Shown here: piece by piece, positions 1 to 64,000 of the stretch
How the letters are laid out: each line of letters begins with the position of its first letter
Position numbering within the stretch: the first letter of the stretch is position 1
Assembly (NCBI RefSeq): GCF_013426895.1
Contig: NZ_AP023176.1
Span: forward strand, 1,922,001-1,986,000
Source of the DNA: Paraburkholderia largidicola
GTDB lineage: Bacteria; Pseudomonadota; Gammaproteobacteria; Burkholderiales; Burkholderiaceae
Length of the DNA: 64,000 nucleotides
Direction of reading: 5' to 3'
Notes under the pieces: model-generated
Told to the model about the DNA's origin: nothing
The model's database searches: none
Seen by the model: the letters and a program-made list of their open reading frames with translations, nothing else
Program-made: the position numbers and the translations under genes

Positions 1-767
1 TCCAGTACTACGCATCGACGGCCAATCCGACGCACCAGCGTCCGACCTCGACCGCGATGATCGGCTTCACCGAGCCGACGCTCGACAATACGGCCACGCC
101 GGTTCACCACCAGTACGACACCGACGACTTCTTCGCGTCCGTACAGGCGGGCAACTTCCCGTCGGTCAGCTTCCTGAAGGCGCCCGCGATCAGCGACGGC
201 CATCCGGGCAATTCGGACCCGCTCGACGAGCAGGCATTCGTCGTGAAGGTCACGAACTTCCTGCAGCAGCAACCCGACTGGAAGAACACGCTCGTCGTGA
301 TCGCCTATGACGACTCCGATGGCTGGTACGACCACGTGACGCCGGCAATCACGAGCTCGTCGTTCGATACCACGCTCGTCACGCACGTCGGCACGGCAAC
401 CTTCACGGGCGCCGACCAGTTGTCGGGCCAGGGCCAGTGCACGTCGGCGAGCGCGACGCAGCCGCTCGGCATCAACGGTGGTGCGGTCAACGGCCGTTGC
501 GGCCCGGGTACACGGACGCCGTTCCTCGTGATCTCGCCGTGGGCAAAGCAGAACTTCGTTGACCACACGCAGATCACGCAGGCGTCGGTCGTCAAGTTCA
601 TCGAAGACAACTGGCTCGGCGGCAAGCGGCTCGGCGCGGGTTCGTTCGACGCAACGGCCGGCGATATCCGCGGCATGTTGAATCTGACTGGCGCGGGCAA
701 CAACGCGACCGTCTTCCTCGACCCGGTTGTTGGCACGAAGCTCGCAGCTGCGCCGGCGACCAACTAA
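1..767 (+). CDS. Phosphoesterase family protein (phospholipase C / acid phosphatase type), 3' part
   Basis: The open frame runs in from the left edge (codons start at position 3, reading QYYASTANPTH), so the gene starts outside the window; the ATG at 57 is internal. The visible part is the C-terminal half of a secreted phosphoesterase of the phospholipase C/AcpA group, which hydrolyses phosphate esters in the periplasm or outside the cell. Family-like blocks are LDEQAF, LVVIAYDDSDGWYDHV (the Asp/His metal-site region near the C-terminal half of these enzymes) and TPFLVISPWAKQNFVDHT, ending in FIEDNWLG. A stem-loop terminator follows at 851-882. A di-haem peroxidase gene lies downstream. The exact substrate, phospholipid or phosphomonoester, cannot be told from this fragment. 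Confidence 0.85.
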   Translation, partial: QYYASTANPTHQRPTSTAMIGFTEPTLDNTATPVHHQYDTDDFFASVQAGNFPSVSFLKAPAISDGHPGNSDPLDEQAFVVKVTNFLQQQPDWKNTLVVIAYDDSDGWYDHVTPAITSSSFDTTLVTHVGTATFTGADQLSGQGQCTSASATQPLGINGGAVNGRCGPGTRTPFLVISPWAKQNFVDHTQITQASVVKFIEDNWLGGKRLGAGSFDATAGDIRGMLNLTGAGNNATVFLDPVVGTKLAAAPATN

Positions 768-850
768 CCCGACGCGCGTCCCGCTTGTTTCACGCCTCGC
801 CGGCTCGCGCCGGCGCAACGGGCAGCGGGACGCCAGATAACTCGAAGTGG

Positions 851-882
851 GTCGAGCCAGCGCGGCAACGTGCTGGCTCGAC
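851..882 (+). terminator. Rho-independent terminator after the phosphoesterase gene
   Basis: GTCGAGCCAGC at 851-861 pairs perfectly with GCTGGCTCGAC at 872-882 (11-bp stem, 10-nt loop), followed by a short T-rich tract (GTCTTTTG, then ATTATTTTT). The stem covers the possible GTG start at 870 of the next gene, which argues that translation there begins at the ATG at 915. Confidence 0.75.
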
Positions 883-914
883 GTCTTTTGCGGATTATTT
901 TTGCCATCATCGCC

Positions 915-2357
915 ATGAGCTCTCCAAACCCTGCATTGCCGCCCTCACTGCCTGCCGGCGATCCCTCGCAACCCGCGAGCGCCAAACGACAGTTTCTGCG
1001 CGTACTCGGCTGGGCCGTTGCCGTCGTTGCGGCCGGCTGCGCCGCCTTCATCGCCTATGCGGCAATCTATCCGGAGCGCATGCCTCTTGCGATCGGCACC
1101 ATCGTCGAAGACATCACCGGCGCGAATCCGCAGCCGGTCGCGTTGCACGTACCGCCGAGCCAGCCGCTGAGCGCGGTTGCCCTGCTCGGCAAACAGATTT
1201 TCAATGACCCGTCGCTGTCGGCGTCGGGCAAGCAGTCGTGCGCGTCGTGCCACAGCCCCGAACATGCGTACGGGCCGCCGAACGATCTGTCCGTACAACT
1301 CGGCGGGCCGCATATGACGGACGCGGGCTACCGGCCGCCGCCGTCGCTTGCGTACCTCTACCGCCAGGCGCCGTTCTCGATTGGCCCCGATCAAAACGAC
1401 ATGGACGCCGCGCCCGTCACGCTCGATCAACTGGCCACGGCAGCGAGCGGCACGCAACGCGCGGTGAAAACGGCGGGCGTTGCGCCCGCGGCACCCGCAC
1501 TCGTTCCGCAGGGCGGCCTGTTCTGGGACGGCCGCGCAAGCACGTTGCAGGATCAGGCGATCGGCCCGATGCTCAATCCCGTCGAAATGGCCAACAAGAA
1601 CACCGGCGACGTCGTGCACAAGCTGCTGAACGCGAAGTATCTCGACCAGTTCAAGGAGCTGTTCGGCGACCGGATCATGAGCCAGCCCGACCTGCTCTTC
1701 GACGAAGCGATGTTCGCAGTGGGACGCTACGAGTTCGAAGACCCGTCCTTTCATCGCTTCACGAGCAAGTACGACTACTGGCTCCAGGGCAAGGCACGTC
1801 TGACCCAGGCGGAGATGCGCGGCTTGCGCCTGTTCAACGATCCCGACAAGGCGAACTGCGCCGGATGCCATCTGAGCAAGCCGACAGCCGATCATCTGCC
1901 GCCGCTCTTCACCGACACGCAATACGAGGCGCTCGGCGTGCCGCGCAATCGCGATCTGCCTGTCAACAAGGACCGGAATTTCTACGACATGGGCGTATGC
2001 GGTCCCTTCCGCGACGACGCAGCGACGCTCACGCAATACTGTGGAATGTTCCTGACGCCGACCTTGCGCAATGTCGCCACGCGACACGCCTTTTTCCACA
2101 ACGGCGTCTACCACGACCTGAAGCAGGTGATGGACTTCTATAACCTGCGCAATACGAGCCCCGAAAAGATCTATCCGCTCGATGCCGCCGGCAAGCCGCA
2201 GAAGTACGACGATCTTCCCGCGAAGTACCACGCGAATATCGACGTGGCCGACGCACCGTTCGACCGCAAGCTGGGCGAAAAGCCTGCGATGTCCGACGAT
2301 GACATCAAGGACATCATCGCGTTCATGAACACGCTGACTGACGGATACAAGCCGTAA
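915..2357 (+). CDS. Di-haem cytochrome c peroxidase (CcpA/MauG family)
   Basis: Predicted 480-residue periplasmic, membrane-anchored di-haem peroxidase that reduces H2O2 using electrons from small cytochromes c. Two CxxCH haem-attachment motifs are visible: CASCH at residues 109-113 and CAGCH at about 315-319, with the family segment TPTLRNVATRHAFFHNG in the C-terminal half. An N-terminal hydrophobic helix (about residues 25-48) acts as signal anchor. The frame is open to a GTG at 870, but that codon lies inside the terminator hairpin of the upstream gene, so ATG 915 was chosen. A strong convergent terminator follows. A MauG-like modifying role is possible, but the length and motifs fit the peroxidase group best. 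Confidence 0.85.
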   Translation: MSSPNPALPPSLPAGDPSQPASAKRQFLRVLGWAVAVVAAGCAAFIAYAAIYPERMPLAIGTIVEDITGANPQPVALHVPPSQPLSAVALLGKQIFNDPSLSASGKQSCASCHSPEHAYGPPNDLSVQLGGPHMTDAGYRPPPSLAYLYRQAPFSIGPDQNDMDAAPVTLDQLATAASGTQRAVKTAGVAPAAPALVPQGGLFWDGRASTLQDQAIGPMLNPVEMANKNTGDVVHKLLNAKYLDQFKELFGDRIMSQPDLLFDEAMFAVGRYEFEDPSFHRFTSKYDYWLQGKARLTQAEMRGLRLFNDPDKANCAGCHLSKPTADHLPPLFTDTQYEALGVPRNRDLPVNKDRNFYDMGVCGPFRDDAATLTQYCGMFLTPTLRNVATRHAFFHNGVYHDLKQVMDFYNLRNTSPEKIYPLDAAGKPQKYDDLPAKYHANIDVADAPFDRKLGEKPAMSDDDIKDIIAFMNTLTDGYKP

Positions 2358-2385
2358 CCCGCATCGCTCGCGAGGGCGACGTCGC

Positions 2386-2430
2386 GTGCATCTGCAAGCT
2401 TCATGGCAGCCATGAAGCTTGCGGGTGCAC
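2386..2430. terminator. Bidirectional terminator between convergent genes
   Basis: Perfect 13-bp inverted repeat GCAAGCTTCATGG (2394-2406) / CCATGAAGCTTGC (2410-2422) with a 3-nt loop. It is extended by GTGCA (2386-2390) pairing with TGCAC (2426-2430). It sits between the peroxidase gene (+) and the DUF3455-like gene (-), as expected for a shared terminator. Confidence 0.8.
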
Positions 2431-2447
2431 GCGACACAAACAGAACG

Positions 2448-3008
2448 CTACTTCAGGAAGATGTACCGCGCGAAATACGGCGAACTACCCGCCTGATGCT
2501 CACGTGCACAAGGCGCGGAAGGCGGCGTGCCGCCTGCTGTGTCGAGCCGCTGCACGAACCGCACGCCGGACAGACTGCCTTCGGCGGTACTGTGCGTTTC
2601 GAGCAGCAGTTGCGGGATGCTGTTCGCATTCGCACTCGGCGCCTGGGCAATCACTTTACCGACGATCCGGCTGCCATCGGCCGCCTCCCAGGATGGACCC
2701 GCTCCATGCTGGATCGACACTTGACCCGCGTCGTCATACAGCGTGGCGTTGGGCCGCTGGAACACCCAGCCGAGACGATGCGCACTGTCGAACTCGCAGG
2801 CATACATCTGCACACCTGTTGCCGTCGTAACGGCGAACGGCTGGGCGCCCGTAGGCACCAGCGAAGGTGGGGTTACGTCGGCGGCATTCGCGGCGAAGGG
2901 CAACATCAGCACGGCGCAAGCTAGCGCCGCCCGGTATGCGATCTGTCGTTGCACGCCGGGGCGCATTGCGCGAATGACGTCGAGGGAGGACGTGCGGGAG
3001 GGAAACAT
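2448..3008 (-). CDS. DUF3455-like exported protein
   Basis: Predicted 186-residue exported protein. After an N-terminal Sec-type signal (hydrophobic AALACAVLMLPFAANA, cleavage near residue 41) comes a domain with the pattern PTGAQPF, GVQMYAC and GWVFQRPNATLYD, then GPSWEAADGSRIVGKV. This matches the DUF3455 family of periplasmic proteins of unknown function. The start is uncertain: ATG 3008 is used, ATG 2966 would still leave a good signal peptide, and no clear Shine-Dalgarno supports either. It has the same orientation as the sensor kinase gene 136 bp away and converges on the peroxidase gene. Function unknown. Confidence 0.7.
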   Translation of the reverse strand: MFPSRTSSLDVIRAMRPGVQRQIAYRAALACAVLMLPFAANAADVTPPSLVPTGAQPFAVTTATGVQMYACEFDSAHRLGWVFQRPNATLYDDAGQVSIQHGAGPSWEAADGSRIVGKVIAQAPSANANSIPQLLLETHSTAEGSLSGVRFVQRLDTAGGTPPSAPCAREHQAGSSPYFARYIFLK

Positions 3009-3144
3009 GATGACGATCCGGTAAGGAGGGTATATCGGTGGCGTTTTTGTGCTTTTCCTTACCAGAACAGCTGACGATACAAGCTTATTCCATCGAAATT
3101 GCGCCTCGGTGTACGCGCGACGGAGCGACCCGGCGCGAGCGATT

Positions 3145-4566
3145 TCACACGTCGCGCGGCAACACAAGCTCCGCCTCGAGCCCACCCGCCGCGCGATTGC
3201 GCAACGTCAACGTCCCGCCATGCGTCGCCGCGATGCTTTGCGCAATCGTCAACCCAAGCCCAGTGCCGCCACTCGCACCCGTTCCCTCCGCACGCGCCGC
3301 ATTCCCGCGAAAATACGGCTCGAACACGCGCGCCAGCATCGTTTCATCCGGAATACCCGGGCCGTTGTCACGGATCGCGATGCGCACCGCGCGTCCGTCA
3401 TCGACAACATGAATCGCTGCCTCGCCGCCATACCGGATCGCGTTGTCGAGCAGATTCTGCAAACAGCGCTTCAGATTGCGCGGATAACCCGCAACCGGTC
3501 GCGCCGCCTGCCCTTCCACCGCGACCGGATGCCCGGCCTCACGCGCATCTTCGACCAGCCCTTCGAGCATCGAATCGACATCGATTTCATGCCGCGCTTC
3601 CGTCACTTCGATGCCTTGCACGGCATCGAGCGTCGCGCGCACCATCGCCTCCATGTCGTCGAGATCGCCGCGCAGCCGATCGCGCCATTGTTCGTCGGGC
3701 AACATCTCCACGCGCAGACGTAGCCTGGTCAACGGCGAGCGCAGATCGTGCGACACGGCGGTCAAGAACCGTGCGCGTCCAGCAAAGCTTTCCGTCAGTT
3801 GACGCTGCATCGAGTTGAACGACATCGCCGCGCTGCACACTTCGAGCGGCCCGCTGACGGGCAGCGGCGGCCGGTAGATGTTGCGGCCGAGCGCATCGGC
3901 GGCTTTGGCAAGATCGCGCAGCGGCTGAACCGCAAAACGCACGGCAACGAACGCCAGCACGCAGATCGCCACGAAACGAAGCAGATAGATCCTGACGAGA
4001 TAGTCGAACACCAGCGAGCCCGGCTCGCTCAGCATGCCCGCCTGCCCTTCATTGGCCTGCACGTCGAGCCACTTGCCATCGGGCAGTTTCATCTGCACGT
4101 GGAAATCGCCCGTCGGCATGCGCGAATCGAACAGACTGAGAATGCCCTTGTGCTTGTGCTCTTCGTCGCGCAGTTCGGCATCGATCAGGCGCACGTCGAT
4201 CGGCTCGCCAAGTCGCCGCCGAATCACGCCCGCGATCAGATCGCCGACCGTGCGCTTCGCAAGCGATGTCTGTTGCACGGGCTGCGGCGTATCGGTCCAT
4301 TGCAGACGGTAACGCGCATCCGACAACTGCGACACGATCGCGTCGCGCGCCGCTGCATCGGGCGCGTGCTGCAGCAGCCGGACCGTATCCGCGAGACGGC
4401 TCGCGAACAGGCGCGCGGGAATTTCGAGCGTGCGGTTGTCGTGTGTGTCGAACCAGATCGTGCTAGTGAGCAATTGCCCGGCGAACATACCGACGGCGAG
4501 AATCATCACGAGCCGCCCAAACAGCGAATCGGGCCACGGACGCAGTTTCATCGCGCGGCCGCTCAT
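3145..4566 (-). CDS. Two-component sensor histidine kinase (EnvZ-like layout)
   Basis: Predicted 473-residue inner-membrane sensor kinase. Transmembrane helix 1 is at about 17-39, a periplasmic sensor region of about 145 residues follows, then helix 2 at about 192-212 and a HAMP linker. The dimerisation helix carries the phospho-acceptor His273 (VSHDLRSPLTRLRLRVE), and the ATPase domain has the N box (LLDNAIRYGG, Asn374), DNGPGIP and GGTGLGL. The ATG at 4566 overlaps the TGA of the response regulator gene (ATGA), so translation is probably coupled. ATG 4551 is a possible later start. The signal is not evident. The pair is divergent from a Fur-boxed iron-type ABC operon, but no sequence evidence shows that it controls that operon. 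Confidence 0.92.
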   Translation of the reverse strand: MSGRAMKLRPWPDSLFGRLVMILAVGMFAGQLLTSTIWFDTHDNRTLEIPARLFASRLADTVRLLQHAPDAAARDAIVSQLSDARYRLQWTDTPQPVQQTSLAKRTVGDLIAGVIRRRLGEPIDVRLIDAELRDEEHKHKGILSLFDSRMPTGDFHVQMKLPDGKWLDVQANEGQAGMLSEPGSLVFDYLVRIYLLRFVAICVLAFVAVRFAVQPLRDLAKAADALGRNIYRPPLPVSGPLEVCSAAMSFNSMQRQLTESFAGRARFLTAVSHDLRSPLTRLRLRVEMLPDEQWRDRLRGDLDDMEAMVRATLDAVQGIEVTEARHEIDVDSMLEGLVEDAREAGHPVAVEGQAARPVAGYPRNLKRCLQNLLDNAIRYGGEAAIHVVDDGRAVRIAIRDNGPGIPDETMLARVFEPYFRGNAARAEGTGASGGTGLGLTIAQSIAATHGGTLTLRNRAAGGLEAELVLPRDV

Positions 4567-5276
4567 GCTTCGAACGTGACGTCGGCGACCAGCATGTAGC
4601 CCTCGTTGCGCACCGTGCGAATCAGCGCGGCGCTGCGCGCGGCGTCTTTCAGATGATGTCGCAGGCGGCTGATGCACACGTCGATCGAACGGTCGAGCGG
4701 CGTGTGCTCCTTGTCGAACACATGGTCGAGCAGGAAATCGCGCGACAGCGGCCGGTTCGGATGATCGAGCAGCGTGCGCAGCGTCCGGTAGTCGGAGCCG
4801 CCGAGCGACACGACCACGCCTTCGGGCGACAGCATCTGCTTCATCCGCGTATCGAGCTTCCAGCCCGCGAAGCTGACGAACGCGGCGGCATCGGCGGGAA
4901 GCGCACCCGGCATGCTGCGCGCGCGGCGCAACACCGACTTGATCTTCGCGACCAGCTCGCGCGGATCGAATGGCTTGGGCAGGTAGTCGTCGGCGCCCAT
5001 TTCGAGGCCGAGTATGCGGTCGAGCAAGCCACCGCGCGCGCTCAGGATCACGATCGGCATGCCCTGTTCGCGGCGCAGCTCGCGTGTGAGTTCGAGTCCG
5101 TCCTCGCCGTCGAGCATCAGGTCGAGCACGACCAGATCGATCTGCGACGCCTTGATGATCTGCTTCATCTGCGCGCCGCTGGTGGCCGTCGTCGCCTGAT
5201 AGCCCATGCTGCGCAGATAGTCGCCGAGCAGCTGGCGAATGTTCGGGTCGTCGTCGACGACAAGTATGTGGTCCAT
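4563..5276 (-). CDS. OmpR/PhoB-family response regulator
   Basis: Predicted 237-residue response regulator, partner of the kinase encoded immediately downstream. The receiver domain has the acidic pocket VVDDD (residues 6-10), phospho-acceptor Asp52 (LVVLDLML), Ser79 and Lys101 (YLPKPFDP). A winged-helix DNA-binding domain follows at about 135-232 (LSRDFLLDHVFDKEHTPLDR, then SIDVCISRLRHHL and IRTVRNEGYMLV). Start chosen at ATG 5276, giving the canonical MDHILVVDDD; upstream in-frame codons add an atypical leader. The stop overlaps the kinase start by 4 nt. The 169-bp gap to the divergent importer gene holds promoters for both directions. Confidence 0.93.
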   Translation of the reverse strand: MDHILVVDDDPNIRQLLGDYLRSMGYQATTATSGAQMKQIIKASQIDLVVLDLMLDGEDGLELTRELRREQGMPIVILSARGGLLDRILGLEMGADDYLPKPFDPRELVAKIKSVLRRARSMPGALPADAAAFVSFAGWKLDTRMKQMLSPEGVVVSLGGSDYRTLRTLLDHPNRPLSRDFLLDHVFDKEHTPLDRSIDVCISRLRHHLKDAARSAALIRTVRNEGYMLVADVTFEA

Positions 5277-5413
5277 CAAAAGCTCTTCTTTTCTTCCACT
5301 CAGCCGCATTGTCCGTATTGCCACGGGAAAAAAACGGCTCAACACATTCCATTACAAAAGTGCGCCGTTTCAACACATCGCCATTACATCCCGCCGATAA
5401 AGTGGCGCCCGTA

Positions 5414-5432
5414 AATGCAAATAATTCTCATC
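5414..5432 (+). promoter_or_regulatory. Candidate Fur box
   Basis: AATGCAAATAATTCTCATC matches the common Fur-box form (AATGATAATAATTCTCATT) at 16 of 19 positions. It lies 14 bp before the ATG of the substrate-binding-protein gene. This points to iron-repressed expression of the importer operon; binding itself is inferred. Confidence 0.75.
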
Positions 5433-5445
5433 CAGCAACTATATC

Positions 5446-6705
5446 ATGTCGATTTCCGTGCTTTCCTCGGCCTGCGGGCGGGCCGTTTCGACGGCGGCGC
5501 GCGCTGCCTTCCCGGTGGTCTCCTCCGTCGCGTTCGCTGTAGCCGCCGGCTTCATGCTGACCGCCAGCGCACCCGCGCTCGCCGCTCAACCCGCAAGCGC
5601 CCCAACGCCCGCAGCTGTTAGCGCGCCGGCCACCCTCACCGATCTCGCCGGCCGCACGATCCGCGTGCCCGCCGCCGAACCGCAGCGCATCCTGCTCGGT
5701 GAAAGCCGCCTGCTGTCGGCCGTCGCGCTGCTCGAAGGCCAGAAGCCGCTCGCGCGCATCGTCGGCTGGCAAGGCGATCTGCCGCTGATGGACCCGCAGA
5801 CCTTCAACACGTACGCGCAAAAATTTCCCGACATCAAAACGATCCCGCTGATCGGCAAAGCGACGGAAGACAGCATCAGCGATGAAAAGGCCCTGAGCCT
5901 CAAACCCGATCTGGCGATCTTCAGCATCGCGGGCCACGGCCCGAGCCGCTACAGCGCGCTCGTGAAGCAACTGGAAGCAACGGGCACGACGGTCGTGTTC
6001 GTCGACTTCCGCCTGCATCCGATGCAGAACACGCTGCCGAGCATCAAGCTGCTCGGCGCGGTATTGCATCGCGATCAGCAGGCCAATGCGTACATCCAGT
6101 TCTATCAGCAGCATCTGGCGCGCGTGCAGAGCGTCGTCAACCGCGTGCCCGAAGCGCAGCGTCCGAAGGTATTCGTCGATCTGCTCGCGGGCGTCTGGGA
6201 TGCCGGCTGCTGTCACACGGCGGGCAACGGCAACTTCGGCGAGTTCGTGCAGGCAGCGGGCGGACGCAATATCGCGCAAGGTCTGGTGCCGGGCGTGCTC
6301 GGCGACATCAGCATGGAACAGGTGATCGCCGCGCAACCCGACGTCTACATCGCGACGGGCAGCCGCACGAAACCGGGCCTCGCGTCGTTGCGTGTCGGCC
6401 CGATGACGAGCGAGCACGATGCGCGCGCGAGCCTCGCGCAACTGGTCGCGCGTCCCGGCTTCGATACGATCAAGGCGATCCACGACGGCAACGCGCACGG
6501 CATCTCGCACAACTATTACGACTCGCCGTACAACATTCTCGCAATCGAAGCGTTCGCGAAGTGGTTCTACCCGACGCAGTTCAAGGACCTCGACGTCCAC
6601 GCGACGCAAGCCGAACTGTACAAGCGCTTCCTCGCCGTGCCGCCGCAAGGCGCCGAGTGGGTCGACGCGCCGCTCGCGCAGTCCACGGCTGACGCTTCGC
6701 ATTAA
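5446..6705 (+). CDS. Periplasmic substrate-binding protein of a FecB/siderophore-type ABC importer
   Basis: Predicted 419-residue exported protein. A long N-terminal signal with a hydrophobic core ends near residue 47 (FMLTASAPALAAQ). The rest has the class III binding-protein pattern: TLTDLAGRTIRVPAAEPQRILLG-type start, SLKPDLAIF, VDFRLHPMQNTLPSIKLLG, and C-terminal EQVIAAQPDVYIATG. These proteins deliver ferric siderophores, haem or cobalamin to a FecCD permease. A Cys pair (DAGCCHTAG, about residue 250) is unusual and could bind metal or form a disulfide. A Fur box just upstream supports iron. First gene of a three-gene operon; no TonB-dependent receptor is in the window. Confidence 0.88.
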   Translation: MSISVLSSACGRAVSTAARAAFPVVSSVAFAVAAGFMLTASAPALAAQPASAPTPAAVSAPATLTDLAGRTIRVPAAEPQRILLGESRLLSAVALLEGQKPLARIVGWQGDLPLMDPQTFNTYAQKFPDIKTIPLIGKATEDSISDEKALSLKPDLAIFSIAGHGPSRYSALVKQLEATGTTVVFVDFRLHPMQNTLPSIKLLGAVLHRDQQANAYIQFYQQHLARVQSVVNRVPEAQRPKVFVDLLAGVWDAGCCHTAGNGNFGEFVQAAGGRNIAQGLVPGVLGDISMEQVIAAQPDVYIATGSRTKPGLASLRVGPMTSEHDARASLAQLVARPGFDTIKAIHDGNAHGISHNYYDSPYNILAIEAFAKWFYPTQFKDLDVHATQAELYKRFLAVPPQGAEWVDAPLAQSTADASH

Positions 6706-6716
6706 CAGGCGCAGCG

Positions 6717-7808
6717 ATGTCCGATTCCGTTTCCCTGACCCGTTCCGCGCGCGCGCAGCAAGGCGCCGCGGACGCCAGCCTGCAGCCGTATCTGCGCATC
6801 ACGCGCCTGCGTGTGCTGTGGCTGTGCGTCGTCGCATTGCTGATCGTCGGCTCGCTGCTGCTCGATCTGCGCTCGGGCCCGTCCGGCTTGCCCGTTTCGA
6901 CGCTGCTGCGCGCGGTGTTTCATCATGCATCCGCCGATGCCGCGACGAATGTCATCGTCTGGCAGATCCGCATGCCGTACGCGGTGATGGCGCTGCTGGT
7001 GGGCGCGTCGCTCGGCCTGTCGGGCGCGGAAATGCAGACCATCCTCAACAATCCGCTCGCGAGTCCTTACACGCTCGGCGTGTCGGCGGCGGCGGCGTTC
7101 GGTGCGTCGCTTGCAATCGTGCTCGATATCACGCTGCCCGGCATCGCGCAAAGCTGGGTCGTGTCGGCCAACGCATTCCTGTTCGCGTTCATGTCGGCGT
7201 TGATGCTCGACGGCGTCGCGCGCTGGCGCGGCATGTCGACATCCGGCGTCGTGCTGCTCGGCATCGCGCTCGTATTCGCGTTCCATGCGCTCGTCTCGCT
7301 GATGCAGTTCATCGCTTCCGCCGACGCACTGCAAGGCCTCGTGTTCTGGACGCTCGGATCGCTCGCGCGCGCCGACTGGCCGAAGATCGCGGTGCTCGCC
7401 GTCGCGCTCGCAGTCGCGTTGCCGCTCTCGATGCGCAACGCGTGGACGCTCACCGCGCTGCGACTCGGCGAAGATCGCGCCGCCAGCTTCGGCATCGACG
7501 TGCGACGCCTGCGACTCGGCACGCTGCTGCGCGTGTCGGTGCTGTCAGCGCTTGCGGTGTCGTTCGTCGGCACGATCGGGTTTGTCGGGCTGATTGCGCC
7601 GCATATCGCGCGGACGGTATTCGGCGAGGACCACCGCTTCTATCTGCCCGGCAGCATGCTGATCGGCGCGTTGATGCTGTCGCTTGCGTCGATTGCATCG
7701 AAGATCATCGTGCCGGGCGTGCTGATTCCCGTCGGCATCGTGACAGCGCTGGTCGGCATTCCCCTCTTTCTGGGGATCGTCGTGCGCTCGCAAGGAGCCA
7801 CGCAATGA
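6717..7808 (+). CDS. FecCD-family ABC permease
   Basis: Predicted 363-residue inner-membrane permease of the iron-siderophore/B12 class, with about nine or ten transmembrane helices. Family hallmarks: IRMPYAVMALLVGASLGLSG, QTILNNPLASPYTLGVS, the conserved FVGLIAPHIAR segment, and C-terminal PVGIVTALVGIPLFLGIV. It starts 11 nt after the binding-protein stop and its TGA overlaps the ATPase start (ATGA), so the three proteins are probably made in a fixed ratio. One gene encodes the permease, so the complex presumably contains a homodimer, as in BtuC-type importers. Confidence 0.93.
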   Translation: MSDSVSLTRSARAQQGAADASLQPYLRITRLRVLWLCVVALLIVGSLLLDLRSGPSGLPVSTLLRAVFHHASADAATNVIVWQIRMPYAVMALLVGASLGLSGAEMQTILNNPLASPYTLGVSAAAAFGASLAIVLDITLPGIAQSWVVSANAFLFAFMSALMLDGVARWRGMSTSGVVLLGIALVFAFHALVSLMQFIASADALQGLVFWTLGSLARADWPKIAVLAVALAVALPLSMRNAWTLTALRLGEDRAASFGIDVRRLRLGTLLRVSVLSALAVSFVGTIGFVGLIAPHIARTVFGEDHRFYLPGSMLIGALMLSLASIASKIIVPGVLIPVGIVTALVGIPLFLGIVVRSQGATQ

Positions 7809-8617
7809 ACGGCCTGTCGATTCACGGTCTCAGCGTGCAATACGGCAAGCGCGCGGTGCTCAAATCGCTCGATGCCGGCCCGCTGCCGCGCGGCCAGATC
7901 ACCGCGCTGCTCGGTCCGAACGGCAGCGGCAAGTCGACGCTGCTGCGCGCGCTGGCGGGCCTCACGCGCGCGCATGCCGGTCAACTGACGCTCGACGGCA
8001 CGCCGCTCGAACTGTCCGCAGCGAGCGCCCGTTCACATAGCGTTGTCTACTTGCCGCAGTCATTGCCCGCAGGCGTCAAGCTGCAAGTGCTCGAGTCCGT
8101 GCTCGTCGCGTGTTGCGCGACGCGCGGCGCATTCCGCGCTCACGGCGCCCGTACCGACGACCTCGCGAATGCGCGGGCCGTGCTCGAACGCCTCGGCATC
8201 GATGCACTCGCATCGCGCTCGCTCGACGAGTTATCGGGCGGACAACGACAACTCGTCGGTATCGCCCAGGCACTGGTGCGCGAACCGCAAGTGCTATTGC
8301 TCGACGAGCCGTTGTCCGCGCTCGACCTGAACTACCAGTTCCATGTGATGCGCGTGCTGCGCGACATCACGCGGGAACGCGGCATCGTCACCGTCGTGGT
8401 TCTGCACGACATCAACACGGCCATGCGCGCCTGCCATCAGGCGATGCTGCTTCACGCAGGCCGCATCGCAGGCTTCGGACCCTGCGCCGATGTCGTCACG
8501 CAAGCGAGCCTTGCAGAAGTATTCGGAGTCACCGCGCGAATCGAATCGTGTTCGCGCGGCCAGCATCAAGTCCTGATCGACGGTCTGTCGGTTCAGGACG
8601 GCATCGCCAGCCGCTAG
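7805..8617 (+). CDS. ABC importer ATPase (FecE-like)
   Basis: Predicted 270-residue cytoplasmic ATPase energising the FecCD-type permease. Visible motifs: Walker A LLGPNGSGKSTLL (about 33-45), Q-loop VYLPQS, signature LDELSGGQRQLVGIAQAL, Walker B VLLLDEPLSALDL, D-loop and the switch histidine in VVLHDINTAMR. The ATG overlaps the permease stop by 4 nt. A much longer upstream extension of this frame is non-coding in character and was rejected. It ends the operon, with a weak hairpin at 8677-8696 before the porin. Confidence 0.94.
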   Translation: MNGLSIHGLSVQYGKRAVLKSLDAGPLPRGQITALLGPNGSGKSTLLRALAGLTRAHAGQLTLDGTPLELSAASARSHSVVYLPQSLPAGVKLQVLESVLVACCATRGAFRAHGARTDDLANARAVLERLGIDALASRSLDELSGGQRQLVGIAQALVREPQVLLLDEPLSALDLNYQFHVMRVLRDITRERGIVTVVVLHDINTAMRACHQAMLLHAGRIAGFGPCADVVTQASLAEVFGVTARIESCSRGQHQVLIDGLSVQDGIASR

Positions 8618-8676
8618 ACATTCGTCGAGCGTCCCAGCCAGCCACCTCGCCACGCCGCATCCGTTTCAACGCACGA

Positions 8677-8696
8677 CGCCCGCCATCCGGTGGGCG
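8677..8696 (+). terminator. Possible weak terminator hairpin
   Basis: CGCCCGCC (8677-8684) pairs with GGTGGGCG (8689-8696), an 8-bp GC-rich stem with one G-T wobble and a 4-nt loop. There is no T tract, so it may only slow polymerase or stabilise the mRNA end between the ABC operon and the porin gene. Confidence 0.35.
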
Positions 8697-8750
8697 CCGC
8701 GCTGCTGCGTGGATCGTCAAATCGTTCAAATCAAACAAAAAGGGGAAAAA

Positions 8751-9890
8751 ATGAAAAAGACATTCGTCATGGCTGCCCTCGCGGCGAGCTACGCGTGCCA
8801 TGCGCAGGCACAAAACACGGTCACGCTGTATGGCGTGATCGACGCGGGTCTGTCGTACACGAACAACCAGAAAGGCAGCAGCGCGTGGCAAGCGGGCAGC
8901 GGCGACGTGACGGGCAGCCACTGGGGCATGCTGGCTCGCGAAGACCTGGGCGGCGGCACCAAGGCGATCTTTCAGCTCGAAAACGGCTTCAGCGTGATGA
9001 ACGGCACGCTGCGCCAGGGTGGGCGTCTGTTCGGTTACCAGGCTTATACGGGGCTGTCGAATGACAGGTTCGGCACGTTGACGCTTGGACGTCAGTACGA
9101 TTCCGTGGTCGACTACCTCGCGCCGCTCAGCTTCACGGGTCATCATCCCGGCGGCAACAATCTCTCCGCGCACCCTTACGACAACGACAATCTGAACAAC
9201 TCGTTCCGCGTGAACAACTCGGTGAAGTTCGCGAGCAACAGCTATGCGGGCGTGAAGTTCGGCGCGTTGTACGGTTTCTCGAACGAAGCGGGCGGATTCG
9301 ACGACAACCGGCTATACAGCTTCGGTACCTCGTATGAGGCAGGCCCGTTGCGTCTCGGCGCAGGCTACTTCCAGGCGGACAACGGCGGCAGCAGCAACAC
9401 GAACGGCGCATTGACGTTGACCGACCGCACGTTTATCGCAGCGCGTCAGCGCACGTATGGCGCGGGCGGAACCTACTCGATCGGCGCGGCGACGTTCGGT
9501 GCGGTCTGGACGCGCACGCAACTCGGCGGACTCGCGACGATCAACGGTGCGAACAGCCTCGGCCTCGCTGCGAATGGCGAGGGTATGAGCTTCAGCAATT
9601 ACGAACTCAATGCAAGCTACTCGCTCACGCCGACCATCGCGCTGAACGGCGAATACACGTACACGTCGGGCTCGATGTCGAATGCGACGGGCCAGCATCA
9701 TCCGAAGTGGCATGAAGTCTCGGTGCAAACCGATTACTTCCTGTCCAAGCGAACCGACCTTTACGTGCAGGCGAGCTATCAGCATATCTCCGCTGACGGC
9801 TCCGGTCTCACTGCCGATATCAGCGGACAAAGCGCTTCATCGAACGATCAACAGATTGTCGTTGCTGTCGGGATGCGGCACCGGTTCTAA
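8751..9890 (+). CDS. Gram-negative general porin (Burkholderia type)
   Basis: Predicted 379-residue outer-membrane trimeric beta-barrel porin. Signal peptide at residues 1-20 (MKKTFVMAALAASYACHAQA). The mature protein opens with NTVTLYGVIDAGLSYTNN, contains GMLAREDLGGGTKAIFQLENG and RLFGYQAYTGL, and ends in the classical terminal phenylalanine (GMRHRF) needed for barrel assembly. ATG 8751 is preceded by AAAGGGGA, which decides the start over an upstream ATG at 8709. It lies 133 bp after the iron-type ABC operon in the same direction, but this family is non-specific, so a role in siderophore entry should not be assumed. Confidence 0.93.
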   Translation: MKKTFVMAALAASYACHAQAQNTVTLYGVIDAGLSYTNNQKGSSAWQAGSGDVTGSHWGMLAREDLGGGTKAIFQLENGFSVMNGTLRQGGRLFGYQAYTGLSNDRFGTLTLGRQYDSVVDYLAPLSFTGHHPGGNNLSAHPYDNDNLNNSFRVNNSVKFASNSYAGVKFGALYGFSNEAGGFDDNRLYSFGTSYEAGPLRLGAGYFQADNGGSSNTNGALTLTDRTFIAARQRTYGAGGTYSIGAATFGAVWTRTQLGGLATINGANSLGLAANGEGMSFSNYELNASYSLTPTIALNGEYTYTSGSMSNATGQHHPKWHEVSVQTDYFLSKRTDLYVQASYQHISADGSGLTADISGQSASSNDQQIVVAVGMRHRF

Positions 9891-9897
9891 AACGGTC

Positions 9898-9930
9898 AAA
9901 GCCGCCGCGTTCATATGAACCGGCGGCTTG
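9898..9930. terminator. Strong bidirectional terminator between two porin genes
   Basis: AAGCCGCCG (9899-9907) pairs with CGGCGGCTT (9921-9929). The loop contains the perfect palindrome GTTCATATGAAC (9909-9920), so the stem extends almost to the tip with one bulged C. A-rich and T-containing flanks suit termination from either side of the convergent porins. Confidence 0.8.
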
Positions 9931-9939
9931 ATGCAGCAA

Positions 9940-11157
9940 TCAGAACTTGTGCCGGATGCCGACCCGCACGGTGCTTTGCCGGTCGCTGGTGGACGGCGTG
10001 AGATTGTTGATGGCCGCAACGGCCGCCGTGCCCGTCGAGTCCGTGCCCGACGCTTTCTGATAGACGCCGATCAGATACACGTCGGTGCGCTTCGACAGAA
10101 AATAATCCGCGCCGATCGCGCCTTGATAGTAGCGCGCGCCAGGGTTCGTTCCCGTCGACGAATCGACGCTGCCGCCGTGCGTATAGTCGAATGCCGCCCC
10201 GAGCAGGAAGGCAGGCGTCAGCTGATACTTGAAGTTCACTTCCGCGTTATTGAACGTCGCGTTGCCATGATAGCCGCGCGGATTCGGACCGGACTCCACC
10301 GTATCGCCGAGATTCCTGAACTGCGTATTCGAATACGTTGCACCGAACGTCGCCGCGCCGAACGTGTAAGCCGCGCCCGCCGCGATCACCTGATACGTAC
10401 GCGCCGACGCATAGCCGCTATACACCGGTGACGAAATGAAGTTCGTGCTCGCCGTGGCTGCCGTGCTCGCGCCGTTGTCCCCGAAGAAACCGACATTCGG
10501 ATTGCGCGCATTCAGATAGCCGACGCCCAGAGAAAGCGGACCGTTCGCATAGCCGGCGCCGAGCGACCACACCTGATTGCGCGACGCCTCGCCCGCTACG
10601 CCACCCACGCTGTACACGCCGCCGAACGTGAGGCCCGCATAGTTGGCGCTCGTGTACTTGATCGCATTGTTCACGCGATACGCGTTGTTGATATTGTCGA
10701 GATCGCCCGGATGCGCGGCGATATAGCCGCCCCACTGATCGCCTGCTTCAAAGGGGCCGACATAATCGACGACGGAATCGTACTGGCGGCCGAGCAGCAC
10801 TGAGCCATACGCGTTCGACAGCCCGACATACGCCTGTCGTCCGAACATCAGCCCTTGCGTGCTGCCGCGATTCTTCTGGCCAAGCGATCCGCTATTCAGA
10901 TCGAAGCCGTTTTCGAGCACGAAGAGCGCAGCGAGACCGCCGCCGAGATCTTCCTTGCCGCGCAACCCCCAGCGGCTCGCCTGCATCACGCCGCTCGACA
11001 CGTTGTACAGATTGTGGCCTCCCGAATTCGAGGTCCAGTTGAAACCATCGTCGACGATGCCGTACATCGTCACCGAACTCTGCGCGTGCGCCGCGCCAGC
11101 GAACGCACACTCGACCAACGTCAATGCGGCCAATGCGGCTGCGGATTTGATTCTCAT
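9940..11157 (-). CDS. Gram-negative general porin (second copy)
   Basis: Predicted 405-residue outer-membrane porin. Signal peptide at residues 1-25 (MRIKSAAALAALTLVECAFAGAAHA), then QSSVTMYGIVDDGFNWTSN. Internal blocks parallel the neighbouring porin: GLRGKEDLGGGLAALFVLENG, GRQAYVGLSN, LLGRQYDSVVDYV, and a terminal Phe (VGIRHKF). It converges on the other porin with only a terminator between them. The two clearly belong to the same family but differ through most loops, so this is probably an old duplication rather than a recent one. The long gap upstream (11158-11499) carries its promoter. Confidence 0.93.
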   Translation of the reverse strand: MRIKSAAALAALTLVECAFAGAAHAQSSVTMYGIVDDGFNWTSNSGGHNLYNVSSGVMQASRWGLRGKEDLGGGLAALFVLENGFDLNSGSLGQKNRGSTQGLMFGRQAYVGLSNAYGSVLLGRQYDSVVDYVGPFEAGDQWGGYIAAHPGDLDNINNAYRVNNAIKYTSANYAGLTFGGVYSVGGVAGEASRNQVWSLGAGYANGPLSLGVGYLNARNPNVGFFGDNGASTAATASTNFISSPVYSGYASARTYQVIAAGAAYTFGAATFGATYSNTQFRNLGDTVESGPNPRGYHGNATFNNAEVNFKYQLTPAFLLGAAFDYTHGGSVDSSTGTNPGARYYQGAIGADYFLSKRTDVYLIGVYQKASGTDSTGTAAVAAINNLTPSTSDRQSTVRVGIRHKF

Positions 11158-11499
11158 AGATTCGTCATCCCGTTCATCCCGACTGCTTCGATTGAATGAC
11201 GCAGCGAATGATGACTGCGCCGCGGCTCTTACGAGGACCGCAATCTAAGTTCGCCGTTATGCGCGGTCAAATCAGTCAAATAGAGCAGGCGCGATAAGCG
11301 CGCTTTATTTAAACCTGCACGCAAGCAAACGCAGTCACACGCGACATGAATGCCATTTATGTCGCGCATTTTTGGCCTGAATTTGACGGTCTTTCTGCAC
11401 GCTCCTATCGTTCGCTCATGTCTGTCTGATTCGCCAGGTCGCCTTGCCCGTCCCAGGATCGGGAAGCGGAAACTTCAACGTCTTGCTCAGCCCAATGCC
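11158..11499. other. 342-bp divergent intergenic region
   Basis: This region separates the porin (-) from the MHS transporter (+) and should contain both promoters. The only strong structure is the near-perfect palindrome at 11340-11366, listed separately. The transporter frame is open back to an ATG at 11350, but the added 50 residues are not family-like, so the region is treated as non-coding. Confidence 0.6.
11340..11366 (+). promoter_or_regulatory. 27-bp palindrome with T run (operator or attenuator candidate)
   Basis: CGCGACAT (11340-11347) pairs with ATGTCGCG (11359-11366), and AATG (11349-11352) pairs with CATT (11354-11357) inside it. Only the centre and one G/T pair are not Watson-Crick. 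CATTTTT follows directly. It reads as a terminator on the + strand, although no + gene lies upstream, so it is either an attenuator in the transporter leader or a dimeric-regulator site. Confidence 0.5.
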
Positions 11500-12852
11500 A
11501 TGAATCCTCACGCGACAGCCACGCTTTCTCCTTCCTCTCCCGTACGCAAGACAAGCAGCGTCCGCCGCGCGGTGACGACGGCCGTGCTCGGCCAGATACT
11601 CGAGTGGTACGACTTCTTTCTCTATGGAACGGCAGCCGCGCTCGTATTCGGCAAACTGTTCTTTCCCGTCGGCAGCGATCCGTTGACGGGCACGATCGCG
11701 GCATTCGGCGGATTCACCGTGGGTTTTATTGCACGGCCTGTGGGCGGCGTGCTGTGCGGCCATATCGGTGACCGCTACGGACGCAAGACGGTGATGATGC
11801 TCACGTTATTGACGATGGGCGTTGCGACGATGTGCATGGGGCTTCTGCCGACGTATCAGCAGATCGGCATCGCGGCGCCTATCGGTCTTGTCCTGCTGCG
11901 CATTCTTCAGGGGCTCGCAGCGGGCGGCGAATGGAGCGGCAGCATTCTGCTGATTCACGAAAGCGCGCCGCCATCGAGGCGCGGTGCACTTGCCGCCTGG
12001 AGCCCGAGCGGCGCGGCATTTGGCTTCGTGCTGTCGACGGCTGCGTTCCTGCTTGCGCAAACGCTGTCGCCCGACGACTTCCTCAGCTGGGGCTGGCGCG
12101 TGCCGTTCCTGTGCAGCGTGGTGCTCGTCGTGCTCGGACTCTGGATGCGCCGCTCCGTCGAAGAAAGCGCCGACTTCGCCGCAGTCAAGTCCACGCACCG
12201 CGAAAGCCGCATGCCGATCGTCGAAGTATTGCGCCGTTGCCCGCGTCAGGTGCTCACTGTGTTCGGCCTGCGCTTCGGCGAAGGCGGCGCGTCGTATATC
12301 TTCTTCGCGTTCTCGATTGCGTATGGCCAGTTTCTCGGCCTGAAGTCGACATGGATACTCGGCGGACTCACGCTGTCGATGCTGCTGATGCTCCCCGTGT
12401 CGCTTCTGATGGGACATCTCACCGACAAGGTCGGCCGCAAGCCCGTCTATCTTGTCGGTGCCATTGCGATGGTGCTGGTCGCGTATCCGTATTTCACGCT
12501 GCTCGCCTCGGGCGTGCTGTGGAAAGTAATTGCCGCGCTGATCCTCGCCAATAGCATCACGCTCGGTATTCTGGAAGGCGCGCAGCCCGCGTTCATCAGC
12601 GAACTGCTGCCCGTTCATCTGCGCTTCTCGGGCCTCGGCATTGGACGCGAAATTTCGTCGGTACTCGGCGGCGGCCTTTCACCGATGATCGCCACCGCGT
12701 TGCTCGCTCACTATCGCAGCGCCACGCCCGTCGCGATCTATCTCGTCGCACTCGCGCTCGTCACGGTGATCGCGACCTGCATCGCCCCCGAAACCTTCCC
12801 ACGCGCCGCACGGCTGCAGGCAAAGCAGAGCGCCGAGCCCGTCACGGCCTGA
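11500..12852 (+). CDS. MHS-family MFS transporter (metabolite:H+ symporter)
   Basis: Predicted 450-residue inner-membrane proton symporter with 12 transmembrane helices. MHS signatures are clear: LGQILEWYDFFLYGTAAALVF at the first helix, HIGDRYGRKTVMMLTL in the loop 2-3 motif, LRILQGLAAGGEWSGSILL, and LTDKVGRKPVYL in the second half. MHS members take up organic acids such as shikimate, alpha-ketoglutarate or aromatic acids. Start set at ATG 11500, where similarity begins. It is followed after 34 nt by a flavin monooxygenase gene, so it probably imports that enzyme's substrate, likely an aromatic or other cyclic acid; the identity cannot be read from sequence. Confidence 0.88.
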   Translation: MNPHATATLSPSSPVRKTSSVRRAVTTAVLGQILEWYDFFLYGTAAALVFGKLFFPVGSDPLTGTIAAFGGFTVGFIARPVGGVLCGHIGDRYGRKTVMMLTLLTMGVATMCMGLLPTYQQIGIAAPIGLVLLRILQGLAAGGEWSGSILLIHESAPPSRRGALAAWSPSGAAFGFVLSTAAFLLAQTLSPDDFLSWGWRVPFLCSVVLVVLGLWMRRSVEESADFAAVKSTHRESRMPIVEVLRRCPRQVLTVFGLRFGEGGASYIFFAFSIAYGQFLGLKSTWILGGLTLSMLLMLPVSLLMGHLTDKVGRKPVYLVGAIAMVLVAYPYFTLLASGVLWKVIAALILANSITLGILEGAQPAFISELLPVHLRFSGLGIGREISSVLGGGLSPMIATALLAHYRSATPVAIYLVALALVTVIATCIAPETFPRAARLQAKQSAEPVTA

Positions 12853-12886
12853 TCGACTGCTCCATTCCACTCAACACGTATCCATC

Positions 12887-14098
12887 ATGCAAAGCCTTCA
12901 CAGCATTTCGACGGTTGCCCGCGAGCCGCGCTTCATCGACCAGGGCGAGTCGTATCCCGAGTATGCCGGTCCCATTTCGCTCGATGTTCTGATCGAGGAA
13001 ATCGAACGGCGTCGCGACGAGTTCGATCAGGTGTCGCATGTGCCGCGCGACATGATCGCGAAGATGAAACGCGCGGGCATCTACCGCGCCAGCACGCCCC
13101 GCCGTTTCGGCGGTGACGCACTGCCGCCGCCGCAGTTTCTCGCGATCCTCGAACGCATTGCCATCGCGGATGGCTCGACTGCGTGGGTTGCCGCGTTCGG
13201 ATCGGCGAATACGTACCTCGCGGCGCTGCCCATTGAAACGCAACAGCGGATCTACGCGAAGGGACCGGATCAGGTTTTCGCGGGCGGTCTCTACCCGCTG
13301 CAACCCGCGATCAAAGTGCCGGACGGCTACAAGGTCAGCGGCCAGTGGCGCTTCGCGAGCGGCTGTAAAGGCGCGGACTGGATCGGCGTCGGTATTGGCG
13401 GCACGCCCGCGAGTTCGGGCGATGCGGGCGCGGGCAAACCATTCACCGCCGTATTTCCCGCGAGCGAGGTGGAGATCGTCGACAACTGGAACGTGGTCGG
13501 CATGCAGGGCACGGGCAGTCACGATCTGCGCCTGCGCGACAAGTTCGTCGATGCGCAATGGACCTTCGTGCGCGGCGGTCACGCGCTGATCGACGAACCG
13601 TTGTACCGCTACCCCGCTGTCGCCTATCAGGCGCAGGTGCATGCGGCCGTGAACGTCGGTTTGGCGCGCGCCGCGCTCGATCTCCTGAGCGACATGTCCG
13701 GCGCGACCAAAACGACGACGGGCGCGCCGCGTCTCGCAGACCGCGGCTACTACCGCTCCGGCCTCGCGAAAGCGGAAGCGCAGTGGCGCAGCGCGCGTGC
13801 GTTCTTCTACGAGTCCGCGCAAGCCGCGTGGGACACGATTCTCGCGGGCGACCCCGTCACGCCGGAGCAGGCGAATCTGATGCGCCTGAGCGCGACACAT
13901 GCGGCCCACGTATGTGCCGAAGTCGTGATGCAGGCGTATCAGATGGCGGGCATTGCCGCGATTTATCGCGAGAGCCGTTTGCAGCGTCTGGTGCGCGACT
14001 CGATCGTCGTGACGCAGCACGCGTTTCTCGGCGAGGGCACGTATGACGCGTCGGGCGCGCTGTTCGTCGGCATTCCGCCCGTCACGCCGTATCCCTGA
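12887..14098 (+). CDS. Flavin-dependent monooxygenase, oxygenase component (acyl-CoA dehydrogenase fold)
   Basis: Predicted 403-residue cytoplasmic enzyme of the acyl-CoA-dehydrogenase-fold monooxygenases (HsaA / C2-hydroxyphenylacetate hydroxylase group), which use reduced flavin and O2 to hydroxylate or open ring compounds. Visible segments: N-terminal helical domain with MIAKMKRAGIYRASTPRRFGG, middle domain YKVSGQWRFASGCKGADW (the substrate/flavin face, with the SG.W.F.SG pattern) and VVGMQGTGSHDLRL, then a helical C-terminal domain ending QHAFLGEGTYDASG. A flavin reductase gene follows at once, which supplies FMNH2 or FADH2. Substrate unknown; the neighbouring MHS transporter suggests an imported acid. 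Confidence 0.82.
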   Translation: MQSLHSISTVAREPRFIDQGESYPEYAGPISLDVLIEEIERRRDEFDQVSHVPRDMIAKMKRAGIYRASTPRRFGGDALPPPQFLAILERIAIADGSTAWVAAFGSANTYLAALPIETQQRIYAKGPDQVFAGGLYPLQPAIKVPDGYKVSGQWRFASGCKGADWIGVGIGGTPASSGDAGAGKPFTAVFPASEVEIVDNWNVVGMQGTGSHDLRLRDKFVDAQWTFVRGGHALIDEPLYRYPAVAYQAQVHAAVNVGLARAALDLLSDMSGATKTTTGAPRLADRGYYRSGLAKAEAQWRSARAFFYESAQAAWDTILAGDPVTPEQANLMRLSATHAAHVCAEVVMQAYQMAGIAAIYRESRLQRLVRDSIVVTQHAFLGEGTYDASGALFVGIPPVTPYP

Positions 14099-14130
14099 TG
14101 CAACGCGCGATCGAACCCGAGGAGCAAGCG

Positions 14131-14667
14131 ATGACGAACGAAGACATGAAGCGGCGCTTTCGCGACGCGATGGCGTGCCTGCCCGCTGCCGTCAATGTCA
14201 TTACGACCGACGGCCCGAGCGGCCGCTGCGGCATCACCGCGAGCGCGGTCTGCTCGGTGACCGACGAACCGCCGACGATGCTCGTCTGTATCAACCAGGC
14301 CAGCTATGTGCACGACGTGCTGCGTGAAAACCGCAGCGTCTGCATCAACGTGCTTGCCGGCGAGTATCAGGATCTCGCGCGCGACTTCGCGGGCATGACG
14401 TCGTGCCCGATGGACGAGCGCTTCGCGCGTCATCCGTGGAAGCTGGGCCATTCGGACGTACCCGTGCTTTCGCATGCGATTGCGAACCTCGAAGGCACGA
14501 TCGTCGAACTGAAGAGCGTCGGATCGCACTCGGTCATGTTCGTGCGGATCGACGCTATCTCGGTACGCTCGGATGGCGACGGTCTGATCTATTTCGCGCG
14601 GCAGTTTCATCGCCTAGTGCGGCCCGTCGCGACCACAGCGTCCGTTGCCACTCAATGCGCGAGGTAA
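14131..14667 (+). CDS. NAD(P)H:flavin reductase (HpaC-like), partner of the monooxygenase
   Basis: Predicted 178-residue flavin reductase-like protein (split-barrel flavin-binding fold) that provides reduced flavin to the upstream oxygenase. Typical features: FRDAMACLPAAVNVITTDGPSGRCGITASAVCSVTDEPPTML at the N-terminus (the short-chain flavin reductase motif) and conserved NRSVCINVLAGEYQDLARDFAG. ATG 14131 has GAGGAG 7 nt upstream and was preferred; ATG 14098, overlapping the previous stop, is an alternative adding 11 residues. The C-terminus overlaps the next gene by 13 nt, so the four genes from the transporter on form one operon. Confidence 0.86.
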   Translation: MTNEDMKRRFRDAMACLPAAVNVITTDGPSGRCGITASAVCSVTDEPPTMLVCINQASYVHDVLRENRSVCINVLAGEYQDLARDFAGMTSCPMDERFARHPWKLGHSDVPVLSHAIANLEGTIVELKSVGSHSVMFVRIDAISVRSDGDGLIYFARQFHRLVRPVATTASVATQCAR

Positions 14668-15362
14668 GCGTGCAAGTCTGCTTCTTTCTGATTGGCGAAA
14701 GTACTACTCAAGCGCGCAGTGTGCTCGATCGATCGGAGATCTCGCGCTTGCAGTCTGTCGCACATGACGCCGCGGGCTTGCGTCGCTTCGTGCTGCATCT
14801 TCCTGCCGGGCACGACGAGCGCGTGGCTTCGGCGCCGTTCTGTGTCACACAATGGTATTTCGACGATCTCGAACGGCTCGAAGCGGCGCTGCAGCCTGGC
14901 GGCGCAATACAAGCCGCCGCTGACAGCATCGCTGCAACTGTGGACGAGTGCACGCTGCTCCAGCAGGCAATGGCCGTGCGCAAGTTCCCGACACCGCATG
15001 CAAGCGATACACACGACGAGCGTTGCACCTATCTCGTCAGCTATGAAGGTGAAGCGCACGACTTCAACGCGTGGCTCACGCATTACCTGACCCATCATCC
15101 GCCATTGATGACACAACTGCCTGGCATTCGCGAACTGGAGATCTATACGCGCATCGACTATCGCTCGGCTTTGAAGCACACGCGCGCAACGGCCATGCAA
15201 CGCAACAAGGTGGTATTCGACGACGTCGCTTCACTCGATGCCGCGCTGGCCTCGCCCGTGCGTGCCCGTATGAAAGCGGACTTCGATTCGTTTCCGCCGT
15301 ATAGCGGAGCGACGCCGCATTACCCGATGCACAGCATTTACGGTAATCTGACGCGCGAGTGA
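14655..15362 (+). CDS. Two-lobed EthD/ferredoxin-like-fold protein
   Basis: Predicted 235-residue cytoplasmic protein, function not recognised with certainty. The sequence looks like two alpha/beta ferredoxin-like lobes in one chain (about 5-105 and 125-230). The second has the EthD-type pattern TYLVSYEG, FNAWLTHYLTHHPPLMTQLPGIRELEIYTR. Such dimeric alpha-beta barrel proteins often accompany ring-degrading oxygenases as isomerases, hydrolases or product-handling factors. ATG 14655 overlaps the reductase gene; GTG 14670 with GAGG 5 nt upstream is equally possible. Last gene of the transporter-monooxygenase-reductase operon, so a role in the same pathway is inferred from position. Confidence 0.6.
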   Translation: MREVSVQVCFFLIGESTTQARSVLDRSEISRLQSVAHDAAGLRRFVLHLPAGHDERVASAPFCVTQWYFDDLERLEAALQPGGAIQAAADSIAATVDECTLLQQAMAVRKFPTPHASDTHDERCTYLVSYEGEAHDFNAWLTHYLTHHPPLMTQLPGIRELEIYTRIDYRSALKHTRATAMQRNKVVFDDVASLDAALASPVRARMKADFDSFPPYSGATPHYPMHSIYGNLTRE

Positions 15363-15456
15363 AAGCGCCGAACGCGGGCATGCGGGTTCGGTCCAACAGC
15401 GAGGCGCGTCCGACTGCAAACCAGTCGCGCGCCGCCACGGCCGGGTTCCGAACGAC

Positions 15457-16380
15457 ATGACAAAGACGCCCCAAGGCATCACGGACTTGAATCTATTGCG
15501 CGTGTTTCTGGCCATTTCCGATCTGCGCAGCCTCACGGCGGCGGGCGAACGTCTTGGGCTCACGCAACCCGCCGTCAGTCACGCATTGCGCCGCTTGCGC
15601 ACGCTCTTCGACGATCCCCTGTTCGTTCGCACGCCGACGGGCATGGTGCCCACCGACGCCGCCGTCCGCCTGCACGCGCCGCTCGCACAGGCGTTCGGCA
15701 TCATCAACGTCGCGGTTCAGCAACTGGCGAAGTTCGATCCCGCAACCGCGCATCGCGTGTTCCGCGTGTCGATGTCGGACATGTCAGAGTTCTATTTTCT
15801 GCCGCCGCTGCTTGCGATGATCGACAGCACGGCGCCCGGCATACGTATCGAGGTCGTCAACTTCTCCGTGGATGCCGTGAGCACGGCAATGCGCAGCGGT
15901 GAGATCGATCTCGCGCTCGGTTATGTGCCGGGACTCGACGCCGCCTGCATCAGCACGACACTGTTCGTCGACGAGCATGTGTGCGTGGTGCGCGCGGGGC
16001 ATCCGCTGCGCAAACGCAATCCGACCAAGGACGACCTTGCCGCCCTGCGTTACGTGTATGCGAGTACGAATGCAACTGGTCACCGGATGGTCGAGCAATG
16101 GCTCGAAGAATTGAATCTGCGCCGCGATATCGTGCTGCGGCTGCCGCATTTCGTGGTTGCGCCGGAGATCGTCCAGAACACCGATCTCGCCGTCATCTTC
16201 CCGAAGAGCATTGCGCAGCGGTTCAACCGGAACAAGGCGTTCCGGATCCTGCCGTTGCCCTTTTCATTGCCACCAATTGAAATTCAGGTACACACGCATA
16301 TGCAGTTTTCCGCCGACCCCGGCATTGCATGGCTGCGTGACGCGATCTGCCGCATGTTCTCGACTCAGGTATCGAGATAG
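15457..16380 (+). CDS. LysR-family transcriptional regulator
   Basis: Predicted 307-residue LysR regulator. N-terminal winged HTH at about 8-66 (LRVFLAISDLRSLTAAGERLG, then LTQPAVSHALRRLRTLFDD), followed by a periplasmic-binding-protein-like effector domain (about 95-300). The N-terminal pattern with LNLLRVF and GLTQPAVSHALRRLR is the NodD/NahR-like subgroup that responds to aromatic compounds. It lies 94 bp after the monooxygenase operon in the same direction and probably activates it. Its 3' end overlaps the stop of a convergent 61-codon gene by 16 bp. Confidence 0.88.
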   Translation: MTKTPQGITDLNLLRVFLAISDLRSLTAAGERLGLTQPAVSHALRRLRTLFDDPLFVRTPTGMVPTDAAVRLHAPLAQAFGIINVAVQQLAKFDPATAHRVFRVSMSDMSEFYFLPPLLAMIDSTAPGIRIEVVNFSVDAVSTAMRSGEIDLALGYVPGLDAACISTTLFVDEHVCVVRAGHPLRKRNPTKDDLAALRYVYASTNATGHRMVEQWLEELNLRRDIVLRLPHFVVAPEIVQNTDLAVIFPKSIAQRFNRNKAFRILPLPFSLPPIEIQVHTHMQFSADPGIAWLRDAICRMFSTQVSR

Positions 16381-16550
16381 TCCTTCACGAGTTCGTGAAT
16401 CTCAGCGAGTCTGTCTATCGCCACATTCGGGTCGAGTTCGCTATTCGCTTTCGCCAGCGCCATGACATCCGTGAGCGCTTCGTCCTGCTCCTCGGCCATC
16501 ATGCATAAACGAAATGGTGTGTACATACCGAGGCTCTCTGGCTCATTCAT
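16365..16550 (-). CDS. Small acidic hypothetical protein (61 aa)
   Basis: Not recognised. The 61-residue product is acidic and mostly helical (AEEQDEALTDVMALAKANSE, then AIDRLAEIHELVKDYLDT). Support for translation: an AGGGGGA Shine-Dalgarno 5 nt before ATG 16550 and a position 35 bp downstream of, and co-oriented with, a glycosyltransferase gene. Its 3' end runs 16 bp into the convergent LysR gene. It has no signal peptide or membrane segment. It could be a small regulatory or binding partner of the glycosyltransferase, but only proximity supports that. Confidence 0.55.
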   Translation of the reverse strand: MNEPESLGMYTPFRLCMMAEEQDEALTDVMALAKANSELDPNVAIDRLAEIHELVKDYLDT

Positions 16551-16585
16551 GATTGTCCCCCTGCGCTGTGATGCCGCGATGCACG

Positions 16586-17776
16586 CTACTCATGTTCGGC
16601 TCGCGAAATAACCTGATCGGAATCGAGCACGCAATCGGCGAGCTCCATCAGATTGCTCGCGAACGTGGACGGCTTCCATTGCTCGACAGTCAGCCGTGCT
16701 CGCGCGGACAGGCGTTCGCGCAGCCCATCGTCCAATGCCAGCGCACGCATGCGCGCCGCAAGCATGTCCGCGTTGCCCGGATCGATGACATAGCCATTCT
16801 TGCCGTTCACGACGAGCTCACGCGCGACGCCGCACGTATGCGTGACGATCGCCGTGCGCGACGCCGCGAATGCCTCGTTGATGCAGAGTCCCCATTGATC
16901 GAACTCGCTGGCGAGCACGACGAAATCGGCAAGGCCGTATATTGCAGGCATTTCGCCATTGGGCAGTGCATCGAGAAAGCGCACGCTGCTTTCAAGATCG
17001 AGTTGTGACACGAGGGCTCTCAGCATGGGTTCATCCTGTCCCTGGCCAATCAGCACCAGTTCGATGGCATGATCGGCGAGACGGGCACGCGCAAACGCAT
17101 CGATCACCACGTTCACGTTCTTGCGCGCCACGAAGCGGCTGACGCAGAGCACATAGCGCTGCGGCAAGCCGCGTACCCGGCGCACCTCTTCGGCAGCGGC
17201 ATGCGCCGCCGATGCGCGGCGCGAGAACTGGTCGACGTCGATCACATCGAAACCGATGCGGGAGCGCCAGCGCGGAATGCCGAGAGACTCAGCGTAGTCG
17301 CGATGCCTTTCTCCCGCGACCAGCGCGGCATCGAACCGCCGCACCAGCCACCGCTTCAGCCATTCCTTGACGCTGCTGCGCGGACCGTCGTCGGCCTTCG
17401 AGTCCGACATGTAGATCAGACCAAACGGCCTCGTGAACCTTCTGACGAAACAGAGCCACAACGAATACGGCGTGTCATAGCCCAACGTGACGACGACATC
17501 AGGCTCGATTCGACGGATGATCGCCGTGAGACGCGTGAAGACATTCAGCCAGCGTCCACCCGCATCGCTGACATCGTTCTCCAGGGTGGTGACGCGCTCG
17601 TGACGTTGCTCGAAAAAAGACGCGCGCCGCGTTTGCGGGAACGAGTAGAAACCCGACCGCCCGAATACTTCGATCAGAGAGACTTCATCGCCACGTCTCG
17701 TCGCAAGCCGCATCAGCGCTTCATAGCGCGGCACGTGGTAGTCACCGAGGTGACCGATAACGAACAGCATCCGCAT
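16586..17776 (-). CDS. GT4-family glycosyltransferase
   Basis: Predicted 396-residue retaining glycosyltransferase with the GT-B fold. The N-terminal domain starts MRMLFVIGHLGDYHVPRYEAL; the C-terminal nucleotide-sugar domain has YVLCVSRFVARKNVNVVIDAF, ELVLIGQGQDEPMLRAL, the loop LPNGEMPAIYGLADFVVLAS and the EX7E-type region EFDQWGLCINEAFA. No transmembrane helix is seen. Such enzymes add sugars to lipid-linked or surface polysaccharides. It is divergent from the PIG-L deacetylase gene across a 444-bp A+T-richer gap, and another GT4 gene lies 3 kb away, which suggests a surface-glycan locus. Confidence 0.87.
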   Translation of the reverse strand: MRMLFVIGHLGDYHVPRYEALMRLATRRGDEVSLIEVFGRSGFYSFPQTRRASFFEQRHERVTTLENDVSDAGGRWLNVFTRLTAIIRRIEPDVVVTLGYDTPYSLWLCFVRRFTRPFGLIYMSDSKADDGPRSSVKEWLKRWLVRRFDAALVAGERHRDYAESLGIPRWRSRIGFDVIDVDQFSRRASAAHAAAEEVRRVRGLPQRYVLCVSRFVARKNVNVVIDAFARARLADHAIELVLIGQGQDEPMLRALVSQLDLESSVRFLDALPNGEMPAIYGLADFVVLASEFDQWGLCINEAFAASRTAIVTHTCGVARELVVNGKNGYVIDPGNADMLAARMRALALDDGLRERLSARARLTVEQWKPSTFASNLMELADCVLDSDQVISRAEHE

Positions 17777-18220
17777 GACGTCCTCAAAACACCACTATTG
17801 GCAGAAACGCACGACGCGCGAACCCGTCGGGATGCCGTTATTGAATTGTTCTTCCTTCCTCAGACCACTGACGAACGCTGCGTCAGCCGTCACTTACTCT
17901 ATTACGGGTACAAGGTTGCGTTTGTATGAATTGCCACTGACAACTGCAATCTGTCTATTAAAGGCTGTTCGTCGCGTTGCAATCCGTGTTCGAACCGGGA
18001 GAACTACGCTCTATTAAAGAACGGCTCACAAATATAGACTGGCCTTCGTGCTTATCTGGAAGCGGCCACTTCGATATTTTTTGGCCATAAAGGATGACTG
18101 TCTTTCAAATGGTAAGGATTCAACTCGTGTAATAGCACGTGTAAACAAGCCGAGGCTACTTCATTCGTTCGACGACGGCTCTCGGGACAACACCAAGAAA
18201 AAAGGGACGACCGCCATCAA
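17777..18220. other. 444-bp divergent intergenic region, A+T-richer than surroundings
   Basis: No convincing gene. It contains promoter-like A+T-rich stretches (TATTTTTTGGCC, TCTATTAAAG twice about 59 bp apart at 17955 and 18012) suited to the divergent glycosyltransferase and PIG-L genes. The base composition suggests either acquired DNA or simply a large regulatory region. Confidence 0.5.
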
Positions 18221-20605
18221 ATGAATACGTCGCCATTCGGGCTTTTTCGATTATCCCGCTCTGTCCTGTTGCTTCTTTGCCTGTGCTTGATCCTCGTCGG
18301 GAAGGCCCGCGCGGCATCCGCCGCTTGCAGCGCGGGCACGCTCGTGACGGTGGTCGCCCATCTCGACGACGACCTGCTGTTCGTTGAACCCGCTATCAGC
18401 GAACGGCTGCGCGCGGGATGGTGCGTCACGACCGTTCATCTGATCGGCGGCGCCAACGGAGCGAATTTCGCCTACGTGCAAAAGCGTGAAGAAGCTTCGC
18501 GGCTCGCTTATGCGCGTCTTGCCGGAGTCGCGAATACGTGGGATGAATCGACAGTACCCATTGCCGGAAAGCCGGTATTCCAGCTCACGCTGAAAGCCGA
18601 ACCACGCGTGCGGCTGCTCGAACTCAGGCTTCCCGGCGGCGCGGTCCGCGGCGGCCGCGTGCCGCTCGCGTTGCTTTGGGATCAGGGCGCGACGCTCACG
18701 ACTTATCCAATGGGACATGGAGAACTGCCGGCGACGCGTTATACACGCGATTCGCTTTCCGCCGTCCTCAAAACGATACTGCGGGACGCGACAAGAATCG
18801 CCACGCTCAACCCGGACACCGTGCCGTTCATCGAACATCCCGATCATATCTACGCCGCCCGTATGACACGCCATGTCGCGCAGACGTCAGGCCGTGATAT
18901 TCCCATTGCCTTCTATACGACATATCCGACAGGAACATGGCCCGCCACGCTGTTCGGCGAAGAAGCACAACGCAAGCGCGACGTAGCGGCCAGCTATTTC
19001 TCGATCGACGGTGGCGACTTCGGGCATGTGTTCGGCGAGTACCAGTGGGACGGCAACTGGGTTTTACGCAACTATTTACGCAACGACACCACGCTTCACA
19101 GGACGCCGGATTTCGTCGCCATTCCTTCTGTGCTCTTCAATACCGGTTCCAGCCAGTGCCTGACTTCGCAAGGCAGTCATGGCGCCCCCGAACTGGCGCC
19201 CTGTGATGATTCGGTCAGCCAACAATGGAAATGGGAACCGCGTGCTGCATATGCAGGCAACCAGCACAACGCGGCACTCGTGTCCGCCTCGACGGGCCAA
19301 TGCATCGCCGAACATGACGGCAAACTCGCGGAAGAACCATGTGAAGAATGGAATGCGTCGCAACGCTGGACGCCGTGGGACTTTGGCCTGATATTCACGC
19401 CCTCGCGGCGTTGCCTTGGAGAAGAAAACAATCGCCTTCATATTAGAGGGTGTGCATCGTTGACGACGCGCTACCGATGGTCGACGGCACGTCCAGCATG
19501 GTCGACCGATCTGCGTCTCACGGGCGCCATGTACGGCGACGTAACGGGACGCGGCACGCCCGCCGCGATCTATGTGCAAAGACGTTCAGACGGTCCCGGC
19601 TTCGACGTCTTTGTTCAGACTTCAATCTTAGGAAAACCTGAAGCGCCCTCGAACTGGTACGCGAATGCCGTACGCTTCGATAGCCGCGCGACAACGCCGA
19701 CATGTAGCGCAGACGCATTGTGTTTCGACAGCGCGCGCTTTCTGGTCGGCGACTTTGATGGCGACGGCCGTGCGGATCTCATGGTCATCACGCCGGGAAG
19801 CAGCGGATCCGCCTTCTGGTTGTTGCGCAGTAACGGCAATGGCTTTGCCGCTCCCGCTCTATGGTTTCAGAGCGACGAAAGAATTCCTGCGGAACGCACG
19901 CAGCAGTACCTTGCCTTTTCGACAAAAGAAACGTCACACGAAAAGATCCTGGCTGCAGTTCAAACATCAGACAATGGGGTCGATCTCTGGACGATAGCCA
20001 CGGATAAGACCGGTCATATCCAGCAGAAAAAAGTTAGCGGCACGGGTCATTTGAAGTCCAACGTGCAACTGCTTGCAGCGAGAAGTACTCGCAAAGACAC
20101 GGCAACATTCATTGCCGTTCAATCTGCCGACGAAAGCCGTCGCCCGTCCGTCACGACACTCAGCATTGACAAGGATCGCTGGAGCTTGGGTGCAACGTCT
20201 TTTCTCCCTCCTCGATTCCAACGCGACACCACACGCTTTGCGAGCGACACCAGCGCCGACATGACGATAGTGATGACCGTTCCGCATTTCCCGCAGCCCG
20301 GCGGCATCGACGTATGGAAATGGAACCTGCAGAATGGCGAGACTTCGCCGGTTCTTCTCGGCTATCTGCGCGATTTGCGCTGGCAGGACACGGCGCCGTC
20401 GCTGCTTCGCGACCGGAACCACACAGCGCTCGTCTTCTATGAGCGTACCGATGCGCTACTCGCCAACACACTCTTCTCGGCCGGCACGTCCGCATTCGTG
20501 CGATACGCGTTCAATGGAATCGACCTTCAAAGTATTCCGATGGAAGTTTTTTCGCTGCCAGCCGTTTACTCGGAAACGCTCTGGCTCGACCGTCTGTTTC
20601 AATAA
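18221..20605 (+). CDS. Secreted PIG-L-type deacetylase with lectin-like and FG-GAP-like domains
   Basis: Predicted 794-residue exported protein. Signal peptide about 1-32 (SVLLLLCLCLILVGKARAAS). PIG-L/LmbE domain about 38-290: metal motif AHLDDDLLF (His47, Asp49, Asp50; the usual AHPDDE here has Leu for Pro and Asp for Glu) and the second site EHPDH (His206-His209). Residues about 305-430 carry Cys/Trp-rich blocks (SSQCLTSQGSHGAPELAPC, QQWKWEP, SQRWTPWDF) typical of ricin-B-like beta-trefoils. From about 505 there is an FG-GAP/VCBS-like repeat, VGDFDGDGRADLMVI, and a beta-rich tail. Probably removes N-acetyl groups from an extracellular glycan while bound to sugar. It is flanked by glycosyltransferases on both sides. 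Confidence 0.75.
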   Translation: MNTSPFGLFRLSRSVLLLLCLCLILVGKARAASAACSAGTLVTVVAHLDDDLLFVEPAISERLRAGWCVTTVHLIGGANGANFAYVQKREEASRLAYARLAGVANTWDESTVPIAGKPVFQLTLKAEPRVRLLELRLPGGAVRGGRVPLALLWDQGATLTTYPMGHGELPATRYTRDSLSAVLKTILRDATRIATLNPDTVPFIEHPDHIYAARMTRHVAQTSGRDIPIAFYTTYPTGTWPATLFGEEAQRKRDVAASYFSIDGGDFGHVFGEYQWDGNWVLRNYLRNDTTLHRTPDFVAIPSVLFNTGSSQCLTSQGSHGAPELAPCDDSVSQQWKWEPRAAYAGNQHNAALVSASTGQCIAEHDGKLAEEPCEEWNASQRWTPWDFGLIFTPSRRCLGEENNRLHIRGCASLTTRYRWSTARPAWSTDLRLTGAMYGDVTGRGTPAAIYVQRRSDGPGFDVFVQTSILGKPEAPSNWYANAVRFDSRATTPTCSADALCFDSARFLVGDFDGDGRADLMVITPGSSGSAFWLLRSNGNGFAAPALWFQSDERIPAERTQQYLAFSTKETSHEKILAAVQTSDNGVDLWTIATDKTGHIQQKKVSGTGHLKSNVQLLAARSTRKDTATFIAVQSADESRRPSVTTLSIDKDRWSLGATSFLPPRFQRDTTRFASDTSADMTIVMTVPHFPQPGGIDVWKWNLQNGETSPVLLGYLRDLRWQDTAPSLLRDRNHTALVFYERTDALLANTLFSAGTSAFVRYAFNGIDLQSIPMEVFSLPAVYSETLWLDRLFQ

Positions 20606-20858
20606 AGACACAGCATCGGCATTTCGGATGAGGGTTGCTCTCACTCGCATTTGCGAAAAGAAAAGCGAAAAGTTCTTTGAACGACTATCCGTGTCCAGCA
20701 ACAACTAGTGCTTGACCGAATCGCAACGTGTTGCTTGCGTATGGTATATCCACATATGTCGATTACGACAATTGACGATTGATCTACGCAACCGTACGCT
20801 GCAGAAAAGAAGAGAGACACGGCTCTCTGAGACAACGCCCCATTCGAGACGGTGAAAA

Positions 20859-21986
20859 GTGCGGATACTACAGGTCGTCTATGCGCCACGTTTGTCTGGG
20901 GCGGAGATTTTGGCAAAGGGTCTCGCGATCCAGCACAGGGAGGGTGGCCACGAAGTCTGCATTGCGTCGATGCAGCCGCAAATGGCGGACTTCGATCATA
21001 GCCGCAGTGAACTCGCGGCCGCCGACGTACTGTGCGACTTTCCCGATTCGCCACAAGGACGTGTCGGGCGTCTCATGCATCTGTGGCGCAGCGTACGGCA
21101 ATTTCGACCGGACGTGATCATTGCGCACGCGACGCTGGCCGCGCTCTATGTGCGTCTTCTTCCCGTTGCCGTACCCGTCATCTATGTGATGCACTCGGGT
21201 TCCAATGACTTCGCCAATCCAAAACTGCGGTGGGCGGAACGCATGCTATCCCACCGCGCAAAGGCCGTGGTCGGCGTCTCGCCGCAGAATACGCTCGACT
21301 ATCTGCGCGAAGTCGGACCGCATCCGCTCGTCACGGTGATCCCCAACGGCGTCGACCTGCCGCGCTTTCAGAGCGCCGATCCCGCATCCGCTATGGCCAG
21401 CTGTGGCGCGTCGCAGCAGATCGTGCAGCTGGGCCGTTACGTCGTCGACAAGGGACAACTGGAAACCATTCAGGCATTCGACATCGTGCTGCAACAGGAA
21501 CCCGACGCGCGCCTGGTGTTGTATGGCGTCATCGAAGATCCCGCCTATCACGATATGGCCACGAATCTCGTGCATCGTTTGAATCTGGAGTCGCGGATAA
21601 CGCTGTGCGGTCCAGCATCGAACGTCGCGGCGATTCTGCATGCTTCGCAGGTCTTTGCGATGCCGTCGCTCAGAGAAGCCCATAGCATCGGCTTTCTCGA
21701 AGCACTGGCATCGGGTATTCCCGTTGTCGCAAGCCGCATTGCAGCATTCGAATTTGCCAGTGACTTTCCGGGTGTATCGCTTGTCGACACGAAAGATCCT
21801 TCGACATATGCACGTGCATTGCTGCGCGCGCTACGTTTGCCTCGCGCGTATCGCGCGCTCGACGGCTATACATTGCACGACACGGCAGAGAACTATCTGA
21901 AGATCGCGCAAACCATTTACAAACCGCGAGGCATTGCCGCGAAATCGTCGATATCAGGCCTGGAGAGCAACGAATCATCGATGTGA
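20859..21986 (+). CDS. GT4-family glycosyltransferase
   Basis: Predicted 375-residue GT-B glycosyltransferase. N-terminal pattern MRILQVVYAPRLSGAEILAKGLA with a Gly-Ala-Glu acceptor-site loop typical of GT4 enzymes. C-terminal domain has IVQLGRYVVDKGQLETIQAF, ARLVLYGVIEDP, ITLCGPASNVAAILHASQVFAMPS and the EX7E pair in REAHSIGFLEALASGIPVVAS. Start is GTG 20859 because the family sequence begins there and no ATG fits. It follows the PIG-L gene by 253 bp in the same orientation, so it likely works on the same glycan. Acceptor and donor cannot be assigned. Confidence 0.86.
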   Translation: MRILQVVYAPRLSGAEILAKGLAIQHREGGHEVCIASMQPQMADFDHSRSELAAADVLCDFPDSPQGRVGRLMHLWRSVRQFRPDVIIAHATLAALYVRLLPVAVPVIYVMHSGSNDFANPKLRWAERMLSHRAKAVVGVSPQNTLDYLREVGPHPLVTVIPNGVDLPRFQSADPASAMASCGASQQIVQLGRYVVDKGQLETIQAFDIVLQQEPDARLVLYGVIEDPAYHDMATNLVHRLNLESRITLCGPASNVAAILHASQVFAMPSLREAHSIGFLEALASGIPVVASRIAAFEFASDFPGVSLVDTKDPSTYARALLRALRLPRAYRALDGYTLHDTAENYLKIAQTIYKPRGIAAKSSISGLESNESSM

Positions 21987-22047
21987 GCGTGGAACAAGAT
22001 CTGTCCTTCAAACGTTTTCCATTACGTACACGCTCAACGGAACCGAC

Positions 22048-22296
22048 ATGAAGCTCACGACGAATCAACAGGACAGCTTCGGCAGTGCGATGCAGATGCT
22101 GGTGAGCCAGCAACGCGATACGTTGCGGACCATACTCGCGCTCTCGGACACAACCCGCCTTCACGACGCCACCTCGGCCCGCGCGGCGCTGGCCGAAATC
22201 CTTCACGCCGCCGAACGAAGTCATTCAACATATCGCGCCATGCTGGTCGAGATCGTGGCAAGACAACGGGAAGGCTACGCGACGCGCGAAGACTAA
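22048..22296 (+). CDS. Small helical hypothetical protein (82 aa)
   Basis: Not recognised. The 82-residue product is predicted to be mostly helical (FGSAMQMLVSQQRDTLRTIL, then AALAEILHAAERSHSTYRAM) with alternating charges that could form a coiled coil. It starts at ATG 22048, 61 bp after the glycosyltransferase stop and in the same orientation. An upstream extension to 21934 overlaps that gene and is not favoured. No signal or membrane segment. Codon use fits the host, so it is probably real, but nothing about function can be stated. Confidence 0.5.
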   Translation: MKLTTNQQDSFGSAMQMLVSQQRDTLRTILALSDTTRLHDATSARAALAEILHAAERSHSTYRAMLVEIVARQREGYATRED

Positions 22297-22567
22297 CAAG
22301 GCGTCAGCCAACTGTCAGCGAGTGATCTGCAGATTGCGCGCATGCGTCTGAATGCGCGATTGACTGTCAATGGGGGGAACGTTGCTGTTCTTCGGAAACA
22401 CATCGCGTTGCGTGCGGTCGCCCACATTCGCTGATGGTTTTATCGAGGCAGCATGAGTGGTTAGCGAGCGAAGTGGAGCTTCCCTCGCATACGCATCGCG
22501 TGGAAATGCTTACGTATCGGAGTCGGTCCTCGAGGTTCTGGTCCTGTTCATTCAGGTTGGGGAAGAA

Positions 22568-23557
22568 ATGATGTCGACACGTCCGCCTCTACGACTCGAA
22601 ACGCAAGCTCCCGAAGGCTCGGACGTCATTCCCCGGCGATTGCGGCGCGTCGCCGTCGTGCTGTTCGACGGCTTCGATCTGCTGTGCGCCAGCGTCATCG
22701 CCAATGCGTTCGAAGCCGCGAGCGAGTTGTCCGCGGGCGGCCCCATCCAGTGGTTCTATCAGATCACCACGCTTTCCGATCACGAAGGGTATATCGCCAG
22801 TTCCGCTGCGCTGCTGGTCAGCGCGGAAATGTTCGATGCGCACGCCGGCCACGAATTCGATGCGATCTTCGCGATTGTCGGCGCCGAAGCGTGCATCGAC
22901 TCGCGCTCAGTACCGCTGATTTCATGGATCAATCGCGCGCGCTCGAAGGCGGCCGACGTGCGGCTCGTCGGCGCGCCGCTGCCCGGCCTCGACGGTCATG
23001 CATGCGGCGAACCGAATGGACTCGAGTGCGATTCGCAAGCGAGCGTGGCGCGCCACTCCGGTGATTGCCAGACGAGATCGCAGAGTCTCCACGACGCGCT
23101 CACGGGCGCGCTGAAGCTGATTCGCCGCGACATGGGCGACGGTATGGCGCGCCGCGTCGCCGAACGGCTGTCGATCTGCTCCCACGACGTGCTCAACGCA
23201 ATCTTCGAAGACGTGGTGGGCAATACGCCCGCAGAGAAGGTGCGCGCGGCCGCGCACTGGTTGCAGGACAACTGCCGCCGTCAGGTCACGATAGAAGACG
23301 CGGCGCAGGTTGCCGCGATGAGCGAACGGAGCCTGCTGCGTCACTTCAGAAGCGAACTCGGCATGACGCCGTCCGACTATCTGATGCACGCGCGCCTTCA
23401 GGTCGTCTGCAATCTGCTGGTCGAAACCGACCTGCCTGTCGACAAGGTCGCGAAGCGCGCCGGCTTGAGCAGCGGCGATCATCTCGCGCGCAGCTTCCGG
23501 CGGCATATGAAAACGTCGCCGACCGAGTATCGCGCGCAGCGCAGGCTTCAATGCTGA
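22568..23557 (+). CDS. GlxA-type regulator: DJ-1/PfpI-like domain plus AraC HTH
   Basis: Predicted 329-residue transcriptional regulator. N-terminal class-I amidotransferase-like (DJ-1/PfpI) domain about 20-180 (RRVAVVLFDGFDLLCASVI, then YQITTLSDHEGYIASS, FDAIFAIVGAEAC) and a C-terminal AraC/XylS double HTH about 235-325 (VTIEDAAQVAAMSERSLLRH, TPSDYLMHARL, DHLARSFRRHMKTSPTEYR). The Cys of catalytically active DJ-1 proteins is replaced in context by GAEAC, so ligand binding rather than catalysis is likely. GGGGAAG lies directly before ATG 22568/22571, which decides the start over an open frame back to 22457. It adjoins the glycan genes and could control them, but regulation of distant targets is equally possible. 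Confidence 0.85.
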   Translation: MMSTRPPLRLETQAPEGSDVIPRRLRRVAVVLFDGFDLLCASVIANAFEAASELSAGGPIQWFYQITTLSDHEGYIASSAALLVSAEMFDAHAGHEFDAIFAIVGAEACIDSRSVPLISWINRARSKAADVRLVGAPLPGLDGHACGEPNGLECDSQASVARHSGDCQTRSQSLHDALTGALKLIRRDMGDGMARRVAERLSICSHDVLNAIFEDVVGNTPAEKVRAAAHWLQDNCRRQVTIEDAAQVAAMSERSLLRHFRSELGMTPSDYLMHARLQVVCNLLVETDLPVDKVAKRAGLSSGDHLARSFRRHMKTSPTEYRAQRRLQC

Positions 23558-23676
23558 ACCACCCGCCCTCCTCTGCCGGCTGACGCATTCGCCTGGATAC
23601 AACACCCGCTTATTGCCGCTTTTTTACCCGGCGCGCGCTGCGGTATGCTGGCGGCTTTTCGACTTCTCGAATCACG

Positions 23677-24255
23677 ATGTCAGACGAATACGAAGTGCAC
23701 GGCCCGCACGATCACGCGATCGAGCACGCAGGCGGTCATGGCGGCGACAACAGCGCTTCGCGCCTCGCCGTCATGACGGCGGTGCTGGCGAGCGTCGGCG
23801 CGATTGCCGCGTATCAGAGCGGCGCCAACGAAAACCAGGCGCTCTTCTTCAAGAACGAGGCTGCGATACTCAAGACGGAAGCCGCAAACCAGTGGGCCTA
23901 CTATCAGGCCAAGGGCGAAAAGCAGAATCTCGCCGAACTGGGCGCGGCACTGACCGATCCGGCCTCATCCGCGCACGCGAAGTTCATCAGCGACACGCAG
24001 CGCTACAAGACCGAGAAAGAGCCGATTCGCCAGCAGGCGGAGACGCTCGAAAAGCAGGTGAAGAAGGACAATGAAGTGAGCGAGGCGTTGCAGCATCAGC
24101 ATCACCGCTGGGCGCAGGCAACCACGCTGATTCAGATCTCCATCGCGCTCGCGGCAATCACGTTGCTCACGAAAAAGCGCTGGCTGCAAAAGCTCACGAT
24201 CGGCATGGCTGTCGTCGCCGTTGGTCTTTTTGGCACCGCGTTGATGGGATGGTAA
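23677..24255 (+). CDS. DUF4337-family membrane protein
   Basis: Predicted 192-residue inner-membrane protein. A His/Asp-rich start (HGPHDHAIEHAGGHGGD) is followed by a hydrophobic segment at about 30-46 (LAVMTAVLASVGAIAAYQSG), a charged coiled-coil-like middle (about 55-140) and two C-terminal transmembrane segments (about 146-165 and 172-190). This arrangement and the ANQWAYYQAKGEKQN block match DUF4337 proteins, whose function is unknown. It converges on prpR with 21 bp between the stops. No link to propionate metabolism is evident. Confidence 0.8.
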   Translation: MSDEYEVHGPHDHAIEHAGGHGGDNSASRLAVMTAVLASVGAIAAYQSGANENQALFFKNEAAILKTEAANQWAYYQAKGEKQNLAELGAALTDPASSAHAKFISDTQRYKTEKEPIRQQAETLEKQVKKDNEVSEALQHQHHRWAQATTLIQISIALAAITLLTKKRWLQKLTIGMAVVAVGLFGTALMGW

Positions 24256-24276
24256 GCACGCTGCCTATTGCGCGAG

Positions 24277-26226
24277 TCATTGAGTCGCGTTCAGCTTGCG
24301 CCACAGCGTGGTCTTGCTGATACCGAGTGCCTTGCACGCGGCGTCGCGATCTCCGCCGCACGCAGCCAGCATCGCGCGTATTTCGTCCGCTTCGACATGA
24401 CGGCTGCGCTCGCGCAAGGTCAGCGCATCGTTCTTTTTCGGCACGGATGACGCGGCCAGTTCGGGCGCGACGACATCGAGCATCTCGCGCGTGAACGCGT
24501 CGCCGGTGTCTTCTTCCGCGTCGGCGAGTTCGACGGCGATCCGCTCGATCACGTTCTGCAATTCGCGCACATTGCCGGGCCACGCATAACCGCGTAAAGG
24601 CTCGCCGATCTGCGCAAGCACACGCGTCGCGGCCTGCAAATCGGGGACGCGTGTTGAGAGCCTCGGCTCGCGCGCGGCAGCCTGCAACAGCAGTTCGGCG
24701 GCGAGCGGCAATACGTCCGTCGTGCGCTCACGCAGCGGCGGCAGCGCGATGCTCAGAATGTTCAACCGATAGTAGAGATCGGCGCGAAAGGTCCCTGCTT
24801 CGATACCCTCCGTCAGTGCGCGGTGCGTCGCGGCGACGACGCGTATGTCGACGCGCGTCGGCTCCGTCGAACCGAGCCGCACCACTTCCCGTTCCTGCAA
24901 CACACGCAGCAGCCGGCTTTGCAACGGCAGCGGCATTTCGGCAATTTCATCGAGAAACAGCGTGCCGCGATGCGCGGCTTCGATCAAACCCGCTTTGCCG
25001 CCCTTGCGCGCGCCCGTGAACGCGCCTTCCTCATAGCCGAACAGCTCGCTTTCCAGCAAGGCCTCTGGAAACGCGCCGCAATTGATCGCGACGAACGCGA
25101 AGTCGCGCCGCGCGCTCAACCGATGCATGCTCTGCGCGACCATTTCCTTGCCCGTGCCGCTTTCGCCGAGGATCAGCACGGTTGCATCCGACTTCGCGTA
25201 GCGCCGCACCAGCGTACGCACGCGTTCGATCGACGGACATTCGCCGACCAGATCGTCGAGCTTGTAGCGCGCGGTGAACTGTTGCCCGCGCTGCCGCGAA
25301 CGCAGCGTGCGATCGAGCCGTTCGACGGCACGCGATTCCTGGAACGTCAGTACAGTGCCCGCCGCATGCCCCGCGCCCGCCAGCGGCCCGCGATGCACGA
25401 GATAGCTCGTGCCGCGCACGGACACCAGCGTATCGCCATCGGCATCGGGCAGCGCGCTGGCGATGTCCGGCGCGAGCTGCTGCAAAGGCATGCCCGCAGC
25501 GCTCGCCGCGTCGATGCCGAGCACGCCCGCAAGACGCTGATTGATTGCTTCGACGCGCCCTTGCGCGTCGAGCGCCACGACGCCATCGCGCAAGTGCTGC
25601 AACAGGTTGTCGAGACGCTGGCGCCGCACGCCCTCGGCGCGCGTAGCCTGGGCGACTTCGAGCGCGGTGTCGAACGCGCTGCGCACCGATGTGCGCGAGT
25701 ACAGAAAGACAGCGCCCATGCCCGCACGCTCCGCGAGATCGGTCACATGCCCCGGCCCGACCACAGCATCGACGCCGCGTTCTTGCAGCTCGCGCACGCA
25801 GTCCTCCGCATCTTCCGTCGAACGATACGACGCGAAGATCACGTCGATGCCGTAGGCCGCCGTGAAGCGCTTCACCTCGTCGGGTGTCTCGCCGTGCGTG
25901 ACGAGCGCCACCGAATTGCCTTCGCGCCGCGCGCGTGCGAGCGCCTGCATGACGTCGAAGCCGGTCGGCGTAATGGCGACGACGGGCACGTTGACGCGCG
26001 CTTTCAGATACGCGGCATTCGAGCCGCCCGCGACGATCACGTCGGGACGCTCGCCGCCCGCCGCGTCGATTTCCTGCATGGCGTCGTCGAAGCCGCGCGC
26101 GACCACGCGCAGGTCCGCGCGCCCTGCGTACTCGCTGGCGATATCGACGAACAGGTCGCGCAAACGGCTGATGCCCATCGCCCAGATGCGCGGGCGCGGG
26201 TTGGAAACGGTGGAAGGCGTGCTCAT
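24277..26226 (-). CDS. prpR: PrpR, sigma-54-dependent activator of the 2-methylcitrate operon
   Basis: Predicted 649-residue bacterial enhancer-binding protein that senses 2-methylcitrate and activates the divergent prp genes with sigma-54 RNA polymerase. N-terminal PrpR effector domain about 12-190 (RPRIWAMGISRLRDLF), PAS-like segment about 205-300, AAA+ domain with Walker A GESGTGKE (354-361), the sigma-54 contact loop GAFTGA (401-406) and Walker B TLFLDE (422-427), and a Fis-type HTH at the C-terminus (DRDAACKALGISKTTLWRKL). ATG 26226 was chosen; the frame is open to a TTG six codons earlier. The divergent gap to prpB holds matching dyads and a sigma-54 promoter. Confidence 0.95.
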   Translation of the reverse strand: MSTPSTVSNPRPRIWAMGISRLRDLFVDIASEYAGRADLRVVARGFDDAMQEIDAAGGERPDVIVAGGSNAAYLKARVNVPVVAITPTGFDVMQALARARREGNSVALVTHGETPDEVKRFTAAYGIDVIFASYRSTEDAEDCVRELQERGVDAVVGPGHVTDLAERAGMGAVFLYSRTSVRSAFDTALEVAQATRAEGVRRQRLDNLLQHLRDGVVALDAQGRVEAINQRLAGVLGIDAASAAGMPLQQLAPDIASALPDADGDTLVSVRGTSYLVHRGPLAGAGHAAGTVLTFQESRAVERLDRTLRSRQRGQQFTARYKLDDLVGECPSIERVRTLVRRYAKSDATVLILGESGTGKEMVAQSMHRLSARRDFAFVAINCGAFPEALLESELFGYEEGAFTGARKGGKAGLIEAAHRGTLFLDEIAEMPLPLQSRLLRVLQEREVVRLGSTEPTRVDIRVVAATHRALTEGIEAGTFRADLYYRLNILSIALPPLRERTTDVLPLAAELLLQAAAREPRLSTRVPDLQAATRVLAQIGEPLRGYAWPGNVRELQNVIERIAVELADAEEDTGDAFTREMLDVVAPELAASSVPKKNDALTLRERSRHVEADEIRAMLAACGGDRDAACKALGISKTTLWRKLNATQ

Positions 26227-26275
26227 CAAGGCGTTCCGGTTCAAAACGGCGTGACGTTTGATTATGCGCCCCTCA

Positions 26276-26310
26276 TTTCACAATGGAAACTGCCGATTTC
26301 ATTTGTGAAA
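26276..26310 (+). promoter_or_regulatory. Candidate PrpR upstream activating sites (two dyads)
   Basis: Two similar 14-bp dyads: TTTCACAATGGAAA (26276-26289) and TTTCATTTGTGAAA (26297-26310). They start 21 bp apart, two helical turns, on the same DNA face. The outer halves also make a perfect 9-bp inverted repeat, ATTTCACAA (26275-26283) / TTGTGAAAT (26303-26311). They lie about 65-100 bp upstream of the sigma-54 promoter, the usual enhancer position. Confidence 0.7.
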
Positions 26311-26375
26311 TTTTCGCGAACGCCCGTACGGGAAGGCACCCCGCAAAATCAGAGACTTAGCGACAAATGACCACT

Positions 26376-26391
26376 TGGCACACACCTTGCA
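26376..26391 (+). promoter_or_regulatory. Sigma-54 (RpoN) promoter of prpB
   Basis: TGGCACACACCTTGCA matches the -24/-12 consensus (TGGCAC-N5-TTGCA) with GG (26377-26378) and GC (26389-26390) separated by exactly 10 bp. Transcription should start near 26401, giving a short leader before the GTG at 26423. A divergent sigma-54 activator gene (prpR) supports the call. Confidence 0.9.
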
Positions 26392-26422
26392 GATAAGAGC
26401 ACGCAAACAACGGAGCCTCACA

Positions 26423-27316
26423 GTGAACTCAGCCAAACAACCCACCAGCGCCGGCGCAGCATTCCGCCAGGCCGTCGCAGAAGGACAACCGCTGCAGGTC
26501 GTCGGCGCGATCAACGCATACGTCGCGAAGATGGCCGAAGCCGTCAGCTTCAAGGCGCTGTATCTGTCGGGCGGCGGCGTCGCCGCGAACTCGCTCGGCG
26601 TGCCCGACCTCGGCATCAGCACGATGGACGACGTTCTGACGGACGCCCGCCGCATCACCGACGCGACCAACCTGCCGCTGCTCGTCGACATCGACACGGG
26701 CTGGGGCGGCGCCTTCAACATCGGACGCACGGTCCGCTCGTTCATCAAGGCGGGCGTCGCGGCCGTTCACCTCGAAGACCAGGTCGGCCAGAAGCGCTGC
26801 GGTCATCGCCCGAACAAGGAAGTGGTCGCGACGGAAGAGATGGTGGACCGCGTGAAAGCCGCCGTCGATGCGCGCACCGACGACCAGTTCGTCATCATGG
26901 CCCGCACCGATGCAGCCGCTGCCGAAGGCATCGACGCCGCGATCGAGCGTGCCGTTGCGTATGTCGAAGCGGGCGCGGACATGATCTTCCCCGAAGCGAT
27001 GAAGACGCTCGACGACTACCGCCGCTTCAAGGCCGCCGTGAAGGTGCCGATTCTCGCGAACCTGACCGAGTTCGGCGCCACGCCGTTCTTCACGGCGACG
27101 GAACTGCGCGAAGCGAACGTCGATATCGCGCTGTATTGCTGTGGCGCATATCGCGCGATGAACGCAGCGGCGCTCAACTTCTACGAGACCGTCTTGCGCG
27201 ACGGCACGCAAAAGGCCGCCGTGCCGACGATGCAGACGCGCGAAGATCTGTACCAATACCTTGGCTATCACGCGTACGAGGACAAGCTCGACGCGCTGTT
27301 CGCCGCACACAAGTAA
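26423..27316 (+). CDS. prpB: 2-Methylisocitrate lyase PrpB
   Basis: Predicted 297-residue cytoplasmic lyase that cleaves 2-methylisocitrate to pyruvate and succinate, the last step of the 2-methylcitrate cycle. ICL/PEP-mutase-family barrel with the catalytic loop KRCGH (residues 124-128, Cys126) and metal-site acidic residues in [11 protein letters not shown] (about 87-96) and AVHLEDQ. The start is GTG 26423 with GGAG 8 nt upstream; an open frame back to 26375 begins within the sigma-54 promoter and cannot be translated from that transcript. First gene of the prp operon; prpC follows after 20 bp. Confidence 0.96.
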
Positions 27317-27336
27317 TGGCACCTGGAGGAAGACAC

Positions 27337-28506
27337 ATGAGCGAAGCAGACAACGGCGCAACGAGCGCGGGCGCATTCAAGCCGAAGAAATCCGTGGCGC
27401 TGTCGGGCGTGACGGCGGGCAACACCGCGCTGTGCACGGTCGGCAAGACGGGCAACGACCTGCACTACCGCGGCTACGACATTCTCGAACTCGCGGGCGC
27501 GAGTGAATTCGAGGAGATTGCGTATCTGCTCGTGCACGGCAAGCTGCCCAATGTCGCCGAACTCGCCGCTTACAAGAAGAAGCTGAAAGCGCTGCGCGGC
27601 CTGCCCGCGAACGTGAAGGCCGCGCTCGAATGGATTCCCGCCGCCGCGCATCCGATGGACGTGATGCGCACGGGCGTCTCCGTGCTCGGCACGGTGCTGC
27701 CGGAAAAAGACGATCACAACCTGCCGGGCGCACGCGATATCGCCGACAAGCTGATGGCCTCGCTCGGCTCGATGCTGCTGTACTGGTATCACTACTCGCA
27801 CAACGGCAAGCGGATCGAAGTCGAAACCGACGACGATTCGATCGGCGGCCACTTCCTGCATCTGCTGCATGGTGTGGAGCCGCCGAAGTCGTGGGTCGAT
27901 GCGATGCATGTGTCGCTGAACCTGTACGCGGAACATGAATTCAACGCATCGACGTTCACGGGCCGCGTGATCGCGGGCACGGGCTCCGACATGTATTCGG
28001 CCATCACCGGCGCGATCGGCGCGCTGCGCGGCCCGAAACACGGCGGCGCGAACGAAGTCGCGTTCGAGATCCAGTCGCGCTATCAGACGCCGGATGAGGC
28101 AGAAGCCGATATCCGCCGCCGCGTCGAGAACAAGGAAGTCGTGATCGGCTTCGGCCACCCGGTGTACACGATCTCCGATCCGCGCAACAAGGTCATCAAG
28201 GACGTCGCGAAGAAGCTGTCGAAAGAAGCGTCGAACACGAAGCTGTTCGAGATCGCCGAGCGGCTGGAAAGCGTGATGTGGGACGTCAAGAAGATGTTCC
28301 CGAATCTCGACTGGTTCAGCGCCGTGTCGTATCACATGATGGGCGTGCCGACGGCCATGTTCACGCCGCTGTTCGTGATCTCGCGCACGTCCGGTTGGGC
28401 CGCGCACATCATCGAGCAGCGCATCGACAACAAGATCATTCGACCCAGCGCCAATTACACGGGTCCGGACGATCTCGCGTTCGTGCCGCTTTCGAAGCGC
28501 GCCTGA
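27337..28506 (+). CDS. prpC: 2-Methylcitrate synthase PrpC
   Basis: Predicted 389-residue citrate-synthase-family enzyme condensing propionyl-CoA with oxaloacetate to 2-methylcitrate. The citrate synthase pattern is complete: [19 protein letters not shown] near the start, [12 protein letters not shown], the His of GHFLHLLHG, the catalytic-site block [20 protein letters not shown] and the C-terminal arginine segment [20 protein letters not shown] precedes ATG 27337 at good spacing. The gene is followed by two consecutive hairpins, the second terminator-like, before acnD. Confidence 0.96.
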
Positions 28507-28524
28507 ACGAGCAAGTCGACTCCT

Positions 28525-28595
28525 GGATTTGCGGTGCGAGAGCCGCAATCCTGTTAGGCCTTGGCTCGTCGTACCCGCGAGCCAAGGCTGCTTTT
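28525..28595 (+). terminator. Tandem hairpins between prpC and acnD, the second a rho-independent terminator
   Basis: First hairpin: GGATTTGCGG (28525-28534) with CCGCAATCC (28543-28551), one bulged T. Second: GCCTTGGCTCG (28558-28568) pairs perfectly with CGAGCCAAGGC (28578-28588), an 11-bp stem, followed by TGCTTTTTATG. This is a good intrinsic terminator inside what is usually drawn as one operon. Confidence 0.85.
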
Positions 28596-28753
28596 TATGC
28601 TCTCGCCGCTACACCCGGCGCCCGCTGAAGCGCTACACTTCGCAAGAAACAGGTGGACGGCAAGACCGCTCACCACAAGGAGTCATGCGTGCCGAAGCCG
28701 CGACACGGCATCGCACGCCGGCCCACGATCAATATCGCATGTGTCCCTACGCC

Positions 28754-31351
28754 ATGAATACTGCACACCGCAAACCGCTGCCCGGCACCTCGCTGGATTA
28801 CTTCGACACGCGCGCCGCGATCGACGCGATCCAGCCGGGCGCTTATGACAAGCTGCCGTACACGTCGCGCGTGCACGCCGAAAACCTGGTGCGCCGCTGC
28901 GATCCCGCGACGCTCACAGATTCGCTGCGGCAGCTCATCGAACGCAAGCGCGAACTGGATTTCCCGTGGTTTCCGGCGCGTGTCGTGTGTCACGACATTC
29001 TCGGCCAGACGGCACTCGTCGATCTCGCAGGTCTGCGCGACGCGATCGCCGATCAGGGGGGCGACCCGGCCAAGGTGAACCCCGTCGTGCCCGTTCAGTT
29101 GATCGTCGATCACTCGCTCGCGGTCGAATGCGGCGGCTTTGACCCGGATGCGTTTGCGAAGAACCGCGCAATCGAAGACCGGCGCAACGAAGACCGCTTC
29201 GACTTCATCAACTGGACCAAGAAGGCATTCAAGAACGTCGACGTGATTCCGCCGGGCAACGGCATCATGCACCAGATCAATCTGGAGCGGATGTCGCCCG
29301 TCATTCACGCTGCCGATGGCGTCGCGTATCCCGACACACTCGTCGGCACGGACAGTCATACGCCGCACGTCGATGCGCTTGGTGTGATCGCCGTGGGCGT
29401 CGGTGGCCTGGAGGCGGAGAACGTGATGCTGGGCCGCGCTTCGTGGATGCGCTTGCCGGATATCGTCGGCGTCGAATTGTCGGGCAAACGTCAGCCGGGC
29501 ATTACCGCAACCGACATCGTGCTCGCGCTGACGGAATTCCTGCGTAAAGAGAAAGTGGTCGGCGCGTATCTGGAGTTCCGCGGCGAAGGCGCGTCGAGCC
29601 TCACGCTCGGCGACCGCGCGACGATCTCCAACATGGCGCCCGAATACGGCGCGACAGCCGCGATGTTCTTCATCGACGAGCAGACCATCGAGTATCTGCG
29701 CCTCACGGGCCGCGACGACGCGCAAGTGAAGCTCGTCGAGACGTATGCAAAAGAAGCTGGCCTGTGGGCCGATTCGCTCAAGCACGCCGAATATGAGCGC
29801 GTGCTCAGCTTCGATCTGTCGACGGTCGTGCGCAATATGGCGGGTCCGTCGAATCCGCACAAGCGCCTGCCGACCTCCGATCTCGCGGAACGCGGCATTG
29901 CGGGCAAATGGGAAGAAGTGCCGGGGCAAATGCCCGACGGCGCGGTCATCATCGCGGCCATCACGAGTTGCACGAACACCAGCAACCCGCGCAACGTGAT
30001 CGCAGCGGCTTTGCTCGCGCGCAATGCGAACGCGCGCGGCTTGACGCGCAAGCCGTGGGTGAAGTCGTCGCTTGCACCGGGATCGAAGGCCGTCGAACTG
30101 TATTTGCAGGAAGCGAACCTGCTGCCCGATCTGGAGAAGCTCGGCTTCGGCATCGTCGCGTTTGCGTGCACGACGTGCAACGGCATGTCGGGCGCGCTCG
30201 ATCCGACGATCCAGCAGGAGATCATCGATCGCGATCTGTATGCGACGGCCGTGCTGTCGGGCAACCGCAATTTCGACGGCCGCATTCATCCGTATGCGAA
30301 GCAGGCGTTTCTCGCGTCGCCGCCGCTCGTCGTCGCGTATGCGATTGCGGGGACGATCCGCTTCGATATCGAGCGCGATGTACTCGGTAAGGACAAGGAC
30401 GGCAAGCCGGTGTATCTGAAGGACATCTGGCCGAGCGACGAAGAAATCGACGAAATCGTCAGGCAGAGCGTGAAGCCCGAGCAGTTCCGCAAGGTCTACG
30501 AGCCGATGTTCGCCGTGACGGCGGCGAGCGGCGAGCCGATCAGCCCGCTGTACGACTGGCGCGCGCAAAGCACCTATATTCGCCGTCCGCCGTACTGGGA
30601 AGGTGCGCTGGCCGGCGCGCGTACGTTGCAAGGTATGCGTCCCCTCGCCGTGCTCGGCGACAACATCACGACGGATCACCTGTCGCCGTCGAACGCGATT
30701 CTCGCGAACAGCGCGGCGGGCGAATACCTCACGAAAATGGGTCTGCCCGAAGAGGACTTCAATTCGTACGCGACGCATCGCGGCGATCACCTGACCGCGC
30801 AGCGCGCGACGTTCGCCAATCCGACGTTGATCAACGAAATGGCCGTGGTCGACGGTCAGCAGAAGAAGGGATCGCTGGCGCGCATCGAGCCGGAAGGCAA
30901 GGTCACGCGTATGTGGGAAGCCATCGAAACGTACATGGACCGCAAGCAGCCGCTCATCATCATTGCGGGCGCGGACTACGGCCAGGGTTCGTCACGCGAC
31001 TGGGCGGCTAAGGGTGTGCGGCTCGCGGGTGTCGAATCGATCGTGGCCGAAGGCTTCGAGCGCATTCACCGCACGAACCTGATCGGTATGGGCGTGCTGC
31101 CGCTCGAGTTCAAACCGGGCGTGAACCGGCTGGCACTGGGTATCGACGGGACCGAGACGTATGACGTGATCGGCGAGCGCAAGCCGCGCGCGGACCTGAC
31201 GCTCGTGATTCATCGCAAGAACGGCGAACGCGTCGAAGTGGCCGTCACGTGCCGACTCGATACGGCGGAAGAAGTGTCGATTTACGAAGCGGGCGGCGTG
31301 CTGCAGCGCTTTGCGCAAGACTTCCTGGAGTCGTCGAAGGCAGCGGCCTGA
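28754..31351 (+). CDS. acnD: Fe/S-dependent 2-methylcitrate dehydratase AcnD
   Basis: Predicted 865-residue aconitase-family enzyme that dehydrates 2-methylcitrate to 2-methyl-trans-aconitate, replacing PrpD in this pathway variant. The three [4Fe-4S] ligands are visible: Cys406 (SCTNTSNP), Cys472 and Cys475 (CTTCNG). Swivel domain with GDNITTDHLSP and YGQGSSRDWAAKG. ATG 28754 gives the family N-terminus (MNTAHRKPLPGTSLDYFD) and the usual length; ATG 28685 follows AAGGAG with very short spacing and would add 23 unusual residues. Because a terminator lies 160-230 bp upstream, acnD-prpF may have its own promoter or depend on read-through. Confidence 0.95.
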   Translation: MNTAHRKPLPGTSLDYFDTRAAIDAIQPGAYDKLPYTSRVHAENLVRRCDPATLTDSLRQLIERKRELDFPWFPARVVCHDILGQTALVDLAGLRDAIADQGGDPAKVNPVVPVQLIVDHSLAVECGGFDPDAFAKNRAIEDRRNEDRFDFINWTKKAFKNVDVIPPGNGIMHQINLERMSPVIHAADGVAYPDTLVGTDSHTPHVDALGVIAVGVGGLEAENVMLGRASWMRLPDIVGVELSGKRQPGITATDIVLALTEFLRKEKVVGAYLEFRGEGASSLTLGDRATISNMAPEYGATAAMFFIDEQTIEYLRLTGRDDAQVKLVETYAKEAGLWADSLKHAEYERVLSFDLSTVVRNMAGPSNPHKRLPTSDLAERGIAGKWEEVPGQMPDGAVIIAAITSCTNTSNPRNVIAAALLARNANARGLTRKPWVKSSLAPGSKAVELYLQEANLLPDLEKLGFGIVAFACTTCNGMSGALDPTIQQEIIDRDLYATAVLSGNRNFDGRIHPYAKQAFLASPPLVVAYAIAGTIRFDIERDVLGKDKDGKPVYLKDIWPSDEEIDEIVRQSVKPEQFRKVYEPMFAVTAASGEPISPLYDWRAQSTYIRRPPYWEGALAGARTLQGMRPLAVLGDNITTDHLSPSNAILANSAAGEYLTKMGLPEEDFNSYATHRGDHLTAQRATFANPTLINEMAVVDGQQKKGSLARIEPEGKVTRMWEAIETYMDRKQPLIIIAGADYGQGSSRDWAAKGVRLAGVESIVAEGFERIHRTNLIGMGVLPLEFKPGVNRLALGIDGTETYDVIGERKPRADLTLVIHRKNGERVEVAVTCRLDTAEEVSIYEAGGVLQRFAQDFLESSKAAA

Positions 31352-31387
31352 GACGGATCGTCATCGGATTCAACAGGATCAAAACAC

Positions 31388-32569
31388 ATGGCACACGCAC
31401 CTCAGATCAAGATTCCCGCGACGTATATGCGCGGCGGCACCAGCAAAGGCGTGTTCTTTCGCCTGAAGGATTTGCCCGAAGCGGCGCAGGTCCCGGGCGC
31501 CGCGCGCGATGCGTTGCTGCTGCGCGTGATCGGCAGCCCTGACCCGTATGGCAAGCAGATCGACGGCATGGGCGGCGCGACGTCGAGTACGAGCAAGACG
31601 GTAATCGTCGCGAAGAGCAGCAGGCCGGATCACGATGTGGATTATCTGTTCGGCCAGGTGTCGATCGACAAGCCGTTTGTCGACTGGAGCGGGAATTGCG
31701 GGAATCTGTCGGCGGCGGTGGGACCGTTCGCGATTACTGGCGGACTTGTCGATCCTGACCGGGTGCCGGATAACGGCGTTGCTGTCGTGCGAATCTGGCA
31801 GGCGAATATCGGCAAGACGATCATTGCGCATGTGCCGATGACTCAGGGCTCCGTGCAGGAGACGGGGGACTTCGAGCTGGATGGCGTGACTTTTCCTGCT
31901 GCCGAAGTGCGGCTCGAGTTTATGGACCCTGCGGCAGAAGAAGAAGGCGCGGGCGGGGCGATGTTCCCGACGGGGAACGTCGTCGATGATCTGGAAGTGC
32001 CCGGCGTCGGCACGCTCAAGGCGACGATGATCAATGCCGGTATTCCGACGATTTTCGTCAATGCCGACGCGATTGGTTATACGGGAACCGAGTTGCAGGA
32101 CGCGATCAATAGCGATGATGCGGCGCTGAAGAAGTTCGAGACGATTCGCGCGCATGGGGCGCTGCGGATGGGCTTGATCAAGAGTCTCGACGAGATCGCG
32201 ACGCGGCAGCATACGCCTAAGGTGGCGTTCGTGGCTCGGCCTTCCGGATATACCGCTTCGAGCGGCAAGGCCGTTGCTGCGGGAGATGTCGATCTGCTCG
32301 TGCGGGCGATGTCGATGGGGAAGCTCCATCACGCGATGATGGGGACGGCGGCTGTTGCTATTGGGACTGCGGCGGCTATTCCTGGCACACTGGTTAATCT
32401 TGCCGCTGGCGGTGGGGAAAGGGAAGCTGTGCGCTTCGGGCATCCATCGGGGACTTTGCGGGTTGGTGCGGTGGCGACACTCGAGGACGGCGAGTGGGCC
32501 GTGAAGAAGGCCGTCATGAGCCGGAGTGCGCGGGTTTTGATGGAGGGATGGGTGAGAGTGCCTGGTTGA
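31388..32569 (+). CDS. prpF: AcnD accessory isomerase PrpF
   Basis: Predicted 393-residue PrpF-family protein (diaminopimelate-epimerase-like fold) that isomerises 2-methyl-trans-aconitate to the cis isomer used by aconitase, making the AcnD route work. Family features: IPATYMRGGTSKGVFF at the N-terminus, DPYGKQIDGMGGATSSTSKT, DWSGNCGNLSAAVGPFAI, and C-terminal SGTLRVGAV. It begins 36 bp after acnD and clearly belongs to the same transcript. The 3' third of the gene has noticeably less C/G third-position bias than the 5' part. It is followed by the repeat and IS region. Confidence 0.95.
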   Translation: MAHAPQIKIPATYMRGGTSKGVFFRLKDLPEAAQVPGAARDALLLRVIGSPDPYGKQIDGMGGATSSTSKTVIVAKSSRPDHDVDYLFGQVSIDKPFVDWSGNCGNLSAAVGPFAITGGLVDPDRVPDNGVAVVRIWQANIGKTIIAHVPMTQGSVQETGDFELDGVTFPAAEVRLEFMDPAAEEEGAGGAMFPTGNVVDDLEVPGVGTLKATMINAGIPTIFVNADAIGYTGTELQDAINSDDAALKKFETIRAHGALRMGLIKSLDEIATRQHTPKVAFVARPSGYTASSGKAVAAGDVDLLVRAMSMGKLHHAMMGTAAVAIGTAAAIPGTLVNLAAGGGEREAVRFGHPSGTLRVGAVATLEDGEWAVKKAVMSRSARVLMEGWVRVPG

Positions 32570-32596
32570 GGTTTTTTTGTTTTGGTTTGGTTTGCG

Positions 32597-32672
32597 CTGG
32601 CATCCGCGTGATGTTATTGGTTCGCATGCGTTGCCCCTGTGCGGGGCGGGCACCTACTTTTCTTTGCCGCCG
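32597..32672 (+). repeat. Outer arm of a nested inverted-repeat element, split by an IS
   Basis: This 76-bp segment is the reverse complement of 34462-34536 with one substitution and one 1-bp indel. Its continuation (33957-33996) lies on the other side of the IS. Joined, they form a 116-bp arm containing the palindrome CCTACTTTTCTTTG-N6-CAAAGAAAAGTAGG. The insertion destroyed this hairpin, while the opposite arm keeps it. Confidence 0.85.
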
Positions 32673-33950
32673 TGTACAGACTGGAGACATGGTTGACACA
32701 TGTACAGAGACATCGCTGACACATGATGGTCAGGGTTTTACTGTCTTCAGGTCAAGTTTTGCGACTCGCTGATGGGCAAACCAGATCTCGATCACCCCGT
32801 CGTCTTCTTCGCTCGGGCGGGCTGCCACCTGCAGCCCCTTGAGCGCAATCGAGAGCTTCACTTTCTCGCCTCGCACGCGCACCACGCCGCTTGCATTGAC
32901 CTGTAGCACTTCATCGCCGCAACCGTATTCGGGCTCGGGCAGCCGCTCCGGCATCCTGCGCAGGCTGCACGCGTAGCGGGTGACCGGCACCGCCATCCCC
33001 AGTGCCTCGTGCGGTCGTTCGGTGTTGTACACCTGCCGCCAGCGATCCAGTACCTGCTGCACGTGCGCGTGCGTGGTGAACGTGTGCCGCTCCAGCACTT
33101 CGGCCTTCAGCGAGCGGTGAAACCGTTCATCCTTGCCATTGGTCTGCGGGTGATACGGGCGGCTGTAGCTCACCTGGATGCCCAGCCGGATCAGCCAGAC
33201 CGCGAGCTCGGTGAGCTGCCCCGGCGCACTGGGCGAGCCCCACGGCGCGCCGTTGTCGGTGTTGATGCGCGATGGCAGCCCGTAGCAGCGAAACGCCCGC
33301 TCAAGCTCTGCCTGCACGATCCCGGTGGTGGTGCGCGCGCAGGCGCTCAGCACGATGTTGTAGCGCGAGTGGTCATCGATGACCGTCAGCGGCGCGCAGC
33401 GCCCGCTCTCCAGGGTCGGGAAGTCGCCCTTGAAGTCCATCTGCCACAACGAGTTCGGATGCTCGTGCTCGAAGCGTTGCCAGTGCTGGCGCTGGCGGGA
33501 CGCCTGTTCATCAATGAGCCCGTGGCGTCGCAGGATCTCGGTGATGGTGGCGGGCGCGGGAACCTCAATCTGGCCCAGATCGCGCAGGCGCCGTGCGATC
33601 TTGCGTCCGCCCCAGCCATGCTGGCGGCGCAGGTCCAGCACCAGTGCCTCGATGTGCTCCGGTGAGCGTGTGGGGCTGTGAAGCGGGCGCCGGGAGCGGT
33701 CGGCCAGCCCCTTGCTACCCTCAGACTTGTGGCGGGCGAGCCACTTGTAGCCGGTCTGGCGGGTGATCTTGAATTTACGGCATAGCTCGCTGAACGGGAC
33801 CGCCTGTGTGGCAGCCTCGCAGACGAAATCTTCGCGACGATTCATGGTGTCTTTTACATCCCAGGGCATGGTTGGAATCCGGGCGTTTGATTACCCGAAA
33901 GTGTCAGTCATGTCCCTGTACACCTGTCAGCGATGTCTCCAGTCTGTACA
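32673..33950 (-). mobile_element. IS481-family insertion sequence, 1,278 bp, apparently complete
   Basis: Both ends read TGTACAGACTGGAGACAT inward (perfect 18-bp terminal match, with weaker matches such as TGACA and TGTACAG continuing inward). The element begins TGT and ends ACA. It is bounded by a direct 6-bp duplication CCGCCG (32667-32672 and 33951-33956). It carries one intact transposase gene. The target is the loop of a palindromic repeat. Intact ends and duplication suggest a fairly recent insertion. Confidence 0.92.
32730..33869 (-). CDS. IS481-family transposase
   Basis: Predicted 379-residue DDE transposase. N-terminal HTH about 10-60 (FSELCRKFKITRQTGYKWLA), DNA-binding linker (GRKIARRLRDLG), then the RNase H-like catalytic core with first Asp in LWQMDFKGDF, second Asp in INTDNGAPWG and the Glu in NGKDERFHRSLKAEV (rve-type DDE). 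The C-terminal tail has the small beta domain seen in this group (VRVRGEKVKLSIALKG). The frame appears intact. ATG 33869 is used; ATG 33845 would be a shorter start. The gene fills nearly the whole IS. Confidence 0.94.
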   Translation of the reverse strand: MPWDVKDTMNRREDFVCEAATQAVPFSELCRKFKITRQTGYKWLARHKSEGSKGLADRSRRPLHSPTRSPEHIEALVLDLRRQHGWGGRKIARRLRDLGQIEVPAPATITEILRRHGLIDEQASRQRQHWQRFEHEHPNSLWQMDFKGDFPTLESGRCAPLTVIDDHSRYNIVLSACARTTTGIVQAELERAFRCYGLPSRINTDNGAPWGSPSAPGQLTELAVWLIRLGIQVSYSRPYHPQTNGKDERFHRSLKAEVLERHTFTTHAHVQQVLDRWRQVYNTERPHEALGMAVPVTRYACSLRRMPERLPEPEYGCGDEVLQVNASGVVRVRGEKVKLSIALKGLQVAARPSEEDDGVIEIWFAHQRVAKLDLKTVKP

Positions 33951-34536
33951 CCGCCGCAAAGAAAAGTAGGCAAAAGAAAGCGGCTCACACCGCCAGCCCG
34001 TGTTCTCATCCACGGGCCCCCAACGTCCCCATCCTTCACACGGCATCTTCGCTGTTCAGGTGCGTTGCCAACGCGCTGATTAAGCGCCTCACCCGCTTCG
34101 AATACCCGTACACCGACTAACAGCAGCGACCGGTTTGTGCCGCCCAGGTGGCAAACTGTGTGCAGGTTGTCGCGCCACAAAGGGTAGCGCTCTTACAGGG
34201 TGGAACGCGTGCGCTATCGGCCCGAAGTGAGGCGCGTGAGGCACAACGACCTACACACAGTTTGCCACCTGGGCGGCGGTGGAATGTTTGGCGCGCCATG
34301 CTGTAACGCGGGAGCTTGAAGCGGGTGATGAGCACTGCAAGAGCGCTAGCAACGAGCATAGGTCATGCGGTTGCCGCGTGAAGCGTAAGACCCTGTGGGA
34401 GCCCTCAGGCAAACACTAGAACTGGCGGTGTGAGCCGCTTTCTTTTGCCTACTTTTCTTTGCGGCGGCAAAGAAAAGTAGGTGCCGCCCCGCACAGGGGC
34501 AACGCTTGCGAACCAATAACATCACGCGGATGCCAG
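33951..34536. repeat. Nested inverted-repeat element (MITE-like or BIME-like)
   Basis: No gene is credible in this 600-bp interval. Outer arms: 33951-33996 is a perfect 46-bp reverse complement of 34422-34467, and the match continues beyond the IS (34462-34536 with 32597-32672). Inner arms: 34139-34162 and 34254-34277 are a perfect 24-bp inverted pair (core CCCAGGTGGCAAACTG) with imperfect extension for about 12 bp. The intact outer palindrome is at 34448-34481. The element fills the space between convergent genes prpF and an MFS gene, so it may also end transcription. This repeat type is common in Burkholderiaceae genomes (general knowledge). Confidence 0.85.
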
Positions 34537-34566
34537 AAAAAACAAAAACAAAAAACGAACCAGCCA

Positions 34567-35886
34567 TCAGCCGCCGGCGCTTGAGGCAGCCTCCACCCTT
34601 TCCCTCGCCATAAACCAATAAAACAGTGCAGCGCATCCAGCAATCGCGCCGCCGCTCACGAACGCCAGTGAATACGAGCCCGTACGGTCCACAATAAACC
34701 CCGCCACCACAGGCGAAAACGCCCCCCCAAAATACCCTCCAAAATTCTGAATAGCACTAACCGAAGCCACCATCGACGAAGGCGCGATATCCGCCGCAAG
34801 CGCCCACGCATTCCCAATCGTCGCAGCAATAAACGCAAGCCCAACCGTCATCAGCACGATGGTCATCGTAATCGACTGCGTGAACGGCAATGCAATCGCA
34901 CACACGGCTGCGCCGAGCGAACAGCAAACAATAATGATCCGCTTGGCGCCCAATGAAGACGCCACCCCGCGATCGACCAGCCGGGTCGCAAACCACCCCG
35001 CAACGATCTCCCCAAGCGCACCGCCGAACCACGGAATACTCGCATACACCCCAAGCTGCGCAAGCGAAATATGAAAACGATCAAGCAGATAAAGCGGTAA
35101 GAACACGAGAAACAGATTCCACAGCCAGATCGCGCAGAAATACCCGAGAATCATCCCCCACACACTGCGATGCCCGAACAGCGAGCGCCATTTGATCGAC
35201 GACGTCGTCAGCGATCGCTCATGCCCGCCGCCGCCCGCTTCGATATACGCGAACTCTTCACGCGACAAACGCTTGCTCTGTACCGGGTTTTGATAAAGGA
35301 ACAAAAACAGAATGGCGAACGCGATGCCCACCGCGCCCGTCACATGAAACAGCGAGCGCCAGCCGAACGCGATCATCAGCGCAACCAGCAAGGCAGGCGC
35401 GAGCGCCGGCCCCCACTTCGACGACGAGTCCCAGATGCCCGTCGCGAAACCGCGTTCCTTGCCCGGAAACCACGCCGCCGTGATCTTCGCCGATGTCGGC
35501 CAGCAAGGCGCTTCGCCGACGGCGAGCAACGCGCGCATCACGATCAGTCCGGAGATCGAGCCGACCACGCCCGTCAGCCACGTCGCAACACTCCACCAGA
35601 TCATACCGATCGCATACGCTTTCTTTGCGCCGAAACGGTCGATGATCCAGCCCGCAGGCAATTGCATCACCGCATACGTCCAGGCGAACACCGTGCCGAG
35701 CAGGCCGATCTGCGTGCGCGTGAGGCCGAGATCCTGAATCATGCCGGGCGCCGCGATCGACAGGCTCGCGCGGTCCATGTAGTTGATGATCCCGCCTAGC
35801 AGCAGCCAGATCAGCACGTGCCAGCGAAAATTCATGCGCGTTGCGCCTGTGGCCGACGCGTGCGTGGCCGTGAGCTTGTCATCCAT
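34567..35886 (-). CDS. MFS transporter, anion:cation symporter (ACS) family
   Basis: Predicted 439-residue inner-membrane transporter with 12 helices. ACS hallmarks: INYMDRASLSIAAPGMIQDLGLTRTQIG at the N-terminus, AVMQLPAGWIIDRFGAKKAY, and the signature GEAPCWPTSAKITAAWFP followed by ERGFATGIWDSSSKWGPALAP. The nearest functional types are hexuronate/aldarate (GudP/ExuT-like) transporters. ATG 35886 follows AAGGAGGAG at good spacing; a longer open frame to 36021 is not family-like. It is the distal gene of the L-arabonate-type operon, so a sugar acid is the likely cargo. Confidence 0.87.
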   Translation of the reverse strand: MDDKLTATHASATGATRMNFRWHVLIWLLLGGIINYMDRASLSIAAPGMIQDLGLTRTQIGLLGTVFAWTYAVMQLPAGWIIDRFGAKKAYAIGMIWWSVATWLTGVVGSISGLIVMRALLAVGEAPCWPTSAKITAAWFPGKERGFATGIWDSSSKWGPALAPALLVALMIAFGWRSLFHVTGAVGIAFAILFLFLYQNPVQSKRLSREEFAYIEAGGGGHERSLTTSSIKWRSLFGHRSVWGMILGYFCAIWLWNLFLVFLPLYLLDRFHISLAQLGVYASIPWFGGALGEIVAGWFATRLVDRGVASSLGAKRIIIVCCSLGAAVCAIALPFTQSITMTIVLMTVGLAFIAATIGNAWALAADIAPSSMVASVSAIQNFGGYFGGAFSPVVAGFIVDRTGSYSLAFVSGGAIAGCAALFYWFMARERVEAASSAGG

Positions 35887-36028
35887 CGTGTCTCCTCCTT
35901 TCGTTGCCTGCTGTGAACTCTGTATGGTCCGATCTGATGCTGGCTGGAGTGGTTCGGCTGTCTGTCCGCCGAAGCGCGCGTCAGCTTGCGGCGTCGCCGC
36001 CGATGCTGACGCGCATTGCACTATGCGT

Positions 36029-36958
36029 TCACTTGCCCCAACGCAGTACCAGCGGATCGAGCCTGCGCGCGATGTCGATCAGTTCGGCACGCGTGTCGGG
36101 ATGCATCGGCGGCAGCGGATGACGCGGAGCCTCGCATGCGATCACGCCGCCCTCTTTCATCAGCGCCTTCGCGGCGAGCAGACCCGTCTGACGGTTCTCG
36201 TGGTTGATCAGCGGCAGCCAGCGCTGATAGTGCGCAAACGCTTCATCGCGCTTGCCTTCGCGGAACGCTTCGAGAATCGGGCGAATACCATCGGGATAAC
36301 CGCCGCCCGTCATCGAGCCCGTCGCGCCCGCGTTGAGGTCCGCGAACAGCGTGATCGCTTCTTCGCCGTCCCACGGACCTTCCACTGCCTCGCCGCCGAG
36401 TCGGATCAGCTCGCGCAGCTTCGCGGCCGCGCCCGGCGTTTCGATCTTGAAGTACGACACCTGTTCGAGTTCGCGCGCCATCCGTGCAAGGAATGCTGCC
36501 GACAACACCGTGCCGCTGGCGGGCGCATCCTGAATCATGATGGGGATATCGATGCCATCCGACAGCCGCGCGTAGAACTCGTAAATCTGCGCCTCGGGCA
36601 CACGGAATGTCGCGCCGTGATACGGCGGCATCACCATCACCATCTGTGCGCCCTGCTCCTGCGCGCGGCGGCTGCGCTCGACGCACACGGCGCTGCTGTA
36701 GTGACTCGTCGTCACGATCACGGGCACGCGGCCGGCGACGTGTTCGAGCATGACGCGCGTGAGCGTTTCGCGCTCGTCGTCGGAGAGTGCGAACTGCTCG
36801 GAAAAGTTCGCGAGAATGCACAGGCCGTCCGAGCCTGCGTCGATCATGAAATCGACGACGCGCTTCTGGCTTTCCAGATCGAGCGCGCCCGTTTCAGTAA
36901 ACGTGGTCGGCACCACGGGGAAGATGCCGCGATAACGTGGAGTGCGTTGTGAGTTCAT
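36029..36958 (-). CDS. L-2-keto-3-deoxyarabonate dehydratase (DHDPS family)
   Basis: Predicted 309-residue class I aldolase-fold enzyme converting L-2-keto-3-deoxyarabonate (2-keto-3-deoxypentonate) to alpha-ketoglutaric semialdehyde. The Schiff-base lysine is Lys171 (SYFKIETPG), the position known for the Azospirillum enzyme. The N-terminus FPVVPTTFTETGALDLESQKRVVDFMIDAGSDGLCILANFSEQF is family-typical, as are MVMVMPPYHGATF and GPWDGEEAITLFADLNAGATGSMTGGG. A close alternative is a 5-keto-4-deoxyglucarate dehydratase, but the residues and neighbours (arabonate dehydratase, semialdehyde dehydrogenase) favour the arabonate route. Fourth gene of the operon. Confidence 0.88.
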   Translation of the reverse strand: MNSQRTPRYRGIFPVVPTTFTETGALDLESQKRVVDFMIDAGSDGLCILANFSEQFALSDDERETLTRVMLEHVAGRVPVIVTTSHYSSAVCVERSRRAQEQGAQMVMVMPPYHGATFRVPEAQIYEFYARLSDGIDIPIMIQDAPASGTVLSAAFLARMARELEQVSYFKIETPGAAAKLRELIRLGGEAVEGPWDGEEAITLFADLNAGATGSMTGGGYPDGIRPILEAFREGKRDEAFAHYQRWLPLINHENRQTGLLAAKALMKEGGVIACEAPRHPLPPMHPDTRAELIDIARRLDPLVLRWGK

Positions 36959-37001
36959 GCTTGGGTTCCGCTAGAAATGTTTTGAACGGGTCACACGCGC
37001 A

Positions 37002-38351
37002 TCAGCGCGCATGCGCCTTCGGTTCGGGCAACGACGCCCGCACGACGAACGTGATCACGACGGCGAACAGCAGCGTCGCGGACAGGAAGTAAAGGCCGGA
37101 CGCGAGGCTGCCCGTTGCATCCTTGATCAGGCCGATGCCATATGGCCCGACGTAGCCGCCCAGGTTCGCGAGCGAGTTGATCGTCGCGATGCCGACGGCT
37201 GCGCGCGCGCCCGACAGGAACTGGCCCGGCAGCGCCCACACGACGGCCTGGATCGAATACAGCGAGAACGCCGTCAGGCAGATGAACAGAAATTGCAGCG
37301 CGGGTGTATGCGTCCATGCGCTCAATGCCATCGTCAGCGCCGCGAAGGCGGACACGACGACGATATGCCAATACCGTTCGCGCTTGCGATCCGAATGACG
37401 CGGCACCACACACAGTCCCACCACCGCGAACAGATACGGTACGGCGGAGAGCAGACCCGTCACGGCATCGGTGACGCCGAACGCCTTGATGATCGTCGGC
37501 AGCCACAACGACAAGCCGTAGATGCTCAACGGAAACGGCAGAAACAGCAGCGCGAGCAACAACACGCGTTTGTCCTTCAGCGCCGCAAGCGGATTGCCGT
37601 GCGACTGCAGGCCATACGACGCGCTATCGGCGGCGAGTTCGCGTTCGATCCACGCGCGGTCCGACGCCGCGAGCCACTTCGCGTTCGCGGGGGACTCGGG
37701 CAGCACGCGCAACGTCGGCACGCACAGCAGCACGGCGGGCAGACCGCTCAGCACGAACAGCGTCTGCCAGTTCGACAGGCCGAACACGCCATGCGTCGAC
37801 AGCACGAAGCCCGCGACGGGTCCCGTCAGAATCCCGGCAAGCGGTTGCGCGAGCACCAGCAAGCCGATGATGCGCGCGCGATGCCGCATCGGAAACCACT
37901 TCGTGAGGAAGTACAGAATGCCCGGATACAGGCCCGCTTCCGCCGCGCCGAGCAGAAAGCGCAGCACGTAGAAGCTCGTCGGTCCGCTGACGAGCGACAT
38001 CAGCATCGTGATGACGCCCCACGTGAACAGAATGCGCGCGAACCATACGCGCGCCCCGAAGCGTTCGAGCGCGAGGTTGCTCGGCACTTCGCACAGAAAG
38101 TAGCCGATGAAGAACAGCCCCGCGCCGAGGCCGTAGGATGCGTCACTGATGCCGACGGCCGCGTTCATGTGCAGCTTGGCGAAGCCGACCACGGAGCGGT
38201 CGATATAGGCGACGACGTAGATCAGCGCGAGAAATGGAATCAGCCGGCGAACCAGCAGACTCATGATCCGCTGTTCGTCGGCGAGTGCCGCGGCCGTGCC
38301 CGCATCGACGGCGGGCGCGGCCTGCTGCGCACTGGCGTAGGGTGTGGTCAT
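37002..38351 (-). CDS. MFS transporter, ACS family
   Basis: Predicted 449-residue inner-membrane transporter with 12 helices. Typical ACS/phthalate-permease-like blocks: LIYVVAYIDRSVVGFAKLHMN, ISDASYGLGAGLFFIGYFLCEVPSNLALERFGAR, and LGAAEAGLYPGILYFLTKWFP. The ATG is preceded by AGGAGACA. Directly upstream on the transcript stand three tandem 50-bp hairpin repeats whose last copy ends at the Shine-Dalgarno, suggesting translational or stability control. It sits between the semialdehyde dehydrogenase and keto-deoxyarabonate dehydratase genes, so it probably imports an aldonate or pentose-derived acid. Why the operon has two ACS transporters is unclear. Confidence 0.87.
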   Translation of the reverse strand: MTTPYASAQQAAPAVDAGTAAALADEQRIMSLLVRRLIPFLALIYVVAYIDRSVVGFAKLHMNAAVGISDASYGLGAGLFFIGYFLCEVPSNLALERFGARVWFARILFTWGVITMLMSLVSGPTSFYVLRFLLGAAEAGLYPGILYFLTKWFPMRHRARIIGLLVLAQPLAGILTGPVAGFVLSTHGVFGLSNWQTLFVLSGLPAVLLCVPTLRVLPESPANAKWLAASDRAWIERELAADSASYGLQSHGNPLAALKDKRVLLLALLFLPFPLSIYGLSLWLPTIIKAFGVTDAVTGLLSAVPYLFAVVGLCVVPRHSDRKRERYWHIVVVSAFAALTMALSAWTHTPALQFLFICLTAFSLYSIQAVVWALPGQFLSGARAAVGIATINSLANLGGYVGPYGIGLIKDATGSLASGLYFLSATLLFAVVITFVVRASLPEPKAHAR

Positions 38352-38364
38352 TACAATGTCTCCT

Positions 38365-38513
38365 GTCGACCAGAGTTGGAGCTTTAGCTCCTACTCTGTT
38401 CCCATGCAAAGCTGTCGACCAGAGTTGGAGCTTTAGCTCCTTACTCTGGTCCCATGCAAAGCTGTCGACCAGAGTTGGAGCTTTAGCTCTTTACTCGGGT
38501 CCCATGCGTAGCT
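38365..38513 (-). ncRNA. Three tandem copies of a hairpin leader element before an MFS gene
   Basis: Three direct repeats of about 50 bp (38365-38413, 38414-38463, 38464-38513). On the transcript each unit forms an outer 9-bp stem GACCAGAGT/ACTCTGGTC, an inner stem GGAGC/GCTCC and the tetraloop TAAA. The copy nearest the gene is followed at once by AGGAGACA, the Shine-Dalgarno of the MFS gene (ATG 38351). Units 1 and 3 carry one or two stem mismatches, unit 2 is perfect. A diverged copy with a compensatory change is at 60601-60652 in front of an ABC permease gene. There are no spacers, so this is not CRISPR. Confidence 0.7.
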
Positions 38514-38547
38514 ATATCGTTATGGTCTGCGTTGACGGCGTGCTTGT

Positions 38548-40137
38548 TCAACCCGGCGTCCGCTCGTACCGTCCCGCAACACGCCGATGCACGCCAAGCG
38601 GATTCGCATCGCGCAACGCTTCGGGCAACAACGCGGCAGGCAGGTTCTGATAGCAGACAGGCCGCATGTAACGTTCGATCGCCGCCGTGCCGACAGACGT
38701 GCTGCGTCCATCCGATGTCGCGGGGAATGGCCCGCCATGCACCATCGCGTCGCAGACTTCGACGCCCGTCGGAAAACCGTTCGCGAGAATACGGCCGGCC
38801 TTGCGTTCGAGAATCGGCAGCAGTGCTTGCACGGCGGGTTGATCGGCGTCATCGAGATGCAGCGTGATCGTCAACTGGCCTTCGATACGGTTCAACACCG
38901 TGCGCAACTCATCAGCGTCTGCGCATTCGACCAGCACGCTGCACGGGCCGAATACTTCGTCGGCAAGCGTGTGATCCGAAAGCAGACTCTTTGCATTCAC
39001 GCGAAACAATGCCGCTTGCGCGCGCCGGCTGCCCGCTTCGGGCGCCTTGCCGCGCGCGAGCGTCGTCACCGCGGGATTCGCCGCGAACCGTTCGACGCCT
39101 GCGTCGTAAGCGCGCAGAATGCCGCCCGTCAGCATCACGCCCGCTTGCACGCCGTCGATGCTCTGCGCGGCGGTCGCAGCAAAACGCTCGAAGCCTTCGC
39201 CCGCGATACCGAGCATCAAGCCCGGATTCGTACAGAACTGCCCGCAACCCAGCGTCACCGATGCAACGAAATCGCGCGCCAGCGTTTCGGCGCGCGCGGC
39301 CAGCGCAGCGGGCATCAGCAGATTCGGATTCACGCTGCTCATTTCCGCGTAGACGGGAATCGGCTCCGCGCGCGCGTTCGCAATCGCCATCAGCGCGCGT
39401 CCGCCTGCACGCGAACCGGTGAAGCCGACAGCCTTGATCGACGGATGCGCGACGAGCGCTGCGCCCACTTCATGGCCCGCGTCGAACAGCATCGAGAACA
39501 CGCCTTCGGGCAACTCCGCGTGACGTACGGCGTCCTGAATCGCACGGCCCACGAGTTCCGACGTGCCTGGATGTGCCGGATGCGCCTTCACGACAACCGG
39601 ACAACCGGCCGCAAGCGCCGCCGCTGTATCGCCACCCGCGACCGAAAACGCGAGCGGAAAATTGCTCGCGCCAAACACAGCGACGGGACCCACGCCGATG
39701 CGCTGAAAACGCAGATCGGTGCGCGGCGGCTGGCGTTCAGGCAGCGCCGGTTCGATACGTGCATCGAGTGCATCGCCGCTGCGCACGAGCGTTGCGAACA
39801 TGCGCAACTGGTTCGCCGTGCGCGCGCGCTCACCTTCGAGACGCGCTTTCGGCAAGCCCGATTCGCTCATCGCGCGTTCGATCAGCGCGTCGCCGAGTGC
39901 TTCGATACGTGCAGCGATATCGTCGAGAAAGCGTGCGCGACGCTCCGCGGGTAGCGTGCGGTAGGCGTCGAATGCGTTCTCGGCCAGTGTGCAGGCTTCG
40001 TCGACGTCGCCTGATTGCGCGCTGTAGTACGTCGGCACTTGCAGCGATTGTTCCGTTGCAGCGTCAATGGCATGAAACTCAGCGCCTTGTCCACGCCGCG
40101 CGCTCGCGCCAATCAGCAGTTCACCTGTCAGGTTCAT
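38548..40137 (-). CDS. Alpha-ketoglutaric semialdehyde (2,5-dioxovalerate) dehydrogenase
   Basis: Predicted 529-residue NAD(P)+-dependent aldehyde dehydrogenase of the KGSADH type, oxidising alpha-ketoglutaric semialdehyde to alpha-ketoglutarate. The catalytic Glu is in [11 protein letters not shown], the catalytic Cys in [12 protein letters not shown], the cofactor segment in [20 protein letters not shown], and the C-terminus has [23 protein letters not shown], typical of this subfamily. The start is ATG 40137 with GAGGAG upstream; the frame extends only to a TTG at 40152. It begins 11 bp after the arabonate dehydratase stop, so the two are co-transcribed. Confidence 0.9.
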
Positions 40138-40148
40138 ATGTTCTCTCC

Positions 40149-41882
40149 TCAATGCGAATGGCGCGGCACGTCAGCGCCCCGGCAACCGACGAGGAAGTCC
40201 AGGTCGCACCCCTCGTCCGCCTGCAAAACATGATCGATATACAGCCGCTGATAACCGCCGCCCGCAGGCATGTCAGGCGGCGTGTGGCTTTCGAGGCGGC
40301 GCGCCAGTTCTTCGTCGCTGATATCGACGCGCAACGTGCCCGCATCGCAATCCAGTTCGATCCAGTCGCCGTCCTGCACGGCGGAAAGCGGCCCGCCGTC
40401 TGCCGCTTCCGGTGTCACGTGCAACACGACCGTGCCGTACGCAGTGCCGCTCATCCGCGCATCCGAAATGCGCACCATGTCCTTCACACCCTGACGCAAC
40501 AGCTTCGGCGGCAAACCCATGTTCCCGACTTCGGCCATGCCCGGATAACCCTTCGGTCCGCAGTTCTTCAGCACGAGCACGGAGTTCGCATCGACGTCGA
40601 GCGTTTCGTCGACGATCCGTGCCTTGTAGTGCTCGAAGTTCTCGAATACGACGGCGCGTCCGCGATGCTTGAGCAACTCAGGTGTCGCCGCCGAAGGCTT
40701 CAGCACCGCGCCGCGCGGCGCGAGATTGCCGCGTAGTACGCGGATGCCGCCGTCCTTCACGAGCGGCTTGTCGAGCGGACGGATCACTTCGTCGTTGTAG
40801 ATGGGCGCATCCATCACGTTGTGCCACAACGCCTTGCCGTTCGCCGTCAACGCGCCCGGATGCGGCAACAGGTCCGCTTCGCCCAGGCGCCGCAGCACGG
40901 CAGGCAAGCCACCCGCGTAATAGAACTCTTCCATCAGGAAGCGGCCCGACGGCATCAGATCGACGATCGTCGGCGTGTTGCGGCCGATGCGCACCCAGTC
41001 GTCCAGATCGAGTTGCACGCCGATACGCCCCGCAATCGCCTTCAGGTGAATCACGGCATTGGTCGAACCACCGATCGCGGCATTCACGCGGATCGCGTTC
41101 AGGAACGCTTCGCGTGTGAGGATCTTCGACAGCGTGAGCCCTTCGTGCGCCATTTCGACGATACGCATGCCCGACATATGCGCGAGCACGTAGCGTCGCG
41201 AGTCGACGGCGGGAATGGCCGCGTTGTGCGGCAGCGAGGTGCCGAGCGCTTCGGCCATGCACGCCATCGTCGAAGCCGTGCCCATCGTGTTGCAGGTGCC
41301 TGCCGAGCGCGACATGCCCGCTTCCGCCGACAGAAACTTGTGCAGATCGATCTCGCCCGCCTTCAGCGATTCGTGCAGTTGCCACACGGCCGTGCCCGAA
41401 CCGATGTCCTTGCCGTCGAGCTTGCCGTTCAACATCGGGCCACCCGTGACGACGATCGCAGGCACGTCGCAGCTTGCCGCGCCCATCAGCAGCGCGGGCG
41501 TGGTCTTGTCGCAGCCGGTCAGCAGCACGACGGCGTCGATCGGATTGCCGCGAATCGCTTCTTCGACATCCATCGCCGCGAGATTGCGCGTGAGCATCGC
41601 GGTGGGACGCAGATTCGATTCGCCATTGGAAAACACGGGGAATTCGACAGGAAAGCCGCCCGCTTCGTAGATGCCGCGCTTCACGTGCTCGGCGATCTTG
41701 CGGAAGTGCGCGTTGCACGGCGTGAGTTCCGACCACGTGTTGCAGATGCCGATGACGGGCCGGCCGTCGAACTCGTGATCGGGGATGCCCTGATTCTTCA
41801 TCCAGCTTCGATACATGAAGCCGTTCTTGTCGGCCGTGCCGAACCATTGGGTCGAACGCAGCTTCGTTTTCTTATCCGACAT
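40149..41882 (-). CDS. L-arabonate (aldonate) dehydratase, IlvD/EDD family
   Basis: Predicted 577-residue Fe-S dehydratase converting L-arabonate to L-2-keto-3-deoxyarabonate. Candidate cluster ligands Cys56 (ELTPCNAHF), Cys124 (GCDKTTPA) and Cys197 (SAGTCNTMG) have the same spacing as those of the structurally known Rhizobium arabinonate dehydratase. The N-terminus [23 protein letters not shown] is specific to the sugar-acid branch rather than to IlvD. First gene of a five-gene minus-strand operon (this gene, KGSADH, MFS, KDA dehydratase, MFS). It is divergent from a LysR gene. D-fuconate or other aldonates may also be substrates. Confidence 0.91.
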
Positions 41883-41982
41883 GCTTACTTCCTGAAGGCA
41901 AGTGCTGATGGATGCGCAACCGTTGGGGAAGAGACGAATGGTGGTTGCGGATCATGGGAAAAAGAGAAGTCTACGAAGCGGT

Positions 41983-42030
41983 CTGATATCTTTCTAATGA
42001 AAATTGGCGTCGAACTGATATCGCTTTAAT
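41983..42030. promoter_or_regulatory. Direct-repeat operator candidate between LysR and arabonate genes
   Basis: CTGATATCTTTCTAAT (41983-41998) and CTGATATCGCTTTAAT (42015-42030) match at 13 of 16 positions and start 32 bp apart, about three helical turns. They lie in the 165-bp divergent promoter region. A LysR-type activator would be expected to bind here; assignment is by position only. Confidence 0.5.
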
Positions 42031-42047
42031 TATTGGTATTAACCCTT

Positions 42048-42998
42048 ATGCTCGATTCGAACCCCTGGTACGTCCGCACGCGCCTGAAAACGCGGCAATT
42101 GCTGCTGCTCGTCGCGCTCGACGAGGAAGGCAATATCCACCGCGCCGCCGACGCGCTGAGCATGTCGCAGCCCGCCGCCTCGAAACTGCTGCGCGAGCTG
42201 GAAGAGATGCTGGATGCGCCGCTGTTCGAGCGGATGCCGCGCGGCATGCGGCCGACGCTCTACGGCGAGGTCATGATTCGCCACGCCCGCGCCGTAGTCG
42301 GCAGTCTCGATCAGGCGCGCGAGGAAGTGCTCGCGCTGAAATCGGGGCAGCTCGGGCGCGTTGCCGTCGGCACGATCACGTCGCCCGCCGTCAGCCTGCT
42401 GCCCGCCGCGATCGCGCAGGTCAAGCAGCATCATCCCGGCTTGAGCGTGAGCGTCGAGATCGACAGCAGCAATGTGCTGCTCGAAAGCCTCGCGCAGGAC
42501 AAGCTCGACCTCGTGATCGGCCGGCTGTCCGTTGAACATGACAAGCTGCATCTGCGCTACGAGCCTCTCGCTGAGGAACAGGCGCTCGCTGTCGCCCGTT
42601 CAGGTCATCCGTTGCTGACGGCGCAATCGCTGACACTGGCGGATGTCGTCGACGCGTCGTGGGTCGTGCCGCCCGCGCAAAGCGTGCTGCGCCACCGCTT
42701 CGAGCTGATGTTCCAGCGTCAAAGCCTCGCGCCGCCGTCCAACGTGGTCGAAAGCGCGGAACTGCTGTTCGTCACGAGCCTGCTGTCGCAAAGCGACATG
42801 CTCGCCGTGCTCGCCGCCGAGGTCGCGCATTACTACGCGGCGCACGGTCTGCTGTCGATCCTGCCGCTCGACATGCCGCTGCGGATGGACGACTTCGGCA
42901 TCATCACGCGCACCGGGCAACTGCTGTCGCCTGCTTCGACGCAAGTGGTGCGCGCGTTGAAGCAGGTCGCGGGCGAGCTTTACGGCGCGATTACGTGA
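42048..42998 (+). CDS. LysR-family regulator (GbpR-like)
   Basis: Predicted 316-residue LysR regulator. The N-terminal HTH (LVALDEEGNIHRAADALSMS, then QPAASKLLRELEEMLDAPLFER) has the variant pattern seen in GbpR/CbbR-like sugar regulators, and the effector domain covers about 95-300. ATG 42048 chosen; the TTG at 42033 is an unlikely start. It is divergent from the L-arabonate operon and probably controls it, possibly through the repeats at 41983-42030. It converges on the SDR gene with 3 bp between stop codons. Confidence 0.88.
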   Translation: MLDSNPWYVRTRLKTRQLLLLVALDEEGNIHRAADALSMSQPAASKLLRELEEMLDAPLFERMPRGMRPTLYGEVMIRHARAVVGSLDQAREEVLALKSGQLGRVAVGTITSPAVSLLPAAIAQVKQHHPGLSVSVEIDSSNVLLESLAQDKLDLVIGRLSVEHDKLHLRYEPLAEEQALAVARSGHPLLTAQSLTLADVVDASWVVPPAQSVLRHRFELMFQRQSLAPPSNVVESAELLFVTSLLSQSDMLAVLAAEVAHYYAAHGLLSILPLDMPLRMDDFGIITRTGQLLSPASTQVVRALKQVAGELYGAIT

Positions 42999-43001
42999 CG
43001 C

Positions 43002-43754
43002 TCAATAGGTGGCACGGCCGCCTGACAGATCGAACACCGCGCCCGTCGTGAACGAGTTTTCCGCAGAAACAAGCCACGCGACCATCGCCGCGATTTCCTT
43101 CACTTCGACAAAGCGCCCGCGCGGAATCTTCGACAGCATGTAGTCGATGTGCTGCTGCGACATCTGCTCGAAGATGCGGGTGCGCGCCGCGGCGGGCGTG
43201 ATCGCGTTGACGGCGATATCGTGCTGCGCGGTTTCCTTGCCGAGACTCTTCGTCAGCGCGATCACGCCGGCTTTCGCCGCGCTATAGGCGCTCGCGTTCG
43301 GATTGCCCTCCTTGCCCGCAATCGACGCGATATTGACGATGCGCCCATAACCGCGCGCGATCATCGTCTTCACCACCGCCTGGTTCACGTGAAAGGCCGC
43401 GTTCAGATCGACGTCGATCACGCGCGTCCATTCGTCGGGCGCGTAGTCGGCGACGGGCGCATTGGCGCCTGCGATGCCTGCGCTGTGCACGAGAATGTCG
43501 ATGGCGCCGAGATGCGCGACGCTTGCGTGCGTGGCCGCCTGCACGTCGTCGCGCTGCGTGAGGTCCACCAGCACCGTATGAACATCGCCGAAGCGCGCGA
43601 GGCTTGCCTTCGCTTCGGCGAGCGCCGCTTCGTCGCGGTCCCACAGCGCGACGCGCGCCTTACCCTGCAACAGCCGTTCCGCGACCGCATAGCCGATGCC
43701 TTGCGCGCCGCCCGTGACGACGGCGGCACGCTGCGTGAAGTCGTACTGGTTCAT
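43002..43754 (-). CDS. SDR dehydrogenase, probable 2-keto-3-deoxy sugar-acid 4-dehydrogenase
   Basis: Predicted 250-residue short-chain dehydrogenase. Cofactor motif TGGAQGIG (about 14-21), the NADH-type Asp in VALWDRDEAAL, active-site Ser in NIASIAG and YxxxK in SAYSAAKAG. The closest functional types are L-2-keto-3-deoxyfuconate/rhamnonate 4-dehydrogenases, which form 2,4-diketo-3-deoxy acids. The FAH-family hydrolase gene 13 bp upstream would cleave such a diketone, which supports the assignment. AAGGAG precedes ATG 43754. The sugar (pentonate or 6-deoxyhexonate) is not determined by sequence. Confidence 0.8.
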   Translation of the reverse strand: MNQYDFTQRAAVVTGGAQGIGYAVAERLLQGKARVALWDRDEAALAEAKASLARFGDVHTVLVDLTQRDDVQAATHASVAHLGAIDILVHSAGIAGANAPVADYAPDEWTRVIDVDLNAAFHVNQAVVKTMIARGYGRIVNIASIAGKEGNPNASAYSAAKAGVIALTKSLGKETAQHDIAVNAITPAAARTRIFEQMSQQHIDYMLSKIPRGRFVEVKEIAAMVAWLVSAENSFTTGAVFDLSGGRATY

Positions 43755-43767
43755 CAGCGCGCTCCTT

Positions 43768-44613
43768 TTATGCGGCGACGGTGCGTTGCTGCTGCTCGCC
43801 GAGTCCTTCGATACCGAGGCGCATCGTCTGCCCCGCGCGCAGATAGACGGGCTCGGGCTTGTGCCCCATGCCAACGCCCGGTGGCGTGCCCGTCGAGATT
43901 ACATCGCCCGGTTGCAGGCTCATGAAGCGGCTCAGGTATGAAACGATCTGCGCGACGTTGAAGATCATCGTGCTCGTGTTGCCGTTCTGAAAACGCTTGC
44001 CGTCCACTTCGAGCCACAGGCTCAGGCGCTGCGGGTCGGGGATTTCGTCGGCGGTGACGAGCCATGGGCCAATCGGGCCGAATGTGTCGCAGCCCTTGCC
44101 CTTGTCCCAGGTGCCGCCGCGCTCGATCTGGTATTCGCGTTCGGAGACATCGTTGACGACGCAATAGCCCGCGACGTGGCTGAGCGCTTCGCTTTCGTCG
44201 ATATACGTGCCGCCCTTGCCGATTACAACGCCCAGTTCGACTTCCCAGTCGGTCTTTTGCGAGCCGCGCGGAATGCGCACGTCGTCATTCGGACCGACGA
44301 CTGCCGAGGTCCACTTGCCGAACACGACCGGCTCGCTCGGTACGGGTAGATTCGATTCGGCCGCGTGGTCCGCGTAATTCAGTCCGATGCAGATGAACTT
44401 GCCGATGCGCCCCACGCACGCGCCGATGCGTTCTTCTGCAGAGACGATGGGCAGCGAGTCGATGTCGATCTGGCGCAGGCGTTCCAGCGATTCGGGCAAC
44501 AGCGTCGAGCCCGCGATATCGTCGATCACGCCAGACAGGTCGCGGGTTGCACCGTTGCGGTCGAGAATGCCGGGCTTTTCGTGACCCGGGGCGCCATATC
44601 GCAGCAATTTCAT
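43768..44613 (-). CDS. FAH-family hydrolase, probable 2,4-diketo-3-deoxy sugar-acid hydrolase
   Basis: Predicted 281-residue fumarylacetoacetate-hydrolase-fold enzyme. Metal ligands lie in the EVELGVVIGKGG region (Glu-x-Glu) and the downstream VVNDVSERE, with KGCDTFGPIGPWLVTADEI and PGDVISTGTPPGVGMG as family blocks. Such enzymes split 2,4-diketo-3-deoxy acids into pyruvate and glycolate or lactate. Sequences like this are often labelled ureidoglycolate lyase, but the SDR partner favours the sugar-acid role. GAGGA precedes the ATG. First gene of a two-gene unit with an inverted repeat (44641-44667) in its promoter. Confidence 0.83.
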   Translation of the reverse strand: MKLLRYGAPGHEKPGILDRNGATRDLSGVIDDIAGSTLLPESLERLRQIDIDSLPIVSAEERIGACVGRIGKFICIGLNYADHAAESNLPVPSEPVVFGKWTSAVVGPNDDVRIPRGSQKTDWEVELGVVIGKGGTYIDESEALSHVAGYCVVNDVSEREYQIERGGTWDKGKGCDTFGPIGPWLVTADEIPDPQRLSLWLEVDGKRFQNGNTSTMIFNVAQIVSYLSRFMSLQPGDVISTGTPPGVGMGHKPEPVYLRAGQTMRLGIEGLGEQQQRTVAA

Positions 44614-44640
44614 GTGATTCCTCGTTTCCAGTTGACTGAG

Positions 44641-44667
44641 CTACATTGCGTCTGCCGCACAATGTAG
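44641..44667. promoter_or_regulatory. Inverted repeat upstream of the FAH-SDR unit
   Basis: CTACATTG (44641-44648) pairs with CAATGTAG (44660-44667) over an 11-bp centre, 28 bp before the hydrolase start. The spacing fits a dimeric regulator site. Which regulator binds is unknown. Confidence 0.5.
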
Positions 44668-44753
44668 GGAAACGGGGCGGGGTTGAATAATGAAAGCTGC
44701 TGCGGGGGTGATAACTTCTGGTTATCCTCAGCCGATGTTGGCTGGCGGTTTGA

Positions 44754-45428
44754 TCACGAGATGATGGACAATCGATAAATATCCGCAGGGTTCAGGATGA
44801 ATTGCGGCGCTCCGTGACGCGCGGCGTTGAGCATGGCGTCGCCGATCACCGACGTCGTCAACACATGCTCCGGCCAAATGCGGCGTGCCAGAATCAGAAA
44901 CGGCTTCAGCACGACATACATCCACCGATACGCGGCGGTGCGCGACTGAATGCCGTCCTCAGGAATGATGGCGGCGGGCCGAAAAACCACGACTTGCCGA
45001 AACGCGAGCCGCTGCAATGCATTCTCGGTTTCTCCGCGGATACGGGCCCACATCGTCTTGCCCCGCTCACTGCTGTCCGCGCCGGCGCCCGACACGTACA
45101 CCATCGTCATCGCGGGACTCGCGCGCAGCAGTCGTTGCGCGACGTGGAGCGTGAGGTCGTAAGTCACTGCTCGGTATGCCGCCTCGGACATGCGGAAGGA
45201 CGACACACCCACGCAGAAAAAGCACGCATCGATGTTGGCGAAAAGGTCGCCCTCGGCTTGAAAGCGCTCCAGATGCGGCGTGATGACCACCTTGAGTCGC
45301 GGATCCTCGTAACCCTGTAGCGCGCGGCGGCCAATCACGATGATTTCGGTGACGTCGCGTGCTTTCAGACACGCACGCAATACGCCTTCGCCAACCATGC
45401 CCGTCGCGCCGATCAGAACAATACGCAT
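44754..45428 (-). CDS. NAD(P)-binding atypical SDR / epimerase-like protein
   Basis: Predicted 224-residue Rossmann-fold protein. N-terminal dinucleotide motif LIGATGMVGEGVLRACL (GATGxxG), then VIGRRAL and the FFCVGVSS and YVSGAGADSSERG segments resembling atypical SDRs of the HTATIP2/NAD-epimerase-like group. There is no classical YxxxK pair, so it may bind NADP(H) without being a standard dehydrogenase. Its ATG lies 3 bp after the stop of the upstream SDR gene, so it is co-transcribed with the SDR genes led by a TetR regulator. Confidence 0.72.
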   Translation of the reverse strand: MRIVLIGATGMVGEGVLRACLKARDVTEIIVIGRRALQGYEDPRLKVVITPHLERFQAEGDLFANIDACFFCVGVSSFRMSEAAYRAVTYDLTLHVAQRLLRASPAMTMVYVSGAGADSSERGKTMWARIRGETENALQRLAFRQVVVFRPAAIIPEDGIQSRTAAYRWMYVVLKPFLILARRIWPEHVLTTSVIGDAMLNAARHGAPQFILNPADIYRLSIIS

Positions 45429-45431
45429 CGT

Positions 45432-46289
45432 CTACTCCGTGGGCCATTGCGGCGATTCTGCGCCGAAATCGGCGGCGAGCGTCACCGCCTTCCAGCGCTG
45501 CATCGTCTCGCGGCGCGTGTGTTCTTCTGCTTCGACCACCTGCCATGCGTCCGAGCCCAACAGCAGCCGCGCGGGTAGCGTCGCACTCGACGTGAGCGCC
45601 ACGATCAGCCTCGCAACACGCTCGGGGTCGCCGACTTCATGGCCGACGTATGCATCGATCAACGCCTTGAAATCGCCCATCGATGCCTGGTAGTCTTGAG
45701 GAAGTTGCTGCAAGGTCGCGCGGGCCTCATGGCCCCACTCGGTACGCATGCCGCCCGGTTCGAGCGTGCAAATGCGAATCCCGAACGGCGCGACTTCCTT
45801 GCCGACCACATCGCTGAATCCGCCTACGGCCCATTTCGCCGCCTGATAAGCGGAGAGCCCCGGGCTGCTGATGCGCCCGCCCGCCGACGATACCTGAAAG
45901 ATGTCGCCGCCAGCCTGCGCACGCATCACCGGAATCGCTGCACGCGTGAGGTTGATCACGCCAAAGAGATTGGTCTCTATCTGCGCGCGAAAATCGTCGA
46001 CTGGCATGTGCTCGAAGGGCTGTATGTGGCCGTATCCAGCATTGTTGACCAGCACATCCAGGCGGTCGAAGCGGTGCAAGGCTTCAGCCACGGCCTCCTT
46101 CGCCTGCAACTCGTTCGTGACGTCCAGTTCGAACGTCGCGAGGCGCTTGCCGTACCGCGCCTGCAAATCCGAGAAGCGCGTGATGTCGCGCGCAGTGGCC
46201 AGCACGTTGGCGCCTGCCTCCAGCGCGGCTTCGAGAATGACACGGCCTAAACCGCGGGACGCACCGCTAATCACCCAGACTTTGGACAT
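45432..46289 (-). CDS. SDR-family oxidoreductase
   Basis: Predicted 285-residue short-chain dehydrogenase. Cofactor motif SGASRGLG (about 8-15), NNAGYG, active-site Ser in VSSAGG and YxxxK in SAYQAAKWA. It resembles the upstream SDR in length and arrangement (about 280 residues, C-terminal LLGSDAWQVVEAEEHTRRE). Substrate unknown. Middle gene of the TetR-SDR-SDR-epimerase cluster on the minus strand. Confidence 0.83.
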   Translation of the reverse strand: MSKVWVISGASRGLGRVILEAALEAGANVLATARDITRFSDLQARYGKRLATFELDVTNELQAKEAVAEALHRFDRLDVLVNNAGYGHIQPFEHMPVDDFRAQIETNLFGVINLTRAAIPVMRAQAGGDIFQVSSAGGRISSPGLSAYQAAKWAVGGFSDVVGKEVAPFGIRICTLEPGGMRTEWGHEARATLQQLPQDYQASMGDFKALIDAYVGHEVGDPERVARLIVALTSSATLPARLLLGSDAWQVVEAEEHTRRETMQRWKAVTLAADFGAESPQWPTE

Positions 46290-46335
46290 GATCGTTTAAT
46301 CCTTTGATATACGCTGTGATTTCGGAGGGAGATCC

Positions 46336-47181
46336 TCACTCGGGCATGAAGCCAGTCTTACCCTGGAACATCACCGATCCGGCGAGATCCTTTTGCGCTT
46401 GCAGCGCAGCCAGACTCCGGCTATAGCCCGCTTCGAGCACAGCGTAAGCATCGCCGCCGAGCACGGTGCGCAGCGGCGGCTCCGGCATCTGGCTGATCGT
46501 ATAGATTGCCTCGGCCATTTTCACCGGGTCGCCCGAAACACTGGTTTCACCGTGTTCCTCGAGCCATCGACGCAGCTTGCCAACCGCGCCGTCCTTGTAG
46601 GCGTCGAGTTCCGGCGTCCAGCGGATATTGGCCACGAAGCCCGTCTTGATGGAGCCAGGTTCGATAATGACGGTCTTGATACCGAACTCGGCAACCTCCT
46701 GGCTGACGGACTCGGCGAAACCCTCCAGACCGAACTTCGCAGCGTGATACAGCGAGCCTCCGGCGAACGCGGCACGTCCTCCGACACTGCTGACATGAAT
46801 GAACATGCCGCGCTTTCTGGCGCGCATCCCGCCGAGAAACGCACGCGTCATATGGATCGGCGCAAGCAGGTTCAGCGCGATCTGCTGCTGAATATCGGCC
46901 TCGCTCATTTCCTCCATCGCGCCGATCACCGCACCGCCTGCATTGTTGACCACGACGTCGACATCGGGATGGCGTGCCGCGGCCGCTTGAACCTGTTCGA
47001 GATCGGTCACGTCCACCGACTCCGCTTCGATCCGGTCCGGATACGCCTGCTGCAGTGTCCGCATTCCGTCGATACGACGCACCGCTGCAACCACCCGATG
47101 ACCCTGCGCCAGCACTTTTTCCGTGATGGCGAGCCCGAGCCCACCCGAGGCTCCCGAGATGAACCACTTCTGACTGGACAT
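46336..47181 (-). CDS. SDR-family oxidoreductase
   Basis: Predicted 281-residue short-chain dehydrogenase. Cofactor motif SGASGGLG, NNAGG, the Ser in HVSSVGG and YxxxK in SLYHAAKFG, with LGGDAYAVLEAGYSRSLAAL near the C-terminus paralleling the adjacent SDR, so the pair probably arose by duplication. Upstream lies an inverted repeat and the TetR gene. Such TetR-SDR groups often deal with aldehydes or quinones, but no substrate can be read here. Confidence 0.83.
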   Translation of the reverse strand: MSSQKWFISGASGGLGLAITEKVLAQGHRVVAAVRRIDGMRTLQQAYPDRIEAESVDVTDLEQVQAAAARHPDVDVVVNNAGGAVIGAMEEMSEADIQQQIALNLLAPIHMTRAFLGGMRARKRGMFIHVSSVGGRAAFAGGSLYHAAKFGLEGFAESVSQEVAEFGIKTVIIEPGSIKTGFVANIRWTPELDAYKDGAVGKLRRWLEEHGETSVSGDPVKMAEAIYTISQMPEPPLRTVLGGDAYAVLEAGYSRSLAALQAQKDLAGSVMFQGKTGFMPE

Positions 47182-47216
47182 GCCTTCTCCTTTAACGAAT
47201 CATGTAGCCACATATA

Positions 47217-47238
47217 AATGAGCGCCCAATCACTCATT
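47217..47238. promoter_or_regulatory. Candidate TetR operator before the SDR genes
   Basis: AATGAG (47217-47222) and CTCATT (47233-47238) form an inverted repeat with a 10-bp centre in the 71-bp gap between the tetR-like and SDR genes. A second dyad, ACTTG-CT-CAAGT (47845-47856), lies before the TetR gene itself. Both are plausible autoregulatory sites, unproven. Confidence 0.4.
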
Positions 47239-47252
47239 AATTACCTAAAAAA

Positions 47253-47822
47253 TTACGCTGTGATTGCGCGCCACAGAACGCGAAAGCCAAGCTTCCTTTG
47301 CAGCCGGGCGTCTTTGGGATGCCTCTCGATATGCTCGATCGTCGTATCGGCAATGTGCTCGATCAACGACGAGAGAAAGCTGATCGGCGCGCGGACCAGT
47401 ACGCCGTCGCGCACGCCATCCTGCATCATCTGGGCGACGGCCAGAAACGGCTCCATGCCCAGCGATCGCGTGTCGTCCGATATCTGCCCCGAACCCGCAA
47501 GCCGGGCGACAGCGAACCGCGCAGGCGGATTGGCGAGGCCCCAGCTCACATAACGTTCGAAGACGTGCTGCATGCGTTGCATATAATCGGCGTCCACAGG
47601 ATAGTCCGGCATCACCGCGCCGGCGAGGCCGCCTTTGAGGTGCAGATACAACTCCTGAAACAGCGCCTCCTTGCTCTCGAAGTACGTGAACAGGGTGCCC
47701 TCTGCGACGCCAGCGCGCCGCGCGATGCTCGCCGTAGTCGCCTGCACACCCAACTCTGCAACGGCTTGTGTCGCCGATTCCAACAGGGCGCTACGCTTTT
47801 CGGGACTTAACGGACGCGCCAT
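47253..47822 (-). CDS. TetR/AcrR-family regulator
   Basis: Predicted 189-residue repressor. N-terminal TetR HTH about 5-55 (RSALLESATQAVAELGVQAT, then TASIARRAGVAEGTLFTYFE), C-terminal helical ligand domain. ATG 47822 (MARPLSPEKR) chosen because family similarity starts there; the open frame to 47882 adds an unlikely leader. It lies at the head of a minus-strand group with two SDR genes and an epimerase-like gene and likely represses them. Dyads flank it on both sides. Confidence 0.86.
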   Translation of the reverse strand: MARPLSPEKRSALLESATQAVAELGVQATTASIARRAGVAEGTLFTYFESKEALFQELYLHLKGGLAGAVMPDYPVDADYMQRMQHVFERYVSWGLANPPARFAVARLAGSGQISDDTRSLGMEPFLAVAQMMQDGVRDGVLVRAPISFLSSLIEHIADTTIEHIERHPKDARLQRKLGFRVLWRAITA

Positions 47823-47959
47823 CGGCTGCCTTAAATGATTGATTACTTGCTCAAGTATAATCGTCTTTTTTGAGCGAGGCAAACGTGGGTGTCGTTCTCA
47901 TGCCGGGGCACCCGGGTCCTGCCTGCACGGTGATTGTCGCGCGTGCGAGCCGCTTGCCG

Positions 47960-48394
47960 TTATCCGACTTGCTCGGCAAGCCCGACGATGATGCCTTCGG
48001 GCCCACGAATATAGGCGAGCCGGTATGAGTTCTCGTAATTCATCCGGCCGATGAGTTCTGCGCCGTGTGCCTGCATCCGTGTTACGACCGCATCGATGTC
48101 CTCGACGGCAAACATGATGCGCCTGAGACCGAGAGCGTTCACTGGCGCCTCCACGGGTCCAAACCTGACCGCATCTGGCGTGTGAAATTTGTCCAGTTCA
48201 ATTCCCTGCCCGTCCGGAGTCCGCAGCATCGCGATGGTGGCCCGGACGTCTCCGAGCCCTATGAGGCTCCCGACAGAAGGCCCTTCAACCGTAGTTTGGC
48301 CCTCGAACGCGAGACCCAGCTCGATAAAGAATGCCATCACCGCTTCGAGATCGTCGACAACTATCAGGACGTTGTCCATTCGCTTGACTGTCAT
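47960..48394 (-). CDS. VOC-family (glyoxalase/bleomycin-resistance-like) protein
   Basis: Predicted 144-residue VOC-fold protein with two beta-alpha-beta-beta-beta modules: RMDNVLIVVDDLEAVMAFF at the start and GLRRIMFAVEDIDAVVTRM in the second half, ending RGPEGIIVGLAEQVG. Metal-site candidates include His and Glu at module ends (ELDKFHTP, PEGIIVGLAE). Such proteins are lyases, dioxygenases or resistance proteins; no specific role can be chosen. ATG 48394 with GAAGGA close upstream. It is co-oriented with the TetR-SDR group, 137 bp away. Confidence 0.75.
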   Translation of the reverse strand: MTVKRMDNVLIVVDDLEAVMAFFIELGLAFEGQTTVEGPSVGSLIGLGDVRATIAMLRTPDGQGIELDKFHTPDAVRFGPVEAPVNALGLRRIMFAVEDIDAVVTRMQAHGAELIGRMNYENSYRLAYIRGPEGIIVGLAEQVG

Positions 48395-48822
48395 GTCCTT
48401 CGGTCTCCCGTTCAACGGTGTCGTGCGTGTTGTGAATGAGCGTCCAGATAGAGCCGTGTGAATGATTTTACGGGGAAAAAGCCTATCCGGGCGCTGATCT
48501 CTCTGGGCGGCGTGTGCATCGCCGAAGCAAATAATTCGATTAACAATCAGCCGAACTTGTCGAGACATGACATACACATCTCTGGCATCGTTGCATTTCG
48601 AACGTTTTCCGCCGCTTTAGCTCTCCACCGCAGCAAACGATGGACGTCGATCTTCGCGATCCGACGTGCGAACGTAATTCAATTACAAGTCGCTGGGGAC
48701 TTCTCGTGAAAAGTCAACAAGCAACGACGAGACAAAAGCCCCAATTGTGTTATTCGGTGCGCAGAAGCATCAAATTCAGTCGTTATACCCACACAACTCG
48801 ATAAATTCACTCCGCAAGTTAG
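48395..48822. other. 428-bp gap, A+T-richer, start of an accessory patch
   Basis: No convincing gene: frames across it lack start signals and host codon use. The composition shifts to clearly more A+T from about 48,520 onward, marking the left edge of an accessory segment that continues to about 49,450. Holds the promoter of the VOC gene (-) and of the tandem-HTH gene (+). Confidence 0.55.
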
Positions 48823-49248
48823 ATGTCAAATCTGACGAAGCGTGAAGCACAGATCGTCGCATTGATTGCAGAAGGAAAACCAACCGCACACATTGCAGCA
48901 GAACTCCGGGTGACCGTGTTCACGGTCCAAAAACATCGAAGCAACATATCCAGAAAATTCGATTTGCACACATCGGCGCAACTCGTGTCGTTTTGCGTGT
49001 CTCGATCACCCGATGCCTCAACGCACGCCCCCGACTCAACAATGCTTTCACTGACCTCGCGTGAGGTCGGCATACTGCGCGAGCTGTCAAGAGGTCGAAC
49101 CAGTAAGGAAATTGGAAAAATCTTATGCATCAGCCACCGGACGGTCAGCAAGCACATTGAAAATATCAGAAAAAAAATCTCTCCCAATACGCTGGCGTCG
49201 CTAATCAGGATCGCAAACACTATTTCAAAACCTGATTTAGACGACTGA
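48823..49248 (+). CDS. Tandem LuxR-type HTH protein (two GerE domains, no sensor domain)
   Basis: Predicted 141-residue protein made almost only of two LuxR/GerE-type DNA-binding domains. Domain 1 is residues 4-60 (LTKREAQIVALIAEGKPTAH, then AELRVTVFTVQKHRSNI). Domain 2 is residues 77-133 (LTSREVGILRELSRGRTSKE, then LCISHRTVSKHIENIRKKI). Both keep the L-T-x-R-E start and the recognition helix pattern TVxKH. The known family normally has one such domain behind a receiver or ligand-binding domain, so a tandem stand-alone form is unusual. The gene is visibly A+T-rich with non-host codon choice, implying transfer. It lies 199 bp before the next gene in the same direction, which it may regulate. 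Confidence 0.8.
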   Translation: MSNLTKREAQIVALIAEGKPTAHIAAELRVTVFTVQKHRSNISRKFDLHTSAQLVSFCVSRSPDASTHAPDSTMLSLTSREVGILRELSRGRTSKEIGKILCISHRTVSKHIENIRKKISPNTLASLIRIANTISKPDLDD

Positions 49249-49339
49249 TCGGTTTCCATTTTTGCATCATCCAATGACGATTACCTAAATTCGGAAATAA
49301 TCCATCGCATTGGTATAAAAACGAAAATTTTGACCCTAC

Positions 49340-49355
49340 GTATTTCGAGTAATAC
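49340..49355 (+). promoter_or_regulatory. Small dyad upstream of the 351-residue protein gene
   Basis: GTATT (49340-49344) and AATAC (49351-49355) form a short inverted repeat with a 6-bp centre, close to a TATAAA-like element at 49314-49319. It could be a target for the tandem HTH protein, but the arms are short. Confidence 0.25.
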
Positions 49356-49447
49356 CCGAAGCCGATTTCAGGAACAACACTGAAGCCAGCGGCATCTTTT
49401 TCACGGTGTCGCCCATCAAGGGTTCATTTCTACCTCTGAGGCAAATC

Positions 49448-50503
49448 ATGAACTGGAATCGAGCTTTTACCGACTTATTGCGAAATGGGCGTCCCGCCTG
49501 CTGGGGCAACTGGACACTGTCGCCGAAACTGAAACCCGGGGCCGTCGGCATTATTACTCCGGACACCGGAGACTTCACGCTAGTCAAGGAAGAAACGCCG
49601 GGGATAACCGTCGCCACTCGCGATGTACCTAATCAGTGGAAGCTGTCGTCGAACAATGTCCATCGCAACGAAAGCAATGTAAAGCTGGATGGGTCGGGCA
49701 CCGACCCCGACACGGGCACGAAGGTCGAGGCGGGTGTCGAAGTCAAATGGGAATTCTCTTCGGTGGGGTCGATCGCTTCCGAATTCGGCATTGCGTGCGA
49801 ATCGTATATCGGCGATCTGACTGTGCTCACAAAGCCGGAAACGCTGAAGTGGTTAGCCGAACAGGCGCAATCTGTCAGCATGGGTTCAGGCGGCAATATC
49901 GCGCAAGGCTTTGGTGTCGTCACCAGTGCAATCTATGCACATAGCGGACTGAACGTTGGCTCTCAAGACAATGGGTCGTCGTTCTCGGTGACCGGGTCGG
50001 CAAGCGCAATTCACGACATGCTGGGTGGCGCTAACGGCAATGGCTCTTTCCTGTCGGTCAATCAAAGCAAGAGCGTCGATCAGCACATGTGGCCGTTTCA
50101 GGCCGAAAAACTCGCTGCAGGTCCGATCCCTGTCGCTTACACCGTTGCATCCTTCGACGGCAACCTTCTGATTCCGAACTGGATCACCCGGCTCGGCGCA
50201 TTCGAGATCTTCTTCAACAACCGGCCGGGATGCACCTACGTGACTCACATCCAGCTCGGTTACGACACGCCACAAGGGCGGCGCAACGACGAATTCTCAT
50301 TGACGGGTGGCGTATCGAAGACGGTCGGCAATATCCCGCTGAACGCGACAAATATCCAGGTGAACGTACGGTTTCAGGGCGTCATGAACAGCGACAACTA
50401 CAGCTTTAACTGGCCGAGCCCGCTCGGACAATGGCTGACGGGGCGTCGCGAGATCGAGATGACAGGTGTATGGCCTGGGCAGACGCATGCTCAGGAACGC
50501 TGA
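49448..50503 (+). CDS. Unrecognised beta-rich protein, gasdermin-like pore-former layout (351 aa)
   Basis: Not securely assigned. No signal peptide or hydrophobic helix. Two amphipathic, alternately hydrophobic/polar stretches are seen: residues 92-120 (KVEAGVEVKWEFSSVGSIAS) and 150-186 (IAQGFGVVTSAIYAHSGLNV and a Ser/Gly-rich return strand). A short helical linker (PETLKWLAEQAQ, 130-141) lies between them, and GPIPVAYTVASFDG follows at about 225-238. This order resembles the two membrane hairpins of gasdermin N-terminal domains. Residues 245-351 form a separate beta-rich part (THIQLGYDTPQG, NIQVNVRFQG). ATG 49448 has GAGG upstream. A 155-residue hydrophobic protein gene follows. A structural or lectin-like role remains possible. 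Confidence 0.35.
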   Translation: MNWNRAFTDLLRNGRPACWGNWTLSPKLKPGAVGIITPDTGDFTLVKEETPGITVATRDVPNQWKLSSNNVHRNESNVKLDGSGTDPDTGTKVEAGVEVKWEFSSVGSIASEFGIACESYIGDLTVLTKPETLKWLAEQAQSVSMGSGGNIAQGFGVVTSAIYAHSGLNVGSQDNGSSFSVTGSASAIHDMLGGANGNGSFLSVNQSKSVDQHMWPFQAEKLAAGPIPVAYTVASFDGNLLIPNWITRLGAFEIFFNNRPGCTYVTHIQLGYDTPQGRRNDEFSLTGGVSKTVGNIPLNATNIQVNVRFQGVMNSDNYSFNWPSPLGQWLTGRREIEMTGVWPGQTHAQER

Positions 50504-50614
50504 ACGCCACGACCTCGAGTTCCATCGTCAAACCACCAGATCGTGATGCCTTGCAGTTGCACACCAAGCTGCCGGTGAGTCACGTTCTGCAACATGCAAT
50601 CAAGGAGTGAAATC

Positions 50615-51082
50615 ATGAGAAAGCCCCCGCCGCTCAACCTCGGCAACGCCAACCCGGGTCAGAATGGCGTTGTCGATGCCCAGTTCCTTATAGCAGGCAT
50701 CAATCAGCAACTTGCCGCGCACACACCACCTCTAGGCGCTCTGCTGAAAACATTCACAGGAAACTTTCAGCAGTTGTCAAAGTGCGAAATGGGCACGCAA
50801 GCATTCCAGCAGAGCATCGCGGCACTACCACCTTGCTTCCTGAACCTTGCCGTAGCGTTGAACGATGGCAACGCGATCAACGCATTCATCAATGGCCCAG
50901 GCTGGGTTCAGATGACGACATGGCTAACGAACAACGTCCCCAACGTCGTCGTCCCGGGCGTAGTCGTCGGTCTCCTCTCCGCGTTGAGTCAGGCGCTAAG
51001 GCAAGGAAATATCGCGGCCGCGGATCATGCGGCGACGCAACTCTTGCAGCAGTTTCTTTTGCCGATTCTCGGCGTACTGTGA
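50615..51082 (+). CDS. Hydrophobic helical hypothetical protein (155 aa)
   Basis: Not recognised. The 155-residue product is mostly helical and rich in Ala, Leu, Gln and Asn, with a hydrophobic segment at about 108-126 (VPNVVVPGVVVGLLSALSQAL region) and an amphipathic C-terminus (AATQLLQQFLLPILGVL). Two Cys (CEMG, PPCFL) are present. AAGGAG lies 8 nt before ATG 50615. It follows the 351-residue protein gene by 111 bp in the same orientation, so a binding partner, chaperone or inhibitor of that protein is the first idea to test. Its stop overlaps a possible GTG start of the GNAT gene. Confidence 0.5.
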   Translation: MRKPPPLNLGNANPGQNGVVDAQFLIAGINQQLAAHTPPLGALLKTFTGNFQQLSKCEMGTQAFQQSIAALPPCFLNLAVALNDGNAINAFINGPGWVQMTTWLTNNVPNVVVPGVVVGLLSALSQALRQGNIAAADHAATQLLQQFLLPILGVL

Positions 51083-51099
51083 TAAGTGGTTCGTTCGCG

Positions 51100-51657
51100 A
51101 TGTTCGACGTCCTGCCCGACACGATCATCCATACGGATCGTGTCGCGTTGCGCCCGATAGTGCGTAACGACGTGTCGACCTTGGCGCGACTTCTATTCGA
51201 TCCTGCTGTACTTGTCTGGATGCCTGCATTGCGCATGATCGTGTCGATACACGATGCCGAAGCGCTCTTTGAAGCAGCGATTTCGATCGCTGGTCCGGAG
51301 CGCTTCGACTTCGTTGCGTCAAGGCGGCGGGACGGTGTTCCTATCGGAGAAGTCACCGTCCCAGCCTCAGGCGGCGAACTGGAATTCTGGCTTGCCTCTG
51401 AGTTCTGGGGACGAGGATACGCTACCGAAATCGTTTCATGCGTGCTGCGCTTACTCTATGCGAACGAAGCAATTGAACCGGTATTCGCGTGTGTGCATCG
51501 GGACAATATCGGTTCGCAACGCGTGCTTCAAAAAGCCGGCATGGAAGTGGCGGAAGCTTACTGGCACAGGTTTGAGGACGCAGAAAACCCGGTGCCCCTT
51601 TTTACGTATCGTGTCGATGTCATGCGTCATCCGAGAGCAGCGCTCGGTTGCGACTAA
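51100..51657 (+). CDS. GNAT-family N-acetyltransferase (RimJ/RimL-like)
   Basis: Predicted 185-residue acetyltransferase using acetyl-CoA. RimJ/RimL pattern: HTDRVALRPIVRNDVSTLARL, the beta4/beta5 segment ELEFWLASEFWGRGYATEIV with the pyrophosphate loop (R-G-Y-A-T), and VFACVHRDNIGSQRVLQKAGM. Substrate unknown (protein N-terminus or small molecule). ATG 51100 is used; GTG 51079 overlapping the stop of the preceding gene (GTGA) would give translational coupling and 7 more residues. If coupled, it belongs to the accessory operon starting at 49448. Confidence 0.82.
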   Translation: MFDVLPDTIIHTDRVALRPIVRNDVSTLARLLFDPAVLVWMPALRMIVSIHDAEALFEAAISIAGPERFDFVASRRRDGVPIGEVTVPASGGELEFWLASEFWGRGYATEIVSCVLRLLYANEAIEPVFACVHRDNIGSQRVLQKAGMEVAEAYWHRFEDAENPVPLFTYRVDVMRHPRAALGCD

Positions 51658-52032
51658 CACCGAATAACATCATGCGGCAACCGCGACGCTTTGCGGCAGG
51701 GCGAACGCGTGGATGAGACAGTGCTGTTTGCACTGCAGGCTGCTGGGGTGGCGAATGGCTGGGTCAAGCGCGATTCGCTCGTGCTCTCGAATGCCTCATT
51801 TCGACCCTCAAGAGCCACTCGCCCATTGCCGGCGAATGTCTCATAAGCGGTTAAGCAGTCCGACCAACGGTTGCTTTCGACTCCCGGCATCCCACGATCA
51901 TCAAAACCCGGATGTATCAGCCTCGCCGGTCATCCGGCTCTTACCGACGATCGTGATTGCGCGGCTTTGCTCGCATGTTCTGGTGCGGAGTCCGGATCGC
52001 TGCTGCAGGTGGCACTTGCACGGACGACTCTC
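51658..52032. other. 375-bp gap with no supported gene
   Basis: Short open frames on both strands lack start signals and family resemblance. The stretch lies between the GNAT gene and the 3' end of the lacI-type gene, where convergent transcripts meet. No strong terminator hairpin was found. Confidence 0.5.
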
Positions 52033-53151
52033 CTATTCAGCAACAATCGCATGATTTCGCGGCGCTTTTTTCGCCGCGTTGGCGTGGGATGCCTCCGCGC
52101 CAATGCTCGATTCCCTGACCACGAGTTCCGGCACCGCAAAGTATTGCACTGGCGGTTTTTCATCTTCAGAGGTGTCGCTCAGTCGAGCCAACAGTGTCTC
52201 GCTAGCAATGGTGCCAAGCTTATCCGCGCCCGCGAACAGCGTCGTCAAAGGCGGATTGGTATGCTCGGCCGCGACGACATTGTCGCAACCCACCACAGCC
52301 AGAGCCTTGCCAGCGCGCTTGCCCATTCTGTCGAGTTCGTGCAGCACGCCGATTGCAACCTGATCGTTGTAGCAAACCACCGCCGTCGGGCGCGGCTTCA
52401 TGTCGAAGATCGTGCGGACGGCATTGCGCCCACCCTCGGGCGTCAATGGGACATCGATGATCCAGTCGTCATCGACAGGCAGCGAGTGCTTCTCCATCGC
52501 CGACAGATAGCCCTGCCTGCGCTGATTAGCGACTGCGTAACCCTTCCTGTTGCCAGCGAAAGCGATGCGCGTATGCCCCTGCCCGATCAGATGCTCGGTC
52601 GCCAGTGCGAATCCGTAGTCGTTATCGACACCGATGGTATCGACGTCCGGCCCCATCGGACGCATAACCAGTACAAGGGGAATTCCCCACGACTGGATTT
52701 CGGCGGGCAACGCATCCGGCGTCCCGAGTGCGGGAGACATGATCAGGCCAGCGACGTTCTGCTCGCGCATGGAACGCAAGACCCTCGTCTGCGTTTCGAG
52801 GCTTTCGGCAGTGTGGGCCATCAACGTCGTATAGCCGGCTTGAGCCAGCACCCGCTCGATCGCCACCAGCAATTCGACAAAGAACGGGTTGGTCAGATCG
52901 TTGATCACCATGCCGATCGTCGTGCTGCGCCGTCCTCGCAGGATGGCCGCCCCGCGGTTGTAGACATAGCCGAGCGCGCGAGCCGCCTCGCGCACCTTGT
53001 CTGCCGTTTCGGCCTTGATACGCGGACTCTCCTGCAAAACGAGCGACACCGTCGATTTCGATACGCCTGCCGCAGCGGCAATGTCCTGAATGGTCGGACC
53101 GGATTTTATGTTGCTTTGCACAATTGGAACGTTCCAAAAAGTATTTGACAT
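52033..53151 (-). CDS. LacI/GalR-family transcriptional regulator
   Basis: Predicted 372-residue repressor. HTH and hinge at about 18-70 (GPTIQDIAAAAGVSKSTVSL, VREAARALGYVYNRGAAIL), then a sugar-binding-protein-like effector domain (TTIGMVINDLTNPFFVELL, IGVDNDYGFALATEHLIGQGHTRIAF). ATG 53151 gives an N-terminal extension encoded across a perfect operator palindrome; GTG 53121, just inside that palindrome, would give a more usual start. Divergent from the catabolic operon that begins at 53226, with three matching operators in between, so it almost certainly represses that operon and itself. The effector is unknown. Confidence 0.9.
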   Translation of the reverse strand: MSNTFWNVPIVQSNIKSGPTIQDIAAAAGVSKSTVSLVLQESPRIKAETADKVREAARALGYVYNRGAAILRGRRSTTIGMVINDLTNPFFVELLVAIERVLAQAGYTTLMAHTAESLETQTRVLRSMREQNVAGLIMSPALGTPDALPAEIQSWGIPLVLVMRPMGPDVDTIGVDNDYGFALATEHLIGQGHTRIAFAGNRKGYAVANQRRQGYLSAMEKHSLPVDDDWIIDVPLTPEGGRNAVRTIFDMKPRPTAVVCYNDQVAIGVLHELDRMGKRAGKALAVVGCDNVVAAEHTNPPLTTLFAGADKLGTIASETLLARLSDTSEDEKPPVQYFAVPELVVRESSIGAEASHANAAKKAPRNHAIVAE

Positions 53152-53214
53152 CGTGAAATCAGTCTACTACAGTTTGTTGGAACGATCCAACGAACGCGAA
53201 TTGGAACGTTCCAA
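53124..53214. promoter_or_regulatory. Three LacI-type operators in the divergent promoter
   Basis: Perfect palindromes TTGGAACGTTCCAA at 53124-53137 and 53201-53214, and the near-perfect TTGGAACGATCCAA at 53177-53190. Centres are 53 and 24 bp apart. The first overlaps the 5' end of the lacI-type gene, the last ends 11 bp before the first ATG of the operon, so binding would block both promoters and may loop the DNA. Confidence 0.88.
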
Positions 53215-53225
53215 TGGAGAGAGAC

Positions 53226-54245
53226 ATGATAGAAAACATCCGCTGGGCGCTGATCGGCGCCAGCACGATCGCCGACGAATGGATGGTCAATGCCATCCGC
53301 TCGCAGCCAGCCGGTGAGATCGCCACAGTGGTGAGCGGCAGCGCGGAGCGCGCACGCGAGTTTGCTAAAAAGTACGCCATCCCGTCGCACTCTGCAGACC
53401 TCGACGCCGTACTCGCCGACCCGTCTATCACGGCCGTCTACATCAGCAGCACCAACGAGAAACATCTGCCGCAAGTGCTCGCGGCGGCAAAAGCCGGCAA
53501 GCACGTGCTGTGCGAAAAGCCCCTCGCGCTGGCGGAAGACGAAGCGGCGCAAATGATCGAAGCATGCGCCTCACACGGCGTAAAGCTCGGCACGAACCAT
53601 CACCTGCGTTGCGCGGCGACGCACCAGAAGATGCGCGAGCTCATTCGCGCTGGCGCGATCGGCACGCCCCTCTTCGTCCGCGTCTTCCATGCGGTCTCGC
53701 TGCCGCCGCATCTGCGCGGCTGGCGCATCGAGCGGCCCGATGCGGGCGGCGGCGTGATTCTCGACATCTCCGTTCACGACATTGACACGCTGCGCTTCCT
53801 GCTCGACGACGAACCCGTCGAAGTCAGCGCCATGACGTCGTCGGGAGCGATGTCGACGGCGGGACTCGCGGACGGCGTGATGGCGATCGTGCGCTTCAAA
53901 AACGGCGTGCTCGCGCAACTCCACGATGCGTTCACCGTGCCTTACGCGCCTACGGGGATCGAGATTCATGGCACGGCGGGTTCGCTGTTCGCGAAGGACG
54001 TGATGACGCAGCGCCCGGTCGGCGAAATCACGCTGCGCTCGGCAGAGGGCACGCGAGACATCGAAGTCGAACATCGCGACCTGTATTGCACCGCAGTCGC
54101 GCAATTCCATCGCTCGATCACGGAAGGACAGCACCCTGCCGCGACGGGTGTCGACGGTTATCGCTCGCTCGTCGCCGCGCTGTCGCTCGTGAAGTCCGCC
54201 GAAGCAGGCGGCCACGTGACGGTGCCATCCCGTTTCGCTGAATAA
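53226..54245 (+). CDS. Gfo/Idh/MocA-family oxidoreductase
   Basis: Predicted 339-residue NAD(P)-dependent dehydrogenase or dehydratase of sugar and inositol-type substrates. N-terminal Rossmann domain RWALIGASTIADEWMVNAIR, the conserved EKPLAL segment (about 98-103, with the catalytic Lys of the EKP motif) and the C-terminal domain with GWRIERPDAGGGVILDISVHDIDTLRFLL (GGG..LD.G/S.H.ID motif). GGAGAGA precedes ATG 53226; ATG 53214 inside the operator is unlikely. First gene of a large operon under LacI control. Natural substrate unclear; a cyclic polyol or sugar derivative is likely. Confidence 0.88.
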   Translation: MIENIRWALIGASTIADEWMVNAIRSQPAGEIATVVSGSAERAREFAKKYAIPSHSADLDAVLADPSITAVYISSTNEKHLPQVLAAAKAGKHVLCEKPLALAEDEAAQMIEACASHGVKLGTNHHLRCAATHQKMRELIRAGAIGTPLFVRVFHAVSLPPHLRGWRIERPDAGGGVILDISVHDIDTLRFLLDDEPVEVSAMTSSGAMSTAGLADGVMAIVRFKNGVLAQLHDAFTVPYAPTGIEIHGTAGSLFAKDVMTQRPVGEITLRSAEGTRDIEVEHRDLYCTAVAQFHRSITEGQHPAATGVDGYRSLVAALSLVKSAEAGGHVTVPSRFAE

Positions 54246-54264
54246 AAGTTCGAGGAGATTGACT

Positions 54265-55857
54265 GTGCGTTCCAGCAAGGTTGTTTCATTGGCCCACGCG
54301 GCGAGCCTGATCAACGATGACGATGTCGTCACCGTCAGTTCGTCGAGCGGTCTGGGTTGTCCCGATGCAATGCTCGCCGCTATCGGCGCCCGCTTCGAGG
54401 CGGAAGATCATCCGCGGAATCTGACGATGCTGCATCCGATCGCCGCCGGCGATATGTACGGCATCAAGGGCATCGATCACATCGCGAAGAAAGGGCTGAT
54501 TCATACCGTCATCGCCGGGTCGTTTCCGAGCGGCCCATCGAGCCTGCCGATGCCCGACATCTGGCATCTCATCACCGACAACGACATCCGCGCCTACAAC
54601 CTGCCGAGCGGCGTTCTGTTCGACATGCATCGCGAGGTCGCGGCGAAACGCCCCGGCGTGTTGACCAAGGTCGGCCTCGATACGTATGTCGATCCCGACC
54701 GCCAGGGCGGCGCGATGAACACGCAGGCTGCCGGACATCCCATCGTCGAAAAGATCACGTTTGCGGGCGACGAGTGGCTGCACTACAAAAACTTCGTGCC
54801 GCGCGTTGCAATCGTGCGCGCAACGACAGCCGATGAACGCGGCAACCTGTCGTTCGAACATGAAGGCGCGCTGCTTGGCGGACGCGATCAGGCGCTGGCC
54901 GTGCGCAATAACGGCGGCATCGTGATCGCGCAAGTCAAGCGCGTCGTGAAGGCCGGTTCGCTGCACACGCAGCAGGTGCATATTCCCTGCAATCTCGTCG
55001 ACTACGTGGTGGTCGATCCCGAGCAGAAACAAACGACGCAAATCGAATACGACCCGGAAATCAGCGGCGAAATAAAGCTGCCCGAAAGCGCATTCGCATT
55101 TGCCGAGTGGCACACGGATAAGGTCATCGCGCGGCGAGCGGCCATGGAACTCGCGCAGAACGATGCGGTGAATCTGGGCTTCGGTATTTCCGCAAACGTG
55201 CCGCGCGTTCTGCTCGAAGAAGGCTACCGCGACGACGTGACATGGGTCATCGAACAAGGCGCTGTCGGCGGGGTGCCGTTGCTCGGTTTCGCCTTCGGAT
55301 GCTCGGGCAATGCCGACGCAATCATGCCCTCACCTTCGCAATTCGTGTACTTCCAGGGCGGTGGCTTCGATGTATCGCTGCTGTCGTTCCTGCAAGTGGA
55401 CCGCTTCGGCAACGTGAACGTGTCGAAGCTACCGAGCAAACCGTATCTCACTGCCGGATGCGGCGGCTTCATCGACATCACGACGCATGCGAAGCGGGTG
55501 GTCTTCAGTGGCTATTTCACGGCGGGCGCAAAGATCGAAGTCGGCGATGGCCGTCTGAAGATCGTCAAGGAAGGCAAGAAGAAGTTCATCGCCGATGTGG
55601 ACCACGTGACGTTCAGCGGACGCATGGGAAGACTGCGCCATCAGCAAGCGCTGTACGTCACGGAACGCTGCGTGATCCAACTCGGCGACGAAGGCCTCGA
55701 AGTGATCGAGATCGCGCCCGGCATCGATCTGCAAAGGGATGTACTCGATCAGTGCGATATCGAGTTGGGCGTCTCCCCTGCCCTGAAGACGATGGATGTG
55801 TCCATTTTCACGGACGCTCCGTTCGGTCTGAAGCTGAAGGAGGCGCGTCATGGCTGA
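54265..55857 (+). CDS. Acyl-CoA:acetate/3-ketoacid CoA-transferase (fused alpha-beta subunits)
   Basis: Predicted 530-residue CoA-transferase with both halves in one chain, as in YdiF-type enzymes. It moves CoA between acyl-CoA and a free acid. The catalytic glutamate is expected at Glu330 (VIEQGAVGGVPLLGFAFG, the second-half EQG-type motif). Front-half blocks: VTVSSSSGLGCPDAML and GKIGLHTVIAG-like region KKGLIHTVIAGSFPSGPS. GTG 54265 with GAGGAG 8 nt upstream is the start; the TTG at 54259 is unlikely. The enoyl-CoA hydratase gene overlaps its 3' end by 8 bp, tying CoA activation to hydration. Confidence 0.88.
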   Translation: MRSSKVVSLAHAASLINDDDVVTVSSSSGLGCPDAMLAAIGARFEAEDHPRNLTMLHPIAAGDMYGIKGIDHIAKKGLIHTVIAGSFPSGPSSLPMPDIWHLITDNDIRAYNLPSGVLFDMHREVAAKRPGVLTKVGLDTYVDPDRQGGAMNTQAAGHPIVEKITFAGDEWLHYKNFVPRVAIVRATTADERGNLSFEHEGALLGGRDQALAVRNNGGIVIAQVKRVVKAGSLHTQQVHIPCNLVDYVVVDPEQKQTTQIEYDPEISGEIKLPESAFAFAEWHTDKVIARRAAMELAQNDAVNLGFGISANVPRVLLEEGYRDDVTWVIEQGAVGGVPLLGFAFGCSGNADAIMPSPSQFVYFQGGGFDVSLLSFLQVDRFGNVNVSKLPSKPYLTAGCGGFIDITTHAKRVVFSGYFTAGAKIEVGDGRLKIVKEGKKKFIADVDHVTFSGRMGRLRHQQALYVTERCVIQLGDEGLEVIEIAPGIDLQRDVLDQCDIELGVSPALKTMDVSIFTDAPFGLKLKEARHG

Positions 55858-56632
55858 TCAGCCACTGATCCAGATCGAGAAGACGAACGCCGTTGCCGTC
55901 GTCACGCTCAATCGTCCCTACAAGCTCAACGCGTTGACGCCGGAAATGCTCGATCAACTCGAAGCTGTAGCGGCACAGCTCGAATCGGATGCAGGCGTGC
56001 GCGCCGTCGTGCTGACAGGCGCAGGTGAACGCGCATTCTGCGTGGGAGCCGACATCAACCAGTGGTCGGCACTCGCGCCGCTCGACATGTGGCGCGTGTG
56101 GGTCTCGCGCGGTCATCGCATTTTCGACCGATGGGCGGCGTTGCGTCTGCCCGTCGTCGCGGCGATCAACGGCCCCGCATTCGGCGGCGGCCTCGAACTG
56201 GCCTCAGTCGCCGATGTGCGCGTCGCGGACCCTGCTGCCACGTTCGCGCTGCCCGAAGCGAGCATCGCGACCTGCCCCGGGTGGTCCGGCACGCAACGGC
56301 TGGTGTCGCTGATTGGTCCGAGCCACGTGAAATCGCTTGCGCTTACCGCGCGGCGGATCGACGCGCAACGCGCATACAGCATCGGTCTGATCGATGAAAT
56401 CTCCGCGCCTAAAGAGTCCGTTGCGGCAGCCCTCGCGATCGCTGAAAAGATCGCGACGCTCGCACCCGTTTCGGTGCAACTGACCAAGCAACTGATCAAC
56501 GCCGCCTCGGGATTCGGGACCGGCGCAACCCTGGAAGCCATGGCGGGCGCGCTGTCCGCATCGACGCACGACGCCCGCGAAGGCATGGCCAGTTTCCGCG
56601 AACGGCGCCCGGCGCAATACGAGGGTCAATGA
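55850..56632 (+). CDS. Enoyl-CoA hydratase/isomerase family protein
   Basis: Predicted 260-residue crotonase-fold enzyme. Oxyanion-hole segments GERAFCVGADINQWSAL (about 58-74) and NGPAFGGGLELASVADVRVADPAATFALPEASIATCPGWSGTQRL in the middle. The Glu of the canonical hydratase pair appears in the PEASI region (Glu at about 130), but the second catalytic position is less clear, so it may be a crotonase-superfamily hydrolase or lyase. It overlaps the CoA-transferase gene and is 1 bp from the ALDH gene: a tightly coupled operon. Confidence 0.86.
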   Translation: MADQPLIQIEKTNAVAVVTLNRPYKLNALTPEMLDQLEAVAAQLESDAGVRAVVLTGAGERAFCVGADINQWSALAPLDMWRVWVSRGHRIFDRWAALRLPVVAAINGPAFGGGLELASVADVRVADPAATFALPEASIATCPGWSGTQRLVSLIGPSHVKSLALTARRIDAQRAYSIGLIDEISAPKESVAAALAIAEKIATLAPVSVQLTKQLINAASGFGTGATLEAMAGALSASTHDAREGMASFRERRPAQYEGQ

Positions 56633-56633
56633 C

Positions 56634-58175
56634 ATGACGTACGACACCGCAATCCCCACTGCAACCGCGCTTTTGACAAGCGATAAAACCCCTGCACATG
56701 AAGCCTTCAACGGCCGTATGTACATCGACGGCGCGTGGACCGAATCCACGTACAAACAGCGCTTCGAGCGCCGCAGTCCCGCGCATGGCCACATTGTCAG
56801 TTCGTTTCCTGAAGCGACGCCCGCAGACGTCGAGCGAGCCATCAAGGCCGCCGATCTCGCCTTCCGTCAAGGTCCGTGGCCGAAGCTCAAGGGCGCGGAA
56901 CGCGCACGGGTGCTTCTCGCGATCGCTGACGGCATCAAGGCACGTGTCGACAAGATGTCGCTGCTCGAATCGCTCGAAACAGGCAAGCCACTTGCGCAGG
57001 CACGCGGCGAAGTCTCCGGCTGTATCGATCTCTGGCAATACGCGGCGAGCCTTGCGCGCACGACGAGCGGCGATGCCTACGACACGCTCGGCGAAGACAT
57101 GCTCGGCATCGTGCTGCGTCAACCGATCGGCGTTGTCGGACTCATCACGCCGTGGAATTTCCCGCTGTGGATTCTTTCGCAGAAGCTGCCGTTCGCACTC
57201 GCGGCGGGTTGCACATGCGTCGTCAAGCCAAGCGAATTGACGTCGAGCACCACCGTCATGCTGATGGAGATTCTCGAACAGGCCGGCGTACCCGCGGGCG
57301 TCGTCAATGTGGTGACGGGCAAAGGTCCATCCGTCGGCCAACCGCTCGCGGAGCACGACGCAATCGACATGCTGTCATTCACCGGTTCAACACGCGTCGG
57401 CAGTTTGCTCGGCGGACTCGCATCGAAGAAGCTGAAGAAGGTCGCGCTCGAACTCGGCGGCAAGAATCCGCAGATCGTCTTCCCCGATTGCGACTGGGAC
57501 GCGATGGTCGATGCCGTCGTGTTCGGCGTGTACTTCAACGCGGGCGAATGCTGCAACAGCGGCAGCCGCGTGCTCGTACACAAATCGATTGCGGAGCGCT
57601 TTGCGCAGGCGGTCGTCGAGCGCGCACGGCAAGTACCCGTTGGCGATCCGCTGCATCCCGAGTGCAAGATCGGCGCGATCGTCAGCGAGAACCAGTTGGT
57701 CGAGATTCTCGGCAACATCGACAAGGGTGTTGCGGCAGGCGCGCGCCTGCGTCTGGGCGGCAAACGCTATGACGCGAACGGCCTGTATCTGGAGCCGACC
57801 GTTATCAGCGATGTCACGCCCGACATGAGCATCGCCCGCGAAGAAATCTTCGGCCCCGTGCTCACGATCATCCCCTTCTCCGACACGCAGAACGCGATCG
57901 ATATCGCGAACGACACCGCCTACGGACTCTCCGCCGCCGTCTGGAGCAACGACATCAACACTTGCCTGACCGTTGCGCGCGGCGTCGATGCGGGCACGGT
58001 TTGGGTCAACACCTTCCTCGACGGTTACCCCGAACTGCCATTCGGAGGCTTCAAGTCGAGCGGCGTGGGACGCGAACTCGGCAAGCAGGCCGTCGAAGAC
58101 TACACCGAGACGAAGACGATTCAGCTTCACATCGGGGAGCGCAAGAACTGGTGGCTGCCGCGCCCCGCCGCCTGA
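56634..58175 (+). CDS. NAD(P)+-dependent aldehyde dehydrogenase
   Basis: Predicted 513-residue ALDH-family enzyme oxidising an aldehyde to its acid. Cofactor and active-site motifs: ITPWNFPLWILSQKLPFALA, LSFTGSTRVGSLL, catalytic Glu in VALELGGKNPQ (about 280), catalytic Cys306/307 in FNAGECCNSGSR, and C-terminal PFGGFKSSGVGRELG. It resembles betaine-aldehyde-type and related class ALDHs, but substrate cannot be assigned. Starts 1 bp after the hydratase stop. Together with the GMC oxidoreductase at the window end it could oxidise an alcohol in two steps. Confidence 0.9.
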   Translation: MTYDTAIPTATALLTSDKTPAHEAFNGRMYIDGAWTESTYKQRFERRSPAHGHIVSSFPEATPADVERAIKAADLAFRQGPWPKLKGAERARVLLAIADGIKARVDKMSLLESLETGKPLAQARGEVSGCIDLWQYAASLARTTSGDAYDTLGEDMLGIVLRQPIGVVGLITPWNFPLWILSQKLPFALAAGCTCVVKPSELTSSTTVMLMEILEQAGVPAGVVNVVTGKGPSVGQPLAEHDAIDMLSFTGSTRVGSLLGGLASKKLKKVALELGGKNPQIVFPDCDWDAMVDAVVFGVYFNAGECCNSGSRVLVHKSIAERFAQAVVERARQVPVGDPLHPECKIGAIVSENQLVEILGNIDKGVAAGARLRLGGKRYDANGLYLEPTVISDVTPDMSIAREEIFGPVLTIIPFSDTQNAIDIANDTAYGLSAAVWSNDINTCLTVARGVDAGTVWVNTFLDGYPELPFGGFKSSGVGRELGKQAVEDYTETKTIQLHIGERKNWWLPRPAA

Positions 58176-58197
58176 CCACGAATCCATCCAGATCGCG

Positions 58198-58217
58198 CCA
58201 CGGCATGCCCGCCGTGG
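58198..58217 (+). terminator. Hairpin between ALDH and ABC-transporter genes
   Basis: CCACGGC (58198-58204) pairs with GCCGTGG (58211-58217), a perfect 7-bp stem with a 6-nt loop in the 88-bp gap. There is no T tract, so it is more likely an mRNA stability or partial attenuation element that raises binding-protein levels than a full terminator. Confidence 0.4.
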
Positions 58218-58263
58218 GGTCCACAAGAAAGCCCGCCAAGAGAGCGTCATCAAGGAGACAAAG

Positions 58264-59520
58264 ATGTACAAGAAGCGTATTGCTGCAATTGCAGTCGGCC
58301 TCGTTGCCTGCCACACGCTGTCCGCTTATGCGGCTGACACGAAAACCGTGGAAGTCATGCACTGGTGGACTTCCGGCGGCGAAGCCAAGGCCCTTTCCGT
58401 GCTGAAGGACGGCCTCAAAACCAAGGGCTATGCATGGAAAGACAGCCCGATCGCGGGCGGCGGCGGCGAAGCGGCGCGCACGGTGCTGAAGGCGCGCGTC
58501 GCATCGGGCAATCCGCCCGATGCAATCCAGATGCTCGGCTTCACGATCCCCGAATACGCGCAGGAGGACTATCTGCAGAACCTCGATCCTGTCGCGTCGA
58601 AGGAAGGCTGGGACAAGCTCGTGCCCGGTCCGATCCAGAAATTTTCGAAAGTCGATGGTCACTGGGTTGCTGCACCCGTCGACGTACACCGCACGAACTG
58701 GATCTGGGCGAACAAGAAGATCTTCGATCAGTTGAAGCTCACGCCGCCGAAGACCTTCGATGAACTCGTCGCCGACGCCGACAAGATCCGCAAGGCCGGC
58801 TATATTCCGCTCGCGCACGGCGGCCAGGCATGGCAGGAAGCGACGATCTTCGATAGCGCGGTGATGTCGGCGGGCGGCCCGAAGTTCTATCAGCAAGCGC
58901 TCGTCAAGCTGGACCCGAGCGCGCTCGGCTCGAAGACAATGGAAAAAGCCTTTGACCAGATGCGCGCGTTGCGCGGCATGGTCGATCCGAACTTCCCGGG
59001 CCGTGACTGGAATCTCGCCACATCGATGGTCATCAACGGTAAGGCTGCCATGCAGATCATGGGCGACTGGGCGAAGGGCGAGTTTGCGTCGGCAGGCAAA
59101 CAGCCGAACGTCGACTATCTCTGCTTCAACTACCCCGGAACAGATGGCGCGTTCATCTTCAACACCGACCAGTTCGCGGGCTTCAAGAAGGGCGACGCGA
59201 GTCTCCCCGGCGAGTACGCGTTTGCGTCGACCATCATGGACAAGGGCGTCCAGGCGAAATTCAACCAGATCAAAGGCTCGATACCTGCGCGGCTCGATGT
59301 GCCACAGGACGGCTTCGACGAGTGCGGCAAGAAGTCGATGAACGACCTGCGCGCAGCGCTCAAGACGGACTCGATGGTCGGCAGCTTCGCGCACGGACAC
59401 GCGATGCCCGACGGTCCGAAGAACGCCGTGTATGACGTCGTCACGCACTTCTTCAATTCGAACCAGTCGTCTGCGGATGCCGTGAAAGCGCTCGTCGCGG
59501 CAGTAAAGAACTCGCAGTAA
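58264..59520 (+). CDS. Periplasmic sugar-binding protein of an ABC importer
   Basis: Predicted 418-residue exported solute-binding protein (family 1, carbohydrate type). Signal peptide 1-24 (MYKKRIAAIAVGLVACHTLSAYAA). Family blocks: VEVMHWWTSGGEAKALSVL, NPPDAIQMLGFTIPEYA, VDGHWVAAPVDVHRTNWIWANKK, and IPLAHGGQAWQEATIFDS. The pattern is that of glucose/mannose- and oligosaccharide-binding proteins of Burkholderiales. AAGGAGACA precedes ATG 58264. It begins the transport section of the LacI-controlled operon. Confidence 0.9.
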   Translation: MYKKRIAAIAVGLVACHTLSAYAADTKTVEVMHWWTSGGEAKALSVLKDGLKTKGYAWKDSPIAGGGGEAARTVLKARVASGNPPDAIQMLGFTIPEYAQEDYLQNLDPVASKEGWDKLVPGPIQKFSKVDGHWVAAPVDVHRTNWIWANKKIFDQLKLTPPKTFDELVADADKIRKAGYIPLAHGGQAWQEATIFDSAVMSAGGPKFYQQALVKLDPSALGSKTMEKAFDQMRALRGMVDPNFPGRDWNLATSMVINGKAAMQIMGDWAKGEFASAGKQPNVDYLCFNYPGTDGAFIFNTDQFAGFKKGDASLPGEYAFASTIMDKGVQAKFNQIKGSIPARLDVPQDGFDECGKKSMNDLRAALKTDSMVGSFAHGHAMPDGPKNAVYDVVTHFFNSNQSSADAVKALVAAVKNSQ

Positions 59521-59598
59521 GCCAAATGGTCCTTGTGCGGATGCGGCACCCAACGCCGCTGTCCGCGAGGCCCGTCATCTCCGACGGTAGGTGTTGCC

Positions 59599-60573
59599 AT
59601 GCTATTGCACAATCGCGCCCATGCGGCGACCACGCTTGATGATCTGAACAACAGCTCGGGTCAAAGCCCGACACGAAAGCGATCGACGTTCCGAAACCGC
59701 TTCGAAGCGGTTCTGCCCAAGATCGTCCTCAGCCCGACATTGATCATCACGTTGATCTTCGTCTATGGCTTTATCGCGTGGACGACGGTGCTCTCGTTCA
59801 CCCGCTCACGCGCCTTTGCGAACTTCCACTGGGCCGGTCTGCTTCAGTATGGGCGCGTCTGGGAGCATCCGCGCTGGCATGTGGCGATCGGCAACCTCGG
59901 CATCTACGCATCACTCTATGTCGTGCTGTGCATGGCGATCGGTCTCGGCCTCGCCATTCTGCTCGATCAACGGATTCGCGCCGAAGGCGGATTGCGTGCG
60001 CTCTTTCTTTATCCCATGGCGCTCTCGTTCATCGTCACGGGCACCGCATGGAAATGGATTCTCAATCCGGGCCTGGGACTCACCAAGCTGTTCCATGACT
60101 GGGGTTGGACGAGCTTCCAGTTCGACTGGATCATCAACGACGACATGGCGATCTATACCGTCGTCATCGCCGCTGTCTGGCAGGCGTCGGGCTTCGTGAT
60201 GGCGATGTTTCTGGCCGGCCTGCGCGGCATCGACCAGGAACAGATCAAGGCCGCTTCGATCGACGGTGCGCGCATGCCTTCGATCTATCGACGAGTCATC
60301 ATTCCGCAGCTGCGGCCCGTGTTCGTATCGGCATTCGTGATTCTCGTGCACCTCGCCGTCAAGAGCTATGAACTCGTCATCGCATTGACGGGCGCCGGTC
60401 CCGGCTACTCGACCGAACTGCCGTCGACCTTCATGTACTCGTTCACTTTCACCCGCAACGAACTCGGCATGGGCGCGGCGAGCGCGGTGATGATGCTGTG
60501 CACGGTCGCGGCCATCATGGTGCCCTACCTCTACTCCGAAATGAGACCTCGCCGGAAGAGCGGCGGCCATTGA
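59599..60573 (+). CDS. ABC sugar importer permease (MalF/UgpA type)
   Basis: Predicted 324-residue inner-membrane permease with six or seven helices. First helix KIVLSPTLIITLIFVYGFIAWTTVLSF; the ATPase-contact EAA motif is EQIKAASIDGARMPSIYRRVIIPQLRP (about 215-241). It pairs with the next permease and the MalK-like ATPase. ATG 59599 was chosen as the first plausible start after the binding-protein gene. No family reason to extend further upstream. Cargo probably a sugar or glycoside. Confidence 0.9.
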   Translation: MLLHNRAHAATTLDDLNNSSGQSPTRKRSTFRNRFEAVLPKIVLSPTLIITLIFVYGFIAWTTVLSFTRSRAFANFHWAGLLQYGRVWEHPRWHVAIGNLGIYASLYVVLCMAIGLGLAILLDQRIRAEGGLRALFLYPMALSFIVTGTAWKWILNPGLGLTKLFHDWGWTSFQFDWIINDDMAIYTVVIAAVWQASGFVMAMFLAGLRGIDQEQIKAASIDGARMPSIYRRVIIPQLRPVFVSAFVILVHLAVKSYELVIALTGAGPGYSTELPSTFMYSFTFTRNELGMGAASAVMMLCTVAAIMVPYLYSEMRPRRKSGGH

Positions 60574-60600
60574 ACTCAACCGATACCCCTTAGCAACCTA

Positions 60601-60652
60601 TTTGCATGAGGTCAGAGTAAGGCTCCAAAGAACCAACTCTGGCCAACAGGAG
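60601..60652 (+). ncRNA. Diverged copy of the hairpin leader, before an ABC permease gene
   Basis: Matches the transcript of the 38365-38513 units from TTTGCATG through AACTCTGG to ACAGGAGACA and then the ATG. The outer stem is GGTCAGAGT (60611-60619) / ACTCTGGCC (60636-60644), against GACCAGAGT/ACTCTGGTC in the other locus. The second pair changed A-T to G-C on both sides and the third became T-G, so pairing is kept. The inner stem is weaker with one mismatch and the loop is CAAA instead of TAAA. It ends at the Shine-Dalgarno (AGGAGA) of the gene at 60659. Confidence 0.65.
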
Positions 60653-60658
60653 ACAACG

Positions 60659-61552
60659 ATGGCTACCAAGACATGGGACTCACCACAGATGGTGGTGGGC
60701 AAGCATAACTACGTCTCGCGGATCGTCATTTATTCGATGCTGGCGATTGCAGCCGTGGTCTATCTCGTACCGCTGCTCGTGATGCTGCTGACATCGTTCA
60801 AGCCGTTGCCCGAAGTTTATTCCGGCAATATCCTCGCGCTGCCTCATCAGTGGACGCTCGAAGCGTGGGAAAAAGCCTGGGGATCGGCGTGCGTGGGGCT
60901 CGAATGCTCCGGCGTAAAAGGCTTCTTCTGGAATTCCTTCCGGATGGTCTTCTCTGCCGTAGCGATCTCCACCCTGCTCGGCGCATTGAACGGCTACGTG
61001 CTGACCAAATGGCGCTTCAAAGGCGACAACATGCTGTTCGGCCTGATCCTGTTCGGATGCTTCATCCCGTTCCAGATCGTGCTGATTCCGATGGCGTCGT
61101 TCCTCGGCAAGGTCGGTCTCGCGCAATCGATCAGCGGCCTCGTGTTCGTACATGTCGTATATGGCCTGTGCTTCACGACGCTTTACTTCCGCAACTACTA
61201 CATCGCATTTCCCGATGAACTCGTGAAAGCGGCAATGATCGATGGCGCGCGTTTCTTTCGCATCTTCTTTCGCATCCTGCTTCCTAACTCGGTGCCCATC
61301 ATCACCGTCACTGTGATCTGGCAATTCACGAATATCTGGAACGACTTTCTGTTCGGCGCTTCGTTCACGACGGGCAGTTCCGCGCCCATCACGGTCGCGC
61401 TGAACAACATCGTCAATACATCGACGGGCGTCAAGGAATACAACGTCAACATGGCCACGGCCATGATCGCCGCGCTGCCGACACTGCTCGTCTATGTGAT
61501 CGGTGGGCGCTACTTCGTACGCGGTCTGATGGCCGGCTCGGTCAAGGGGTAA
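60659..61552 (+). CDS. ABC sugar importer permease (MalG/UgpE type)
   Basis: Predicted 297-residue inner-membrane permease. First helix after VGKHNYVSRIVIYSMLAIAAVVYLVPLLVMLLTSFKP; the EAA motif is DELVKAAMIDGARFFRIFFRILLPNSVP. ATG 60659 follows AGGAGACA; the open frame from 60602 covers the hairpin leader and is rejected. Second permease of the heterodimer. The leader between the two permease genes could tune the ratio of their products. Confidence 0.9.
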   Translation: MATKTWDSPQMVVGKHNYVSRIVIYSMLAIAAVVYLVPLLVMLLTSFKPLPEVYSGNILALPHQWTLEAWEKAWGSACVGLECSGVKGFFWNSFRMVFSAVAISTLLGALNGYVLTKWRFKGDNMLFGLILFGCFIPFQIVLIPMASFLGKVGLAQSISGLVFVHVVYGLCFTTLYFRNYYIAFPDELVKAAMIDGARFFRIFFRILLPNSVPIITVTVIWQFTNIWNDFLFGASFTTGSSAPITVALNNIVNTSTGVKEYNVNMATAMIAALPTLLVYVIGGRYFVRGLMAGSVKG

Positions 61553-61555
61553 ATC

Positions 61556-62662
61556 ATGTCTTCTCTGCACGTATCCAACGTTCGCAAAGCCTACGGCGCC
61601 ACCGAAATCCTCAAGGAGATCAACATCGATGTCGACGATGGCGATTTTCTCGTTCTCGTCGGACCGTCGGGCTGCGGAAAATCGACGCTGCTTTCGCTGA
61701 TCGCCGGACTCGACACGCTCTCGGGCGGCGAGATCCGCATCGGTAACGACAAGGTCAACGACTTGCATCCGAGCGAGCGCGACATCGCGATGGTGTTTCA
61801 GAGCTATGCGTTGTATCCGAACATGTCCGTCGGGCAGAACATCAGCTTCGGTCTGGAGATGCGCAAGGTCTCGAAGCCCGAACGCGAGAAAGCCGTGAAG
61901 GACGCCGCCCGTTTGCTGCAGATCGAGCACCTGCTCGACCGGCGTCCAGGACAGCTGTCGGGTGGACAGCGTCAGCGTGTAGCGATGGGACGCGCGCTGG
62001 TGCGTCATCCAAAGATCTTCCTGTTCGATGAACCGCTGTCGAACCTCGATGCAAAACTGCGCGTCGATATGCGTACCGAGATCAAGAAGCTGCATCAGCG
62101 TTTGGGCGCGACCATCGTCTACGTCACACATGACCAGATCGAAGCGATGACGCTCGCCACGCGTATCGCCGTGATGAAGGGCGGCGTGCTGCAACAACTC
62201 GGCACGCCCGCCGAGGTCTACAACACGCCCGCCAACACGTTCGTCGCGACGTTCATGGGCTCGCCGTCTATGAATCTGATTCCGGCACGCATCGAGCGCG
62301 CGAATGGCGCACTGCATCTGCTGGTGGGTGAAGGCCAGAAGGCTATCGACCTTGCATTGCCGCCGCAATCGGCTGCAGTCGAGCGCTACATCGGCAAGAA
62401 GGTGATTGCGGGTCTGCGCCCTGAGGCGATCGGCGTGGAAAACGAGCGTGCCACGTCGGCGCTGCGTACCGTGCCCGTCACGATCAACGTGCTAGAACCG
62501 ACGGGCCCCGACACGCTCGCCGTGCTCGATCTCGGCGGCATGGAAGTCTCCGCGCGACTCGGCGCCGACATGCCGCACGCGTCGGGCGAACGGTGCGAGC
62601 TGCGCGTCGATCTGTCGAAGCTCGTGCTGTTCGACACGGATACGGAAGAACGCATTCGCTGA
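61556..62662 (+). CDS. ABC importer ATPase (MalK/UgpC type)
   Basis: Predicted 368-residue ATPase. Walker [13 protein letters not shown] (about 36-47), Q loop [13 protein letters not shown], signature [19 protein letters not shown], Walker [14 protein letters not shown], switch His in [12 protein letters not shown], and C-terminal regulatory TOBE-type region from about 240 that can bind control proteins. It starts 3 bp after the second permease gene. Such an ATPase could serve other carbohydrate importers as well. Confidence 0.94.
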
Positions 62663-62692
62663 GCACACAGCACAACGACGGATGGTGCAGCC

Positions 62693-63472
62693 ATGAGCAA
62701 GATATCTGGAAAGTGTTCAACCGCGCTGGTAACGGGCGCGCGACGCGGCATCGGCCGGTCGATCTGCGTCGCGCTCGCGCGGCGCGGCTTCGACATCGTG
62801 CTGACGGATGTCGTGGACGACCAGGACGCCGCGACGACCTGCGGCCTCGTACGCGACGAAGGTCAGGAGGCGCTCTTCATTCAGAGCGATCTCAGCGACG
62901 TCGCTTCGCATGAAAGCGTCGTCGAAGAAGCCGTGCGCTTCAAGGGAAGTCTCGAATGTCTCGTCAACAACGCGGGCATCGGATCGCCTAGCCGCGGCGA
63001 CCTGCTCGACGTATCGCCGAAAGCATTCGATGCCGTGCTCGGCGTCAATCTGCGCGGCACGTTCTTTACGACGCAGGTCGTCGCTCGCCACATGTGTGCG
63101 ACATCGTCGACGGCCGCCCGTTCGATCGTAACGGTTTCGTCGGTATCGGCGGACATGGCATCGCCCGAGCGCGCCGAATACTGCCTGTCCAAATCCGCGC
63201 TGCCGATGATGACGCGCCTGTTCGCATTGCGCCTTGCGAGCGCAAATGTCGGCGTGTTCGAAGTACGGCCCGGCATTATCCGCACGCCGATGACATCCGG
63301 TGTCGCGGAGAAATACGAGGCGCGTTTCCGCGAGGGCCTGGTTCCCGCCGGCCGCTGGGGCGAAAGCGACGAAGTGGGCCAGGCGGTCGCGACGCTTGCC
63401 AGCGGCTTGCTGCCCTTCGCGACGGGCAGCGTGGTCAACGTGGATGGCGGCCTGTCCATCCCCGCATTCTGA
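62693..63472 (+). CDS. SDR-family dehydrogenase
   Basis: Predicted 259-residue short-chain dehydrogenase. Cofactor motif TGARRGIG (about 14-21), NNAGIGS, active-site Ser in VTVSSVSADM and YxxxK in EYCLSKSA. C-terminal NVDGGLSIPAF is the classical SDR ending. It probably oxidises or reduces a carbonyl or hydroxyl group of the operon substrate. It lies 30 bp after the ATPase gene and 10 bp before the GMC oxidoreductase gene. Confidence 0.88.
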   Translation: MSKISGKCSTALVTGARRGIGRSICVALARRGFDIVLTDVVDDQDAATTCGLVRDEGQEALFIQSDLSDVASHESVVEEAVRFKGSLECLVNNAGIGSPSRGDLLDVSPKAFDAVLGVNLRGTFFTTQVVARHMCATSSTAARSIVTVSSVSADMASPERAEYCLSKSALPMMTRLFALRLASANVGVFEVRPGIIRTPMTSGVAEKYEARFREGLVPAGRWGESDEVGQAVATLASGLLPFATGSVVNVDGGLSIPAF

Positions 63473-63482
63473 GCCGACTGAC

Positions 63483-64000
63483 ATGAAAACGACGACATAT
63501 GACTACGTGATCGTGGGCGGCGGCTCGGCCGGTTGTGTACTGGCCAATCGCCTGAGCGCCGATCCCTCGATCAAGGTCCTGCTGCTCGAAGCCGGCGGTT
63601 CCGATCGCCATCCGTTCTTCTCGATGCCTGCCGGCTTCGCGAAGATGACGCGCGGCATCGGTTCGTGGGGCTGGTTCACCGTGCCGCAGAAGCATCTGAA
63701 CAATCGCGTGCTGCGCTTCACGCAAGCGAAGGTGATCGGCGGCGGTTCGTCGATCAACGCGCAGATCTATACGCGCGGAGTCCCTGCCGATTACGACGAT
63801 TGGGAACAGAAAGCGGGCGCGACGGGTTGGTCTTATCGCGATGTGCTGCCGTACTTCAAGAAGTCCGAAAACAACCAGCGCTTTGCGAACGAGTATCACA
63901 GTTATGGCGGCCCGCTCGGCGTATCGAATCCGATTAGCCCCTTGCCGATCTGCGAGGCGTTCTTTCAGGCTGGACAGGAACTCGGTATTCCGTTCAATCC
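63483..64000 (+). CDS. GMC-family FAD oxidoreductase, 5' part (cut by the window end)
   Basis: The frame is open to the last base, so only the first 172 residues are visible. FAD-binding Rossmann motif DYVIVGGGSAGCVLANRLS with LLLEAGG, and the GMC signature VIGGGSSINAQIYTRGVPAD followed by YDDWE. GMC enzymes oxidise alcohol groups of choline, glucose, long-chain or polymer alcohols. With the ALDH in the same operon it could make an acid from an alcohol. There is no signal peptide, so it is probably cytoplasmic. ATG 63483 is 10 bp after the SDR stop. Confidence 0.92.
   Translation, partial: MKTTTYDYVIVGGGSAGCVLANRLSADPSIKVLLLEAGGSDRHPFFSMPAGFAKMTRGIGSWGWFTVPQKHLNNRVLRFTQAKVIGGGSSINAQIYTRGVPADYDDWEQKAGATGWSYRDVLPYFKKSENNQRFANEYHSYGGPLGVSNPISPLPICEAFFQAGQELGIPFN

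Follow-up and report, generated by a model that had tools for sequence, protein, structure and literature searches.

REP sequences and REPINs, with their RAYTs, are short, extragenic, imperfect palindromes that occur in many copies, some of them in tandem (PMC3116915). Tandem hairpins also characterize leader RNAs such as pan and mini-ykkC, of which pan precedes pantothenate genes; the same survey lists, for Burkholderiales, a candidate RNA called Burkholderiales-1, with a question mark for both RNA and cis-regulation and no Rfam accession (PMC2864571). A compilation of "orphan CRISPR" repeats includes number 20, of P. hospita, and number 23, of P. oxyphila, with cas genes entered as "not identified" (PMC5968390, Table 4).

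The window analysed here (the whole stretch of DNA, 64,000 nucleotides from Paraburkholderia largidicola) contains, at two sites, a hairpin element for which a functional RNA in the leaders of two transporter genes had been proposed. That original prediction stands in part: the association with starts and the covariation that it called for are largely found, but the discriminating tests favour a mobile palindrome. Start-codon association and covariation fit an RNA as well as a mobile palindrome with a target motif, so neither separates the two; what favours the palindrome is presence and absence at orthologous sites, insertion into a riboswitch and into rRNA spacers, preference for GGAGAC, and lack of a G-U excess. 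We put at roughly three in four the probability that the element is a mobile palindrome of the REP-like kind that prefers AGGAGAC-type targets, multiplies in tandem and has no known transposase.

The larger of the two sites is an array (38363-38507; period 50, 2.9 copies, 95% matches by Tandem Repeats Finder) flanked by genes for an aldehyde dehydrogenase (38548-40137) and an MFS transporter (PF07690; 37002-38351, - strand); the gene order in the annotated relative P. largidicola is IlvD/Edd, ALDH, MFS, dihydrodipicolinate-synthase family, MFS. All three units of ~50 bp lie on the - strand, like the coding sequence of the MFS gene, and share, with small differences, the layout GCATGG - GACCAGAGT - AA - GGAGC - TAAA - GCTCC - A - ACTCTGGTC - GAC. 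Hairpin unit 1, 5'-most in the transcript, occupies 38467-38501 (-), with GCATGG before it at 38502-38507; the consensus-like unit 2, GACCAGAGTAAGGAGCTAAAGCTCCAACTCTGGTC, occupies 38417-38451 (-) and scores 67.1 bits with a covariance model that includes it; unit 3 (38368-38401, -) adjoins the AGGAGAC motif at 38358-38364 (-), which serves the MFS gene as Shine-Dalgarno and would also, in our preferred interpretation, be the target of insertion. The sequence after the last unit reads GAC-AGGAGACATTGTA-ATG. Three tandem 50-nt hairpins, the last of them next to the MFS Shine-Dalgarno, are where they had been noticed.

The 196-nt MFS leader has a predicted folding energy of -78.4 kcal/mol, compared with -51.6 (sd 4.5) for its shuffles (z -6.0). 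Folded singly, units 2 and 3 are clearly beyond chance (z -3.5 and -3.9, respectively) and unit 1 is not (z -1.35). Unit 1 has one mismatch in its outer stem (C/T, GACCCGAGT) and one in its inner stem (A/C); unit 3 also has stem mismatches. The 64-kb window yields no match to Rfam at gathering scores; ten sub-threshold matches surfaced at a permissive threshold, nine of them to miRNA families, and were discarded. An unrelated 16-bp tandem repeat (2.6 copies) lies at 29157-29196 of the window. Most units contain a five-codon frame, ATG-GGN-NNN-NNN-stop (TAA, TAG or TGA), which in unit 1 is at 38491-38505; of the frame ATG GGA CCA GAG TAA, the own-genome copies keep the ATG in 24 of 32 cases and the stop in 27 of 32, those of P. 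xenovorans in 25 of 30 and 27 of 30. A mini-ORF was considered and rejected: no conserved Shine-Dalgarno precedes the ATG, departures from ATG are mostly to non-start codons, the stop is replaced in some copies by codons such as TCA and CAA, and the 9-nt arm in any case sets the frame.

The second site is a diverged single unit on the + strand (60610-60644, with GCATGA before it at 60604-60609; 53.9 bits with the covariance model), followed by an AGGAGAC motif that is also a Shine-Dalgarno (60648-60654, +) and by an ABC permease gene (PF00528; 60659-61552, +). The unit (60604-60644) ends 14 nt ahead of the permease start at 60659, in agreement with the diverged copy that had been placed before this gene. 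The compensatory changes said to distinguish it from the array, outer A-T to G-C and inner G-C to T-A, are present, but changes that weaken pairing had been left out of the account: this copy also carries a T-G wobble and a C/A mismatch, and units 1 and 3 have the mismatches given above. Folded singly (60601-60652), it is not beyond chance (z -1.06). The single close relative found for this site, Paraburkholderia sp. PGU19, is filled as well, its ABC permease ortholog having one unit that is closer to consensus.

The covariance model was built from 12 own-genome copies and comprises the hairpin and 6 nt on its 5' side, with nothing on the 3' side. In the own genome it returns 68 rows at E <= 10, some of which are the reverse strand of the same palindrome; the best 37 of the 68 (E <= 0.012), which correspond to 28 sites, make up the set used here. 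At E <= 0.001, 34 of 59 sampled genomes match, with up to 95 matches per genome, and all of these belong to the window's genus (34 of the 35 sampled there); among the 24 genomes from other families there is no match. Family- and order-wide searches used stricter filters, at which weak matches are lost, and found the element in 125 of 299 genomes (8 of 25 genera) of the family sample and, at E <= 1e-4, in 2 of 200 genomes of the order sample, both of them in the window's family. A pattern scan of named contigs locates at least 120 stretches, in records of Paraburkholderia, Caballeronia, Burkholderia and Trinickia, and a sequence detector registers 136 hits in the first 80 named loci versus 6 in mononucleotide shuffles of them. 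The phage records searched for the element gave no match at E 1e-3.

Six of the 28 own-genome sites are 23S-5S spacers, two of them assigned by Rfam and the other four by near-identical flanks. Nineteen of the remaining 22 end 12-26 nt before a sense start codon located with a home-made gene caller that misses some starts, and site C3:1202091, judged by eye, does so too. P. xenovorans LB400 has 21 sites (from 33 of 55 rows, the rest being weaker, reverse-strand duplicates or array units already counted), of which 10 have a sense start no more than 30 nt away and another 4 have one at 31-60 nt. The best 150 of 279 matches in the 80 named loci form 85 chains: a sense start is at most 30 nt away in 50, 31-60 nt away in 7, 61-150 nt in 7 and further in 7, while 8 have a convergent downstream gene and 6 have no gene in the locus. 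Many covariance-model matches directly before start codons, in sense orientation, had been expected of the element, and both the own genome and the named loci provide them.

A special connection with transport, which had also been expected, is a loose one: of the 18 downstream genes scanned in the own genome, 8 are transport genes, a proportion that comes with no control set. The other downstream genes include those for a putative cyclase, an AMP-binding enzyme, an M20 peptidase, a polysaccharide-synthesis membrane protein, ATP synthase epsilon (atpC), a transketolase-like subunit, an FAD-binding enzyme, a LuxR-type regulator and a sigma-54 activator; a response regulator is among the non-transport genes. 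Multi-unit sites, 6 of the 28 in the own genome, are same-strand tandems. The longest array, 14 units in Caballeronia humi (L206:6248-6923, +), immediately precedes a gene start, and the N-terminus of that gene's product looks to us like a CoA-transferase. Half-units truncated at the 5' end, such as GACAGCTAAAGCGCTAACTCTGGTC, recur downstream of the last full unit, ahead of the Shine-Dalgarno (in L129, L156, L165, L167, L118 and others). Caballeronia grimmiae has another repeat (L126:433-1269 and L155:1131-1907), with inverted GGTTACTTTCTTTG/CAAAGAAAGTAACC ends; some of its copies have the hairpin unit in the loop, and not before GGAGAC.

The sequence that follows the hairpin tracks a motif and not Shine-Dalgarno strength. 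Among 109 distinct sites with a hairpin, GGAG and a start, some of which are orthologs of each other, 65 have GGAGAC, compared with 40 of 197 genes without the element (Fisher 9e-12). GGAGG is the stronger Shine-Dalgarno, with more extensive pairing to the 16S tail, but is disfavoured (9 of 109 sites versus 40 of 197 background genes; p 0.006). The usual distance from the hairpin to the beginning of GGAG is 4 nt (58 cases) or 6 nt (41); 5 nt is rare (5). The preference is nonetheless not strict, and a sizeable minority of copies are without the motif: GGAG is found within the first 14 nt of 106 of 179 terminal 3' flanks and is absent from 73, which include half-units, rRNA copies, decayed copies and motif-less sites; 7 of the 21 P. 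xenovorans sites have no GGAG in the printed flank.

Orthologous sites differ in whether they are occupied. Thirteen MFS orthologs could be compared, 4 filled and 9 unfilled. The own genome has three units, P. largidicola F2 and sp. 22B1P have two each, and G010, in which the upstream gene is different, has one diverged unit; G019 (with a 95% identical protein), G015, G012, G014, three P. caribensis records, sp. PGU19 and P. phymatum have none. All nine unfilled sites read GGAGACA just before the start. Both flanks align among P. largidicola, 22B1P, P. caribensis, PGU19 and G019, and the hairpins are the main difference. The atpD-atpC gap, scored by eye in 30 genomes, is filled in 10, cleanly empty in 10 (CTCAACC directly followed by AGGAG, for example) and remnant or unclear in 10. 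BLAST of filled-site flanks among the fetched loci adds further empty/filled pairs, together with chance detector hits. These comparisons suggest that the gains are insertions and that losses alone would not generate the pattern. Some sites have a possible AG...AG target-site duplication; the 5' end is variable and no constant duplication could be fixed. At some genes, several species retain the insertion; a useful leader would account for this as well, and it counts against the mobile reading.

The motif also serves outside ribosome sites. A cobalamin riboswitch aptamer of the own genome (L004:1464-1698, -; also L011) holds a hairpin unit just before CAGGAAACCTGCC: its match to RF00174 extends over 235 nt at 77.2 bits, with the unit as an insertion, whereas the ortholog of this riboswitch in P. 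gardini has no unit, reads CCAGGAGACCTGCC, and matches over 179 nt at 108.5 bits. The own-genome 23S-5S spacers carry the unit on the opposite strand from the rRNA, with GAGACACACC after it on that strand. Seven other 23S-5S spacers comprise two (PGU19 and B. stagnalis) with a unit beside rRNA-strand GTCTC, two (B. arboris and Caballeronia sp. SBC2) with a unit at the same place without GTCTC, and three (Caballeronia sp. M1242, B. multivorans and C. metallidurans) with no unit. The 16S-23S spacer of G022 carries both a full unit and a half-unit immediately ahead of AAGACACACC in the pre-23S leader; at the equivalent position P. xenovorans has GAGACACACC and no unit. Rfam identifies the loci L066 and L263 as 16S-23S spacers. 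Four weak unit-like matches (25.5 bits) in the rRNA operons of P. xenovorans (L260-L263, at 1501-1528) have no motif behind them; in L263, the locus in which gene positions were checked, the weak unit sits between tRNA-Ile and tRNA-Ala. As far as comparison of genomes carries, then, the element's orthologous presence and absence, the motif in the unfilled sites, its use outside translation and the differences in tandem number are established.

A cis-acting functional RNA (a translational switch, or a protein-binding or mRNA-stabilising hairpin) that selection keeps before start codons would explain sense orientation and a 12-26-nt spacing to the start, and the paired positions do covary, as had been anticipated for a larger alignment. 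Aligned, the best 150 matches give 92 distinct rows, in which 94.6% of cells pair; both partners vary in 11 of the 14 pairs, and double changes affect 102 cells, versus a shuffle mean of 25.9, although the rows were fitted to the model and come mostly from a pattern that fixes the outer stem, making this a biased sample; the 12 own-genome copies alone also show covariation. Unpaired positions are conserved as well (GCATGG, the AA/A internal loop and the TRAA loop), and predicted accessibility of the Shine-Dalgarno is slightly higher with the element (0.487) than with the flanks joined (0.435; p 0.03) or the element shuffled (0.434; p 0.05), at 70 of 120 sites, a change so small that sequestration or opening of the Shine-Dalgarno was rejected as a function. 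Selection on the sense RNA should, however, make G-U exceed A-C among the imperfect pairs, and no such excess is seen in 3367 pairs from 259 distinct contexts: the count is 40 G-T/T-G versus 52 A-C/C-A (p 0.25) with the first inner pair, an internal-loop position in the shorter version, omitted (raw counts, A-C 114 versus G-T 46). A small control, 12 tRNAs from the same DNA, gives 7 G-U-type pairs versus 1 A-C and differs from the element (Fisher p 0.02). A DNA hairpin, or mutation that corrects palindromes, would be expected to leave covariation of this kind, free of wobble bias. The same motif is used inside a riboswitch aptamer and rRNA spacers, the element is often absent in close relatives, the downstream genes are of mixed function and the window is without an Rfam match; selection for a leader RNA is, on balance, an unlikely origin of these hairpins.

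Dispersal by slippage, gene conversion and recombination only, with no transposition, is doubtful: tandem slippage is evident in the 2-unit and 3-unit alleles and in the 14-unit array, but single units are present or absent between similar flanks, and these flanks have only a short motif in common with the element's surroundings at other sites. Most improbable is a true REP/REPIN system moved by a RAYT (a Y1 transposase). The element is a short, extragenic, imperfect palindrome with a conserved flank and tens of copies; asymmetric insertion beside a short motif is the logic of IS200/IS605; and a Y1_Tnp match is present in all 22 same-genus genomes searched, exactly one in 18 of them and more in 4. 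Against it, the Y1_Tnp-like gene reads PGAVQ or PDAVQ at what we take to be the position of the HUH motif, in 19 loci whose frame was recognised by pattern; 1 of 31 Y1_Tnp loci (L349) gave a detector hit, which has a 3-bp inner stem and is not family-like; copy number is untied to the gene, single-Y1_Tnp genomes ranging from 1 (G013) to 63 (G017) unit matches; and the arrays are direct tandems with no inverted doublets. Y1_Tnp, the family tested as a transposase partner, had no convincing unit within the fetched loci. The Y1_Tnp-like gene is conserved in the genus (L244, L245, L337-L341, L343-L354; PGAVQ, in L245 PDAVQ) and is possibly, judging from these residues, a domesticated transposase.

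The mobile palindrome that we prefer would be an element of ~48 bp, composed of GCATGG, a 34-35-nt two-tier hairpin and GTCGAC, that moves within genomes of Burkholderia sensu lato and inserts by preference directly 5' of an AGGAGAC-type motif, or, on the other strand, 3' of GTCTCCT, a polarity like that of IS200/IS605-type insertion. It would be non-autonomous, moved by some enzyme that probably recognises the hairpin as (single-stranded) DNA; recognition in this form would account for the covariation. Because an intergenic AGGAGAC is often a Shine-Dalgarno, insertions would end up as sense-oriented leader hairpins, in the own genome 12-26 nt before starts. Tandem multiplication, to as many as 14 units, would follow insertion, and decay would follow in turn. 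That insertion affects translation of the downstream gene is possible. More tentative is the notion of a selfish hairpin that, by targeting a ribosome-binding motif, writes hairpins into leaders, with a copy number of 0-14 that might act as an evolvable knob for tuning translation or mRNA stability.

Start-codon association and covariation are the usual evidence for a leader RNA; here a mobile DNA hairpin that has a target motif explains them better, and motif surveys that rely on the two could be misled. If the insertions do alter expression, they would amount to a natural means of placing hairpins into leaders at ribosome sites again and again, for which the MFS locus offers ready-made 0-, 2- and 3-unit alleles.

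In the open-licence literature consulted, mostly titles and the starts of abstracts, no published description of the element was recognised beyond repeats labelled as CRISPR. Orphan CRISPR repeat 23, GTCGACCAGAGTTAGCGCTTCAGC, matches the element's complementary strand, and repeat 20 of P. hospita, as tabulated, resembles the element (PMC5968390). Unlike a CRISPR, the element forms tandem hairpin units with repeated linkers; unique spacers of the CRISPR type are absent, the linkers of the 14-unit array being near-identical. Burkholderiales-1 (Weinberg et al. 2010) may be the same as the element. With pan and mini-ykkC, as summarized there, the element shares small repeated hairpins in leaders; unlike pan, it stands before genes unrelated to one another, and its presence varies among relatives (PMC2864571). 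By the properties given for them in PMC3116915, REPINs are the nearest known kind: the element, too, is an extragenic palindrome with many copies per genome, in part in tandem arrays. It differs from them in that no linked RAYT was found and no inverted doublets occur in the own genome, and in that its insertion motif coincides with the Shine-Dalgarno, which places sense copies before starts.
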